In this document: positions 1 to 64,000 of the stretch, in pieces
Position numbering within the stretch: position 1 is the stretch's first letter
How the letters are laid out: every line of letters starts with the position of its first letter
NCBI GenBank assembly: GCA_028865235.1
Contig: CP114561.1
Coordinates: forward strand, 1,880,001 to 1,944,000
Origin: Candidatus Manganitrophus sp.
GTDB lineage: Bacteria > Nitrospirota > Nitrospiria > SBBL01 > Manganitrophaceae
Direction: 5' to 3'
Length of the DNA: 64,000 bases
Translations under genes and position numbers: made by a program
Notes under the pieces: model-generated
What the model saw: only the letters and a program-made list of their open reading frames with translations
What the model was told of the DNA's origin: nothing
Databases searched by the model: none

Positions 1-207
1 GCAATTCGGGTCAAGGTCATCATATAGCACAATGCGGCGCACGACACGCTCGCCGCCATTGTCGGTGCCGAGCAGGAAGGCACCGCTCTCGCGAACCCCT
101 CCGCCGCGCTCCCGCAACTTACGCAAGAGTTCATCCCATAGCGGAAGATCAATTGTCAGCCTAGATCGCGGGGCACTCGATGTAGTCCCGTGATTGAAGA
201 ATCTCAT
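1..207 (-). CDS. JAB/JAMM-family metalloprotease, N-terminal part (cut by window edge)
   Basis: Only the first 69 codons are in the window. The ATG at 207-205 lies inside the last codons of the E2-like gene, a 47-bp overlap typical of translational coupling. Residues 39-47 read RESGAFLLG, which matches the start of JAB/JAMM domains where the Glu (here E40) is the catalytic base. The zinc-binding HxH...D half would lie beyond position 1. Members of this family beside prokaryotic Ubl and E2 genes act as isopeptidases or as processors of the ubiquitin-like precursor. The assignment rests on one motif plus strong context, so it is good but not certain. Confidence 0.72.
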   Translation of the reverse strand, partial: MRFFNHGTTSSAPRSRLTIDLPLWDELLRKLRERGGGVRESGAFLLGTDNGGERVVRRIVLYDDLDPNC

Positions 208-622
208 GAACGATCCCCAGATACTGAGTGATTCCTTTTGCCGGGTTCCAGATCATCGACGGATACTCGTTGCGCCAATTATCGTGGCCCTCGATCGCAG
301 TACGATCACATGGCAAGTACAGTGCGATGCCTGACTTCCAGTTCGGGTTGAATACTGCCGTGATCCGGGCGCCGCCCTTGGGCCATAGAGAGAAGTCGAG
401 CGGTGCCTTCTTTTCGGGACACCACAGTCGCGCCGTGGGTGGATTCTGCGGATAGCCCGAGCAATCGAAGCGGAGGACGAACTCACGGTTATCCCGTGCC
501 GTAATGCCGATCTGTACGCCCGGCCACTCCACCGCCAGAAGTCGCCAACGCTTCCCCGCTTCGCCAGCGAGAAAGCGCCCTGACTCCATATCTGCCCTCA
601 ACTCCCTCTCGTCGGGTGCCAT
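161..622 (-). CDS. E2-like ubiquitin-conjugating enzyme (prokaryotic E2 family)
   Basis: The predicted protein has 153 residues from the ATG at 622-620, which overlaps the stop codon of the Ubl gene (TGATG). A longer open frame starts at 685 (174 codons), but the coupled start is more natural. Numbering from the longer frame, YPQNPP (78-83) matches the E2 motif before the active-site strand, and LYLPCDR (122-128) places the likely catalytic Cys at C126. A downstream HDNW (134-137) and a C-terminal amphipathic helix (about 151-165) also fit the E2 fold. It would carry the Ubl as a thioester between an E1 and its target. No HPN tripeptide is visible, as is common in bacterial E2 families. Confidence 0.8.
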   Translation of the reverse strand: MAPDERELRADMESGRFLAGEAGKRWRLLAVEWPGVQIGITARDNREFVLRFDCSGYPQNPPTARLWCPEKKAPLDFSLWPKGGARITAVFNPNWKSGIALYLPCDRTAIEGHDNWRNEYPSMIWNPAKGITQYLGIVHEILQSRDYIECPAI

Positions 623-1119
623 CACGCGGCTCCCTGGATGCGCGGGTTCGGGACGAGGTCGAACGAGATGGCGCAGGTTGAGCATGCTGCGAGCGTACCG
701 ATATGCACGTCAACGTCCGGTTGTTCGTGGGTCCCGGCAATCTGCAGAATCAGTTCGGCTGCATCTTCCTTCGAAATTCCGAGCTCCTTTGCGGCCGACC
801 TCTTCACTGCTCCGATCGTCCTGCCGGGGCCGAAGACATGCTCCACAACCCGCCCGGAGTAAACCACCCTGACACTCACGCGCCGACAACGATGAACGTG
901 CAGACGCACGCCGTGCTTGCCGGCGACCGACTCGATCGTTACCTCGTCGATGAGTGGCTCGTCCTGGTCCTCCAGAAACACGGCAGCCTCGCCATTCACC
1001 TGTAGGCCATGGGAAGCGCAGGCGTGCCTCACGTCGAGGGCGGTGCTCTGCGGCTCGAGTTGTAACCGTACGACGTCTTTAATCCCCTCGCCTTGCAGAA
1101 AGACATTTATTTTAGACAT
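622..1119 (-). CDS. Tandem ubiquitin-like (beta-grasp) protein
   Basis: The 165-residue product looks like two successive beta-grasp domains, about residues 3-76 and 80-156, each opening with a strand-turn-strand (INVFLQGEG...VRLQL; VSVRVVYSGR...EHVF) followed by a helix. The tail ends PRIQGAA. A Gly (G163) two residues from the end would be exposed if the last two Ala were removed, which suits processing by the neighbouring JAB protease. A good ribosome site (AAGGAG, about 6 nt upstream) precedes the ATG. It is the presumed modifier of the locus. It resembles two-domain bacterial Ubls of the DUF2604/multiubiquitin type; the exact family cannot be fixed by eye. Confidence 0.78.
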   Translation of the reverse strand: MSKINVFLQGEGIKDVVRLQLEPQSTALDVRHACASHGLQVNGEAAVFLEDQDEPLIDEVTIESVAGKHGVRLHVHRCRRVSVRVVYSGRVVEHVFGPGRTIGAVKRSAAKELGISKEDAAELILQIAGTHEQPDVDVHIGTLAACSTCAISFDLVPNPRIQGAA

Positions 1120-1141
1120 TTTTTGATCTCCTTATGATTGG

Positions 1142-1159
1142 GGCGGCGAAAGCGCCGCC
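1142..1159 (-). promoter_or_regulatory. Short stem-loop between helicase and Ubl genes
   Basis: A perfect 7-bp GC-only stem (GGCGGCG / CGCCGCC) closes a 4-nt loop in the 96-bp gap between the helicase stop and the Ubl start. No T-run follows, so it is not a classical terminator. It could stabilise or partly end the helicase message so that the Ubl-E2-JAB genes are expressed at another level. Confidence 0.4.
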
Positions 1160-1215
1160 TTCATACATATAATCGCTTGGAGATCGAAAAACCGGTAACC
1201 GTCGGCGGTGTCGAC

Positions 1216-4200
1216 TTATGGGAGCTGTACAGGTCCTTCCGGGAGGGATGGGCAATAAAAGAAGTGCGGACAGCGTGGGCAGCTGAACGCATCCGGTTGT
1301 GGAGGGAACAGTCCGGAGTGGATGCTGGCAGACGCAGCTCCAGCCTTTTCCATTCGGTTCTTCATTTTTTTCACGCTCGGCGCGATGCGCGTTCGGGTGT
1401 TCCCAGTCAGATGTACCGCCTCGACCTCATACCGCCCCTCCCCATAACGTTCTGCGGCGGCGGTATGATAGAGGGTATAGATCCATTCGTCCTCCTCGTC
1501 CTTGGACAGCTTCCCCGTGCGGATTCGGCGCAGCAGCATCGTGCCATCGGAGCGCTTAGCCACCTGGTCCGGATTGACCTCGACCTTGCCGTGGAGCAGA
1601 TCTACAGAGAAAGCCTCCACCTTGTGGATGTCGAGTCCAGCACACGCCGCCTCGAAGTTCACAATCGTTTGCTCCGCGATCCGCCGGTAGTCCGCTTCAT
1701 ACGCGTGGTCAAGCGGGCCCCGATTTTCCCATGAAGCCTCAAGGCGCTGCAGCAGCCATTTCCTGTCTCGGGCCTTGTCATGCTCACTCGCAGCGTTGAT
1801 GGTTTCATATACACAATTGTGTGCCTTGACGAAAGCCGTCTCGCGCTGTCGACCTGCCAATCCCAGGAGGTATGTATAAAGAAACCGTCGCGGACAGCTA
1901 TCGAAGCGACTCAGCTCGTCCGCCTCGATTACGCCTGTACCTGCCGCTACAGGCACGACCCACCTCTTTGCCGCGTCAGCTGGCATGGGTGACAATTGAA
2001 TATTTCGAACGACAGTGAGCGAAGGGACTACCTTTCCGATGAAGTCCGATGGCTTCGCCCTGATTCCGTAGTGACGCAAATGCGTTCGCGCGCGAGACAT
2101 CGCGACGAAATAGAGGCACTCCTCCTCTGCGGCATGGATAGTCCTCTGGTATTCCATTCCGCTGGCAGATCCGGCTTCCTCCACCATGCCGTCTGGCGGT
2201 GGGCAACGCACGCCACGATATTGGAGGGGGATATAGCCACGGGTCATTCCCGGAATGTGTACCGCTTCGAATTCCAAACCCTTGCTGCCGTGGATCGTCA
2301 ACATTCTGAGCGCGTCAGCATTGCGTGCGGCGCTCGGAATCTGCCTCAGGTCCCGCTCGTCGCCGAGCACTACAAGATGGCGGATGCGTTCTAGCAGTCG
2401 GGGGATCGGTGGCCCTTTCCCATGCGCATGCGGCTCGCGGACGAAATTCAGGAATTGCCAGATCGCAACACACTTCATCTGATCCCGTACATCCCTGCTC
2501 TTCACAAGCGGTTTCAGGAAGGTCGCGCGCTCAAAGAGGTACTTGCAGAGTATCTCCCACGGCGAGGAGCTCGGGCTGAATCCTTCCAGGTCCTTAGCAA
2601 GAGCCGAGAATGCAGCCCGCGCCTCCGCAGAGAGCCCTTCGATCTTATCAGCCACCCTTAGCGCATCCAATGCGTGGGTAAGCGTTTTTCTGGAATGGGT
2701 CAGAAGCAGCGACACGTCTGGCAGCGGCGCTCGGTATGGCTCTAACGTTGCAAGACGCACAAGCGGGCCCCCGGCAGGGTCGGCCACTAAAGACAAGAGT
2801 GAAAGCAAGTTTCGGATCTCATCGCGCTCGAAGAGGCTTCCGAGGTGTAGCACAGGAATGCCGCGTGCTTCAAGCGCAGCAGCAAATTCGTTCAGGCGTG
2901 AATTCGAGCGAAAGAGCATCGCCTGTTTGCGCAGGGGTACTCCTTTCTTCCGCAATTCCTCAACGTTCGCCACGGCGGCCGCCATCTCCGACTCGTCATC
3001 GGCGACTTGCCATAGATCGGGCTGAATCCCTCCTTTTCCTCTGTGAGCCTTGAGCTTCAGCGGGAGCATTCCAGAGGAAGCAGTCATAGATTGGGAGAAG
3101 CCGCAATAAGCGTCGACGATCTCCTGCGTAGAACGATAGTTCGTGCCGAGGCTAAGCCGCCTTGAGCGGGGGAAGTCAGTATCGAACCTCGCCATGTTGG
3201 CCGAAGACGCGCCGCGGAAACGGTAGATTGATTGCCGCGCGTCGCCTACGACCCACAACCGCTCGCCGTCTCCGGCCAAAGCCTTCAGCAGTCTTGCACT
3301 GGCGCGATTCACGTCCTGGTATTCGTCAACAAGTACGTGCCGGTACTTCATCCGAAAGACATCACGGATGGACGCATCTTCCTCGAGGAGAAGAGTCGGC
3401 TTCATAATAAGATCGCCGAAGTCGAGCAGCTTGTGTTCCGCAAGTAACTTCTCGTAGCGCTCGTAGACCGCCGCAACCTCCAGCGCCTTTTCGGCCATCT
3501 CCCGAGACTCGTCGTCTCGCGCCGCATCAAGCATGCGCTGCCCGAGCCGCTTGTAATCGGCAGGCGACATCAGTTCGTCCTTCGCACGCGAGATGGCCGC
3601 AAGGATATCCTTAAGATTAATAAGGGGGTCCCAGAGGTTCTTGTAATGGTTCAGCGGCAGTAACGGAAGAACCTCTTCAAGGAGGGCGACCGCATCGCTC
3701 TTGTCGATCACGGACACATCCGGCGGGAAACCGAGCATCGGGTGGTCGAAGTACTTGCGAACAAACTCCAAGCCGAATGCATGGAACGTTCCGGTCCATA
3801 TGTTCGCCGCCGCTTCCGGCAAAACGGTGGCCACGCGTTCAGAAAGCTCCAGCGCCGCCTTGTTGGAGAACGTCAGCGCGACGATCGACCCTGGGTCAGC
3901 GTTCTGCTGAATGAGATGCACGATTCGAGCAACCAGGGTGCGCGTCTTACCTGTGCCAGGACCAGCTTCCAACAGCAGCGGGGCGCCCGAGAAAGTGGCT
4001 GCCTCCACTTGAAAGGAGTCGAGCGGTGGGTCTTCTTTCGCCTTTTCCGTTTCAGGCTCTGCATAGCCTGGGATAAACAGCGCATCAATAAGCTGTTGAC
4101 GTGCGACGGCGAGCGGAAGGCCAAAATCCTTCGCGATGGTGTCCGGTATTTTGGCGCTGTCGAGATAGAGGGCGCGGGCTTGCGGCTGCGGCAGTAGGAG

Positions 4201-4617
4201 TTCGCGCGCGAAGACATTCGCTTGCAGTTCGCGGCGCTCCCTCGGCCCGTAGCCTGCTACCCGGTCATTACCAACCGGCGAAGCTTCACTCGGAGCCGAG
4301 GCGTCCACGTCGTCGCGAGAGCAATTCGTAGCACTCTCCGCCATGTGGACATGGAAGTGCCCCAACTCGTGAGCAAGGAGAGCAGCTAGATCTTCATCCG
4401 GGAGATTATTCACATGATAGATTGCTCCATCGCCGCGCGCAAGTACTGCAAGCGCCCCGCCGAGGAGCGCATCGGATGGATCGAGCGTGCAAAGTTCGAG
4501 ATCCACCTTGTTAGCGAGCATTCTGACAAGGTCGATCGCCCTGGGCGTGGCCGAAAACTCCCTCATCTCCGCGTTCTTCTGTCGGGCGAGTTCTCTTATC
4601 TTGACGAACGCATCCAT
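1216..4617 (-). CDS. ImmA/IrrE metallopeptidase - UvrD helicase - RecB-like nuclease fusion
   Basis: The protein has 1133 residues. The N-terminal zinc peptidase domain shows HELGH at 83-87 and the ImmA/IrrE pattern RELQANVFARELLLP at 129-143. A superfamily 1 helicase follows, with Walker A GPGTGKT (219-225), DEYQD (431-435), GDARQSIYRFRGA (458-470), NYRST, TIHGSKGLEFE and a final EEECLYFVAMSRAR. The C-terminus looks like the Cys-rich RecB/Cas4 nuclease fold: one Cys in DSCPRRFLY, then C1113, C1116 and C1122, the usual four iron-sulfur ligands. Where the family has GRIDR...DyKTG, this protein reads HGKVEV...RIRTGK, so the nuclease metal site looks degraded. It starts 3 nt after the upstream gene. 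It may sense damage or foreign DNA and cleave the adjacent regulator. Confidence 0.93.
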   Translation of the reverse strand: MDAFVKIRELARQKNAEMREFSATPRAIDLVRMLANKVDLELCTLDPSDALLGGALAVLARGDGAIYHVNNLPDEDLAALLAHELGHFHVHMAESATNCSRDDVDASAPSEASPVGNDRVAGYGPRERRELQANVFARELLLPQPQARALYLDSAKIPDTIAKDFGLPLAVARQQLIDALFIPGYAEPETEKAKEDPPLDSFQVEAATFSGAPLLLEAGPGTGKTRTLVARIVHLIQQNADPGSIVALTFSNKAALELSERVATVLPEAAANIWTGTFHAFGLEFVRKYFDHPMLGFPPDVSVIDKSDAVALLEEVLPLLPLNHYKNLWDPLINLKDILAAISRAKDELMSPADYKRLGQRMLDAARDDESREMAEKALEVAAVYERYEKLLAEHKLLDFGDLIMKPTLLLEEDASIRDVFRMKYRHVLVDEYQDVNRASARLLKALAGDGERLWVVGDARQSIYRFRGASSANMARFDTDFPRSRRLSLGTNYRSTQEIVDAYCGFSQSMTASSGMLPLKLKAHRGKGGIQPDLWQVADDESEMAAAVANVEELRKKGVPLRKQAMLFRSNSRLNEFAAALEARGIPVLHLGSLFERDEIRNLLSLLSLVADPAGGPLVRLATLEPYRAPLPDVSLLLTHSRKTLTHALDALRVADKIEGLSAEARAAFSALAKDLEGFSPSSSPWEILCKYLFERATFLKPLVKSRDVRDQMKCVAIWQFLNFVREPHAHGKGPPIPRLLERIRHLVVLGDERDLRQIPSAARNADALRMLTIHGSKGLEFEAVHIPGMTRGYIPLQYRGVRCPPPDGMVEEAGSASGMEYQRTIHAAEEECLYFVAMSRARTHLRHYGIRAKPSDFIGKVVPSLTVVRNIQLSPMPADAAKRWVVPVAAGTGVIEADELSRFDSCPRRFLYTYLLGLAGRQRETAFVKAHNCVYETINAASEHDKARDRKWLLQRLEASWENRGPLDHAYEADYRRIAEQTIVNFEAACAGLDIHKVEAFSVDLLHGKVEVNPDQVAKRSDGTMLLRRIRTGKLSKDEEDEWIYTLYHTAAAERYGEGRYEVEAVHLTGNTRTRIAPSVKKMKNRMEKAGAASASIHSGLFPPQPDAFSCPRCPHFFYCPSLPEGPVQLP

Positions 4618-4620
4618 CGT

Positions 4621-5262
4621 TCAGCTCTTGAGCAGCGCCTGCTTCTGTCTGTCGTCGAGTGAAGAACCGCGCACCGCGTGCTCGAACGTTTCCTTCCTCG
4701 CTTCGACCGATGGCTTGCCCTCGGCTTTGAAGTCCGGCTGCGCGTGCAGCGCTGGGGGAAGCCGCAGGTAGACAACAAATTCGTCCACTGTGTACCCAAG
4801 TATTTCGGCGAATCGCTCCAGGAACCCACGCGGCGCAGTGTCGGGATCAATCAACCTGTTCTGGAACTTCGCCAGCAAGGGCGTGTCAATTCCGACTCTG
4901 TCCCTGATTTCGCGCTTGCGCGCGACGGGCAAGCCCTCGAAGGGGCTGCACTCCATGCCAGGCGGCTCGTGTGCCGACTTCAAGGATGCTGGTTTAACAG
5001 CCACACGGTCATAAAATCGGCTGATTGCTCGCGAAACCAGAGAACTCGAAGCTGGCTGCTCCACATCCTGTCCTGGAGTGGTCGCAGCAAGAGCGTCGTC
5101 GATCAACCATTGCACGGCATAATCAGTCAGTTCGCGTGCGTATTGGGGATACTTCCTGCAATACGTTTCGAGGACGGCAGGGTTCGGTGCGTTAGCCGCC
5201 TCAACGCAAAAGTCGAGTAGTATCGAGTCCAGGTTCTCTTGCTTCCTCTCGTTTGCCTTCAT
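4621..5262 (-). CDS. XRE-like regulator, candidate ImmA-type substrate
   Basis: The start is the ATG at 5262, preceded by GAGAGGGGAGA at proper spacing; an upstream in-frame start (5301) lacks this. The product is 213 residues. An N-terminal helical segment (LETYCRKYPQYARELTDY) resembles a short motif common before regulators and kinases in complex bacteria. Towards the C-terminus a stretch beginning RDRVGIDTPLLAKFQNRLID and ending ERFAEILG resembles an XRE helix-turn-helix. It overlaps the sigma gene by 62 bp and is followed at once by a gene with an ImmA domain. ImmA peptidases commonly cleave an XRE partner, so a repressor role is inferred. Family not firmly recognised. Confidence 0.6.
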   Translation of the reverse strand: MKANERKQENLDSILLDFCVEAANAPNPAVLETYCRKYPQYARELTDYAVQWLIDDALAATTPGQDVEQPASSSLVSRAISRFYDRVAVKPASLKSAHEPPGMECSPFEGLPVARKREIRDRVGIDTPLLAKFQNRLIDPDTAPRGFLERFAEILGYTVDEFVVYLRLPPALHAQPDFKAEGKPSVEARKETFEHAVRGSSLDDRQKQALLKS

Positions 5263-6049
5263 TTGTCTCCCCTCTCTGCTTGGCGAAAACCTTCTCAGCA
5301 CTGCGGAGCCAGTTTCGAATAGTCTTCTCGCTCTTGCCGAAGTGTTTCACCAGTGTGTATTCTTTGGGATCTTTCGACTCAATCGGCACGTCCCAGCCAT
5401 AATAGAGTAGAAAAGCTTTCAGGGAAGTCGGGGCAAGATTTGCCTCTCTGATCGCGGCAGCGATCCTGTCCCGGGCCTCGGTTAGGGCATAAGCGGCCTC
5501 AGGTGATTCGGAGCTAATCGGCTCCTTCTTAATCGGCATGATGTCCGCCTCGTCCTCCGCGAGGTCCGCCATTGCGTCTCCAACTTGTTCCGTACCCGCA
5601 TCCTTTCTCTCCTGTTTGCGGCAGGCATCGATCCTGTTGTGCCTTAGCCAGTCGTTGAAGTTGACCTCAGCATAGTCCGCCTTATCACTCGCATCGGTAA
5701 TCTCGTCGATCATCCGATCGATGACCTCGTGGCAGATCTCTTCGCACTGCAGCTCGTCGAAAACGCCGCTGATGTGGTGTTTCAGCGTGATCTCCGACCT
5801 GTTCACGAGGATTGAGATAAGCCCGTCGACACCGGGTTTCTGGAGATTGCCCTTGCGCGCTTCGCGCCGCAATAGGTAGACGAGAGCCTCGGAAGACACC
5901 GCAACCTCGTCTCGCTGCTCCGCTTCCCTTGCGCGCGCCAGTACGTCCTGTAGTTTGAGCTCCTCGAGCTGTTCTAACTCCTCTTCCACGTTCCGGCGCC
6001 GCTGATACAGCGATCCATCGGGGCGCTTCTTTCGAAGTGGTTGCACCAT
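5201..6049 (-). CDS. Sigma-70-family (ECF-like) factor
   Basis: The 282-residue product has a basic, coiled N-terminus (1-55). A region-2-like segment follows (about 60-155) with FNDWLRHNRIDACRKQER, the pattern ECF factors use for promoter melting. A region-4-like segment (about 195-260) ends in a helix-turn-helix, KHFGKSEKTIRNWLRSAEK. An acidic linker separates them. The ATG has GAGGT 8 nt upstream. It is first in the island operon and likely directs transcription of it. Similarity is by motif only; a phage-type or other HTH activator is the alternative. Confidence 0.65.
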   Translation of the reverse strand: MVQPLRKKRPDGSLYQRRRNVEEELEQLEELKLQDVLARAREAEQRDEVAVSSEALVYLLRREARKGNLQKPGVDGLISILVNRSEITLKHHISGVFDELQCEEICHEVIDRMIDEITDASDKADYAEVNFNDWLRHNRIDACRKQERKDAGTEQVGDAMADLAEDEADIMPIKKEPISSESPEAAYALTEARDRIAAAIREANLAPTSLKAFLLYYGWDVPIESKDPKEYTLVKHFGKSEKTIRNWLRSAEKVFAKQRGETNEGKREEAREPGLDTTRLLR

Positions 6050-6096
6050 GCGGTTTACCTCATATATTCGCTACGCTATCGTCTGTACATCACCTC

Positions 6097-6118
6097 CACT
6101 TAACATCCACTTAACATC
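6097..6118. repeat. Tandem 11-bp repeat upstream of the sigma gene
   Basis: The word CACTTAACATC occurs twice back to back and is followed by a partial third start (CAC). It lies about 48 bp upstream of the sigma-factor start codon and reads GATGTTAAGTG towards the gene. The spacing of one helical turn suits an operator or activator site for the island promoter. Confidence 0.45.
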
Positions 6119-6558
6119 CACGCTCCCATGAGCACCTCCGCTTATTTAATCGCGGTGACCTGATTTTTCCGGTAATTTCCAAAAAAACAATGCAAATTTA
6201 AACGCTTATAACCTCTATCTCGAACCTCCTTCTTGCGTTTCGCTGCTATGAGACTGGGAACAGCTAACTTCCACGATCGGATCAGCATCGGCAACGTAGC
6301 CGTAATCAAGACCACCGAATTAGGTCGATCGCGGCCTTCGGATAAGGGCAGTTATCTACTATCCGTTTCGGGTCATAAGCGGACACTGCTTACCGTTGCG
6401 ATTTGCGGGTCAGTATAGTCCGTCACTTACCACTTGAAATCTACAACGAAAAGGAAAGATTCAAATCACTCGACTTCAGGAAGAAAGAATTGACCTTACA
6501 ATAAGTGAAAAACAACGTTATGATCTCTACAGCTACGCCTTACCCCAAGGCGAAATAA
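6119..6558. other. Gene-free stretch between the island and priA
   Basis: I see no supported gene here. A 61-codon open frame on the plus strand (6233-6418) has no ribosome site or recognisable content. The part around 6360-6420 includes the word GGGTCATAAGCGGACA, which reminds me of dispersed intergenic repeats near mobile DNA in proteobacteria, but only one copy is in the window. The composition is more AT-rich than the flanks. It may mark the island edge. Confidence 0.4.
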
Positions 6559-9014
6559 TCAAACAAAATTCTGAGGATCGACATTCACCTCCAGCCGGAC
6601 CCCCTTCCGCTCCATCCGCTTCCAGGAATTCAGTCCTTCCTTGAGAACGGCGGCGATTTTCTTTTGATCTTTTCCTTTGAGGAGAATCTGATAACGGTAT
6701 TCCCCCCGCAGGCGCATCAGCGGCGCCGGAGCCGGACCGAGGAGGGTTACCCCCCTCTCGGTCTCCCCTTTTTTCGGGGGAGGGAGCGCTTTCTCGATTT
6801 CTTTTAGAAGGGCCGCCGCCCGATCGACCACCCGTTTTTCTTCCGAATGGCTGAACAAGAGAAGGGTAAACCGGCAGAAGGGGGGATAACCCATCTCCTT
6901 TCGAAAGGCGATCTCCTGCTCATAGAACCCGAGATAATCGTGCGTGGTCGCCGCCGCGATCGACTCATGATTCGGCTGAAAGGTTTGAATGAGGACCTCG
7001 CCGGGCCGATCTCCACGGCCCGCCCGTCCGGCAACCTGCGCCAGAAGCTGAAAGGTCCGCTCTGATGAGCGGAAATCGGGGAAGTGAAGCGAGAGATCGG
7101 CGCAAAGAACGCCGACCAGGGTGACATCGGGAAAGTCGTGCCCTTTGGTGATCATCTGGGTGCCGATGAGGATGTCGATCTCCCGCTGCGCCATCGCCGT
7201 CAGGATCTTGTGATGGGACTCTTTTTTCTGCGTGGTGTCCCGGTCCATCCGGGCCACCCGCGCCGCCGGAAAGCGTTGTCGGATCTCCTCTTCGACCTGC
7301 TCGGTTCCGATCCCAAGATGGACCAACCGGACCCCCTGGCATTGAGAGCAGGCGGTCGGCGGGGCAAGCTGAAACCCGCAATAATGACAGACCAACTTTT
7401 GCAATTTCTTGTGGAAGGTCAAGGAGACGCTGCAGCGGATGCAATGGGGGAGATAGCCGCAGTCGGGACAGAGAAGCGAGGGGGAGAAGCCGCGCCGATT
7501 CAAAAAGAGGAGCGTCTGCTCTTGGTTCTCCAAGCGTTTCTCCATCGCCGAAAGAAGCGATCGGGTCAAAAACGGCCGGACCCAATCCTCTTTCTTCCGA
7601 AGATCGACCACGGCAACGGCCGGCAAGGGACGGGCGTCAATCCGGCCCGGGAGCGCAAGCAGGCGATATTTTCCGGTCTCGCTATTGTAGAACGACTCGA
7701 AGGAGGGGGTCGCCGAGCCCAATACCACGACGGCGTCGGACTGCTTTCCCCGAACCAACGCGGTATCGCGCGCATGATAGCGGACGCCGTCATCCTGCTT
7801 GTACGACGAATCGTGCTCCTCATCGACAATAATCACCCCGACCGCTTCGAAGGGAGCGAAGATCGCCGACCGGACGCCGATCGCGATCTGGGCTTTTCCC
7901 TCCCGGATACGGCGCCACTCATCATAACGCTCTCCCGGCGAGAGGCCGCTGTGGAAGAGGGCCACCGCCTCCCCGAACCGGCTCTGAAACCGCGCGACCA
8001 ATTGGGCGGTTAAAGCAATCTCCGGCACAAGAACAATCGCCCCCCTTTTTGCGCAAGGGCCTTTTCGATGACGCGAAGGTAGACCTCGGTCTTGCCGCTC
8101 CCGGTCACCCCATGCAGCAAAAAGGGGGTGAAGGTTTTCCCCTCGACGGCGGAGACGATCTGATCCACCGCGGCTTGCTGGGCAGAATTCAAGAGAATCG
8201 ATGGCTGCAGCGGGAACCCCGAAGGACGCATCGGCGTTCGCGGGGCCTCTTCCTCCGCCTGATCGATCAGCCCTTTGTCGAGCAAGCGTTTCAGCGAGGC
8301 ACGAAGCGGCGCTTCAAACGCGCCGACCGGCATCGCCCCCCCGGCGGTCAGAAGCACCTGAAGGACACTGGCCTGCTGCGGGGCGCGTTTTTGTAACGAG
8401 GTGATCAGGGAGGCAACTTCGGCCGGATCGGATTTTAAGAAAACAAGACGCCGGAATTTTTTCCGGACGGCGGGGCGATCGACCTCCCACGCTTCCGTGA
8501 TCCATCCTTTTTTCTTTAATGTCGAGAGGGACCCGGCCAATTTCTCTCCCCCCGTCCGTTTGCGAAGCTGGGGCTCCGTCAGTGCTCCTCCCTCCTTGAG
8601 CGCCGCAATAAGCCGCTCCTGGAGCGCCGTTTTCTTTTCTCCCCCGGTTTTCTCCACCGCTTCCGTGAGATGGAAACGCCTGCGGACCACCGCCTGGCTT
8701 CCCTGCGGGAAGGCCCCTTTGATCACCCTCCCCAAGGGGGCAAAGTAATAATCGGAAATCCAGTGAAGGAGTTGAAAGAGAGAAGATGGAATCGAGACAT
8801 CCCCGTCCAATAAGGCGAGGACCGGTTTGGTTTCTGGAACCTCCGGACGATCGACGCGCCGAACATAATAAGCCATGCGCCAGCCGCGCCCGAACGGCAC
8901 CAACAGCCGGGTCCCCGGCGCCAACGGCGCCGCGGCCCAGGTTGGTGGGAGATGGTAATGAAAAGTTCCATCCGCTTCGGCAAGCGCGACTTCGACAAAC
9001 TGGGGGGCACTCAT
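6559..9014 (-). CDS. priA: Primosomal protein N' (replication restart helicase), frameshifted
   Basis: PriA loads the replicative helicase at stalled forks. The N-terminal DNA-binding part starts MSAPQFVEVAL; Walker A is HGVTGSGKTEVYLR, and the second half gives DEEHD, GSATPS, and the zinc-binding cysteines (CPDCGYLPHCIRCS, CHYCG, CSQC). The two halves are in different frames: near 8042-8052 the minus strand reads AAAAAGGGGGGCGATTG, and adding one G gives the expected AQKGGAIVLVPEIALT. The single-base loss in a G run is probably a sequencing error. I prefer the ATG at 9014 over a TTG at 9038. No clear ribosome site is visible. Confidence 0.93.
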
Positions 9015-9180
9015 CGTTTCGGCCGTGAGGGTTGGCAAAAACCGATCCCGGCAAAGTGATCTCCGTCACCGAGAATCGACCGTATCCTAAAGAGGGGCTA
9101 TTCTAACAACCTCACCCCGTCAAAACAAGAATAAACCGGACGAAGCGTTCGTCGGAATAAGGCCCGTGCAGGAATTCCCG

Positions 9181-9209
9181 TTGATCTTTTTCGGATAAAC
9201 GGGTACAAT
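9181..9209 (+). promoter_or_regulatory. Sigma-70-like promoter for the PPIase-glmM genes
   Basis: TTGATC (9181-9186), a 17-bp spacer and TACAAT (9204-9209) lie 31 bp before the start codon at 9241. The -10 box matches consensus at five of six positions. Confidence 0.6.
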
Positions 9210-9240
9210 GTCGCCACATATTTATGACTCGGAGGTTTCA

Positions 9241-10134
9241 ATGAGTTTAAAACAAATGATCGCCCTTGTTTCCTTTCTTACTTTGAGCATCGTCGCGCAG
9301 GGGACGCTCTTTTCGATCGTGAACGCAGCGGAAGACGAGGTCGCCAACATCAACGGGGCCTCGATCAGCTCGGATGAATTTCAAAAGCGGATGGAGCGGC
9401 TGACCCGGGAGGGGCAGGGAAATTTCGACACGGCCGAGGGGAAGGAAGAGCTCCTCGATATCCTTATTTCACGCGAGGTCCTCAACCAAGAGGGAAAGCG
9501 GTTGGGGCTCGATAAGAAAAAAGAGGTGAAAGAACGGATCGAAGAGCTGACCAAAGAGGTGATGATCAGCGAAGTGGTCAACCAGATCGCGGCGGAAAAG
9601 CTGACCGACGCCGAGATGAAAAAATACTATAATAAAAACAAAGCCGAATTTAAAGAGGTCCGCGCCAGCCACATCCTGGTCAAGACCGAAGAAGAAGCGA
9701 AAGAGATCAAGAAAAAGCTCGATCAAGGGGGAGATTTCGCCGCCCTGGCCAAAGAGAAATCGACCGATCCCGGAAGCGCCCCCCGCGGCGGAGACCTCGG
9801 CTTCTTCACCAAGGACCGGATGGTGAAAGCGTTCAGCGACGCCGCCTTTTCTCTGAAGGTCAATGAAATCAGCAAACCGGTCCAAAGCCCCTTCGGATTC
9901 CACATCATCAAGGTGGTCGAGACCAAAGATGCGAAAAACTTCGAAGAGCTCGCTCCGGCCCAACTCCAAAATATCCGGGGCACGATGATCAACGACGAAA
10001 TCGATCAGCTGAAAGAAAAAGCGAAGATCAAGATCAATAAAAATCGCCTCATGCAAATCTCATCGGTCCCGCCGGATCACTCCATGGACGGCCCCGGCGA
10101 GCATTCGATGAGCGCTCCTCCCTCAGAGAAGTAG
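9241..10134 (+). CDS. Exported SurA/PpiC-type peptidyl-prolyl isomerase
   Basis: The 297-residue product starts after GGAGG with a signal peptide (hydrophobic about 6-28, likely cut near VNAAED). A SurA-like N-terminal chaperone helix bundle follows, then a parvulin domain (about 137-235) with the hallmark segments [21 protein letters not shown] and [10 protein letters not shown]. It folds outer-membrane or secreted proteins in the periplasm. The acidic, Lys-rich C-terminus ends in a Met- and His-containing tail. It is followed after 16 bp by glmM. Confidence 0.88.
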
Positions 10135-10150
10135 CCGAGTGGGTTCGACC

Positions 10151-11509
10151 ATGCGCAAGCTGTTCGGAACGGACGGCGTCCGCGGCATCGCCAACATCGA
10201 TCCGATGACGAGCGAGATGGCGATGAAGCTGGGCCGGGCCGCCGCTCATATCTTTAAAAACAAGGCGGGCCGCCACCGGATCGTCATCGGCAAAGACACT
10301 CGCCTCTCCTGTTACATGTTGGAGTCGGCCCTCACCTCGGGCATCTGCTCCATGGGGGTCGATGTCCTCTTGGTTGGTCCCCTTCCGACCCCTGCCGTCG
10401 CCTTCCTCGCGCGAAGCCTCCGGGTCGATGCCGGGGTGATGATCTCCGCCTCGCACAATCCCTTCGAAGACAACGGCATCAAGTTTTTCTCCAGGGACGG
10501 GTTAAAGCTCCCCGACGAAATGGAACATCAGATCGAATCGTTGATCTTCTCGGGCGAAATCGACAACATCCGCCCGACCGCGGCGGAAATCGGAAAGGTC
10601 TTTCGGATCGACGATGTCGAAGGGAGGTACATCGAGTTCGTTAAAAACTCCCTCCCGAAGGGACTCGATTTCCAGAGAATGAAAATTGTCGTCGACTGCG
10701 CGAATGGAGCGGCCTATAAAGTCGCCCCGATGGTCCTCCGAGAGTTGGGGGCCGAGGTCATCGTCCTCAGCGACGATCCCAGCGGGACCAACATCAATCT
10801 CAACTGCGGCGCCCTTTATCCCGAGGAGCTTCAAAAGAAGGTGATCGAGACCCAGGCCGACGTCGGCATTGCCCACGACGGGGATGCCGATCGGGCCGTC
10901 TTTGTGGACGAAAGGGGTCATGTCGTCGACGGCGATGCGCTTCTGGTCGCCTTCGCCCTGGCCCTCCACCAGGAGAAGGCATTAAAAGGAGAGACACTGG
11001 TCTCCACCCTCATGAGCAATATGGGGATGGACTTGGCCCTCCGGTCGCGGGGGATTCAGGTCGTTCGAACCCCGGTCGGCGATCGATATGTGCTCGAACG
11101 GATGATAAAAGACGGTTATAACCTCGGCGGCGAGCAGTCGGGCCATGTCATTTTTCTCGACTATAACACCACCGGCGACGGCCTGATTAGCGCGCTGCAG
11201 CTCCTTTCTCTCATGAAAAGGACGGGGAAAAAGGTTTCCGAGCTGGCCGCCTGCATGACCGCGCTTCCCCAGGTGCTCAAGAACGTCCGGGTTCAAAAAA
11301 AGCTGGAGATCTCGGAGATTCCGGAGCTTCAAAAAGCGATCGCCGACTGCGAGGAGAAGCTCCGGAACAACGGACGGATTCTCATCCGGTATTCGGGAAC
11401 CGAACCCCTTCTTCGGATCATGATCGAAGGCGAAGAGCAAACCGCGATCACCGCGATGGCGGACCAATTGGCGGAGATCGTTCAAAAGAAAATCGGTTTA
11501 TCAAAATAA
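10151..11509 (+). CDS. glmM: Phosphoglucosamine mutase
   Basis: It converts glucosamine-6-phosphate to glucosamine-1-phosphate for UDP-GlcNAc, and so for peptidoglycan and LPS. The product is 452 residues, the normal length, starting [12 protein letters not shown]. The phosphoserine loop ISASHNP places the catalytic Ser at about 101; the metal loop HDGDADRA is about residue 240; the sugar-binding GGEQSGH and phosphate-binding RYSGTEP are present near the C-terminus. An in-frame GTG at 10139 is possible, but the ATG fits family alignments. Confidence 0.96.
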
Positions 11510-11521
11510 GGAACGCTTGAG

Positions 11522-12322
11522 ATGAAGCGACCGGGAACACTGCTTGCGCTTCTTTCCTTGGCCCTCTTTGCGGGGCTCGCCACGCTGGATGCCTCTCCGC
11601 TCGATGAGGTCGTCCGCTCGCGGCACAACCTGGCCCTTCCCTCGCTTCCTCCTTCCACCTCCTGTACGATCTGCCATATCGATCCGATCCCCGGAGCCGC
11701 GGCGGCGCCCAAAGCGGTCCCCGCCGAAACAGAGACCGCCGCTCCACCTCAAAAGGCGCCGAGCCCCCCTCTCTGGGGAAGCCGGAAGGGAGCCGAATAC
11801 CGCCTGACCGCCACCCTTTCGGCGAAGAGCCATCCGTATAATCAGCCGACCGGTTCCTCATTGACCTGCTTGGCCTGCCATGACGGCGCCCTTGCCAAGG
11901 ACATGCACGGCGTCAATGTCGATACGGCCCGAATCGGCGCGGAGGCCAACACCTCCTGGGAGGGAGGTTTCTCCCCCAGGGAAGCGCCGCCATTGAGCCG
12001 CGTCGACCATCCCATTTCGATTCCTTATCCAAGAAAACCGAACGGCATGTTCGTTCCCCAGAATCCGTCGGTGACCTACGCCCGCTACTGGACCATCCCC
12101 GATCTCCGTCCGGAAGGGTATGTCCTCCCCAATGACGGAACCTCCTCCTACCTCGATCTTCCGGCGGAAAAGGTCTCCTCACCGGAAATCCTCTCCACAC
12201 TGGTCCGAACCACCTCCGGCCGGGTGGAGTGCGACAGCTGCCACAATCCCCACAGCGAAAAGATCCGTCCCTTTTTACGTGTCCCCTCCGCCTCGCTTTG
12301 CCTCGTCTGTCACGACCGCTAA
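11522..12322 (+). CDS. Secreted tetrahaem c-type cytochrome (doubled CXXCH type)
   Basis: The 266-residue protein has a signal peptide (about 1-25) and four haem-binding motifs: CTICH (48-52), CLACH (116-120), CDSCH (237-241) and CLVCH (260-264). Pairs near the C-terminus resemble the doubled CXXCH domain. A Pro/Ala-rich linker (55-83) follows the first haem. It probably transfers electrons in the periplasm or at the outer membrane; the partner is unknown. It starts 12 bp after glmM and may be co-transcribed with it. Confidence 0.85.
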   Translation: MKRPGTLLALLSLALFAGLATLDASPLDEVVRSRHNLALPSLPPSTSCTICHIDPIPGAAAAPKAVPAETETAAPPQKAPSPPLWGSRKGAEYRLTATLSAKSHPYNQPTGSSLTCLACHDGALAKDMHGVNVDTARIGAEANTSWEGGFSPREAPPLSRVDHPISIPYPRKPNGMFVPQNPSVTYARYWTIPDLRPEGYVLPNDGTSSYLDLPAEKVSSPEILSTLVRTTSGRVECDSCHNPHSEKIRPFLRVPSASLCLVCHDR

Positions 12323-12548
12323 ACTAAAATCCCTTCTCGGTACTTCTCTTCCAATATTGCTTCTCATTTTTACATTCCTGAAAATAACATAAGCCATTGA
12401 TTAGATAGAATATTACAACATGTGAACGTCCCATTACTTGACAGGTCACCGAATTTTGTTATGGTTGTTTATAAGAAATCAAGATGGCTTGAATTGATCG
12501 GCAGCACGCTGAATTCTGCTCCCAGACCGATCGAGGAAAGGAGCGGCA

Positions 12549-13217
12549 ATGAAACAGTTTTTATATTTTGGTTTTCTGCTGGGTTGGGCATTCCTTCATT
12601 CCCTTTCACCGGCCTGGGCGAACGAGAGCTCGGAGGTCGAGGCACTCTTTAAGGAATCGCTGCAAAGCGATGATTACGAGCGGAACAAAACGAACCTTGA
12701 AAAAATCATCAACTTGGCTCCCGATTCCGCCTATGGTCACTTCTCAAAGGGTTGGTTCTGGGCCCAAGAGGAGAACTACCCCATGGCCGTCGAGGAGTAT
12801 CGAACCGCGCTCCAAATCCGGCCGCAGTTCGGCGAAGCGAGAAACAATCTCGCCTCCGCCCACTTTCATATGGGAAATTGGTCGGAGTCGATTCGGGAAT
12901 ATGAAGAGGTCCTTCGGCAAAATCCCGACTGGAGCGAGACGCATCTTAATCTTGGATCGGCCTACTACATGGCCGGCAGGGCCTTCGCGTCGATCCAAGC
13001 CTGGGAGAAGGCGCTTCAGATCAATTCCGAGCTGTTCATCGTTCACTACTACTTGGGACTGACGTTCGATAAACTCGGGAGGAAAGCGGAGGCTCGCCAT
13101 CACTACAGGCAATTCCTCGCGGCGGATAAAAACGAAGAGGAGTTCTCGGAATATATAGAACACGCGGGCCAACGCCAGACGGACATCTGGGTCGAACAAG
13201 CCAGTAACCAGACTTAA
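12549..13217 (+). CDS. Exported TPR-repeat protein
   Basis: The 222-residue protein begins with a signal peptide (KQFLYFGFLLGWAFLHSL, cut near AWANES), and its ATG follows GAAAGGAG. About four to five tetratricopeptide repeats span residues 35-190, with typical A/Y-rich helices such as NLGSAYYMAGRAFASIQAWE. It likely acts as a periplasmic adaptor. Its 3' end overlaps the convergent PilZ gene by 4 bp. Confidence 0.85.
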   Translation: MKQFLYFGFLLGWAFLHSLSPAWANESSEVEALFKESLQSDDYERNKTNLEKIINLAPDSAYGHFSKGWFWAQEENYPMAVEEYRTALQIRPQFGEARNNLASAHFHMGNWSESIREYEEVLRQNPDWSETHLNLGSAYYMAGRAFASIQAWEKALQINSELFIVHYYLGLTFDKLGRKAEARHHYRQFLAADKNEEEFSEYIEHAGQRQTDIWVEQASNQT

Positions 13218-13552
13218 TCAGCCTGATCGATGTATTGAAGATATGAAAGAAGCCGGGGGTGGGACGTTCGATTCACCTCCGAAAAAGAAATCCCAAGCGC
13301 ATTGAAATTTCCATCGCGGCGCGCCCAGACGATTTTTCCTGAAAGTTTCTCCGAAGTCATCTCACCCGAACGTTGTTCGAAGAAAACCTCAATCTCGATC
13401 CCCTTGCCTGCTTCAACCGGATCTCGGGTGTAGCCTCCGATCCCTCCCCAACCGATATTGGGACGAAGGATCTCGATCACACCTCCCCCTTCCTGTAGCA
13501 GAGCGATCTTCAGATTAAAACCGATTCGTTGGGACTTTCTTCTCTCTTGCAT
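13214..13552 (-). CDS. PilZ-domain protein
   Basis: About 112 residues from the ATG at 13552; a TTG at 13588 would add 12 residues. The N-terminus has RKSQR, the RxxxR half of the c-di-GMP site. The second half of the motif, usually (D/N)xSxxG, reads NIGWGGIGG and is altered, so binding may be weak or absent. The remaining strands fit the PilZ barrel (IEIEVFF..., LSGKIVWARRDGN...ALGISF). The window also has an HD-GYP phosphodiesterase (19113-20251). Confidence 0.75.
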   Translation of the reverse strand: MQERRKSQRIGFNLKIALLQEGGGVIEILRPNIGWGGIGGYTRDPVEAGKGIEIEVFFEQRSGEMTSEKLSGKIVWARRDGNFNALGISFSEVNRTSHPRLLSYLQYIDQAD

Positions 13553-13683
13553 GGCGGAGAGACTACTGGAACCCCCTTCCCTTGTCAAGAGATTGGAGGG
13601 GTTCTACATGTCGAACCCTTACAGAAGATCGAACAGCCGATCCTGATGTCCTCTGAGGAAGAAATGAGAAAAATCACGATTGA

Positions 13684-13713
13684 TTGACTTTTGAATTTTC
13701 AAACGGATAAAAT
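13684..13713 (+). promoter_or_regulatory. Sigma-70-like promoter for the pilB operon
   Basis: TTGACT (13684-13689) and TAAAAT (13708-13713) are separated by 18 bp in an AT-rich patch. The first gene downstream begins at 13990, leaving a leader of about 270 nt. Confidence 0.5.
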
Positions 13714-13989
13714 AAGAACCAATTCACCTCCAAGCCCTTGGAAACACCGCCCTCTCCATCCTCAACGACGGCGCATCCCGAACCGGCCGGATGGAGCGTA
13801 ACAACCCGATCGACGCTTCCCTCAACTTTTTATTCCGCTCTTCAGAACCGTTCGGCCCGATCGGCCGAGAGGAAGAGGCTCTCCTCACTTTCAGACGAGG
13901 TCGGCGACACTATTTTCATTTCGGCATTCGACGGACGGGAGCTTTTATCGGTTCCCGGCGCACCTCAATATTCAGCAAAAGGTGGACCG
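13714..13989 (+). other. Leader region before pilB-like gene
   Basis: The frame of the downstream gene stays open back to 13738, but the added residues are low-complexity and unlike the family. I see no separate gene here. Confidence 0.35.
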
Positions 13990-15881
13990 ATGGAGAATGC
14001 AGTTCAGGGAAGTGAGCGAAAGGCCGCAAAAAAGAGATTGGGAGATCTTTTGGTTGAAAACGGCCTTCTCTCTCAAGACCACATCCGGCAGGCCTTGGAC
14101 GAACAGCGGAAGATCGGAAAACGGCTGGGCGAGATCCTCATTACGCTGCAAATGATTTCAGAGAAACAGATGGCCCAATCCCTCGCCGCCCAACTCGATC
14201 TCAGTTATATCGAGCCGACGGGGATCCCCATCGATCCGGCCCTTCTTCTTTTGATTCCCGAATCGCTCGCCAAACGTCACCTCGCCGTGCCGTTGGAAAT
14301 TCAAAGCAAAAAGCTGAGGGTCGCCATGGTCGATCCGCTCGATTATGAATCAATCAACGACCTCCAATTCCAAGCGGGGATGGCGATCCATCCGGCCATC
14401 GCCACGCGAAGAGCCATCTTGGAGACGATCGAGCAGAACTACCGCCTCGCCACTTCGGTGGAGAAAATCGTCGAGGCCTCCGCGAAAGATTTCGGAGAGG
14501 GATCGATTCAGGTCGTTTCACCGTTGGAAGAGGGGAACCTCCTCCATGCAGAGGCCCGCTCCCTCGAAGAGAAGAGCCGTCTTGCCCCGGTGATTCAATT
14601 GGCGAATCTGATCCTGAGCAAAGCGATCAAGCTCCAGGCGAGCGACATTCATCTTGAGCCGGGGCCGAAAGATTGTCGGGTGCGTTATCGGATCGACGGT
14701 CTGTTGAAAGATGAGATGCATCTTCCCAAATGGGTTCAGAATCCATTGATCTCCCGGATCAAAATCTTGGCCAAGCTCGACATCGCCGAACGGCGCCTCC
14801 CCCAAGACGGCGCGGTCCGGGTCGTCGTGGAGGGCCATGAAGTCGACCTCCGCGTTTCGATCCTCCCGACCCTCTACGGCGAGAAGGTCGTCTTGCGAAT
14901 CCTCGACCAGGCACGGATCTTGATTCAGCTCGATCAGATCGGACTCGATGAGAAGTCTCTTCAGCTGATCCGCCAGATGAGCAAAAAAAGAAGGGGATGA
15001 TCCTGGTGACCGGCCCGACCGGAAGCGGAAAGACCACCACCCTCTACGCCGTCATCAACGAATTAAAGTCGGAAACGAAAAACCTGACCACGGTCGAAGA
15101 TCCGGTCGAATACACGATCGAAGGGGTCAACCAGGTGCAGATCAACTCGGAGATCGGCCTGACCTTCGCCGCCGCCCTTCGATCAATCCTCCGTCAAGAC
15201 CCCAACATTATTCTGATCGGCGAAATTCGCGATCTGGAGACGGCGGAGATCGCCTTTCGCGCAGCGATGACCGGCCACCTGGTTCTCTCCACGCTCCATA
15301 CGAATGACGCCGTCTCGACGATCACCCGGCTGATTGATATCGGAATCCCGCGATACCTCGTCTCCTCCGCGGTGGTCGGCATCGTTGCACAACGCCTGGT
15401 CCGAAAGCTCTGCCTCCAATGCCGGGTCGAAGCGCCGGCGGGCGGCGCTTTCTTTCAAGAAAAAGGATGCGCCGCCTGCCACTACACCGGTTTCTCGGGT
15501 CGGCGCGGCATTTTCGAGCTCTTCACCCTCTCCACCAAATTAAGGGAGCTGATCGCGAGCGGTGCAACCGAGCAAGAGATCCGCGCCATGACGGCCGCCT
15601 TCGGAATGCGCACCTTGCAGGAAGACGGCCTTCAGAAGGTCGCACAGGGGATCACCACGACGGAGGAGGTCATCCGTGTGGTTGAGGTGGAAGAGACCTT
15701 TAGGAATCTTTGTCCCCAGTGCCACCGATCGCTTCACCTCGATTATCTGATCTGCCCCCACTGCGGCTGCGCCTCTCCCTATGTCTGCGCTTCCTGCGGA
15801 AAGTTCCTTCAGCCCGAGTGGACCGCGTGTCCGTATTGCCGTCACGCCACCCAAGCAGTAAAAAGTGAGGAGTCCTCATGA
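13990..15881 (+). CDS. pilB: GspE/PilB-family secretion ATPase with C-terminal zinc ribbons, frameshifted
   Basis: It powers assembly of type IV pili or a type II secretion system. The start ATG follows AAAGGTGG. An N-terminal T2SSE domain ([13 protein letters not shown]...) is followed by the ATPase with Walker [11 protein letters not shown], the Asp box and Walker B ([12 protein letters not shown]). The family tetracysteine region is present (CLQC...CAAC). After the usual C-terminus there are about 60 extra residues with four more Cys pairs (CPQC, CPHC, CASC, CPYC), a double zinc ribbon not normal for PilB. Near 14985-15000, A7-GAA-G4 needs one more base to join the two frames. It overlaps the next gene by 4 bp. 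Confidence 0.88.
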
Positions 15882-16621
15882 ATCGACAAGAGCTTGAAAA
15901 AAAGAATATCGCCGCCCTTCGCTCTCTTGCCAAGACACATTCGATTCGCCTTCGCCCTTCTATGCGTAAGAGCGAGATCGTTTCCGTTTTGCTGGAATCG
16001 CTTTCTCCGGCGGAAAAAAGGGAGCCCGCCCCCTTGACGGAGAAAGAAGCGGTCACGGCAAGCAGGATGACCGAACATGCCGGAGAGGGAGAAGCCGAAG
16101 AGGAAAGGGCTGGCGTCGGCATTGCAATTTATCCGGAGATTCCAATGGAATATGGCGTCAATCAAGTCGTCGCCCTGGTCCGCGACCCCTGGTGGATCTA
16201 CAGCTATTGGGAGGTGACCCACGAAGGAATCGGAGAGACCCATCGGAAACTGGCCGATCCGGAAAGCCGCCTCGCCCTGCGGGTTTACGATCTTTCGGAG
16301 CGGAGCGATTTGACCCATTTTTGGGACATCGACGTCGACCACCGGATCGGAAACTGGTATGTCGATGTCGGCAAACCCGACCGGAATTTTTTGATCGATA
16401 TCGGCATGAAGTCCCGTTCCGGCGCATTCGCGACGATCGCCCGATCAAACAGCGCCCACACCCCGCCGGCCGGCCCTTCCGACCGGTTCGATGAAGAGTG
16501 GTGGTCGCCGGAGGGAACGCTCGCCTCCGACGAGGGAAGAAGGTTGCCGCTGGAGCCGTTCGAACGGGAAAGAGAGGCGATCTCAAGCCTCTTCTCTTTG
16601 GGACTGTTTCGGAAAGGCTAA
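15878..16621 (+). CDS. DUF4912 protein with N-terminal SAP/Rho-N-like domain
   Basis: The 247-residue protein opens with a helical segment (1-45) like the Rho N-terminal or SAP fold. A DUF4912 core lies at about 75-185 with [18 protein letters not shown] and a carbohydrate-binding-module-like beta region (ALRVYDLSE...NWYVDVG). DUF4912 proteins are often beside GH57 enzymes, as here, suggesting a role in glycogen or another glucan. The biochemical role is unknown. Confidence 0.75.
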
Positions 16622-16674
16622 AACATGGAAGGGGGCGGAAGCACCTCCCGCCTACCGGCATTTAGGAGGTTCCC

Positions 16675-18260
16675 ATGGAAAAAGGATTTCTCTCACTCAT
16701 TCTCCATTCACACCTTCCCTTTGTGCGCCACCCCGAATATCCGGAGTTCCTCGAAGAGGATTGGCTCTTTGAGGCCATTACCGAAACGTATATTCCGTTC
16801 ATCACGATCTTTGAAAAACTATTGAACGATCGGGTTCCCTTTCGGATCACCCTCTCGATCACGCCGACCCTGGCCGCCATGCTCAGCGATCCGCTTCTGC
16901 AGCGGCGTTATTTGGAACACATCGAGCGGCTGATCGAGCTTGCGGAGAAGGAAGTGCATCGGACGCGGAATCAGCCGGAGTTTCATTCGACCGCTCGGAT
17001 GTATCTCGATCGGTTCGGGAAGCGCGGACCGTCTTCAACGATCGATACCGGCGGAATCTTCTCACCGCCTTTCGCGCCTTCCAAGAAGAAGGCTCCGTCG
17101 AGCTGATGACCTCGGCGGCGACGCACGGATTTCTTCCGCTCATGGCGGTCAATCCGAATGCCGTGCGGGCGCAGGTCGAGATCGGCGCGCGGGAATATGA
17201 GCGCCACTTCGGCCGGCGTCCCCGCGGGATCTGGCTTCCCGAGTGCGGCTATTATCCCGGATTGGAAGAACACCTGGCCGCCTCCGGGCTTCAATATTTC
17301 ATCGTCGATTCCCATGGGCTTCTCCACGCCGTTCCCCGTCCGAAATATGCCCTCTACGCCCCGATCTACACCCGCGCGAAGGTCGCGGCGTTCGGACGGG
17401 ATGTCGAATCGTCGAAGCAGGTCTGGAGCGCGGAGGAGGGTTACCCAGGCGATTTCGTTTACCGCGATTTCTATCGCGACATCGGCTTTGACCTCGATCT
17501 CGACTACGTCCGGCCCTACATCCACGACGGCGGCATCCGTATTTCAACCGGAATCAAATACCACCGGATTACCGGGAAAACCGACCACAAGGAGCCGTAT
17601 CACCGGGGATGGGCGATCGATCGGGCGGCGGAGCACGCGGGAAATTTCATGTTCAACCGGGAACGCCAGATCGCGCACCTCCACGACGCCATGGGGCGAA
17701 AGCCAGTGATCGTCGCCCCCTACGACGCCGAGCTCTTCGGGCATTGGTGGTTTGAAGGACCGGAGTGGATCGACTTTTTCGTTCGGAAAAGCGCCTACGA
17801 TCAGAACATTTTCCGCCTCACCACACCGGCCGAGTATCTTCGCGAGAATCCGAGGAATCAGGTGGCGACCCCGCCGATGTGCAGTTGGGGATGGAAGGGA
17901 TACAACGAGGTCTGGCTGGAGGGGAGCAATGATTGGATTTATCGCCACCTTCATCAAGCGGCCGATCGGATGGTCTCGCTGGCCCGGCGCTTCCCCCAAG
18001 CGGACGGCCTTCAGAAACGAGCGCTGCGCCAAGCCGCCCGCGAGCTCCTCTTGGCGCAGGCTTCGGACTGGGCTTTTATCATGAAGACCGGAACTTCCAT
18101 TCCGTATGCCGTCAAGCGAACCTACGATCACCTCTCCCGCTTTACCCGGCTCTATGAAGAGATTTCATCGGAGCGGATTCATGAAATTGCGCTCAAAGAG
18201 ATCGAAGAAAAAGACAACCTCTTCCCGGAGATCGACTATCGGCTTTATGCAGGCGCTTAG
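16675..18260 (+). CDS. GH57-family glucan enzyme (DUF1957 type), frameshifted
   Basis: Start MEKGFLSLILHSHLPFVRH, with AGGAGG upstream. The HSHLPF motif is the GH57 N-terminal signature, and the later WLPECGYYPG and APYDAELFGHWWFEG segments carry the candidate nucleophile Glu and acid/base Asp. The C-terminal DUF1957 helical part is complete. The family acts as glycogen-branching enzyme or amylase. Near 17018-17024 a G run (GGG, needs GGGG) breaks the frame; with one base added, the sequence runs RFGEARTVFNDRYRRN as expected. Length after repair is about 528 residues, normal. Confidence 0.88.
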
Positions 18261-18338
18261 GTGTTCCCCCTGCTTGCGAAGAGAATATCGTCCGGTTAAG
18301 ATAGGGGTATTAGAGTGGATCGCAGATCTGGAGATTTC

Positions 18339-18896
18339 ATGGAACAAGCGATAGAAACGCTCAAGGGGAAATTGCTGATTGCAATGCCGATGCTCAACGA
18401 TCCCAACTTCCGGCAGTCGGTGATCCTGATGTGCGAGCATGGACCGGAAGGGGCGCTGGGATTGATCATCAATCGCCCGACGGAAGTGGCGGTCTCGACG
18501 TTGATCGAAGATTTTCCCAAGCTGGCCGGCGGCGAATGGGTTTACGCCGGCGGCCCCGTGGCGAAGAACGGAATGTTGATTCTCTGCCGGGGCGATGCAA
18601 CGCTCGAAAATCACAGCGTCCTGGAGGACGTCTACCTGGCCAAGGATTTGGACGAGCTAAAAACGCCGGGAGCGCTCGGCCCCGACGGAGAGATCCGTTG
18701 TTGCTTGGGATATGCCGGTTGGGCGCCCGGCCAATTGGAAGGGGAGATGTCCTCGGGCGCATGGCGGACCCTCCCGGCCGATGCGGCGCTGATCTTTGAC
18801 GCCGACCCGACCCTCATTTGGCCGCAAATGATGCGTCGGTTCGGTCCCGAATGGGCCTTTTATGCAACGATGCCGTTCGATCCAAACCTGAACTGA
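18339..18896 (+). CDS. yqgE: YqgE/AlgH family protein
   Basis: The 185-residue product starts at the ATG after GGAG; a GTG 24 bp upstream is also open. Family hallmarks are LLIAMPMLNDPNFRQSVILM, GALGLIINRP, the GGPV turn and GYAGWAPGQLEGE. The molecular role of YqgE/AlgH is not settled. It is an isolated gene between GH57 and the response regulator. Confidence 0.92.
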   Translation: MEQAIETLKGKLLIAMPMLNDPNFRQSVILMCEHGPEGALGLIINRPTEVAVSTLIEDFPKLAGGEWVYAGGPVAKNGMLILCRGDATLENHSVLEDVYLAKDLDELKTPGALGPDGEIRCCLGYAGWAPGQLEGEMSSGAWRTLPADAALIFDADPTLIWPQMMRRFGPEWAFYATMPFDPNLN

Positions 18897-19112
18897 TCCC
18901 ACCTTACTTCTTTTCGCTACCCCATCATACCCTCTTGTAGAACCCTGTCACCGGCTCCACACCCGCGGAACAAAAGTGTGCAGATTTTCTTTAACTTTTG
19001 GAGGAAATCCAGACCGATCTCGCTTCTTTACAAAAGATCGAGACGGTCTGGGATTTGCTCTAAGAAGGGATAGGAACCGGAACGATTGAACACTTTTTCC
19101 AGGAGGAACGAG
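18897..19112. other. Intergenic stretch
   Basis: No gene or clear promoter was seen. AGGAGGAACGAG directly before 19113 is the ribosome site of the next gene. Confidence 0.4.
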
Positions 19113-20251
19113 ATGGCAAAACGTCCTCAGATTTTGATCATTGAAGATCAGCTCGGCCCAGAAAATCACTCGAAATGATCCTTTCCCCTTACTTCGATAT
19201 TCTCACCGTCGATTCGGGAGAAAAGGGATTGGCCCAGCTGAAGGAAAAACCGGTCGATGTGGTGACGCTCGACCTCCGGCTTCCCAACCTGCAAGGAATC
19301 GATGTCCTTCGCCAAATTAAACAGATGCACGGAGACATCGAGGTCATCGTCATCACCGGTTACGGGGAGTTCAAAACAGTGCTCGATGCGCTCCATTTAG
19401 GCGCCTCCTCCTATCTCCTGAAGCCCTTTAACATGGGGGACGTTTTGACCGCCGTGAATCGGGCCGCCGGAAAGAAGCGGCAGATGGATCAATTAAAAGA
19501 GTTCCTGATCCAGATCGGAGGATTGATCGGCGCCGAGAAAGAACTCTCCCAAGGGATCAAGCTGCTCGAACAAGATCGCTCCCTTCTCGAGGGGGTCAAG
19601 AAGATGTTCGAAAAAACGGAGCAAGAAATCGAGGAGGAGCGGCGGGTCAACCATTTTGACTTCATCCGGGCCCTCATCGACACCGTTGAAAAAAGAGATC
19701 CGTACGCCTACGGCCATTCGAGCCGGGTCAACTATTATTCCTACCTGATCGCGCAACGCCTCGGACTGACCGATTCGGAGAAAGAAGAGCTGCAGATCGG
19801 CGCCTACATGCACGACATCGGCAAGCTCGGCATCGACCCGCAGGTGGTCCAGAAAAAGGGAGAGTATACCTCCGAGGAGATGGAGGCGATCAAAAGACAT
19901 CCCGAAATCGGCGTGAATCTCGTCGCCCCGCTGAACCTTTCCCCGAACGTTCTCGCCTTGATCCGGCATCACCACGAGTATTACATCGGGAAAGGATACC
20001 CCGACGGCATCGGCGGAGAGGACATTCCCCTCCTGGCGCGGATCGTGGCCGTGGCCGACGCATTCGATGCGATGGTTTCCGATTACCCTTATGAATACAG
20101 GAAGGTTCTCTCTCTGGAAGAGGCGACGGCGGAGCTCAATCACTGCTCGGGAATTCAGTTCGATCCGAAAGTCGTGAAGGCGCTGATCGAAATGATCGAG
20201 GAGGAGCACGACCGGATCCTCCTCAAGTCGGCCCTCTTTGCCGATCTTTAA
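19113..20251 (+). CDS. Response regulator with HD-GYP phosphodiesterase output, frameshifted
   Basis: It begins MAKRPQILIIEDQLGP after AGGAGG. The frame then stops early; adding one C in the C3 run near 19155 gives GPRKSLEMILSPYFDILTV and joins the receiver domain, whose phospho-acceptor is in VVTLDLRLP. The HD-GYP domain follows, with HSSRV, YMHDIGKLGI, RHHHEYYIGKGYPDG and a metal-binding DAFDAM. HD-GYP enzymes hydrolyse cyclic di-GMP. No histidine kinase is adjacent, so its sensor is elsewhere. Confidence 0.9.
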
Positions 20252-20254
20252 ATT

Positions 20255-21415
20255 TCATCGCCCGGCAAATTGCGAACCGACTTCCCAAGCGTGGTCCTCT
20301 ACCCGGAGAATTCCCGGACGGATCGCGCGAATGCGATGGTTTGCGGAATCGGCGATGTAGATAGTCCCCGCCGGGTCGATCCCGATTCCCGTCGGAAAAT
20401 CGAACCCGGCTGAAAGCCCCATCCCATCGATATCACCCGGCTGACCGCTCCCCGCCAAAGTGCTCACCCGACCCTGAGGGAGGAGGATCTTCCGGATGCG
20501 ATGGTTCTTGCTGTCCGAGACAATCAGGTTTCCCTCGATATCGACACTCACGCCGGTCGGCCAGTAAAACTGCGCCTCCTCTCGAAGCCCGTCTCGATCT
20601 CCCGGCTCCCCCGATCCGGCCACCGTGATAACGTTGCCGTCCGAGCCGATCCGCCGGATCGTGTGCGATCCTGCGTCGGCGACATAAACATTCCCGCCGT
20701 TGTCGGCCGCCACCGTCATCGGTTGATTGAATTTTGAAAAGTAGGCGAGGCTGTCGTGATATCCTTGCTCGCCGGTCCCGGCGACGATCATGACGATCCC
20801 CGTCGGGGTGACCCGTTTGATTTGATGCGCCCCCCGATCGGCTACATAGAGGCTTCCGTCCGGGGCCACCGCGACGCCGGTTGGATAGACAAACTCCGCC
20901 TCCTCGGCCGCTCCCTCTTTATTGCCCTGCCTTCCGCTCCCGGCGACTGTTGAAACGACCCCATCCGGCGTGATTTTTCTGATCCGGAAATTGTCGGCGT
21001 CGGCCACATAGAGGTTGTCGTCTCCATCCATCGCGAGGGTATCGGGACCGTGAAAGAGCGCCTCTCTTCCCTTCCCATCGGCGAAGCCGGGAACCCCCTG
21101 TCCCGCAAAAGTCGTCACCCAACCGAAGCGGTCGATCTTCCGGATGACATGGTTGTCATAATCGGCGACGAATCGGTCGCCCCGCCGGTTGACCGCAATC
21201 CCGGTCGGCCAGGCGAATCGCGCCAGCGACGCCGGCCCGTCTTGAAGGCCGCGCTGACCCGACCCCGCCACAATCGAAACGATTTTTTCGGGGCTTCCCT
21301 GAAATGTCTTCTGACCCGGTATCGAGGCGGGAATCGCCCCTTCGGGGAAAGGGAAATAAGCGCATGCCGAGAAAAGAAAGAAAAGAGATACGATTAAAAA
21401 GAGGGGTCGCTTCAT
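20255..21415 (-). CDS. NHL-repeat beta-propeller lipoprotein
   Basis: The ATG at 21415 follows GAGGAG. A lipoprotein signal (about 1-17) ends in the lipobox FSAC. The rest, about 370 residues, is a run of NHL repeats in which TVAGSG...G..DG and PTGIAV.P.G..YVAD..NH.IR recur about six times, forming a six-bladed propeller. It likely binds protein or ligand at the outer membrane. It is convergent with the HD-GYP gene, with 3 bp between. Confidence 0.88.
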   Translation of the reverse strand: MKRPLFLIVSLFFLFSACAYFPFPEGAIPASIPGQKTFQGSPEKIVSIVAGSGQRGLQDGPASLARFAWPTGIAVNRRGDRFVADYDNHVIRKIDRFGWVTTFAGQGVPGFADGKGREALFHGPDTLAMDGDDNLYVADADNFRIRKITPDGVVSTVAGSGRQGNKEGAAEEAEFVYPTGVAVAPDGSLYVADRGAHQIKRVTPTGIVMIVAGTGEQGYHDSLAYFSKFNQPMTVAADNGGNVYVADAGSHTIRRIGSDGNVITVAGSGEPGDRDGLREEAQFYWPTGVSVDIEGNLIVSDSKNHRIRKILLPQGRVSTLAGSGQPGDIDGMGLSAGFDFPTGIGIDPAGTIYIADSANHRIRAIRPGILRVEDHAWEVGSQFAGR

Positions 21416-21504
21416 TGTCTCCTCACTCATAGATCATTCTATGAGATGAAGACAGGATCGCGCAAGGGAAACATTCAAATCATTGGATCGTTCATGTGGG
21501 GGTT

Positions 21505-21529
21505 GGGCGAGGCGGGGCCTCGCCCCTAC
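21505..21529. repeat. Dispersed GGGGCGA palindrome, copy 1 (half element)
   Basis: GGGCGAGGC and GCCTCGCCC form a 9-bp stem, followed by CCTAC. The same word pair, GTAGGGGCGA...TCGCCCCTAC, frames longer elements at 34401 and 50147. Confidence 0.55.
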
Positions 21530-21539
21530 CGTCCCCGTC

Positions 21540-23372
21540 CTAATCGGCGAGGTGAGAAGCGGACCCGGAACCCGATTGAGGAGAAGGGATCGTTCCGATC
21601 ATTTCGGTGAGAAATTGGCTCGGCCTGTTTCGAACCGGCCGCCCGAAACGGGTCCGCTCCTTCGACCAGAGGAGGTAGAGGCGTTCCTTCGCGCGGGTGA
21701 TCGCCACATACATCAACCGCCGCTCTTCCTCCAACTCTGCCTCCGACGAAAGGGCCGGCCGGAAGGGGAAGAGCCCCTGTTCGAGACCGCAGAGAAAAAC
21801 CGTCGGCCATTCTAATCCCTTGGCGGCGTGGATCGTCAGCAGCTTTACAGAGTCTTCCTCATCCCGCAACTCATCTTGGACCGATCGGGTAAACTGCCAC
21901 CTTAAGAAAGCGGAAAGCGAGTGATCCTCTTGATTCTCCGCCTGCCAGCGACTGATCTTCTCGAAGAGCTTCTGAAGATGGGCCTCCTTCAGCGGATAAC
22001 CCTCTTTTCGATAACGCTCGGAGAACTGAAATCGGCGATCGACCTCCTTCGCCAGATCCAAAACCGTCGGATACGCCCCCTTCGAGAGCTTCTCCTGAAG
22101 ATCGAGAAGATGCTCTTTAAACCAGGAAGAGGGAAGCAGATCGAAGAGAGGCCGCTCGGCGCGGGCCGCCTCCAGATTCAGCGTAGAGAGAACCTCCGGA
22201 GAATAACGCTCCTTCGGAAGAATCTTCTTTAAATGGTAATCATCCCCCGGGTTATGGAGGATGATCAAGAAGCTCAAGAGGTGCCGGACCTCCTCTTTCT
22301 CCCAGAAAGAAGCGGTCACTACCTGATAAGGGATCTTTCGAAGCTGGAGCGCTCTGGCGAGTGGAATCGCCTGAGCGTGGGTCCGATAGAGAATCGCCAT
22401 ATCAGAGGGATGATACTCTCCCTTCCCATAGTCGCGTTTGATGATCGTCGCCACCGCTTCCGCCTCTTTCTCCGGGGTGTCGGCCTGCATCACGGAGACG
22501 GCGACCGATCCGGCCCAATCGGTCCGAAGCCGCTTTTCGAGCTGGTATCGATTGTGGGCGATCAGCCGGTTGGCCGCCTCGACGATTGGAACGGTTGATC
22601 GATAATTCTGCTCAAGCTGAATGACCTCCACCTCGGGGACCATTTTCGGGAAGGAGAGGATGTGGTCGATATTCGCTCCGCGAAACCGGTAGATGCTCTG
22701 ATAATCATCCCCCGCCATGAAGAGATGCGCCGGCTGCAGCAGGTTGATCATCTCCCACTGATCCGAATCGGTATCCTGCACTTCATCGACCAAAAGATGG
22801 CTGAAGCGCGATTGATAGGTCTCGCGGACGGCGGTGTGCTCACGAAGGAGGAGATTCGCCGACTGCAACAGCCCGCGATAATCGAAAGCGTTTCCCTCCT
22901 TCAGCCGGCGCTGGTACTCGCGAAAAAGGGGATCATTCTGGAAAAACCGGCCGGTCTGGAACGCCCGGACCACTTCCGCCGGATCGCGCTTGGTGCTCAG
23001 CTCGTCGAGAATTTCGCGGAGCAGCTCCACCTGGTCGGACTGATCGTAGATGGAGAAGTTCTTTCGATAGCCGAGAATTTCCCCCCACCGCTCCAGCAAA
23101 GAGGCGGCAAACGCATGGAAGGTCAGAAGGCTCAGCTTGCGTTGCTCACCGACCTCCGCCTCGATCCGGCGGCGCATCTCACCCGCCGCATGGCGTGTGA
23201 AGGTAAGTGCCAGCATATTCCAAGGGGAGATTCCCTCTTTCAGGAGCCGGACCAACCGGAGACTTAAGACCGCCGTCTTCCCGCTTCCGGCGCCGGCATT
23301 CACGAGGATCACCTGTGCGCGACTCTCCACCGCCCGGCGCTGTGCTTCATTGAGATTTTCAATTAATTTCAT
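21540..23372 (-). CDS. UvrD/Rep-type superfamily 1 helicase
   Basis: The 610-residue product starts MKLIENLNEAQRRAV. It has NAGAGSGKTAVLSLRL (Walker A), DEVQDTDSDQW, GDDYQSIYRFRGA, NYRST, LTIHAAKGLEW and MYVAITRAKERLYLLWS, all the canonical SF1A motifs. It is shorter than PcrA/UvrD and lacks the long C-terminal Tudor tail. It is the last gene of an operon with an SMC-like ATPase, so a dedicated repair or defence helicase is possible. Confidence 0.92.
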   Translation of the reverse strand: MKLIENLNEAQRRAVESRAQVILVNAGAGSGKTAVLSLRLVRLLKEGISPWNMLALTFTRHAAGEMRRRIEAEVGEQRKLSLLTFHAFAASLLERWGEILGYRKNFSIYDQSDQVELLREILDELSTKRDPAEVVRAFQTGRFFQNDPLFREYQRRLKEGNAFDYRGLLQSANLLLREHTAVRETYQSRFSHLLVDEVQDTDSDQWEMINLLQPAHLFMAGDDYQSIYRFRGANIDHILSFPKMVPEVEVIQLEQNYRSTVPIVEAANRLIAHNRYQLEKRLRTDWAGSVAVSVMQADTPEKEAEAVATIIKRDYGKGEYHPSDMAILYRTHAQAIPLARALQLRKIPYQVVTASFWEKEEVRHLLSFLIILHNPGDDYHLKKILPKERYSPEVLSTLNLEAARAERPLFDLLPSSWFKEHLLDLQEKLSKGAYPTVLDLAKEVDRRFQFSERYRKEGYPLKEAHLQKLFEKISRWQAENQEDHSLSAFLRWQFTRSVQDELRDEEDSVKLLTIHAAKGLEWPTVFLCGLEQGLFPFRPALSSEAELEEERRLMYVAITRAKERLYLLWSKERTRFGRPVRNRPSQFLTEMIGTIPSPQSGSGSASHLAD

Positions 23373-23390
23373 CCTATCTTCCTAATCAAG

Positions 23391-25450
23391 TTAAGCCGAA
23401 GCCATTGCCGGGTCGGCCATCTGGATCATCTTCACTCCCAGACGGGCGGCATCTCCCGGCGGAATTCCTTCCACCCCCGCGACAATGAAATGATCGAGGT
23501 GCCCTTCATCGACGAAGGCACAGAGCGCCTCGATGAAGCGCCGGCGGTGGTGAAGGTCAACGCTTTCGAGATTATCGACCAGCAACAACCGGCAGCGCGG
23601 CTCGCGGAAGAGAATCAACGCCGTCATCAGCGCGGCGGAGAAGAGCACCCGCTCTCCCGTCGAGAGGGCTTCAAACGGGATGAAATGCTCGCCCCGCTTC
23701 CACCCCATCTCGAAGATTTCGTTTCCCCGGACATCTTGAAAACGGAAGGTCAACTCCTTTTCAGGATCGATCGCGTGAAGCAGATCATTGACGATCTTCG
23801 AAAAGGGCCGGATCATCTCCTTGATCATCCCCCCCTGGAGTCCTTTCGGACCAAGGGCCACGATCAGCTGTTTCAGCGCCTCTACGTTCGCGTCGGCCTT
23901 TTTCAGGTCGACCTGATTCTGCTGGTAGGCGATCCAGAGGGAGCGCTGCTCCTCCTGTTCGGCGAGACGGCGCTTCAGCTCCTCCAGATGGCGCTCGAGC
24001 CCCTCTTTTTGAAGGATCAGATCGGCGGGATCGGCATAACCGCCGTCGGCCGCCTCTTCCCCCTCCAGCCGAGCCAAGGCCTCCATCAGTTCCATCTGCT
24101 TCCCCTCCCCTTCGCCGGCGCGCTGAAGCATCTCCTCCCAGACGGCGATCTGCCTTTGCGTTTCGCGTTCTTCCCGATCCAACAACAGAGCGTGCGCCTG
24201 AAGGGGTCCAAGGCTCTCCTGCAATCCCCGGTAGCGCTGCCATCGCATCGATTGCAACGACTCGATCTCGCTGATCGTCGTCTCCTGCGCAGAGAGCCGA
24301 TCCCGTCCCTGTGTAATCACCGGGGTGAAATCGACAGGACAGTGAATCCCTTCGACCACGGGACAAATACCCTGAACCGATTCGGCGCGATCGAGCCCTT
24401 TCCTCTCCATCTCCAATGCGATCTTCAGCGCGTTCAGCCGCTTCTCTTCCTGCTCGATCTCGCCAAAGAGGGCGGCCGTCGCCTGCTCGACCTGGCCTCT
24501 TTCCGTTTGCAGCGGCACCCGATCAAACGACCGGCTCCGCAGTTCGGCGATCTGCGTTCGGATCTTCTCAACGGAGGCCGCGGCGGCCTCCCGCTCAATC
24601 AAACGGGACCGTAATCCTTTGATCTCTCTTCCTCGCGCTTCCGCTGATTTCCGACGCGCCTCATCCTTGGCCAGCTCTTCCCGGATGAGGATGATCCGTT
24701 CTTGAATCTCTTCGATCTCCCGTTGGGTGGTCCGTGCCGCTTCGGAAGGAACAAACGGCTCCTGATTTCGGGTGTGAAGCATCCGGCGGGCCGCCGAGAT
24801 TCCTTCCTTCTTTCGGAGGGACCAGAGGGAGAATTCTTTCTTAAGATGGATCAACATCCGATCGAAGTTCGACTGAAGATCGTGGCCCTCCGACCAGAGG
24901 GCGAAGGCCTTGTCGATCCAGGCGTGCAGCGTCAGGGAGCTGACAGGCGCGCGGACCGCTTGGATCAGCCGGCTCTTGAGATGGGGCTTGTCCCACCCGA
25001 GCCCCTTCGTCGGCGAGAGCCCGAAGAGAAACGCCCGCTTCTTCGCATCGGAGAGGGAGAGAAACGCATTGAGATCGAAAGAAACGGCAAAATCACCCAC
25101 TTCTTCGGCGATGCGCCGATGGGCATCGGCCAGATTCTTCTCCCCTTGATGGGGCGAAACCCAAACCGAGGTCGAGACCGCCCCCGGCTGAGCTTAAAAG
25201 TTCGGTGAAGGATGAACTTTGCGTCGGTCTCGATCTCCACCGACATCTCCCGGTCGGAGGCAAGTTGAACCACTGAAGCCGGGGTGCGGCCCAGGCGCGG
25301 CTCATAACCGAGAATGCCGACCATGACCGCCTGGAGCAAGGCGCTCTTGCCGGCCCCATTCGGTCCGACCAAGAGCATCTTGGGGGCGATCGCCCACTCG
25401 GACCGCTTCCCCTTGAAATTGTGAAGACGAAGACGTGCCAGCTTCGACAT
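23391..25450 (-). CDS. SMC/Rad50-like ATPase with Cys-pair hook, frameshifted
   Basis: N-terminus MSKLARLRLHNFKGKRSEW with Walker A GPNGAGKSALLQ; C-terminus with an ABC signature ALSTGERVLFSAAL and Walker B CRLLLVDNLESVDLHH. Between lies a coiled coil rich in Glu, Arg and Leu, broken at its middle by GICPVVEGIHCPVDF, where two Cys seven residues apart may bind metal like the Rad50 zinc hook. Near 25140-25150 one G is missing (AAGGGGAGAAG); adding it gives HQGEKNLADAHRRIAEEVGDF and joins the frames, about 686 residues. It abuts the upstream gene. It is smaller than Rad50 or SbcC, and no Mre11/SbcD gene is adjacent. Confidence 0.82.
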
Positions 25451-26454
25451 TTATCCCTCCTTGGCGGGATTCGCCGCGGGGGGATTCTCCGCCGGTTTGG
25501 ACGGACCCGAACTCCGCTCCTGATCTTCCGGCGGGATGGCGCCGTATTCATCCCCTTCCAGCGCCCCTTCCAGGCTGACCTCTTCGAACCGGGCTTCTTC
25601 GATCGCCCGTTCGACCTGGACCTCTCTCGGATCGGTCTGTCCCTTTTCGATCTTCTCGCCGAGCTCGGCGAATTTCTTGAAATCGAAATCGTGCTTGAAG
25701 CCGTAAACGGTGATCTTGGACACCCCGTTATGAACCTCGACCGTTTTGGCGGCGATCGCCGGATGCTTCAACAGCGCGTTTCGGGTGCAGATCGACTGGG
25801 CGTGGCGGTCTCCGAATTTTTGCCGGCTGACATGTTGGTTGAAGACCTCCTGGATCTCCCCATGCGAGAGATCGACCCAGAGGCCGACCGGATCTTCAAT
25901 TTCAAAGAAGACCAGCGCCCTTCCGGGGCGATCGGTGGAGAGGGAAGCGGGCGGCTTCTCCTTCATCCCATAGGTCCCGCAGACCGGGTAGCGCCGGACC
26001 TTCACCTGAAGGTCTTGAAGGAAGTAAGTATAGACGTTGAAAAAGAGGGTGTAATCGACGCCGACCATATTCCCGATCGGGTTCGGACCGAAGATGATCT
26101 TCCGGACATAAACCGACTGGATCGCCCGCGTCTTCGGATGCCGTTCGATGTAGGGGTTGGAAACTTCTTTTCCGTCGACGACGACGGAGGGGGGGTCATG
26201 ATGTTCAGACCGGGAAGCTGGTTGAGTTTGTCGGCGCCGGCCGACGTGATCATCCAGTGCTCGCCGATCCGCTGGATCTCTTTATTGCGCTCGGATAGGG
26301 AGACCGGCATCTTGCAAGCGCGCATGACTCCGGAGGCGTCCCGGCGGATAAAAACCTCTCCGTCGCCGAGGAGGGCGACGTTCTGATTTCGGAGCGCTTG
26401 GTTTTCTTTCTGGAGGGTTTCAAACGAATCTTTCTTAGCGGTAGGAATACTCAT
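25451..26454 (-). CDS. Unrecognised protein, first gene of the ATPase-helicase operon, frameshifted
   Basis: AAGGAG lies 6 nt before the ATG. Two frames join if one C is added to the C7 run near 26190, giving NIMTPPSVVVDGKEVSNPY and a product of about 334 residues. The N-terminus has a short coiled coil (ETLQKENQALRNQNVALL). The middle has IQRIGEHWMITSAGADKLNQ and QSICTRNALLKHPAI; the C-terminus is acidic, then Pro/Ala-rich and disordered. I do not recognise a family. Its size, the position beside an ATPase and helicase, and the last motif recall single-strand annealing proteins of the RecT kind, but that is a guess. Confidence 0.7.
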
Positions 26455-26764
26455 TTTTTCTCCTTCTCTCCTGCAATGCGTTGGTCTCTAATCGCAGGAT
26501 GCAATGATCATCAACCCGCGGCTCAACGAGACTTTTTCCCAATGTCTCGTGAAGACCGCTCCTGTCACACATTTAATACGCAATCAAACGGAGCGACGGC
26601 GCGAAACAAGCGCCCGCGGGAGGATCAGGAGATGCGAAGAGGCTGGAAGATCCTAAGAGGAAAACAGAGGGAAAAACAGGACAACGAGAAGGAACTTACA
26701 AAATCAAATTCAAAAGCAAAACCAGTCTTAAAACCTCACTCCGTTCTTACCTAAAACGATTCTG
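26455..26764 (-). other. Long 5' leader of the unrecognised protein-ATPase-helicase operon
   Basis: About 310 bp lies between the promoter at 26765-26793 and the first start codon. I find no supported gene in it. A plus-strand open frame running 26398-26754 begins inside the opposite gene and has no ribosome site. Confidence 0.35.
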
Positions 26765-26793
26765 TTTATAACATTTTAAGACCTCATTGTCAA
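26765..26793 (-). promoter_or_regulatory. Near-consensus sigma-70 promoter for the unrecognised protein-ATPase-helicase operon
   Basis: On the minus strand TTGACA, a 17-bp spacer and TATAAA give the best sigma-70 match seen in the window. It points towards the gene at 26454. Confidence 0.65.
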
Positions 26794-26835
26794 CGGAGCC
26801 GAAGGGGTTTTCCCCCTTGAACCGGCTCGATTCTC

Positions 26836-26864
26836 TTGACATGAAAATGCCTGAATGTTACTGT
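26836..26864 (+). promoter_or_regulatory. Promoter for pgpA
   Basis: TTGACA, then 17 bp, then TACTGT, about 50 bp before the GTG at 26917. The -10 box is weaker than the -35. Confidence 0.5.
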
Positions 26865-26916
26865 TTTTCAACATTTTCTAAATATCACCCAAACCTGCGG
26901 TGAGGGTCTCGTTCGA

Positions 26917-27452
26917 GTGATAAAGACAAAACAAAAGGAGGCGCGCTCCGAACAAGACCCCTTCTCAAAAACGGACGGGAACGCCTCGGATCGAGCTCCC
27001 TCTCCAAAATGGGCGCGCTGGATTGCAACCGGCTTCGGCGTCGGCTATTTCCCCATCATGCCGGGAACCCTCGGCAGCCTCCTCGGTTTCTCCTTCTTTC
27101 TCGCCCTTCGCCCCCTCCCGCCGGTTCTCTATTTGTTCACCCTCATCGCATTCATCTTTTTGGGGGTCCATACGGCCGGTTTATCCGAATCGTTCTTTCA
27201 GAAAAAAGATGCATCCGAAATTGTGATCGACGAGATTGTGACGATGATGGGGGTCCTTTTTCTGATTCCCCCGTCGGTCGGGTGGTGGTTTGCCGGTCTG
27301 ATTGCCTTTCGTGTTTTTGATATCCTCAAACCCCTCCCTGCCGGCAATTGGAGCGGCTTCCGGGAGGATGGGGGGTCATGGCGGACGACCTTCTGGCGGG
27401 GGCCTACGCCGTCGTCTTCATTCAACTGATTGCGCTCATCCTCAACCATTGA
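26917..27452 (+). CDS. pgpA: Phosphatidylglycerophosphatase A, frameshifted
   Basis: It removes phosphate from phosphatidylglycerophosphate in the inner membrane. The PgpA pattern is GYFPIMPGTLGSLLG, then ASEIVIDEIVTMMG with the acidic metal ligands, then FRVFDILKPLPA. One base is missing near 27340; with it the C-terminus reads ERLPGGWGVMADDLLAGAYAVV, the usual PgpA ending, and stops at 27450-27452. The GTG start has no strong ribosome site. The next gene starts 12 bp downstream. Confidence 0.88.
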
Positions 27453-27463
27453 GCGGGAGGTCG

Positions 27464-28000
27464 ATGGAAATCGGCGATGACAACCAGGAGGGAAAGACCC
27501 TGGAAGAGATCGTAGGGAAACTTCTCTTGCAGCAGAAAAAATGGCTGGCGATCGCCGAGTCGTGCACAGGAGGGGGAATCGCCGCCCGGATGACCCGTAT
27601 CCCCGGCAGCTCCCGCTATTTCGATTCGGCCTGTGTGACCTACAGCAACCGGTCTAAAGAGAGGCTGCTGGGGGTCCCGAACGCCCTTCTGGCAGAGAAA
27701 GGGGCGGTCAGCGCCGAAGTGGCCGCCGCGATGGCCGAAGGAATCCGGAAAAAGGCGGGGGTCGATCTCGGCCTCTCGGTTACCGGAATCGCGGGACCGG
27801 ATGGGGGAAGTCCTCAGAAGCCGGTCGGGTTGATCTATATCGCCCTCTCGGATGGCCGCGAAACCACTCCCGAGCGGTTCCAATTTCACGGCGATCGAGA
27901 AACGATCCAAGCCGAGGCGGCGCAGACGGCCCTCGAACAGGTAAAGAGATATTTATTGCGGGATGCGGATTTCGGATTGCGGAATAAAAAACTAAAATAA
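27464..28000 (+). CDS. pncC: CinA C-terminal domain protein (NMN amidohydrolase, PncC)
   Basis: The 178-residue stand-alone CinA C-terminal domain deamidates nicotinamide mononucleotide in NAD recycling. Key motifs are AIAESCTGGGIAARMT with the catalytic Ser, the YSNRSKERLLGV loop and LSVTGIAGPDGG. GGGAGG precedes the ATG by 4 nt. pgpA-cinA-recA neighbourhoods are common in bacteria. Confidence 0.92.
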   Translation: MEIGDDNQEGKTLEEIVGKLLLQQKKWLAIAESCTGGGIAARMTRIPGSSRYFDSACVTYSNRSKERLLGVPNALLAEKGAVSAEVAAAMAEGIRKKAGVDLGLSVTGIAGPDGGSPQKPVGLIYIALSDGRETTPERFQFHGDRETIQAEAAQTALEQVKRYLLRDADFGLRNKKLK

Positions 28001-28125
28001 AAGAATGAAGCTTCTGTTTTTTAATCCGAAAATCCGCATTTCGCAATCCGCAATCGAAACCCCGCCTCTCTTTCAAAAAAAGTAAAAAAATGGTATAAGA
28101 GGGGATCGAAAATCAGAACCCCGAT

Positions 28126-28712
28126 ATGAGAATTCGTCTTTTTATTGCCTTGCCGATCTCTGAAGAAATACGAAAGCGCTGCGGGGCTCTGGAAGAGATC
28201 GGCCGGCAGAAGGCTTCTTCCATTCGCTGGGTCGATCCGGAACAGATTCATCTGACCCTCTTCTTTTTGGGTTGGACCGACCCGGCCCTGCAGCCGAGAA
28301 TTGAAGCGCAGATTCGAGACGCAGCCCGTGAGGCGACGCCCTTCTCTACCCAGATCACCGGATTAGGGGTCTTTCCGAAACCCTCCTCCCCCAAGGTCTT
28401 CTGGGCCGGCGTCTCGAATGAGCCACCGCTCCTTGCCCTGCAGCAGAACCTCTCGGCGCGGATGGCGGCGTTGGGATTTTCCATCGAGACCCGCCCCTAT
28501 CGGCCGCATCTCACGTTGGGCCGAATCAAAGGACCGGTCCCCGAAACCTTTACACGCTGGGTCGCAGAGGGAAATGGGCTCCAAATCGGACGTTGTGAAA
28601 TGGAGAGCGTCACCCTGATGGAAAGCCGGATGAGGCCGGAAGGATCGATTTATACCCCGCTGTTTACCACAACACTGGGGGGAGCCCCCGAGAACGGGTC
28701 ATGGGGTTTTGA
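28126..28712 (+). CDS. thpR: RNA 2',3'-cyclic phosphodiesterase (LigT family)
   Basis: It has two HxTx motifs, HLTLFFLGW and HLTLGRIK, in a 2H phosphoesterase of about 190 residues. The frame has no stop before recA: it runs straight into the recA start codon in the same frame. If the G6 run near 28678 lacks one G, the protein ends at a TGA at 28710-28712, 34 bp before recA. I used that end. A natural thpR-recA fusion is the alternative but is less likely. Confidence 0.82.
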
Positions 28713-28737
28713 TAAGATAGATCACTTACTTTATCAA
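28709..28737 (+). promoter_or_regulatory. Inverted repeat just before recA
   Basis: TTGATAA and TTATCAA are separated by 15 bp and end at the ribosome site (AAGGAG) of recA. It could be a repressor site or an RNA hairpin. It does not look like a LexA box of the proteobacterial or Gram-positive types. Confidence 0.3.
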
Positions 28738-28746
28738 GGAGAAAAC

Positions 28747-29840
<1,094 letters not shown>

Positions 29841-29858
29841 AAGCTTAGGAAAAGATGT

Positions 29859-29882
29859 TCCCGGGAAGGAGGCTTCCCGGGA
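29859..29882 (+). terminator. Hairpin downstream of recA
   Basis: A perfect 10-bp stem (TCCCGGGAAG / CTTCCCGGGA) with the 4-nt loop GAGG sits 19 bp after the recA stop. No U-run follows, so it may be a weak or Rho-assisted terminator or a 3' stabiliser. Confidence 0.55.
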
Positions 29883-31157
29883 GCGGCTCATTCCATTTCA
29901 TACATACCCGCGAGTGATTTCCAAGAGGGCCCTCCGGCCCCCAGAATCGCTTCCCTATGGTAAACTTTCAGGCGGAAGGTCTCCGGCTGATATACCAGAG
30001 ATATCAGGGAGATCGATTCTCGATGTGAACTCATTCTGGAGGGGAAACGTATGAAAATCGATGAGCTGTTGAAGGCCGCGATGGAGAAAGGCTCGTCCGA
30101 CCTTCATTTGAAGGTCGGCGTCGCCCCAATGGCCCGGGTCCATGGATCGCTCGCTCCATTGGAGAAATTTCCTAAAATCACACAGGAAGAGGCGATCAGC
30201 CTCGCCTTTTCCGTGATGAACCCGCAGCAGAAGGAGAAGTTCAAAGAGCGGTGCGAGATCGACTTCGGCTACGGCGCGGCCGGCTTGGGGCGGTTCCGCG
30301 TCAACGTCTTTCAGCAGCGGGGGACGATCGGGATGGTCTTCCGTGTCATTCCGACCAAGATCCTCTCGGTCAACGATCTGCTCCTCCCCCGATCATTGAG
30401 AAGCTGGCGTCGGAACATCGCGGTTTAATCTTGGTGACCGGAACCACCGGGAGCGGAAAATCGACTACGTTGGCCGCCATGGTTGATTACATCAACCAGA
30501 ACCAGATGGTCAACATCATGACGATCGAAGACCCGATCGAGTTTTTGCACCGGGACAAGAAGGGGATCGTCAGCCAGCGGGAGATCGGCCACGATACCGA
30601 GTCGTTTAGCGTCGCCTTGCGCTCCGCGCTGCGTCAGGACCCCGATGTGATTCTGGTGGGGGAGATGCGCGACTTCGAGACGATCTCGACGGCGCTCACG
30701 GCGGCCGAGACCGGGCATCTGGTGATGAGCACCCTGCATACGCTCGATGCGGTCGAGACGATCAATCGGATCATTTCGGTCTTCCCGCCGTACCAGCAGA
30801 AGCAGGTCCGGTTGCAGCTTGCCTCGGTCCTTCGGGGAATCATTTCGCAGCGCCTGGTCCCCAAAGCGGATGGACGCGGGCGGGTCCCTGCGGTGGAGGT
30901 TTTGGTCGCCACCCAGACGATTCGGGAGGCGATCATCGATCCCGAAAAAACGCGGCGGGTTCATGACATCCTCGCCGTCGGCGGAACGCAGTATGGGATG
31001 CAAACCTTCGATCAGTCGTTGTATCATCTTTATAAACAGCAACTGATTTCCTACGAAGAGGCGCTGAAGTGGACGAGCAATCCGGAAGACTTCGCGCTGA
31101 AGGTCAAGGGGATTCAGTCGACAAGTGAGAGCTGGGAGGAATCGAACGATCAAGCGG

Positions 31158-34392
<3,235 letters not shown>

Positions 34393-34400
34393 AATTTTTC

Positions 34401-34458
34401 GTAGGGGCGATCCTTGTGATCGCCCGAATGAGAGGGCGAATACAAGATTCGCCTCTAC
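34401..34458. repeat. Dispersed GGGGCGA palindrome, copy 2 (double hairpin)
   Basis: GTAGGGGCGATCC...GATCGCCC forms one hairpin and AGGGCGAATA...ATTCGCCTCTAC the second, so the outer ends GTAGGGGCGA and TCGCCTCTAC are also complementary. The element is intergenic, like the copies at 21505 and 50147. Confidence 0.6.
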
Positions 34459-34473
34459 ATTAAGGAGGCAACC

Positions 34474-34833
34474 ATGTTTACCGCGTTGAGGAAAGCGGCT
34501 TTAATCGGACTTGCATTGACCGAGCGGGCCAAAGAGGTGGCCGACGAGCTCGCGAAGAAGGGGGAGGAGAGCCAAACCGAAGAGGCGCGGCGCGTCCGGG
34601 CCTTTTTCGAATCGGCCGAAAAAGGGGAGCAGGAGCTCAACCAGAAGATGTCAGACCTCGGCAAAAGAATCGCCGGGAATGTCCGGTTCCCTTCCCGGGC
34701 CGATATCGACCGGCTGGAGAAAGAGCTCGCCGATCTGGCCGCCCAATTCCGGCGATGGGAGTCCTCCCGTCGCGAAAAGGGGAGCCGGCCGCCTGACCGG
34801 CTCCCTTTTCGTATCAGCCTTCATTCGTTATAA
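34474..34833 (+). CDS. Small helical, phasin-like coiled-coil protein
   Basis: The 119-residue product follows AAGGAGG. It is almost wholly alpha-helical and charged, with Ala-rich heptads (ALTERAKEVADELAKKGEES, IDRLEKELADLAAQFRRWE). This pattern is like PhaF/phasin-like proteins that coat granules or membranes, but such short sequences are not diagnostic. The stop codon lies just past a Gly/Arg/Pro-rich tail. Confidence 0.7.
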   Translation: MFTALRKAALIGLALTERAKEVADELAKKGEESQTEEARRVRAFFESAEKGEQELNQKMSDLGKRIAGNVRFPSRADIDRLEKELADLAAQFRRWESSRREKGSRPPDRLPFRISLHSL

Positions 34834-34965
34834 TAGTAGCTATGAACCGATCCACAACAGAAAACGACTCACCTGTCTGTCGGTGGAAAAGGGTTGTCCG
34901 AGCAACTTCTTGAAAGATTTGGTGTCTGTGTCCAGAGGGAAACAACCTCCTTCGAGTGAGCGCGC

Positions 34966-35961
34966 ATGGTCAAGGTTTGGATCACCCTTTTTTCTTTCAC
35001 CCTCGTGATTGCCGTCGGGGCCGTTCGCGGCCTCCAATTCCTGAATCATCCACCCTCTCTTGCAGAAACCCACAAAGTCATCGAAATCGCCGAAGGGGCC
35101 ACTTATAATAGCGTCTCCGAGCTTTTGGAGCGCGAAGGGCTGATCACCAGTCGAACTTATTTCCGTCTCCTCGGCGCTTGGACGGGAAATGAAAAAAACA
35201 TCAAGCCGGGTGAATATGGCCTCCATACGGCGATGCGGCCGATGGAGCTGCTCGATCTCCTCGTGCGGGGCAAGATCCTTCACTATCAGGTGGTGATTCC
35301 GGAAGGATCGACCGCCCGGCAGATCGCGAAACTGCTCGAAGCGGCCAAGCTCACCGAGGCCGAGGTCTTTATGAAAGTCGTGGACGATCCGACCTTAATG
35401 AGTGAGTTCGGGATCGAAGGGGAAAGCTTGGAAGGATATCTCTTTCCCGATACCTACCAGTTTCCAAAGCGAACCCCGCCCCATGAGATCGTCCGGCGAA
35501 TGGTCACCCAATTTCAGGCGGCCTATGATGAATCACTCCGTAGAAGGGCCGATCAACTCCGGATGACGCAGCGGGAGGTTGTCACCCTCGCTTCGATCAT
35601 CGAGAAGGAGACGGGGCATCCCTCCGAGCGGGGCCTGATCTCCGCCGTTTTTCACAACCGTCTGAAGAAAAAGATGCGTCTTCAGAGCGATCCGACCGTC
35701 ATCTTCGCTCTCACTGAATTCGACGGGAATATTCGCAAAAGAGATCTCGGCATCCCCTCTCCTTACAATACCTATCGTTTCATCGGCCTGCCGCCCGGCC
35801 CGATCGCGAATCCGGGGAAGGAATCGCTCTATGCCGCCCTTTTTCCGGCTTCTGTCGATTACCTCTATTTCGTTTCCAAAAATGACGGAACCCATATCTT
35901 TTCGAAAACCCTCCGCGAGCACAACAACGCAGTGAACAAGTACCAACGCAAGAGGGCCTGA
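34966..35961 (+). CDS. mltG: Endolytic peptidoglycan transglycosylase MltG
   Basis: It cuts nascent glycan strands at the inner membrane. One N-terminal membrane helix (5-22), then a LysM-like domain ([20 protein letters not shown]) and the YceG catalytic domain with [21 protein letters not shown] (catalytic Glu), [17 protein letters not shown] and [20 protein letters not shown]. The 331-residue length is normal. Next gene 5 bp downstream. Confidence 0.95.
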
Positions 35962-35966
35962 AAGCG

Positions 35967-37157
35967 ATGACGCACGCCCCTCGGAAAAGGGTCATTCTCA
36001 TTGTCCTCGACGGCGTCGGCGCCGGGGCCCTCCCCGATGCGGACCGGTACGGCGACGCCGGAAGCGATACCCTCGGCCACATATCTCGGGCGGTAGCGCT
36101 TCGTCTTCCGACGCTGGAGAAGTGGGGTGTGGGACGAATCGACGATCTCGAAGGGATTGCGCCGGTTCCTCATCCGACCGCCTATTTCGGGAAGATGGCG
36201 GAGCGATCGGCGGGGAAAGATACGGTGATCGGCCACTGGGAGATGACGGGGGTGATCACCCCCACCCCTTTCCCCACCTATCCGAACGGCTTTCCGCCGG
36301 AAGTGATCAGCCCTTTTGAAGCGGCGATCGGACGGAAGGTCCTCGGAAACAAGGTCGCCTCCGGAACAGAGATCATCAAGGAGCTCGGCGCAGAACAGAT
36401 GGCGACCGGGGCGCCGATCGTCTACACCTCCGCCGACTCGGTCTTTCAGATAGCCGCGCACGAGGCGACCCTCCCGCCCGAAAAACTTTGGGAGATCTCC
36501 CGGATCGCCCGCGATCTCTTGAAGCCGCCGCACCAGGTTGCGCGGGTCATCGCAAGGCCGTTCATCGGCGAGCCGGGGAAATTCGTCCGGACCGACCGCC
36601 GCCGCGATTTCTCCGTCGCCCCGCCGGCCGAGACCCTGCTCGACCGTCTTCAAGCGGCGCGGATTCCGGTCATCGGCATCGGAAAGATCGAAGATATCTT
36701 CTCGGGAAGGGGGATTTCGGAATCGGTCCACACCCACGACAACAACGACGGCATCGATCAAACCGTTCGGTTCATCGACCGGACCGACACCGGATTGATC
36801 TTCACGAACCTGGTCGACTTCGATATGCTTTACGGCCATCGAAACGATGCCGTCGGATTCGCGAAGGCGCTGGAGGAGTTCGATCGTCGCCTCCCGGAGA
36901 TCGTCTCGAAGATGAAGGAGGGGGATTGGCTGATTCTCACCGCCGACCATGGGAACGATCCACTTTTTCCCGGCACCGACCACACGCGGGAGTATGTGCC
37001 GCTGATCGTTTTTAAGAAAGGGGTTAAGTCGGGGCGCGATCTGGGGACTCGAGCGACCTTCGCCGACCTGGGACAGACCCTGGCGGAGATCTTTGAGGTC
37101 GGGTCGCTGCCGGTTGGAAAAAGCTTCCTTCCGCTGATCGCCGCACCCGCTGCATAA
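35967..37157 (+). CDS. deoB: Phosphopentomutase
   Basis: It interconverts ribose-1- and ribose-5-phosphate (nucleoside salvage). The alkaline-phosphatase-like metal sites are complete: VLDGVGAG at the N-terminus, [30 protein letters not shown] and [10 protein letters not shown]. The 396-residue length is normal. Confidence 0.95.
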
Positions 37158-37183
37158 ACCGACTTCTCATCCGGAGTTTTCCG

Positions 37184-37642
37184 ATGGATTACGAAAAGAA
37201 GCTACAAGCCCTCGGCTCTACCTTACCCTCCCCGCCCAAGCCGGTTGCAACCTATGTCCCGGCGGTTCGAAGCGGAAATCTCTTATTTCTATCCGGCATG
37301 ATTCCGATGGTGGAGGGGAAGATGGCGATGGTGGGGAAGCTCGGGAAAGAGCTGACGGTGGAACAGGGACAGCAGGCGGCGCGGATCACGCTGCTGAATG
37401 CGCTGGCGGTCATCAAGGCCGAGCTCGGCTCGCTCGATCAGGTCCGGCGGATCGTCCGGATCGGCGTCCACGTCGCCTCCGCCGAAGGATTCACCCAACA
37501 GCCGGCCGTCGCAAACGGCGCATCGGATCTCCTGGTTCAAATTTTTGGCGATGCCGGCCGACACGCCCGCCTGGCGCTGGGGGCCGTCGAATTGCCGCTC
37601 GGCGCGCCGGTGGAGTTGGAGATGATCGTAGAGATAAGGTGA
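37184..37642 (+). CDS. ridA: RidA/YjgF-family enamine deaminase
   Basis: The 152-residue product is a stand-alone RidA-like protein with the usual FLSGMIPM, ALAVIKAELGSLDQVRRIVR and C-terminal ARLALGAVELPLGAPVELEM segments. RidA enzymes hydrolyse reactive enamines and imines; this longer version belongs to the YjgH-like side of the family. Convergent with the next gene. Confidence 0.88.
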   Translation: MDYEKKLQALGSTLPSPPKPVATYVPAVRSGNLLFLSGMIPMVEGKMAMVGKLGKELTVEQGQQAARITLLNALAVIKAELGSLDQVRRIVRIGVHVASAEGFTQQPAVANGASDLLVQIFGDAGRHARLALGAVELPLGAPVELEMIVEIR

Positions 37643-37649
37643 TTGCCGC

Positions 37650-38267
37650 TTACTCCAAGTTTACTTGAACCTCCGCATGCGATCTCAGCCGAGCCAGGTA
37701 CTCCATTTCCTTTGTCATCCGCTTTTCCTCGCTTAAGGTTTTTCGGATCATCGGCTCAACCTCCTGCTGCGTCTTCCCGCCGAAATCGGCCGCATGCTCT
37801 TGATAATACCGCGTCACCTCTTTCGGAGAAATGAAAACAAACGCGTAAATCCGCTCCTGGAGAAGTTTCTCCACCCAGAGCCGCTCTTTGATCTCCTCTT
37901 TTAATTCATCTAAAGAAAGCCCGGTCTGTCCGAGAACCTCTTGGAAGGCGCTCTCCGTTTTGAATCGCTCACGGAGCGCCTTCAATCGTTGTTGAACTTC
38001 CGGTTCAGTCGGAACTTGAAGAACAAATCGATGCGCCTCGGATCGAAGGAGCCGGTTCTCGATGACCCGTTCCAATATTTTTTTTAAATCTTCCTCAGAC
38101 CCGTTCTTTCCTACGTTCTCAAAGAAGGCCTGATGGCGATGAAGGTCGGAGAGAAAAATAATCTTACCGTTGAGGGTCGCCGCGATCCGCTCCGCCGGCT
38201 CTGCGGCAAACCCGATGGAAGAAAACACCGGAAGGGATAAAAGTAAAATGAGGATCAAACGGCGCAT
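37650..38267 (-). CDS. Periplasmic SurA N-domain-like chaperone without parvulin domain
   Basis: The 205-residue protein has a signal peptide (about 1-21, cut near FAAEPA). The remaining helices match the SurA N-terminal substrate-binding bundle (ILERVIENRLLRSEAHRF, LKEEIKERLWVEKLLQE). No PPIase domain follows, so it likely acts only as a chaperone. It abuts the RDD gene (stop at 38268). Confidence 0.75.
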   Translation of the reverse strand: MRRLILILLLSLPVFSSIGFAAEPAERIAATLNGKIIFLSDLHRHQAFFENVGKNGSEEDLKKILERVIENRLLRSEAHRFVLQVPTEPEVQQRLKALRERFKTESAFQEVLGQTGLSLDELKEEIKERLWVEKLLQERIYAFVFISPKEVTRYYQEHAADFGGKTQQEVEPMIRKTLSEEKRMTKEMEYLARLRSHAEVQVNLE

Positions 38268-38795
38268 CTAGGCGAGGACCACCTCGGTTCGGGTCAGTAG
38301 ATCGTGGAGCGCTCTCTTTTTTCTAGTAAAAATGGTCATCAAAAACCCGAAGCCGAAAAAGAAGCTGGAGAGAAAGTAACCGAACGACCGTATCAGCGCA
38401 CGGAAGGGGGAGAGGGGAGCACCTCCGGAGGCGACGACTTTGATCCGGATCAGCATCTTCGCCGGCGTCTGGCCGCCAGACGCGTGAAAGAAGGTGAAAT
38501 AGCCGAGAAAGAGGCAAAACCAAGCGGCGATAAAAGGCGCCACCCAAGGGGTCAATGATCCCCCTTCGGTAAAAAAAGGACCTTCTCCTCCGGTTGAATA
38601 GCGGATGCCGAGAAAACCGGCCGCCGCCAGCGCGAGATAGAGAATTTCAATAATGAAGAAGTCGATGAGAAAAGCGACGACACGGCGAAGAAAACCGGCC
38701 GGTTGAACCGCTGCCGTCTCTGTCTTTTCTTCCGGAAACAACGACGCGGGAAAGAACTCGGGAAGCTCCCCCATCGGCCGGTCAACGCGCTCCAT
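38268..38795 (-). CDS. RDD-family membrane protein
   Basis: The 175-residue product has three probable membrane helices (about 35-60, 85-110 and 140-160). RVVAFLIDFFIIE is the RDD N-terminal motif and GQTPAKMLIRIKVV the usual second motif. Some RDD proteins are ion antiporters; function here is unknown. It overlaps the end of rsmE by 14 bp. Confidence 0.85.
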   Translation of the reverse strand: MERVDRPMGELPEFFPASLFPEEKTETAAVQPAGFLRRVVAFLIDFFIIEILYLALAAAGFLGIRYSTGGEGPFFTEGGSLTPWVAPFIAAWFCLFLGYFTFFHASGGQTPAKMLIRIKVVASGGAPLSPFRALIRSFGYFLSSFFFGFGFLMTIFTRKKRALHDLLTRTEVVLA

Positions 38796-39540
38796 CTATC
38801 CTCCCTTCAATTTCATATTGAACGATCGATAAAGCGGAAAGCGCGGCCGTCTCTGCCCGCAGAATCCGCGCTCCGAGAGAGAGCGCCTGATATCCCATCG
38901 CGCAGGCGGCATCGACCTCCGCTTTCTCCAATCCGCCTTCCGGCCCGATCAGAACAACCCCTTCGCGCGGAGATGACGCGATCGCCTCCGCGATCCGGCC
39001 TCGCGGCGATTGAGAGGGTGCCCCTTCCCAGAAAATCAGTTTCAAGCCGTATCCGGCCGTTTTCGTCAGAAACGCCAGCAACTCGGTCGGCGGGTCGAGC
39101 ATCGGAATGCTCCAGCGCCCCGACTGTTGAGCCGCCTCCGTGATGATCTTCATCCAGCGCTCCTGCTGATGAGAGAGACGGTCCGCTTTAGGCCGAACGA
39201 CCGCCCGCTCCGTGATCAGAGGGGTGATCCGGGCCACCCCCAGCTCGGTTGCCTTTTGCAAAACCCATTCAATCTTCTCCCCTTTCAACAAGCCGATCCC
39301 CAGATGGAGGGCCGGAAGGGGAAAAGGGGGAGGGTTCTCCTCGTGCAGCACCTCCAGGGTCAGCCGCGCCGGATGCGCCTCGATCAGCCGGGCGGTGTAC
39401 CGCTTCGGTTGCTCATCGACCAGAAGAAGGGTCTCCCCTTCTTGCGAACGGAGAACATCGCGAAGATGGTGGGCCAGACGATCCTGGACGGTGATTTTTC
39501 CATGATCGACCTGCTTTGAATGGATAAAATAGACAGGCAT
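38782..39540 (-). CDS. rsmE: 16S rRNA m3U1498 methyltransferase
   Basis: It methylates U1498 of 16S rRNA. The N-terminal PUA-like part (HHLRDVLRSQEGE) and the SPOUT domain with KGEKIEWVLQKATELGV, RWMKIITEAAQQSGR, VLIGPEGGLEKAE and LGARILRAETAALSAL are complete in 252 residues. It is often co-transcribed after dnaJ, as here (26-bp gap). Confidence 0.95.
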   Translation of the reverse strand: MPVYFIHSKQVDHGKITVQDRLAHHLRDVLRSQEGETLLLVDEQPKRYTARLIEAHPARLTLEVLHEENPPPFPLPALHLGIGLLKGEKIEWVLQKATELGVARITPLITERAVVRPKADRLSHQQERWMKIITEAAQQSGRWSIPMLDPPTELLAFLTKTAGYGLKLIFWEGAPSQSPRGRIAEAIASSPREGVVLIGPEGGLEKAEVDAACAMGYQALSLGARILRAETAALSALSIVQYEIEGRIDGAR

Positions 39541-39566
39541 GGAAGTGAGGCGCTGATCACTTGTTT

Positions 39567-40680
39567 TTATTCGAAGAGGTTCTTCACTTTTTCGAAGAGT
39601 TTTCCCGAATCGGGCTCGATCGACTCTCCGCTGATTTTCGCGAATTCTTCCAGGAGCTCCCGCTGCTTCGCTGTGATTTTACTCGGAATCTCGACCTTGA
39701 TCCGAACCAGCTCATCGCCGATCCCGTATCCGCGGATATTCGCGAAACCAAGCCCTTTCAGACGGAAGATCTTTCCATCCGCCGTTCCGGGAGGAATCTT
39801 CACCGCCGTCGGCCCCTTCATCGTCGGGGCGTCGACCTTTCCGCCGAGGATCGCTTTGACGAAGCTGATCGGAACTTGACAGAGGATGTGATCGCCGTCC
39901 CTGGAAAACTGAGGATGCTCCTCCACGGTCAGGACCACGTAGAGATCGCCGGTCGGCCCGCCGTTGAGTCCCGGTTCCCCCTCACCCATGACACGCAGCC
40001 GGGAGCCGGTCTCGACCCCGGGAGGAATCTTGACGGAGATCGTCTTATCGCGGGCGATATACCGCTCCCCTTTGCACTGCGGACAGCTCTCCGAGATGAT
40101 TCGCCCCTCTCCCCGGCACTGGCTGCAAGTGCGGCTGACCGCAAACATTCCCTGCTGGAATCGAAGCTGCCCCGCGCCGCCGCAGGTCGGGCAGACCTTG
40201 GTCGCCCCCTCCCTTGGCACCCGTTCCCTTGCAGGCGCTGCAGGCTTCGGGACGGCGCAATTTGATCTTCGCCTCCTTCCCGAAATAGGCTTCTTCAAAA
40301 GTAATGGTCATATTGTAGCGAAGATCGTTCCCCCGCTGCGCCCGCGTGCGGGCGCGCCCCCCGGGCGAAGCGCCGAAAAACTCTTCGAAGATGTCGCCGA
40401 AGATATCGGAGAAGCCCCCTTGATTGAAGTCAAAGCCGCCCGCGCCCCCGCCGGCCGGTCCGGCGTGGCCGAAGAGGTCATAACTCTTCCTCTTTTCGGC
40501 GTCGGCCAAAACGCTGTAGGCTTCATTGATCACTTTGAATTGTTCCTCGGCCGCTTTATCACCCGGATTTCGATCAGGATGAAACTTGAGGGCCATCTTG
40601 CGATAGGCCTTCTTCAGCTCTTCCTCTGAAGCGGTCCGTTCGACACCGAGTACTTCGTAATAATCTTTTTTGCTGGCCAC
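39567..40680 (-). CDS. dnaJ: Chaperone DnaJ, frameshifted
   Basis: Hsp40 partner of DnaK. The J domain ([28 protein letters not shown]) is followed by a Gly/Phe-rich linker, the four zinc repeats ([32 protein letters not shown]) and the C-terminal beta domain. One extra G near 40213 (GGAGGGGGCGACC) shifts the frame inside the zinc region; removing it gives [15 protein letters not shown]. About 370 residues after repair. Confidence 0.95.
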
Positions 40681-40709
40681 GGAACTCCCTAAAGATCAAT
40701 ATTGACATT

Positions 40710-40755
40710 AAAAACCAGCCGCCTGATCGGCTTTCGAGGACCGCCAGGCGGCTGG
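40710..40755 (-). terminator. Intrinsic terminator between dnaK and dnaJ
   Basis: Read on the minus strand, an 11-bp stem CCAGCCGCCTG...CAGGCGGCTGG is followed directly by TTTTT. It lies 18 bp after the dnaK stop and 29 bp before dnaJ. It should lower the amount of dnaJ and rsmE mRNA relative to dnaK. Confidence 0.8.
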
Positions 40756-40773
40756 AGACTGACTCATACTTTA

Positions 40774-42708
<1,935 letters not shown>

Positions 42709-42865
42709 TGTCTCCTCCTTTAAGGATTCGCATGAATCCGCAACGCACGCCCCTGCTGTCTTTACGATACGATCGATACCACCAACGCATGAGAAAGACG
42801 TGCCGATCTCATTATTCGCTTTTCCACCGGGTTTAGGCATTCCCCGGGAGGACGCTTATTTTTGC

Positions 42866-43492
42866 CTATATTCCTTCGCCGGCCCCCGCGCCATCCCCGG
42901 AGGGAGGGGCCTTCTTCTTTGCAATCATCACCAATGAAGGGCGGAGAACACGATCATTCAGATGATAACCTTTTTGAGTCTCTCCGATCACCTGGTTCTC
43001 TTTGGCATCGGAGCCCTCCTCCACCTCGATCTGCCCGATCGATTGATGGAGAGAAGGATCAAAGGGCTGATTTAAACTTTCGATCGGAACGACCCCGAAC
43101 TTTCCCAGCGCCGAGAGGAGTTGCTTCCGAATCAGTTCGACCCCCTCCATCATCCGGTCAAAATCCCGCGTTTCCCTGGAATGGGCCAGCGCCCGCTCCA
43201 GATTATCGATGACCGGGAGGAGTTCTTTAATGAGCTTTTCATTGGCATATTTGAGCGCGTCCGATTGATCTCTCTGCGCTCTTTTTTTATAGTTTTCAAA
43301 ATCGGCCAACGTCCGCATGAAGCGTTCTTGGGCCTGTCGCGCCTCTTCCTCCTTCTTTTCATAACCGGCACGAAGCGTCTCGATCACTTTTTCAGGCGAC
43401 TCCGCCGGAGCATCTTCCGCGGTGGCCGGGCCTTTCGATTCTTCAAATCGTTCTTTTTCTTCACCTATTTTATTTTCATCCTGCTGGTTCAA
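42866..43492 (-). CDS. grpE: Nucleotide-exchange factor GrpE
   Basis: Exchange factor for DnaK. The 208-residue product has an acidic N-terminus, the long dimer helix (about 35-110 with FENYKKRAQRDQ) and the C-terminal beta-wing (FDPSLHQSIGQIEVEEG, GYHLNDRVLRPSLVMIAKK). The start is a TTG preceded by GAGGTG at normal spacing. Unusual but well supported. Confidence 0.94.
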   Translation of the reverse strand: MNQQDENKIGEEKERFEESKGPATAEDAPAESPEKVIETLRAGYEKKEEEARQAQERFMRTLADFENYKKRAQRDQSDALKYANEKLIKELLPVIDNLERALAHSRETRDFDRMMEGVELIRKQLLSALGKFGVVPIESLNQPFDPSLHQSIGQIEVEEGSDAKENQVIGETQKGYHLNDRVLRPSLVMIAKKKAPPSGDGAGAGEGI

Positions 43493-43556
43493 GAGAACAC
43501 CTCACTTCCCTGGCCCCTCCGAGCATCAACAATAATAATATAATGAGAGGAAAGGC

Positions 43557-44639
43557 TCATTTGGTTTTTTCTCCCAGAGAAGATTCCTCTTCCATGGAAG
43601 ATTCTTCTAATAGCCGACTGACCTTCTTGGCCGTCGAGTCGACCAGCGGAATAATTTTGGAGTACTCCATTCGGGTCGGGCCGAGAATCCCCACGGTCCC
43701 TAACACCTGATTCCCCCTTTTATAATGGGCCACCACCAAACTGCAATGGTGATCCCCCAGAAAGGGATTTTCGGAACCGATGTAGACCTGGACCCCTTCC
43801 GTCCCGATATACTTATCGAGGAGCTGAACGATCATCCTCTTTTCCTCGAACGCGCTGAGCAATCCTTTCATCACCCGGAAATCGGCAAAATCGGGATGGT
43901 CGATCATATGGGATGCGCCATCCATATAGAGCTCTGCGTCGATACCGCCCGAGCCGCCGTCCATGAAAGTTCGCCGCGTCAGCTCGAGGGCTTCCTGAAG
44001 AAGATGATCGTAGAGATCTTTCATTTTTTGAATTTGCGTTAATAATTTCTGGCGGATCTCCTGAAGGGTCAACCCCGAATAAAGGTGGTTGAGGGTGTCG
44101 GCGATTTTGTTGAGATCTTTCTGAGAGAGATCCTCCGGGACTTCAAAAAATTTATTCTGAACGAAACCGTCCTGAGAGATACAGACCGCCATCACCGAAT
44201 TTTTTCTCAGTCGGACGAACTCCACCTGCTTGATCCGGGTGGATGAAAACTTGGGGGCGGTGACGATCGCGAGATATTGCGACGCATCCGAGAGGAGCTT
44301 GGAGGTATCCTGCAAGAGGGCCTGAATGGTCTCGCGCTGGATCAATTGCTCCGCCTGCCCAAGAATATCATCCTGCTCCTTCAATAATTCCGCATCTTGG
44401 AGAAGGTTATCTACGTAGAAACGATATCCCTTTTCCGTCGGAATCCGGCCGGCCGACGTGTGCGGCTGCATCAGGAATCCTTGCGCCTCCAAATCGGCCA
44501 TGATATTTCGGATGGTGGCGGGGCTCACTCCGATGTCAAAACTGCGCGTGATGGCCTGGGATCCGACCGGAAAAGCAGTTTTGATGTAGGAGAGGACAAT
44601 CGCCTTTAAGACATATCTGCTGCGATCGTCAAGCGGCAT
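43557..44639 (-). CDS. hrcA: Heat-inducible repressor HrcA
   Basis: Represses class I heat-shock genes through CIRCE. The N-terminal winged helix is seen in VGSQAITRSFDIGVSPATIR and GFLMQPHTSAGRIPTEKGYRF. The GAF-like and dimer regions follow; the C-terminus has IGSENPFLGDHHCSLVVA and GTVGILGPTRMEYSKIIPLV. 360 residues. GAGGAG precedes the ATG. First gene of hrcA-grpE-dnaK-dnaJ-rsmE. Confidence 0.95.
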   Translation of the reverse strand: MPLDDRSRYVLKAIVLSYIKTAFPVGSQAITRSFDIGVSPATIRNIMADLEAQGFLMQPHTSAGRIPTEKGYRFYVDNLLQDAELLKEQDDILGQAEQLIQRETIQALLQDTSKLLSDASQYLAIVTAPKFSSTRIKQVEFVRLRKNSVMAVCISQDGFVQNKFFEVPEDLSQKDLNKIADTLNHLYSGLTLQEIRQKLLTQIQKMKDLYDHLLQEALELTRRTFMDGGSGGIDAELYMDGASHMIDHPDFADFRVMKGLLSAFEEKRMIVQLLDKYIGTEGVQVYIGSENPFLGDHHCSLVVAHYKRGNQVLGTVGILGPTRMEYSKIIPLVDSTAKKVSRLLEESSMEEESSLGEKTK

Positions 44640-44680
44640 CTTTGCTCCTCAAACTCTATGATAAGTATATATTTTCTATC

Positions 44681-44707
44681 TTAGCACTCTCATAGATAGA
44701 GTGCCAG
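44681..44707. promoter_or_regulatory. CIRCE operator
   Basis: TTAGCACTC, nine bases, GAGTGCCAG: the first arm is perfect and the second differs from GAGTGCTAA at two positions. It lies just downstream of the -10 box and 42 bp before hrcA, the right place for HrcA to autoregulate the heat-shock operon. Confidence 0.9.
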
Positions 44708-44708
44708 T

Positions 44709-44737
44709 ACCCTACCAAATCATCCCCACACTGTCAA
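44709..44737 (-). promoter_or_regulatory. Promoter of the hrcA operon
   Basis: On the minus strand TTGACA (perfect), a 17-bp spacer and TAGGGT (a weak -10) sit directly before CIRCE, so the predicted transcription start falls within the operator. Confidence 0.65.
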
Positions 44738-44817
44738 GCAAATTTCCCCCATTCTCCCGGAAAAACGCCGCTTGGGACCGATCCCTGGTTCAGGCTCAAC
44801 TCAGTTGCAAAGGCGAC

Positions 44818-45603
44818 TTAATTCAGATGATAAATAATCATGAGCCCTTCCAACGTCAAGGCGGGCCTCACTTTTTGGATCGTGCTGCATTCCGGCGCGA
44901 TAAGATTGGAGAGTCCCCCCGTAGCCACCACAAGCGCTTCCGTTCCGATCTCCCGATGGATACGGCGGACGATTTCGTTTACCAGCCCGACATATCCGAA
45001 GATCATTCCGGATTGCATACTGCTGACCGTATCTCTTCCGATGATTCTCTTCGGCTTGATCAGCTCGACACGAGGGAGTTTTGCGGCGCGGGAGAAAAGG
45101 GCATCGGCCGAAATGATCAGTCCGGGGGCGATCGCCCCACCCAAATAGTCTCCCGTTTCCGAGACGACACAAAACGTGGTCGCCGTTCCAAAATCGACAA
45201 TGACGACGGGGCCGCCGTAGAGATGATAAGCGGCCGCGGCGTTCACAATCCGGTCGGCGCCGATCTCTTTCGGCTGGTCGTATTTGATCTGAAGACCGGT
45301 TTTCAGCGAATGGGTGACGACCATCGGATCGAGCGAGAAATACTTTCGGGTCATCTCCTGAAAAACCGGCGTCAAAGGGGGGACGACGCTCGAGAGAATC
45401 GCCCCCTTCACCTTCGAGAGGGGAATTTTTTGGGCAAGTAAAAGATCGATGAGCAGAATTCCATATTCATCGGCCGTCTTGTGAAGGTGGGTGGCGACCC
45501 GCCATTCCCCGATGAGTTTCTTTCGCTCGAAGATACCGAACACCACATTGGTGTTTCCGATATCGATCACCAACAGCAGCGATTGTTTTCGTTCCGGTTT
45601 CAT
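44818..45603 (-). CDS. coaX: Type III pantothenate kinase
   Basis: First step of coenzyme A synthesis. VIDIGNTNVVFGIFE is the phosphate-binding loop; the catalytic GADRIVNAAAAY and VDFGTATTFCVVS motifs and GGAIAPGLIISADALFSRAAKLP are complete in 261 residues. Last gene of valS-nadC-birA-coaX. Confidence 0.95.
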   Translation of the reverse strand: MKPERKQSLLLVIDIGNTNVVFGIFERKKLIGEWRVATHLHKTADEYGILLIDLLLAQKIPLSKVKGAILSSVVPPLTPVFQEMTRKYFSLDPMVVTHSLKTGLQIKYDQPKEIGADRIVNAAAAYHLYGGPVVIVDFGTATTFCVVSETGDYLGGAIAPGLIISADALFSRAAKLPRVELIKPKRIIGRDTVSSMQSGMIFGYVGLVNEIVRRIHREIGTEALVVATGGLSNLIAPECSTIQKVRPALTLEGLMIIYHLN

Positions 45604-45609
45604 CTCGGC

Positions 45610-46446
45610 CTATGCAGGGGTGCTTCGTCCATGTGCGGAGGGGTCTTTTACTTCTCGAAGATGGGTCACATCTCCGACCAAGATCCGCCGCTGGTTTCCA
45701 TCTCCCATTCGGATCAGCAGCGCCCCATCCTCTTGAAGATCCTCCGCCCAGCCTTCAAACTCCTGGCGGGCGGTCTGGACGCGGACACGCCTCCCCAAGG
45801 TTTGGCAGTGTTGTCTGACGGCCTGAATCAGGATGGCTTTGTCGTCCACAAGCCGGTATTGTTCCACCAGCTGATTGAACAGTTCAATTAAAAGATCGGC
45901 CCGATCGACCGGCCGCCCCAGGGCAATCCGGAGGGAGGTGGCGCTCTTCTGGAGCTCCGGCGGAAAGTCGGTTAAGCCGATATTGACGTTCACCCCAACG
46001 CCCACCACCAAGGGAGGGGATTGCTCTCCCCTGACTTCGGACTCCAACAAAATGCCCGCCAACTTTTTATCTTCCAGGACGACATCATTCGGCCATTTTA
46101 TCTGAACGGCCAATCCGGTGGTCCGCTGAATCGCTTCAATGAGGGCGACCGACGTCGCCAGCGAGTAGAGGGGAAAGTCGCGCGCCGGTTGATAGGGACG
46201 GAGTAAGAGTGAGAAGTAAAGATTCATCCCTTCCGGCGAAAACCACTCCCGGCCGAGACGCCCCTTTCCCTTCTCCTGAGCCTCGGCCAGGATCACGATC
46301 CCGCCCGGAAGACCCTGCGACGCCATCTCAAGGGCAATTCGATTGGTCGAATCGACCCGATCAAACATCATAATTTCCCGTACCCACTCGCGAACCTTGG
46401 TGTGGCTGCGGCAGTGCTTTTCAATTCTTTCCAAATCCAACGCCAC
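45610..46446 (-). CDS. birA: Biotin-[acetyl-CoA-carboxylase] ligase
   Basis: It attaches biotin to the carboxyl carrier protein. The 278-residue product has the biotin loop GRLGREWFSPEGMNLYFS and KWPNDVVLEDKKLAGIL. The C-terminal SH3-like domain is present (VRVQTARQEFEGWAEDLQEDG). There is no N-terminal winged helix, so it is a class I ligase with no repressor function. Confidence 0.93.
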   Translation of the reverse strand: MALDLERIEKHCRSHTKVREWVREIMMFDRVDSTNRIALEMASQGLPGGIVILAEAQEKGKGRLGREWFSPEGMNLYFSLLLRPYQPARDFPLYSLATSVALIEAIQRTTGLAVQIKWPNDVVLEDKKLAGILLESEVRGEQSPPLVVGVGVNVNIGLTDFPPELQKSATSLRIALGRPVDRADLLIELFNQLVEQYRLVDDKAILIQAVRQHCQTLGRRVRVQTARQEFEGWAEDLQEDGALLIRMGDGNQRRILVGDVTHLREVKDPSAHGRSTPA

Positions 46447-46454
46447 GTCTTCTC

Positions 46455-47312
46455 CTATTTCTTTTCCGAATGGGGTTTCATTTCAAAGCTGATATCGACC
46501 GCGGGCGCCGAATGGGTCAGCGCTCCCACAGAAATCATATCAACGCCGCACCCGGCAATCGCCGCCACGTTCTCCAGCCGAACGCCGCCGGAAACCTCGA
46601 TCTTCACGCCGGAAGCGCTTTTTCGGATCAACTCGACCGATTGTTTTATTTCAGTAAGCGACATGTTATCGAGGAGGATGATCTCGGCGCCGATTTGGAG
46701 CGCCTCTCTCACCTCCGCCAGGGTCGTCGTCTCCACCTCGATTTTGAAAGGATGGGAGAGCGATGCATGCGCCTCCTTCAAAGCATTCGCAACCCCGCCC
46801 GCCAGGGCGATGTGATTGTCTTTGATCAGAACCATATCCCCCAAATGGAACCGATGGTTCCATCCGCCGCCGAGCCGGACCGCCTCTTTCTCCAGCATTC
46901 GGAGTCCCGGGGTGGTCTTCCGTGTATCAACGATCTTCGCCCCGGTGCCGGCGACCTGATCGACAAACCGCCGGGTCTGGGTGGCGACGCCCGAAAGACG
47001 CTGAAGAAAATTCAGCGCAGTACGCTCCCCCTTGAGAAGAAGCCGTCCGTCACCGTAAACCGATCCGATTGAATCGCCCGGTTTGGCCTTCTGCCCCGGC
47101 GCAATGTGGGCCTCGATCCGAATCGTTCGATCGAGGAGTTCGAAGACCGTCTGAAAAACATTGAGCCCGGCAACGACGAGATCTCCTTTGGCGATGATTT
47201 CGCCGACCGCCGGAACCGGACGGTGAAAGAGCGCTTCAGTTGTTCGATCGCCATAAGCAAGATCTTCGGCCAGGGCACGCTCGACCAGTTTTTTTAAAAG
47301 AAACGGCTCCAT
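46455..47312 (-). CDS. nadC: Nicotinate-nucleotide pyrophosphorylase (carboxylating)
   Basis: Quinolinate to nicotinate mononucleotide, in NAD synthesis. Hallmarks: RTALNFLQRLSGVATQTR, DTRKTTPGLRMLEKEAVRLGG, NHRFHLGDMVLIKDNH and EVETTTLAEVREAL. 285 residues. Its ATG overlaps the valS stop codon (TAATG). Confidence 0.95.
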   Translation of the reverse strand: MEPFLLKKLVERALAEDLAYGDRTTEALFHRPVPAVGEIIAKGDLVVAGLNVFQTVFELLDRTIRIEAHIAPGQKAKPGDSIGSVYGDGRLLLKGERTALNFLQRLSGVATQTRRFVDQVAGTGAKIVDTRKTTPGLRMLEKEAVRLGGGWNHRFHLGDMVLIKDNHIALAGGVANALKEAHASLSHPFKIEVETTTLAEVREALQIGAEIILLDNMSLTEIKQSVELIRKSASGVKIEVSGGVRLENVAAIAGCGVDMISVGALTHSAPAVDISFEMKPHSEKK

Positions 47313-50069
47313 TATTCCGACCCTGAGATCATTTCGCGGAACCGGCGGAGATCCTCATTTAACTTCGCTCTCTTTGCTTGCAAATCTGCCCGCTGCGTTT
47401 CCAGCTTGGCGATGACCTCTTTCGGCGCCTTGGTCATGATATTCTGGTCCTGAAATTTTCGTTCCACAGGTTCTAGCTCTTTGTCGAGCTTCGCCATTGC
47501 CTTTTCCAGACGATCGATCTCCTTCCGCAGGCGGGCTTCATCGACTGGAATGTAAATCTTCGCCATATCGGTCAATACCGTGGCCGCCTGCTTCGGCAAG
47601 GGCATGTTGATCCCAAGGGTCGGCTCGGAAAGACGGGCCAACCGTTGGATATAGGGGAGATAGTTCCGGAACAGGTCTCGTGTCCTTTCATTGTTCGCGC
47701 TAATATGGACCGCCAGTTCCTCTGACGGAGGAATGTTCATCTCTCCGCGGAGATTCCGAATCCTCACGACCGTCTCGATGACGATCTCTTGAACAATCTC
47801 CTCGATCACCGGATTCACCTTCGTCGGATCAGACATTGGGTAAGGGGCCACAGCCAAGCTTTTCGCCTTGTGGGGAAAGTGGACCGCCAGCTCCTCGGTG
47901 ATAAACGGCATCAACGGATGAAGCAGCTGCAACAGCGTACTAAAAGTCTCGCTGAGGGTATGGGCCGTCGCCCGCTTCCTGGTAGCCGCCTCATTATCTA
48001 GGCCATGGGCCTCGCTTCCTCCCTGAAGATCGACCTTGGCCAGTTCCAGATACCAATCGCAGAACTCATGCCAGATAAATTGATAGAGGGCCTGCGCCGC
48101 CTCATCGAACCGATAGCGCTCCAGCGAATCGTTGATCGATCCGATCGCGCGGTGCAGCCGGCTGGTGATCCAATGGTCGGCGGGGGAGCGCTCCGCAAGC
48201 CCGGGCGCCGGTCCGGTCACCCCTCCTTCGGGAAGGTTCATCAGGATAAATCGCGCGGCGTTCCAGAGCTTGTTGGCGAAGTTCCGGTAGCCTTCGATCC
48301 GCTCCTCGGCGAGCTTCACATCCCGGCCCGGCGAGGCCATCGCCGCCAGGGTAAACCGAAGGGCGTCGGTCCCGAACCGGTCCATAATCTCGAGCGGGTC
48401 GATGACGTTGCCCTTCGACTTGGTCATCTTCTGCCCCTCGGCGTCGCGCACGAGGCCATGGATGTAGACCTCGCGGAACGGGACCTCTCCCATGAACTGC
48501 AGCCCCATCATGATCATCCGGGCCACCCAGAAGAAGATGATGTCGAAGCCGGTGACCAGCATGGAGGTCGGATAGAAGGTCTTCAATAACTGTTCCGCTT
48601 CTTTGCGTTTCTGTGGACGGGCTGATCCTCCGGCGGCCAGCCGAGGGTCGAGAACGGCCAGAGGGCCGAGGAGAACCAGGTGTCGAGGACGTCGGGATCC
48701 TGCCGCAGCTCGGTCGATCCGCAGCGGGGCACATTTCTCCGGCGGAGCCAGGGCGACAATCGGCTCTTTATCAGCCTCTTTCAGACAGTACCAGGCCGGG
48801 ATCTGATGCCCCCACCAGATCTGCCGCGAGATGCACCAGTCCTGGATGTTCTCCATCCAGCCGAAGTAGTTCGGCTCCCAACTCTCCGGAATCAGCCGGA
48901 TCTTCTTTTGGCGAACCGCGTCGATCGCCGGGGCCGCGAGCGAGTTCTTCGGATCGTTGATCCGGACATACCACTGCGTCGAGACAAACGGCTCCACCAC
49001 CGTTTTGCAGCGGTAACATCGCCCGACGGCGTGGGTATGTTCCTCAATCCCATGAAGGAGCCCCTCTTTTTCGAGGTCCTGGACGACCTGATTGCGCGCC
49101 TCGGAAATCGTCATCCCTGCGTATCGGCCGGTCCGAGCGGTCGTTGCCAAATGTGCATCCTGAGTCAGAATATTCTCGAACGGGAGTTGATGACGACGAC
49201 CGATGGCGTCGTCGTTGAAATCGTGGGCCGGGGTCACCTTGACCGCGCCGGTGCCGAAGGTCCGGTCGACGACCGGATCGGCGATGATCGGGATCTCGGC
49301 CCCGGTCAGGGGCAGACGGACCTTTTTGCCGATCAGGTGTTGGTACCGTTCGTCCTCGGGGTGAACGGCGACCGCGGTGTCGCCGAGCATCGTCTCGGGC
49401 CGGGTGGTGGCGACCGTGATTTGCTGATCGGGATGATCGGCCAGCGGGTAGGCGATCCGGTAGGAGCTTGCCAGCCGGGCCTCTTCCTGCTCCACCTCGA
49501 GATCGGAGAGCGCGGTCTGGCAGCGGGGGCACCAGTTGATCAGCCGCTCGGCCCGGTAGATCAGCCCTTCTCGATGGAGGCGGACGAACACCTCGGGCAC
49601 GGCGGCCGAGAGCCCCGGGTCCATGGTGAACCGTTCGCGCTCCCAGTCGCACGAGGCGCCCAGGGCGCTTGAGCTGGCGCAGGATCGTGCCGCCGGACTG
49701 CTCCTTCCACTGCCAGACCCGTTCGATAAATTCCTCGCGTCCGAGCTGGTGGCGGTCGAGCCCGTCTTTCGCGAGCTGACGCTCGACCACGTTCTGCGTG
49801 GCGATCCCGGCGTGATCGATGCCGGGCACCCAGAGCGCATTCGAGCCGCGCATCCGCTTCCAGCGGGCCAGTATATCCTGGAGGGTATTGTTGAGGGCAT
49901 GTCCCATGTGGAGGGAGCCGGTGACGTTCGGCGGGGGAATCACCATCGAGAAAGAGGGGCGGTCCGACTCGGGCTCGGCATGGAAAAGCCGCTCTTTTTC
50001 CCAGAAGGCGACCCATTTTTCTTCGACCCGCTTGGGGTCGTACACTTTTTCCAAAATTTCTTGTGACAT
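47312..50069 (-). CDS. valS: Valyl-tRNA synthetase, frameshifted and mosaic
   Basis: It charges tRNA-Val. Start [34 protein letters not shown] carries the HIGH motif, [12 protein letters not shown] the KMSKS motif. The CP1 editing domain, anticodon-binding part and the C-terminal coiled coil ([20 protein letters not shown]) are recognisable. Near 49664 one extra C shifts the frame; between about 48600 and 48770 two compensating indels give a scrambled stretch where [20 protein letters not shown] should stand. Roughly 48320-49900 has GC3-rich patches. About 915 residues after repair. Confidence 0.95.
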
Positions 50070-50146
50070 CATCCGATCCAAATATCAAGAATTGAGTCGG
50101 TAATCTTAACACGGGCCGCCGGAGGTTGTAAACGGTTTACCGGTTT

Positions 50147-50214
50147 GTAGGGGCGACCCGGCGGTCGCCCAGGACAGACAGGGAAAACCAGGGCGAGGCA
50201 GCGCCTCGCCCCTA
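50147..50214. repeat. Dispersed GGGGCGA palindrome, copy 3 (double hairpin)
   Basis: GTAGGGGCGACCC...GGTCGCCC and GGGCGAGGC...GCCTCGCCCCTAC form two hairpins. The ends GTAGGGGCGA and TCGCCCCTAC are perfect inverted repeats. It lies between the divergent valS and pyrE. Confidence 0.65.
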
Positions 50215-50287
50215 CGTTGGTTCAAATGACGGCCACGATATCATGGAAATGCTTGACTACCGGATGGAAATCGGGTATGGAATAAGT

Positions 50288-50869
50288 ATGTTTCTCTCCC
50301 GCTCCGACCGCGACAAGCTCCTCGAGCTCCTCTTCCAACGGGCCTTCCGCTACAGCGAGGTACCTACCTTCAAGCTCACCTCCGGGAAGATGAGCTCCTT
50401 CTACATCGACTGCAAAAAGGTCTCGCTCGATCCCGAAGGGGCCTTCCTCATCGGAGAGCAGATCTTCGATCGGATTAAAAGTCTTCCGGTCGAAGGGGTC
50501 GGTGGAATGACCCTGGGGGCCGATCCGATCGCCACCGCCGTCTCCCTGATCAGCTTCCTCAAAAACAAGCCGATCCCCGCCTTCATCGTCCGAAAAGAAC
50601 CGAAGGGACATGGCAGCGAGCAGCAGGTGGAAGGGGCCCTCCAGCCCAATGGCAAACTCGTGGTCGTCGAAGATGTCGTCACCACCGGAGGCTCCACGGT
50701 TCGAACGATCGAGGCACTCCGGAAAGAAGGCTACTCGGTTTTGAAAGTGATTGCTCTGATCGATCGAAAGGAAGGGGGAGCAGAGCGGATTTCCGCGGAA
50801 GGGATCCCTTTCGAGACGCTTTTCACCATCGATGATTTCATGCGCTTGGTCCGGTTCCAAAAGAAGTAA
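50288..50869 (+). CDS. pyrE: Orotate phosphoribosyltransferase
   Basis: Pyrimidine synthesis: orotate to OMP. The PRPP loop VVVEDVVTTGGSTVRTIE and the FKLTSGKMSSFYIDCKKV segment are diagnostic, with IPAFIVRKEPKGHG the flexible catalytic loop. I chose the ATG at 50288 (193 residues); an earlier in-frame ATG at 50243 adds residues not seen in the family. Confidence 0.93.
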   Translation: MFLSRSDRDKLLELLFQRAFRYSEVPTFKLTSGKMSSFYIDCKKVSLDPEGAFLIGEQIFDRIKSLPVEGVGGMTLGADPIATAVSLISFLKNKPIPAFIVRKEPKGHGSEQQVEGALQPNGKLVVVEDVVTTGGSTVRTIEALRKEGYSVLKVIALIDRKEGGAERISAEGIPFETLFTIDDFMRLVRFQKK

Positions 50870-51177
50870 CGCCTCTCTCTTCCTTCCCGAAGTCGTCCCT
50901 CCATAGTTCGCCTCCGTCCGCTTCATTTGCCTCTTCCCCGGGAAAACATTTTCATTTTTTTGAAAGATTCTGCAAACAGGTCGGATATTCCCCTCTCCCG
51001 AAGAGTAGGATCTCCCCTGACCCAAAGCACGGAACGGTTTAATTTCCCATGCAAGCCGCGGTTTTTATGCTCTATCCTGCGTATTCTCTCGATCCGCACG
51101 CACCCGGTATATGAGTTGCACCACACCGATAAGCGAAACGACTTGCAGTTTGGTTGCAAACTTGGGAGGGCCGGCGG
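50870..51177. other. Intergenic stretch before the methyltransferase-like gene
   Basis: No supported gene. A GGGAGGG ribosome site lies just before 51178, and TTGCAGTTTGGTTGCAA, a small imperfect inverted repeat, is at about 51146-51161. Confidence 0.35.
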
Positions 51178-51696
51178 ATGCAGACGAAAGAGGTAATACT
51201 GCGTGAGGAGAGGGTTAAAACAAATCGCCGGTGGGATTGGTTGATCACGGAGGCGTTTTTGGACACAAAGCCGAAGTGGGTCATCCAAATCGGAATCCAA
51301 AATAAGTACTCCGTCCTTTATTCCGCTTCCATTCTTAAAAAGATCGACAGAGATCTCTCTGTCATCACCGTCGTCAAAGACGCGAAAAACCTGCCGCAAA
51401 AAAGCAATGTTCGTTACATCGAAGGAAACCTGCTCGATTCGTCCGTGCCCGATTCGATTAAAAAAATGATCCACCCCAGGGACAAGGTCATGGTTATTTT
51501 AGAAGACGGCCTTCGGCAGCATCCGATCGTTGAAATTCAGACATATGCCCCATTGGTCACGGAAGGCTGTTATTTGATCCTCGGAGAGGAAGTCGCCGCA
51601 TTCGCCGGAAAACACATGGAATTTGAGCCGGATTGGACCCCGACGAAGCCTCAGGTCTACTTAAGAAAACCCTTTCCCGAGCATTCTGATTTTTAA
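51178..51696 (+). CDS. CmcI-like / class I methyltransferase-fold protein
   Basis: The 172-residue product has strand-loop patterns of the cephalosporin hydroxylase (CmcI)-like Rossmann fold: KWVIQIGIQNKYSVLYSASI in the SAM-loop position, [37 protein letters not shown] and YAPLVTEGCYLILGEEVA. The Gly-rich loop is degenerate, so SAM binding is doubtful. These are often sugar- or natural-product-modifying proteins. Orphan gene, moderate confidence in the family. Confidence 0.55.
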   Translation: MQTKEVILREERVKTNRRWDWLITEAFLDTKPKWVIQIGIQNKYSVLYSASILKKIDRDLSVITVVKDAKNLPQKSNVRYIEGNLLDSSVPDSIKKMIHPRDKVMVILEDGLRQHPIVEIQTYAPLVTEGCYLILGEEVAAFAGKHMEFEPDWTPTKPQVYLRKPFPEHSDF

Positions 51697-51790
51697 AATA
51701 GAACAATGGGTCCCCTCCAGGGATTGAATCGGCAACCCGCGTTCCCGCCTTTTTGATGCCGCGCTCAATTATCCCTAAAGTAGATAATGA

Positions 51791-51819
51791 TTGATATCTC
51801 TTTTCACTTCCTCTAGAAT
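51791..51819 (+). promoter_or_regulatory. Promoter for the surface-protein genes
   Basis: TTGATA, 17 bp, TAGAAT, about 117 bp before the start at 51936. Confidence 0.5.
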
Positions 51820-51935
51820 AAAGCTCCTTTATATCCGTTACGCCGTCACCCGCGCAAGAGGCGCATTCAAGATTTGGGCGAAAGGAACCGCCCGGGCGTT
51901 TTCGTATCGATATCGTCTAGCCCGGGAGCCTTTCA

Positions 51936-54900
51936 ATGATTCACAAGAACCTTCGCTATACTTTTCTGTCCCTATTCCTTTCCCTCATACTATCCCCACT
52001 CACATTCACCGAAAAGGCGGAAGCGGCCGCGCAGATCACCACCAACGCCAATGACGAAGGGTGGAGCCTTCGGAACAGCGCCACCAGTCGAGGGAAAGTC
52101 CTCTGGTATGACCAGACAAACACGGTCTTTTTCCACGATGGAACCAGCACTGATCCGGTTCAAGACACCACAGCGGCGGCCGGGTCTATTGACAACGTCG
52201 TTTTCACACTGGGTAGTGGCGCCTCCGCCGACGAGGTGATCGGAGCTTGGCGAAGAGGAACGGATGACGTGTGGGTGTGGGTCAACGGCGGGACTCCCGT
52301 AAAGGTGAGCGCGACAAATCCAATCAACGCTAACGCAATGAATCCGGAAGCAATCTCTGTTTCGGATGGTTGTGTTTTCATCCGATTCCGGGTTCCTCTC
52401 ACGGTTGGCGAGGCAAACCATGTCTTTAAAATCGATCCTCAGACTGGTGCTGCGGTCAACCTGACTGGAAATGCTTCCGTCCCCGGCGCGGCCCGTGTTT
52501 CGTCGAGCGATTGCCAAGCCGCGTGGGTATTTGACGATGGGGCAGGGACATATCATCTCCAGTTTTACAATGGGACGAATATCATCACTGTCGATACTGC
52601 CGATGAAAACAGTTTGAGTTCTAACCTTCGCGGGTTCCATCTTCAACATGGCCGCTTGGTCTATGAGAAGGTTGTTAATGGAATCAGACAGATCCTCCTC
52701 TATGACAGCACGGCCGAGAACCCCGCGCCCGTTCAGCTGACAAACGACACGGACGCCTCTTTCGGGAACTTCTCCCCCCGGACCGATGGGCGACACATCG
52801 CTTGGCTGCATGGCAACGCCAACGGGACCGATGTTCATATTATTTTCAACGGCGGGGTTCAACTGACCGACACAACCAACCGGCCGGCCGATTTAGGAAT
52901 CACGACAGAACATCCTTTTCAACTTCATCGGGGGCAGCTTTTCTGGACCGACCTGGGCGGCTCGTTTCGTTACCACGACGGAAGCGGTATCGCAACAATC
53001 GATCGGACCCCTTCGACATCGGTGGTCACCCAGTTGGGAAGCCCTTGCTGTCTTCCTTCGTGGGCGGATGGCTTTGTCCATTGGATCGGGCTCAGCAATG
53101 ACGGCGGCCTCGACAGCGAGGTCTTTCGCTTCACCGGAACCGCTCCGGCCGACGCGCAGCAGCCGGTTCCTCCGCTTCTGGTCACCCTGGCGCCGGGCGC
53201 AAACCAAATTACAATCAACTGGGACCAAATCCTCGGCACCGATTCTTACAACCTATACATTTCCGAGCAATCGGGCCTGACGAAAGAAAACTTTTCGACG
53301 TTAAGAGGAGGAAGAAAGCGGAGCGGCGTGACTCGTCCGTATACATTAACCGGCTTAACGCCGAACCGAACGTATCATTTTGTAATCACCGCGGTAGATG
53401 GAGGTACTGAAGGACCAAGTTCCCGTGAGGTCGCGACGGCATTGATAAACTGGGCGTCGGTCGGAGGGTTATCGGGAACCAGTCTCTTCGCAGTCGCGGC
53501 AGATAAAACAACCGATGGAACCGCCTATGCGGCAGGGGGATCAAACGTCTATAAAACGACCGACGGCGGAAACAACTGGACGGCGCTTGCCGGCGGGATC
53601 AACGGGAAAGATGTCAGAGCTCTCGCGGTGGACGGGAACAACGTATACGCATCAAGCCGAGACATTTTTGTCGGCTCGACTCCGGCAAAGATATCGAAGA
53701 GCACCAATGGCGGCACCTTTTGGACAGAAGTCCTTCTCAACGGGGGAAGCCCGGGCGAGTCCGATAAGTCACTCGCAATTGATCCCAATAATCCCAACAC
53801 TCTTTATGCGGGCAACTTCGAGATTCCCACTCTTTATGACGGCGGGACCGATTCTTTAGTAATTAAATCAACCAATGGCGGAGCCAATTGGGATCACCTG
53901 CCGAACTCAACAGTTCAGGGAGCGGAACTTGGCGCGAATACTATCGTGTTCGACTCCGCGGGGGTTGTTTATGTGGGAGGATCAGGAACCCCGAACGTTG
54001 CCAAGAGTAACAATGGAGGCACGACCTGGACCGACATTCGCATCCCAGGCACTAGCATTTTCGTCTACTCCCTTGCGGTTCATCTGACAAACACATCAAT
54101 TCTCTATGCTGGAACCAGTCAGGGAGTGCATAAGAGTGTCGACGGCGGTGTCTCATGGACGAAGAAAAATACCGGCCTTCCCGAGCTGCCTCCGTCCGTT
54201 CGCGCGCTTCTGATCGATCCCGCCGATCCGAAATACATCCACGCCGGAACGTCCGAAGGGTATTATTATACGCTCGACGGGGGAGACTTGGACCGCGGGA
54301 AACAACGGATCGCTGACAAGCTCCGAGACGGTCTACGGATTGGCCCTCACCCCTTCGCGCAATTTGATTGCCGCAACCAGCAATGGACTCTTTCTTCTTG
54401 ATCTCTCGGCGGAGCCGACAACGGCAGTCGTGTCGGACCTGGCACTTTCGTCTACCGTCACACCCAATTCTGTTTCAGCCGGAGAGAACCTGACCTATCA
54501 GCTCACCGTGGCGAACCAAGGACCCGAAGCGGCGACCAGCGTTGTTCTCACGATGACCCTCACCGCCGGAACGAGCTTGGTGTCGGCGGAGCCGCAGGGA
54601 GCGTGTCAGGGGACCGATACCGTAACCTGTAATTTAGGCGTGATTGACAATGGCGCCGCCGCGGTCGTCACCATCGTCGTAACACCAAGTGTCGCCGGCG
54701 ATTTGAACCAACAAGCCCAGGTCTCGACCGGCTCCACCGATCCGAACGGCGCAAACAATTCGGTTTCGATGAGCGCGACCGTCAGCGGCTCGCTGCAGGG
54801 AGGAAACGGCGGGGGAGCCGGCGTCGCCCCCGGGGGAGACGATGGGAATGATGGGGTCTCCACCGGCGGATCAGGTGGAGGCGGGGGTGGCGGCTGCACG

Positions 54901-54984
54901 ATGAAGAACGGCGGCGAGTTTGATCCGACGTTCGTTGGATTGTTCGGTATTGTTTTCGTTCTCTTGCTCCGAAGATCGCCCTGT
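51936..54984 (+). CDS. Large exported surface protein with beta-propellers, FN3, DUF11 and JDVT-type C-terminal tail; frameshifted
   Basis: Signal peptide (about 1-31, cut after EAAA). Residues 33-410 look like a WD40/TolB-type propeller, followed by a fibronectin type III domain (about 412-505). A sortilin/BNR-like propeller of about 290 residues follows, with repeated KSTNGG..W and LAIDP.NPNTLYAG. One base is missing near 54285 (GGGGGAGAC); with it the protein continues into a DUF11 adhesion-type domain, a Gly-rich linker and GGGGGGGCTMKNGGEFDPT, then a hydrophobic helix and RR. That tail matches JDVT-CTERM-type sorting signals. The stop is not visible; the frame runs on into the next gene. 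Confidence 0.78.
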
Positions 54985-56785
54985 GTGAGGACCAGGCTGG
55001 GGATATTCTTTTTGATCGGCTTGGCTTTCTGGTTCGCTCCGAGGGTTTCATATTCCTCCCAGAACGACCTTAACCTCTTTAATACAAATTATGGAACGGC
55101 GGGGACTCGACTCAACACCTGCACTCTCTGCCATACGGCATCTCCTCCGACCCTCAACCCATACGGGAGCGCTTACAAAGCAGAAGGACGTAATAACCCT
55201 GCGTCCTTCGGCACCATTGAGTCGTCCGATTCGGACGGCGACCTCTGGACCAATCTTGAAGAGATCAATGCCCGGACCTTTCCAGGAAATGCCGCAGACA
55301 AAATCATCGTGACCCTGACTCCTTCAACGGATGCGCGATTTGACCGTCCCGGTATGGCGGTTACTTTTACGTTGCAGGTCCAGAACACCGGGAGCAGCAC
55401 GGACACATACGCTGTAACTGTGACCGGCAATAGCTGGACTACCACGGCAGGATCGGTCGGATCATTGGCTTCTTCCGCAACGACCCGTTTGACGGTGACA
55501 GTGGCGATTCCGACCACAGCATCGGCGGGAGCGTCCGATACAGCGGCGGTTACAGTCACCTCGCAGGGGGACTCGACCAAATCGGCCACTGCGACATTGA
55601 CATCGACGGCTTTTTCCGCCCCGTCGCTTGGAGAATGGGTGTCCGTCGGGAAACTATCCGGAACGACCTTCCATGCCGCTGCCGCGGAAAAAACGGATGA
55701 TGGAATTGCCTATGCGGCAGGGGGATCGAACGTCTACAAATCCACGGATGACGGGAATAGCTGGTCGCCGCTGGCAGGAGGGATCGCCGGACAAAATGTC
55801 CGGGCCCTCGCTGTCAGCGGGCAGATCATTTACGGCGCCACTCCGGATGGAAAGCTTTTCAAAAGTGTCAACGGCGGGGACTCCTGGACAGATGTTTTAG
55901 CTCCCTTTGCCGCCCAGGGACTAGGCGAGCAGGTCGCCTCCATCGCCGTCGACCCCGCCAACTCCGGCATCCTTTATACGGGTGATTTCAAGCTGACGGG
56001 TTATGATTTCACGACCGATTCCCTTGTAATCAAGTCGACCGACGGTGGGACAAATTGGGCTCATCTACCGAACCCGCCTATTTCAGGAGCAGAGTTGCAT
56101 GCCCACGCCATTGCAATTGATCCGACAACGCCGACGACGCTCTATGCAGGAGGAACGGGGACTCCGAACCTCGCCAAAAGTACAGATGGAGGCACGACCT
56201 GGACCGACATTCCCATTACCGGGGTCAGCGTTTTTGTCCAATCCCTCGCGATTGATCCGAAAATCACATCGACAATCTACGCGGGAACAGCGACTCAAGG
56301 CATCTTCAAAAGTGTCAATAATGGAGGAACATTCACCCCCGTAAACACGGGCCTTCCGGCGGTTCTTCCAATCGTCTATGCCCTGCTGATCCATCCCGAT
56401 GATCGCAATCAGATTTTTGCGGCAACGTCGGCCGGCCTCTACTTCTCTCCTGACGGGGGCGAACATTGGGTCGCACGAAGCAGCGGGCTGACAACGACAT
56501 CGGCCCAATCGATCAAAGCGGTCGCACTCACCCCTCGCTCATTCTAATCGGCGGGACGGAAGATGGACTCTTCATTCTTGATCTTTCAACACCCCCGACC
56601 GACGGCACAGACAGCGGGTCAGGAGGAAACGGCGGAACCGGCGGAGGATCTATCGGAGGTTCGAGAGGGGGTGGCGGAGGAGGCTGTGCATTGGGAGGAG
56701 ATGGCGCGGCCGATGCACTTTTACCCGGTCTTTTCTGCTTTGCTTTGGGGGCGCTTGTCTGGAGAAAATGTTTTCTGAAAGATAA
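54985..56785 (+). CDS. Second exported beta-propeller protein with haem motif and CTERM tail; frameshifted
   Basis: A GTG start at 54985 gives a signal peptide (LGIFFLIGLAFWFAP). The mature protein begins with a CTLCH haem motif and a Ca-binding-like SDSDGDLWTNLEE. An Ig-like domain (about 105-205) and a BNR-like propeller closely similar to that of the preceding gene follow. Two single-base losses, near 56535 and 56766, must be mended; then a Gly-rich linker, GGGGGGC, a hydrophobic helix and RK end the protein at a TAA (56783-56785). Both proteins are probably anchored or processed by the same sorting protease, not in this window. Confidence 0.7.
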
Positions 56786-56791
56786 AAAATA

Positions 56792-56867
56792 TGGTGCGCC
56801 TGGTAGGAATCGAACCTACAGCCAATAGCTTAGAAGGCTATTGCTCTATCCATTGAGCTACAGGCGC
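56792..56867 (-). tRNA. tRNA-Arg(TCT)
   Basis: A 76-nt cloverleaf with acceptor stem GCGCCTG/CAGGCGC, D arm, anticodon loop CTTCTAA (anticodon TCT), T arm GTTCGATTC and encoded CCA. Confidence 0.95.
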
Positions 56868-56913
56868 AAGATATTACGGATTGCGGAGCAGAAAAAACTT
56901 TGCCGATTAAAAC

Positions 56914-56989
56914 TGGTCGGGGTGAGAGGATTTGAACCTCCGACTCCTGCTCCCAAAGCAGGTGCGCTACCAGGCTGCGCTACACCCCG
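56914..56989 (-). tRNA. tRNA-Pro(TGG)
   Basis: A 76-nt cloverleaf with acceptor CGGGGTG/CACCCCG, anticodon loop TTTGGGA (anticodon TGG), T arm GTTCAAATC and encoded CCA. It is 46 bp upstream (minus strand) of tRNA-Arg. Confidence 0.95.
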
Positions 56990-57025
56990 AAATGACTCTA
57001 AAGATACTCGATCGGCTCTGATTTC

Positions 57026-57636
57026 TCAAGAGGCCGTTTTCTTTATGGCCGCTTTCTTTAAAAGCGGAATCGCGGCCCGGACGGCCGATCCCCGATGGCT
57101 GATCCGATTTTTCTCCCCCGGAGAAAGCTCGGCGAACGTCTTGTTGTAGGCCGGCAGGAAGAAGATCGGATCGTATCCGAATCCCCCTCCCCTACATCCC
57201 GCCGGGTAATCCTCCCCTCGCAACGCCCTTCGACCACCTCGACCTTGCCTTCGGGGCTGGCCAGAGCAATCGTGCAGAGAAAACGTGCCGTCCGCTGGTC
57301 GTCCGGCCGGTCCCCCAGCAGATCGAGGACCTTCTTTCGGTTGTCGGCGTAGGTGACCCCTTCCCCCGCAAACCGCGCCGAGTAAAGCCCCGGCGCCCCG
57401 CCGAGGGCATCGACCTCCATACCGGAATCATCCCCCATTGCCCAATGACCGGTCGCCTTCGCCGCGGCGAGCGCCTTCTGAACGGCATTCTCCCGATAAG
57501 TCGATCCGGTCTCGGGGGGAAGCTTCACGCCGGGAAAGTCGGCCAGCGTGCGGACGTCAATCTCCATCTCCTGCCGCAAGATCGACGCGAGTTCTTCCCC
57601 TTTGTGCTTGTTCTCCGTCGCAATCACCAATACCAC
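57026..57636 (-). CDS. rdgB: dITP/XTP pyrophosphatase (RdgB/HAM1), frameshifted
   Basis: It cleans non-canonical purine triphosphates. [12 protein letters not shown] is the N-terminal substrate loop, and [25 protein letters not shown] the family core. One G is missing near 57185-57195; with it the sequence goes on [21 protein letters not shown], the usual C-terminus. GTG start placed directly after the rph stop (TAAGTG). Confidence 0.92.
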
Positions 57637-58359
57637 TTAAGCCAACTCTCCGACCAATTTTTTCTGGCTCGCCACCAACTTTTTGATCCCGCTCGTCGCC
57701 AGCCGGAGAAGATCGTCCAGCTCCTTCTTCGCAAACGCCTGCTGCTCGGCGGTCCCCTGAACCTCCACGAATTTCCCGCTGCCGGTCATGATCACATTCA
57801 TATCGACCTCCGCGGTCGAATCTTCGGCATAGTTCAGATCGAGGAGTAATTCGCCGCCGACCTTTCCGACGCTGATCGCGGCAAGATAGTCGCGGACCGG
57901 CATGGCATTGATCTTTTTCTCTTTTCGCAAAAATTGAACGGCATCCACCAGGGCGATGAACGACCCCGTGATCGAAGCGGTCCGCGTCCCTCCGTCGGCC
58001 TGGATGACGTCGCAGTCGATCCAGATGGTCCGCTCCCCGAGCGTCGTTGTATCGACCACCGAGCGAAGCGACCGGCCGATCAACCGCTGAATTTCATGGG
58101 TCCGCCCGCCGACTTTTCCCCGCGCCGACTCTCTCGGAATTCGCTCGTGGGAAGAGCGGGGGATCATCGCATATTCGGCCGTCACCCACCCCTTCTTCTT
58201 GTCCCGGAGAAAAGGGGGAACCCGCTCTTCGATGGTCGCCGTGCAGATCACCTTGGTATCTCCCATCTCGATGAGGACGGAGCCTTCCGCATGCTTGATA
58301 AAGTTACGCGTGATCTTAAGCGGCCGCAGCTGGTTCTTTTTTCTTCCGTCGATACGCAT
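57637..58359 (-). CDS. rph: Ribonuclease PH
   Basis: Phosphorolytic tRNA 3' trimming. 240 residues: [64 protein letters not shown] and [16 protein letters not shown] are all family signatures. The two tRNA genes lie downstream on the same strand. Confidence 0.96.
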
Positions 58360-58551
58360 TCAGGCTCCTTCTCAGCAGGGGGATGAAGATCGGGTATTAT
58401 AGCGGGAGCGCCTTAAAAGATCAATGAATAAAGCCGGAAACGGGGGCGCCTTCGCTTACCCCTCCCGGCGCTTAGATCCTTACAACGATTGGCATCTAAA
58501 TTCACTTCTGCTATAGTTCGTCTGTTCCATGACCCGGCGGAAAGGAGACGT

Positions 58552-58994
58552 TTGCAGGGGCCGATCATCGAGGTGGCGATTGCGATTATCGTCAGGGACG
58601 GGGAGATCCTCGTAACCCGGCGAAAGGAGGGGTTCATCTTCCCGGGCTTTGGGAATTTCCCGGAGGAAAACGGGATTCCGGAGAAACCATCAAGGCCTGT
58701 CTTCTGCGCGAAGTCAAAGAAGAGCTCGGCGCGACGGTGGAGATCGAGCGGCTTTTCTGGGAAAGATCACACTATTACGCAGATCGAACGGTGATCCTTC
58801 ATGCCTATTTTTGCCGTCTCCTCTCCGGAGATTTAATGCCGCTCGCCTCGCAGGAACTAAAATGGATTCGACCCGATTCGCTCCTCTCCCTTCCCTTCCC
58901 CGAAGCGAATCGGCCGCTCTTGGAAAAACTTGCGAAAGAGCTCTCCCCGGATTCACTCGAAAAAAGGGTTGACGGTTTTCAATGCAGCGCGTAG
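58552..58994 (+). CDS. NUDIX hydrolase (MutT-like), frameshifted
   Basis: A TTG start is suggested by AAAGGAG six nt upstream. The first part, PIIEVAIAIIVRDGEILVTRR, is typical of MutT. One base is missing near 58643; after that the Nudix box reads GKRDSGETIKACLLREVKEELGA in the proper frame, with GX5EX7REVXEE complete. C-terminus ends with a strand-helix. About 148 residues; substrate unknown (oxidised dGTP is common in the family). Overlaps queG by 13 bp. Confidence 0.82.
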
Positions 58995-59949
58995 ATCTTT
59001 TAAAACGGACGGCAGAGATAAAATCAACGGCATCGGGACTCGGCTTTCATCGGGTCGGGATTACCTCTGCCGATCCGGTCGGAGAAGCAGGCCGCCGCTT
59101 TTCAGAATGGCTTGCGGACGGCTTTGCCGGAGAGATGGCCTACCTGCAAAAATCGCCCGAGGTCCGCTCCGATCCGAAGCTGCGATTTCCGGAAGCGAAG
59201 AGCGTGATCTGCCTTGCCCTCAATTACTACCCCTCCGCCTCGCCCGATCCATCCGTTCCGGAAGGTTCCCCGCGGGGGAAGGTCGCCCGATACGCGTGGG
59301 GAGAAGATTACCATACGATCATCGAGGAAAAACTCGCGCTCCTGATCTCCGCCATCGAAGATCGCGGCGGCCGCTGCTGGAAGGGATATGTCGATCACGG
59401 CCCGCTGCTGGAGCGGGCCTTCGCCGAGCGGGCGGGGCTCGGCTTCATCGGAAAGAATACGACGTTGATCACCCCCGATTACGGGTCGTGGGTCTTTCTG
59501 GCCGAAGTGGTGACCGATCTTGAATTGGTCGAAGATCTTCCGATGACCTCCCAGTGCGGCAGCTGTCGGCGCTGTCTCGACGCCTGCCCGACGGGAGCGT
59601 TGACCGAGGCCTACCGGCTCGATGCGCGGCGCTGTATCTCCTACCTGACGATCGAGAACAAAAAGGAAATTCCGGAGGAGTTTCACCCTCAGATGGGAGG
59701 GTGGCTCTTCGGCTGCGACCTCTGCCAAGAGGTTTGCCCCTACAATCGCAACCCGGTTCAAACGGACGTCGAGCCCTTCTCGCCCGAGCGGGGCGCCGGG
59801 CCGTCGCTTTCGTTGGAAGAAATCCGCTCGATCGAAGACAATCGTCGGTTCAAGGAACGCTTCAGCCACACCCCCTCGTCCGGACGAAGCGATCGGGACT
59901 GATCCGAAATGCAAACGCGATTCAGGTTTCCCAAGGAGAACACGATTGA
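58982..59949 (+). CDS. queG: Epoxyqueuosine reductase QueG, frameshifted at the C-terminus
   Basis: Last step of queuosine synthesis in tRNA. Cobalamin- and iron-sulfur-dependent: the ferredoxin-like domain shows CGSCRRCLDACPTGAL and CDLCQEVCPYN. Near 59873 one C is missing (ACACCCCCTCG); with it the C-terminus reads HTPLVRTKRSGLIRNANAI, the usual QueG end, and the stop (59947-59949) overlaps the TTG start of the next gene. About 322 residues. Confidence 0.93.
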
Positions 59950-60689
59950 AAAAGTATCAAGCCCTCCTGTTCGACCTTTGCGATACGATCATGCCCTTCC
60001 GGAACGACCGGATGCCGCTCGCCCGGATTCAAGGAAAAGAGATCCGGACGACCAGCCCCCTTCTGTATGAGTGCTTCACGCAATATGCCGCTCCGATCGC
60101 TTATGAGGAGTTCCACAACCACTTCGTCGAAACGACCGAATCGATCTGGATCATTCGAGACCAATCGGGAGAGGAGATCTCCTCCGCCGCCCGCTTCGAA
60201 CGTTTTCTGGAACGGCTCGGAATGAGCCGGGGCGAGCATTGGGACGCGCTTCACAAACGCTTTCTGGAAACGCATCTAACCCGGATCTCTCTTTGCCTGG
60301 AATGCGCCCCTCAGGTGCGTGAGATGCTCCTTCGCCTGAAAGAAGAATACCGAATCGGCCTTGTCTCCAACTTCGACGACACCGACACCGTCCACGAGGT
60401 CCTGACGCGGGAAGGGGTCGATCACTGTTTTGAGACAGTCATCATCTCCTCCGAAATCGGAATCCGAAAACCGCGCCCGGAAATCTTCCTCGCCGCCTGC
60501 GAGAAGATCGGCGTCGCCCCCGCCGAGTGCCTTTTTATCGGCGACAGCTTCGAAAATGATGTGATCGGCGCGAAGCAACTCGGGATGGACGTAGCGTGGG
60601 TCAACCCAATCGGCCTCCCCCCTCCTGCTGAAGAGCCCCGGCCGGATTACATCCTTACCCAGCTGACCGACCTCTCCAAATTCGTCTAA
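59946..60689 (+). CDS. HAD-family hydrolase
   Basis: 247 residues. DLCDTIMPF at the N-terminus is an altered HAD motif I (DxDxT expected; here the second Asp is Cys-Asp shifted), motif II is LVSNFDD, motif III GIRKPRPEIF and motif IV FIGDSFENDVIGAK. Likely a phosphatase of the haloacid dehalogenase type. Substrate not predictable. Start is TTG with TTGA overlap on queG. Confidence 0.85.
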   Translation: MKKYQALLFDLCDTIMPFRNDRMPLARIQGKEIRTTSPLLYECFTQYAAPIAYEEFHNHFVETTESIWIIRDQSGEEISSAARFERFLERLGMSRGEHWDALHKRFLETHLTRISLCLECAPQVREMLLRLKEEYRIGLVSNFDDTDTVHEVLTREGVDHCFETVIISSEIGIRKPRPEIFLAACEKIGVAPAECLFIGDSFENDVIGAKQLGMDVAWVNPIGLPPPAEEPRPDYILTQLTDLSKFV

Positions 60690-60744
60690 CTGGATGCTGG
60701 AAAGTTCTTAATCCGTCAGCCCGCTTTCGCCGGAACGACGGCGC

Positions 60745-61717
60745 CTACGGCGGGGGCGGCGCCGTCTGCGTGAGCAGCGCGGCCAGAAGGAGCGTCACCA
60801 TCGCGAGGCCGACCTCGATCGTAATATACCGAAAGAAACGCTGCTCCAGATCGGACGCCAGCAATGGCGCGGAACTTTGAATATTCGGAAGCGAGGGAAG
60901 AACATAGAAGCGGCTCAACCCCCATGCCGATCGTCGCCGCCGCTAGAAGAAGTTTTATTGAAAGGACCTGTCCGTAGTTGAAATCGAAAATCCAGTGCCT
61001 GTCCAAAAAGAGGATTACATTGTAACCGCCGCTCGCAATAATCAGGGCCACCGCAAGGATCGCCCTCTTTGAGAAGGTGCCAATGAGGATTCGAAGGAAG
61101 AGGGCCAAGCCGGCCGGCGCCATCCAGGAGGCGGCCTTACGGGCGAGACGCCGCAACGGGAGAAGGCCGCCGATCCAAATCGACACCGACGTGAAATGAA
61201 TCCAGTCGGTGAACACCGCCCCCTGTTGCGCCTTGTGCGTAAAAGGATGTCCGACCAAGCCTCCCGTCAGGCAGAGGAAAATCCCGACCCCCAGCAGGAT
61301 CGGGTCTCTCGCCTTGATTCGAATTTGAACGAGGAGCAAGAGGAACAAAAGAAGAAAGAGCTTGACCATCCAGATGGAGCCATAGTGGGTTTTGGTCAGG
61401 ACAATCGGGAGAACCGGAATGATCGCGGAGAGCGGCTTCCCGCTCATCATCTCCGCCTCATGGACCCAGGTCAAAAAGTGAATCACCAGGAGATAGAAGA
61501 GGAGACCCTTCAGTACCGGCTCGGTATAGTCGGCCTCCTCCTTCTGCAAGCGCCTCTTCGCTTCGGGGTCGCGGAGGGCTTTTACTGAAGGGCGGAACAC
61601 CAGCAGACGAAAGCCGATCGCCCCGACCCAGAGGACAATTCCGACCACATCGAGCCATTTAAAGAGGGTCATCCGGAAGAGATGGACGTCCATCAGGTTA
61701 AAAAGCGGCTGCTCCAT
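60745..61717 (-). CDS. copD: CopD-family copper-resistance membrane protein, frameshifted at the C-terminus
   Basis: Eight or so membrane helices in about 320 residues; HFTSVSIWIGGLLPL and WLDVVGIVLWVGAIGFRLLV are CopD signatures with His and Trp residues thought to bind copper. Near 60925 one extra G shifts the frame; without it the tail reads FRYITIEVGLAMVTLLLAAL and ends at 60745, typical of CopD. Starts 6 bp after copC ends. Probably imports copper into the cytoplasm. Confidence 0.87.
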
Positions 61718-61723
61718 ATCTGC

Positions 61724-62098
61724 TCACTTGATTGTGAACGTAAAATCCCCCTCGGTCCGATGGGTGTCCATCGCCACCACCTCCCACTTCACCCGATATT
61801 TCCCCGGCGGCAGTTTGGGAACGGAGACGCTTAACACGTTATGCTCCTTCTCATCGACCTTCGCATCATGAGCGTCCACCTCTTTCCCGTCCGGGCCAAT
61901 CACTTTGAGGCTGCTAAAGGCCGGCTCCAGGTCGCCGTCGAACCAGATCTTCACCTGGCTCGGAGGCTCTTTCACCTCCGAGCCGACCCGCGGCTCCGAG
62001 CGCATCGGAAAAGCATGCGCCCAGAGCAGTGAGGTCCAGAAAACGGCAAGGAAAAACGGCAGGAGAAGCATTCTATCCCGCCTTAATAAAAATGTCAT
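61724..62098 (-). CDS. copC: CopC-like periplasmic copper-binding protein
   Basis: The 124-residue product has a signal peptide (about 10-27), and the mature N-terminus begins with or near His in WAHAFPMRSEPRVGS. The beta-barrel ends with WEVVAMDTHRTEGDFTF, whose His is the second copper ligand. It passes copper to CopD. The ATG at 62098 lies right after GGAGG; an internal ATG at 62071 is also possible. Confidence 0.88.
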   Translation of the reverse strand: MTFLLRRDRMLLLPFFLAVFWTSLLWAHAFPMRSEPRVGSEVKEPPSQVKIWFDGDLEPAFSSLKVIGPDGKEVDAHDAKVDEKEHNVLSVSVPKLPPGKYRVKWEVVAMDTHRTEGDFTFTIK

Positions 62099-62137
62099 TC
62101 CTCCTTTCCTATTCCTTTCATGATCCTGTTATTGCGG

Positions 62138-63067
62138 TTATCGCTGCGTCCCTCCCAAGACGCCGAAGGGAGTCCATGTATAGCTATGCGGGAACATATC
62201 ATCCAAGAAAAGATGAATCAGCGCCCGCACCCCTGTATGATCGCCGCTGCGGTCGTTGAGAGGAATGATCGCCTCCGCGCCCAGCTGGTAATATTTACCC
62301 GCCCAGATCAGCCCCGGATTGGCGGTCGCGGTCGTCCCCCCATCGGGACCGTTGATCGGCTGCTCAAAGCTGAACTCAACGATTGGAACCATGCGGCTGA
62401 ACGGCCCGCCGATGCCGACGTCTTTGACGAAGGACTGAAGGTACAAAATGCTGTATTCGACCACAAAGCCGTAGCTCAGCGTGGTGGCGATCTCGGCCGC
62501 TTCAGTCGTCTCATTTCCGACCCCCGGCGTCGTCAGTCCCACCTGCGCTTCGATCGCCAGCGGTTTTAAATATTTCATCCCTTCGGGAAGGTCTCCCAAG
62601 CCGTATCCTAAGAGAAGCTGCGGGGTGAGCGAGCTGTGCGGCTCTCTTCCGATCTCCTTCGACCCGGTTCCTCCCATTTCCCATTCCAGAGCCGACGTCA
62701 GTATGAACTCATGCTCCGGCACGCGGAGCATCGAATACTTCACCGCCAGCGCGAAGTTTTCAAATCCGTTCAGATCCTGAGAGCCGTCGTTGGGATGAAT
62801 CTGATTATAAGCGCCGTCGAGATCGAAAGAGAGGTTCGGCGAGAACCGCTTGGAAATACCGAAACCGTATGAATTGACAAGCGCCTCATCATCTTTAAAA
62901 TGGGAATAGGCCAAAAGATCGGCCTCATCCGAGGGAAAGGGGTCAAACACCGTAAGCGATTCCGGGAAAAAGCGCTTTCCGATCACGCCGTGGGCAAACA
63001 AGAGATGCGGAGACAAAACGACTACAAAAAAAATGGCTAAAGACGCGAACAGGGCTCGTCGCAACAT
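62138..63067 (-). CDS. Predicted outer-membrane beta-barrel protein of the copper cluster
   Basis: Signal peptide (about 1-25, FAHGV), then about 285 residues of alternating strands with aromatic ends (FGISKRFSPNLSFDLDGAY, LALAVKYS-like and LLLGYGLG). No catalytic motif. Proteins like this sit beside copC/copD in various bacteria and may be metal porins. It begins MLRRALFASL with a TTC-rich, GGAGGAAACCG ribosome site upstream. Confidence 0.7.
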   Translation of the reverse strand: MLRRALFASLAIFFVVVLSPHLLFAHGVIGKRFFPESLTVFDPFPSDEADLLAYSHFKDDEALVNSYGFGISKRFSPNLSFDLDGAYNQIHPNDGSQDLNGFENFALAVKYSMLRVPEHEFILTSALEWEMGGTGSKEIGREPHSSLTPQLLLGYGLGDLPEGMKYLKPLAIEAQVGLTTPGVGNETTEAAEIATTLSYGFVVEYSILYLQSFVKDVGIGGPFSRMVPIVEFSFEQPINGPDGGTTATANPGLIWAGKYYQLGAEAIIPLNDRSGDHTGVRALIHLFLDDMFPHSYTWTPFGVLGGTQR

Positions 63068-63169
63068 CGGTTTCCTCCTCGCCTGGGTAGATGAGGACGC
63101 GTCTGATCCCTTCCGAAGGGTCGGATCGGCCTCTTTTTTATTAGATGATGCGTTGATCTGACGGTCGAT

Positions 63170-63481
63170 TTACGAAGGAAGCGGCGGCGCGCGGCCGTGT
63201 GTATACCGGGCCGACCGCTGGGGCGGGAACAACGCGGAGTAAACAAAATAGAAGCCGGAGAAAAGAAAGGAAGCAAAGGAAAGGGTCTCAGAGAGACTCC
63301 CTGTTGCCGCGCTTTCGCAAGAGAGAAGACACCAGGCGCTATGATCGGGAGAAGAGGATGGATGGTGCGCGTGGCGCGAAGGGCCGCGCTCCTCGAAACA
63401 GGAGGCGCCGAGAACGATGGCCGCCGCAAAGATGAAAACAAACGAAAGGATGACTGTCTTTTGCGGGAGAGAACGAGCCAT
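63170..63481 (-). CDS. Small His/Cys-rich membrane protein
   Basis: 103 residues with a membrane helix (about 9-28), then RHAHHPSSSPDHSAWCLLSC, a probable metal-binding loop, and a second hydrophobic stretch (about 67-88). First gene of the copper cluster by position. I do not recognise the family; DUF2946-type proteins have a similar design. Confidence 0.55.
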   Translation of the reverse strand: MARSLPQKTVILSFVFIFAAAIVLGASCFEERGPSRHAHHPSSSPDHSAWCLLSCESAATGSLSETLSFASFLFSGFYFVYSALFPPQRSARYTHGRAPPLPS

Positions 63482-63524
63482 ACTTAGGAGTATAGGCCAA
63501 GCCTTTCGAAGAAATCAAATGTTG

Positions 63525-64000
63525 CTACCGCTTCAGGCTCACGGAGACCCCGTCTCGGAGTGGAATGATCGTGGTGGTCAGTTCGGGGGAGAAGATCGCA
63601 TGGTTGAAGGTTTGGATGCCGACCGTGTCGGGATCTTCGGAAGAAGCGGCGACCCGGCCGCTCCAGAGAACGTTGTCGGCGATGAAGAGACCGCCGGAGC
63701 GGAGGAGCGGAAGGCCGATGGAGAGGGCGTCCGGGTAAGATTCTTTATCGATGTCGCAGAAGATGATGTCGAACGGGCCGTCCGTTTCCGTCATCAGGTT
63801 CAAGGCATCTCCCTGGCGGAATTCGACCTGTTGATCCAGTCCCGCCCGCCGGAGAAAATCGGTTCCCTGGCGGATCCGATCGGCCGAACCCTCCGTGCAG
63901 ATCACCTTTCCCGTTTTCGGAAGTCCCTTCGCAAACCAATAAGCGGAGTAGCCGAAACCGGAGCCAAGCTCCGCGATCCGCTCCGCATGATGAACGAGGG
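63525..64000 (-). CDS. Class I SAM-dependent O-methyltransferase (CCoAOMT-like), cut by window edge
   Basis: The part seen contains the SAM loop IAELGSGFGYSAYWFAKGL, motif II with the acidic end (VICTEGS), FDIIFCDIDKESYPDAL and GGLFIADNVLWSGRV. It ends with the short TIIPLRDGVSVSLKR tail of the family. The N-terminus lies beyond 64000. Substrate unknown. Confidence 0.88.
   Translation of the reverse strand, partial: LVHHAERIAELGSGFGYSAYWFAKGLPKTGKVICTEGSADRIRQGTDFLRRAGLDQQVEFRQGDALNLMTETDGPFDIIFCDIDKESYPDALSIGLPLLRSGGLFIADNVLWSGRVAASSEDPDTVGIQTFNHAIFSPELTTTIIPLRDGVSVSLKR

Follow-up and report, generated by a model that had tools for sequence, protein, structure and literature searches.

The locus described here lies in Candidatus Manganitrophus sp. 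(assembly GCA_028865235.1, contig CP114561.1), at one end of a stretch of 64,000 nt (forward strand, positions 1,880,001 to 1,944,000) referred to below as the window. Positions 1 to 6049 are occupied by consecutive genes on the minus strand, with overlaps or gaps of no more than 96 bp, and the 5′ to 3′ order is sigma factor, regulator, ImmA-UvrD fusion, bilA, bilB, bilC and, past position 1, bilD. The operon is not marked as foreign by its base composition. Its features are as follows, in window coordinates.

6147..6175, minus strand: promoter-like motif, copy 1, TTACCGG-N16-CGATTA, with about 98 nt between its end and the sigma start codon
5201..6049, minus strand: sigma-70-like (ECF-type) factor, 282 aa, first gene of the operon
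4621..5262, minus strand: small regulator, likely start ATG at 5262, with a helical N-terminal part and a C-terminal HTH-like module with a K(A/S)..P tail
1216..4617, minus strand: fusion of an ImmA/IrrE peptidase (M78), a UvrD/PcrA SF1 helicase and a PD-(D/E)XK fold (Pfam), 1133 aa
1170..1198, minus strand: promoter-like motif, copy 2, within the 96 bp that separate the fusion gene from bilA
622..1119, minus strand: BilA, tandem Ubl, ISG15-like (PADLOC BilA, 1.6e-51)
161..685, minus strand: BilB, E2-like (PADLOC BilB, 2e-59; Pfam DUF7665, 2.6e-65)
1..207 (gene start, running on to -308), minus strand: BilC, JAB/JAMM peptidase (PADLOC BilC, 2e-64)
-1715 to -315 (L002 10285-11685), after bilC: BilD, E1 (PADLOC BilD, 1e-163)

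A first, sequence-only reading of the window had recognized a Ubl, an E2 and a JAB protease and had pointed to the DNA left of position 1 as the place to look for an E1, allowing that none might lie within a few kb. BilD was found there, directly after bilC, and the absence of an E1 from the operon is therefore rejected. With the E1 beyond the window's left edge, the Ubl, E2, JAB and E1 proteins are identified as BilA to BilD of the known Bil system, described as four genes (PMC11354881). On its PADLOC matches, which place all four Bil-family proteins (Ubl, E2, JAMM peptidase and E1) within one operon, the operon encodes a complete BilABCD system for ubiquitin-like conjugation, and this half of it is not new. 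It shares with Bil the four proteins (PADLOC, 1e-51 to 1e-163), the order A-B-C-D and the JAMM and E1 motifs, but differs in being led by a sigma/regulator/ImmA-UvrD set with a repeated promoter motif. Counting the window proteins, the JAMM pattern is present in 59 of 59 BilC and the nucleotide-binding GxGxxG in 60 of 60 BilD, where the column of Cys384 is Cys in 59 of 60. Cys126, the E2 catalytic cysteine, is present in the window BilB, and Cys fills this column in 48 of the 60 BilB aligned, so it is not universal. The window BilA ends in IQG-AA, and most of its relatives finish in a G preceded by V/I and N/E/Q, which a short extension may follow. A BilA relationship to AgrD was rejected, the Pfam match being sub-threshold.

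The genome loci compared here were picked by two ImmA patterns, with genes called as simple open reading frames plus profile matches, and the fractions taken from them are no census. Among the best 80 of 87 such ImmA-domain loci, 57 hold the trio of sigma factor, regulator and fusion, and all four Bil genes occur in 44 of the 50 trio loci with at least 2 kb of DNA after the fusion, the remaining six carrying a Bil fragment (one), Multi_ubiq (one) or a small cargo protein (four). A single gene order is found in Pseudomonadota, Acidobacteriota, Chloroflexota, Myxococcota and the organism's own genus. The search for co-occurrence of these families advised by the sequence-only reading thus yields a joint order kept across phyla, and the objection it had raised against itself, that the Ubl-E2-JAB set might never stand beside the helicase fusion elsewhere, falls away. 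On plasmids, 13 fusion loci were hand-chosen from 40 of 93 records with a match at 1e-60, and BilD matches were found in 36 records, 13 loci being taken as such and two more via the fusion. Ubl genes lie close to the fusion in all 13 hand-chosen loci, just as a fragment in L101, while L107 and L108 were known beforehand as BilD carriers. In nine plasmid loci, the trio is followed by a second and different Ubl system (Multi_ubiq, E1, DUF6527), and L099 holds an E1 with DUF6791 plus a DUF6527 protein. These Multi_ubiq/polyUbl operons, which we take to be Bub-like, have the trio in common with the present locus but another Ubl. They represent type 6e of Iyer 2006 (PMC1779556), whose consulted text contains no occurrence of the words helicase, sigma factor or HTH. 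The pairing of the trio with this Ubl set, as first proposed, stands insofar as Bil follows the trio; exclusivity to Bil is rejected, the trio also leading Multi_ubiq operons. In a few loci, a caspase gene, a phosphoesterase/AAA pair or a nuclease-helicase pair lies behind the candidate promoter of the sigma factor. Plasmid Bil loci without the fusion have an HTH protein and an M78 peptidase instead in five of the eight cases compared, and in one plasmid Bil locus separate HTH and ImmA genes occupy the position of the trio.

The window sigma protein has the sigma region 2 fold (sigma-70 family, ECF-like). Region 4 is recognized in 37 of 60 family members as Sigma70_r4_2 at E 0.01 and by PDB profile matches, the window protein itself giving no Sigma70_r4_2 match in Pfam. 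An asymmetric two-part motif, TT(T/A)CCGG-N16-CGAT(T/C)A, stands upstream of the sigma gene, as its candidate cognate promoter, and again between the fusion and the cargo. The exact form TTACCGG-N16-CGATTA has three matches in the 4.55-Mb genome, two of them at these places and the third, taken as chance, antisense inside a presumably PilY1-like gene. In each of six further genomes, both places are among three to nine motif matches. A model trained on the gap sites finds a site upstream of sigma in 44 of 73 loci (1% shuffle threshold) and, in the reverse test, a model trained on the upstream sites finds one in the fusion-cargo gap in 52 of 66. One locus with the sigma factor and regulator and without the fusion keeps both sites; no site stands ahead of the Bil genes in seven plasmid Bil loci that lack the trio or are degraded, and in ten plasmid Multi_ubiq loci the DNA upstream of sigma showed no motif. 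The private sigma factor postulated earlier, together with a two-part promoter motif of its own, is strongly indicated.

We consider it probable that the conserved trio acts as a DNA-triggered sigma switch for the BilABCD operon. The trio order across phyla, the motif at two places, its tracking of the sigma gene and the two Ubl systems can be read from the sequences directly, and since the same motif lies before the trio and before the tagging genes, the sigma factor likely turns tagging on once the helicase-peptidase encounters, as is predicted, DNA that is damaged or foreign. The regulator would keep the sigma factor inactive, as an anti-sigma, or would repress the promoters of sigma. The helicase with its seemingly dead nuclease fold would load on DNA that damage or phage replication has left unwound or single-stranded, and loading would activate the ImmA domain, which would cut within the C-terminal module of the regulator. 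Once free, the sigma factor would raise its own trio and the Ubl operon; BilD and BilB would then attach BilA to targets, and BilC would trim it or take it off, in the manner described for Bil. With ECF sigma/anti-sigma pairs, the locus shares sigma regions 2 and 4, an overlap with the next gene and a promoter motif upstream of sigma, but here the anti-sigma role of the partner is one that we infer, and release would fall to a DNA-gated peptidase.

In 29 of 61 loci, sigma stop and regulator start share exactly 4 nt, and the overlap of the two genes, seen in most loci, would point to an anti-sigma no less than to a DNA-binding protein. The regulator, first read as XRE-like, has a C-terminal HTH-like module and no match in Pfam. 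The module (108 columns) is common to the regulator of sigma-less relatives (hhalign probability 98.7, E 2.8e-16). Foldseek gave no significant match for the regulator (best DdrO, E 1.6), and a fold missing from its matches is not thereby rejected. We infer that the regulator may be an anti-sigma or a repressor, and the substrate of the peptidase. It is possible, if somewhat doubtful, that the regulator is CapH-like, a DNA-binding repressor of sigma-dependent promoters that ImmA destroys in the way CapP does CapH, with sigma as a constitutive partner, a view that overlaps the main reading. The HTH-like module points this way, as do weak structural matches to the HTH domains of DdrO and CapH (7t5u) and a faint ribbon-helix-helix match (E 0.06) ahead of the same module in the regulator of a sigma-less relative (L065). 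CapH+CapP or CapW also precede other Ubl operons (219 of 544 Bub operons), with CapK+CapS in five Bil operons (PMC13373217). The gene overlap with sigma argues against this view, as do the motif flanks (mean information 0.16 to 0.24 bit), which hold no second conserved block of operator size, though mild conservation is seen 36-45 nt after the motif start.

The Cap controllers work through repressors (PMC13373217), and CapP is activated by ssDNA (PMC13373217; PMC10904395). The trio has in common with CapH+CapP, CapW and CapK+CapS an HTH-type partner and a peptidase before immune operons, including Ubl operons, and the linking of ImmA-type peptidases and HTH repressors with Ubl operons, one part of the combination for which the earlier reading knew no described system, is in print (PMC13373217). 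The trio differs from CapH+CapP in that the peptidase is fused to an SF1 helicase and an apparently dead nuclease fold rather than being a stand-alone M78 beside a short Cro/C1-type HTH repressor, in the extra sigma factor with its promoter pair and in a regulator without a Pfam HTH match; the pair in L091, matching HTH_3 and M78, is of the CapH+CapP kind. In the consulted text of PMC13373217, 'uvrD' is used three times, each for E. coli strains. Deinococcus PprI (IrrE) is an ssDNA-activated metallopeptidase that cuts the HTH regulator DdrO in its C-terminal domain (PMC10904395); the predicted peptidase/HTH-like regulator pairing is shared, with a weak match of the regulator to DdrO, but that pair, as described there, has no sigma factor or helicase fusion.

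The fusion matches M78 (7e-9), UvrD-helicase (2e-69) and PDDEXK_1 (7e-8) in Pfam. Over 94 aligned rows, HEXXH, Walker A, the DE box and the cysteines are conserved, the four cysteines of the PD-(D/E)XK fold being kept in 91-92. At the nuclease D position, 61 of the 94 rows have R and 2 an acidic residue, at the K position 68 have R and 11 have K, and the fusion lacks the catalytic D...(D/E)xK of an active AddB/Cas4-type nuclease; this fold looks catalytically dead. Of the metallopeptidase-helicase-nuclease-fold fusion read at first, the three domains are confirmed, but the nuclease site is degenerate. The helicase core matches GajB models (up to 1e-65, PADLOC) and scores far under the PcrA and Rep cut-offs; the UvrD core is common to all of these, whereas the N-terminal M78 domain sets the fusion apart. 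Eight viral contigs match the helicase only distantly, without the other operon genes. An unlikely alternative makes the fusion itself the defence effector, Gabija-GajB-like and co-inherited with Bil, with ImmA merely controlling the fusion. The GajB matches speak for it, together with 22 sigma-less loci (among the best 80 of 87) that hold the fusion without any recognised Ubl gene; the idea that these are hidden Ubl loci was rejected, there being no Ubl match. The degenerate nuclease site, the lack of a GajA match among the other six operon proteins (PADLOC, operon only) and the second promoter motif, placed after the fusion gene at the cargo, weigh against it.

The switch reading also takes the motif for a promoter of this sigma factor, and we find it improbable that it is instead another regulator's site or a duplicated piece of DNA. 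The motif is known from sequence alone, and at threshold 18 the 72 trio loci contain, besides 42 sites upstream of sigma and 47 in the gap, 37 elsewhere (2.65 million strand-bases); a motif-like match that recurs within the coding sequence of sigma is ascribed to conserved codons. Against such an origin, a spacing of 16 separates CCGG from CGAT in 49 of the 60 gap sites and 48 of the 70 upstream sites of the training sets, the motif is rare elsewhere in genomes, it is absent at the matching places in 21 of 22 sigma-less loci, and its variants at the two places change in step from clade to clade. Within a locus, the spacers of the two copies are identical at only 33% of positions (34 loci), versus 0.28 between loci, which argues against a recent duplication. 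That Bil merely sits beside an unrelated neighbour set, joined solely by shared transfer on mobile elements, is very improbable: the trio/Bil loci are often on plasmids and, within the own genus, of patchy occurrence (2 of the 6 genomes searched), but one order is kept over four phyla and that genus, and a second Ubl system can take the slot of Bil.

What is new here is the sigma factor, its promoter pair and the helicase gate; a literature search found no paper on the trio, which papers beyond that search may describe. On the broader proposal that bacteria have immune sigma factors, a helicase-gated protease freeing a private sigma that runs a local antiviral regulon, our judgement is evenly balanced. 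Two distinct ubiquitin-like conjugation systems stand behind the proposed immune sigma promoter, and the arrangement bears on how cells silence costly immune operons and activate them. A sigma factor of their own, with a promoter motif that can be read, would give such operons another kind of controller, acting by directing polymerase, and with the motif any genome can be searched directly for the regulon. If the switch is real, bacterial ubiquitin-like tagging would be linked to DNA sensing.

All six genes that the sequence-only reading had placed at 1..6049 of the window (G000:C1:1880001-1944000) are present at those positions, and the left flank (locus L002, where window position equals L002 position minus 12000) supplies the rest of the JAB gene. 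That reading had also advised looking for an E1 gene left of position 1, and a 466-aa E1-like gene lies there in L002, directly after the JAB gene. PADLOC assigned the four conjugation proteins to Bil, a ubiquitin-like (Ubl) conjugation system that protects against phage, as BilD (1e-163), BilC (2e-64), BilB (2e-59) and BilA (2e-51). The operon thus comprises seven genes: a trio of sigma factor, regulator and ImmA-UvrD fusion, then bilA, bilB, bilC and bilD. Bil itself is described as a four-gene system (PMC11354881). The same-genus genome G188 carries all seven genes. The E2 cysteine column of BilB (window 161-685) holds Cys in 48 of 60 aligned proteins and Leu or Trp in nine; certain BilB proteins may be inactive or reliant on a different cysteine. 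Another genome from the organism's class (G065, locus L125, 5573-8337) has genes distantly resembling BilA-D (E 1e-6 to 1e-20), with no trio match in the 11 kb read around them.

The trio is widely conserved. Genome contigs were scanned with eight ImmA domains, the best 80 of 87 loci were taken, and genes were assigned by profile HMMs built here from the same loci. Sigma factor, regulator and fusion follow a single order in 57 of these best 80 of 87 loci. Among the 50 that extend at least 2 kb beyond the fusion, 44 carry BilA-D as cargo, one (L046) a Bil fragment, one (L082) Multi_ubiq, a second Ubl system, with its E1, and four (L013, L015, L018, L077) a small protein; the other seven of the 57 end too early, Bil genes being already visible in two. 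L034 holds a fusion fragment alone. The remaining 22 loci (L045, L056, L058, L060, L065-L071, L074-L076, L078, L080, L081, L084, L085, L087, L088, L090) combine the fusion with a longer regulator, without the sigma gene, and contain no recognised Ubl genes. The regulator of 17 of these loci has a divergently transcribed neighbour of 329-382 aa (own ORF calls), and the two such genes that were scanned matched TauD.

The strongest single result is the cis motif, a promoter-like TT(T/A)CCGG-N16-CGAT(T/C)A found upstream of the sigma gene and in the gap between fusion and cargo. In an unsupervised count of spaced word pairs, the 73 regions upstream of sigma included 24 with CCGG-N16-CGAT, against 0.5 expected from shuffles, and the 66 gaps included 29, against 0.2. 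Cross-trained models found it in 44/73 and 52/66, respectively, at a 1% shuffle threshold. With a combined model at threshold 18, the 72 trio loci gave 42 upstream and 47 gap sites, and 37 sites elsewhere in 2.65 million strand-bases; the loci are related, and such counts are not independent events. Where both places could be read (69 loci), the motif occupied both in 35, the gap alone in 14, the upstream place alone in 2 and neither in 18; three clades with weak or no sites have their own variants at both places. In G188, a single site precedes sigma, and the gap contains two. Between the two copies of a locus (34 loci), 94% of core letters are identical, a value inflated by model-based site choice, and 33% of spacer letters, which counts against recent duplication. 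In four Acidobacteriota loci, a small conserved protein of about 100-110 aa stands behind the trio, preceded by the usual motif in three and by a weak one in L013; the L077 copy has no PADLOC match.

Small cargo protein behind the trio
L015, 13213-13500
L018, 13844-14131
L077, 13758-14087
L013, 9095-9337

The motif is also rare. TT(A/T)CCGG-N15-17-CGATTA has three exact matches in the organism's own 4.55-Mb genome, two at the expected places and one antisense within a large gene, which we take to be PilY1-like. In six further genomes (five picked before the motif was known, plus G188), TTTCCGG-N15-17-CGAT(C/T)A has 3 to 9 matches per genome, including both places at every locus; a backward-pattern control gave one match over all six. 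The matching places of the 22 sigma-less loci lack a site at threshold 18, except in L081, where a site scoring 21.9, poor in its right half, stands ~170 nt ahead of the regulator, within the called divergent gene.

On plasmids, the trio is followed by Multi_ubiq, a ThiF E1 and DUF6527 (in L099, an E1 with DUF6791). Among 13 plasmid loci hand-picked by fusion match from 40 listed of 93 records, Multi_ubiq stands directly behind the trio in nine (sigma being split in two pieces in L109) and Bil in two, the presence of Bil being known at the time of picking. In L105, Multi_ubiq lies divergently and the profile built here found no sigma; L101 retains a Multi_ubiq fragment only, behind IS elements. 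Scored before inclusion in the profile models, L098-L100 gave 7e-45 to 4e-53 for sigma, 3e-20 to 3e-27 for the regulator and 1171-1207 bits for the fusion. At L109 10980-15408 the trio leads a third arrangement, in which Multi_ubiq is joined by a separate E2, ThiF, a gene annotated as a phosphotransferase, and DUF6527. Of ten plasmid loci with Multi_ubiq, eight have a gap site above 18 (11.7 in L099, 17.9 in L106), and none has an upstream site above that score; L082, the Multi_ubiq locus from the genome set, has the motif at both places. A quick tree of 98 fusions, with long branches flagged, requires at least three changes for the Multi_ubiq label and three for the sigma-less label, indicating that cargo has been exchanged.

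On plasmids, the trio before Bil is sometimes replaced. The fusion is present in 7 of the 15 plasmid Bil loci examined; the sigma gene is a weak match in L093 and is split by an IS element in L113. L092, on a Cupriavidus plasmid, has sigma, regulator and both motif copies without the fusion, whose place is occupied by a minus-strand gene (6215-7102). L111 keeps a mere scrap of the fusion. In 5 of the 15 (L091, L097, L114, L115, L116), an HTH protein (in L115 assigned from annotation) and an M78 peptidase are encoded as separate or fused genes, which puts the trio at the position of CapH/CapP, a known controller pair. CapH/CapP, CapW and CapK/CapS are described near Bub and Bil (PMC13373217), and PprI and CapP are described as activated by ssDNA (PMC10904395). 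No motif precedes the Bil genes in L091, L097, L111, L114, L115 or L116. L095, where BilD is the sole recognised Bil gene and IS66 genes lie upstream, has no annotated controller and no motif site anywhere above 15. Divergent HTH, ImmA and exonuclease genes lie beside Bil in L114 (4589-6872; RNase_T and Exonuc_X-T_C) and L115 (4437-6742; exonuclease by annotation), possibly as another controller.

The metallopeptidase-helicase-nuclease-fold architecture proposed for the fusion was borne out by Pfam (M78 7e-9, UvrD 2e-69 and 2e-25, PDDEXK_1 7e-8). Its ImmA part alone retrieved 205 relatives, 120 of them listed, and 116 relatives >1000 aa entered the whole-protein alignment. Across 94 rows (the window protein and 93 relatives from the loci), the H, E and H of HEXXH are kept in 93, 92 and 93. 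All 94 retain the Walker lysine as well as the DE box, and four cysteines are conserved in 91 or 92. At the nuclease site, by contrast, the aspartate position is occupied by arginine in 61/94 and by an acidic residue in 2/94; the lysine position is arginine in 68/94 and lysine in 11/94. A simple pattern search found HEXXH in 95 of 98 fusions and not in the scored pieces of L019, L046 and L089. Such a protein would be a functional peptidase and helicase, its nuclease fold being retained for binding.

Outside the standard places, 11 motif rows score above 20 in trio loci. A broken fusion or distance explains two of them as shifted gap sites (L018, L021); another three run antisense within coding sequence (L011, L012, L072), and six precede same-strand genes.

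Extra motif copies before same-strand genes
L039, 6686-8251 and 16609-20570: caspase-domain gene and PD-(D/E)XK/UvrD pair
L042, 16562-19282: PD-(D/E)XK gene
L079: gene matching the L042 gene in size and place alone
L025, 3568-8392: phosphoesterase/AAA pair
L026: genes matching the L025 pair in size and place alone

The L039 caspase ORF, as called, starts ahead of the motif site, and its true start would need to lie further in. A motif-driven regulon beyond the standard places is possible in a few cases. As judged from sequence, a known conjugation system, Bil, is likely to be under a new sigma-based, helicase-gated controller.
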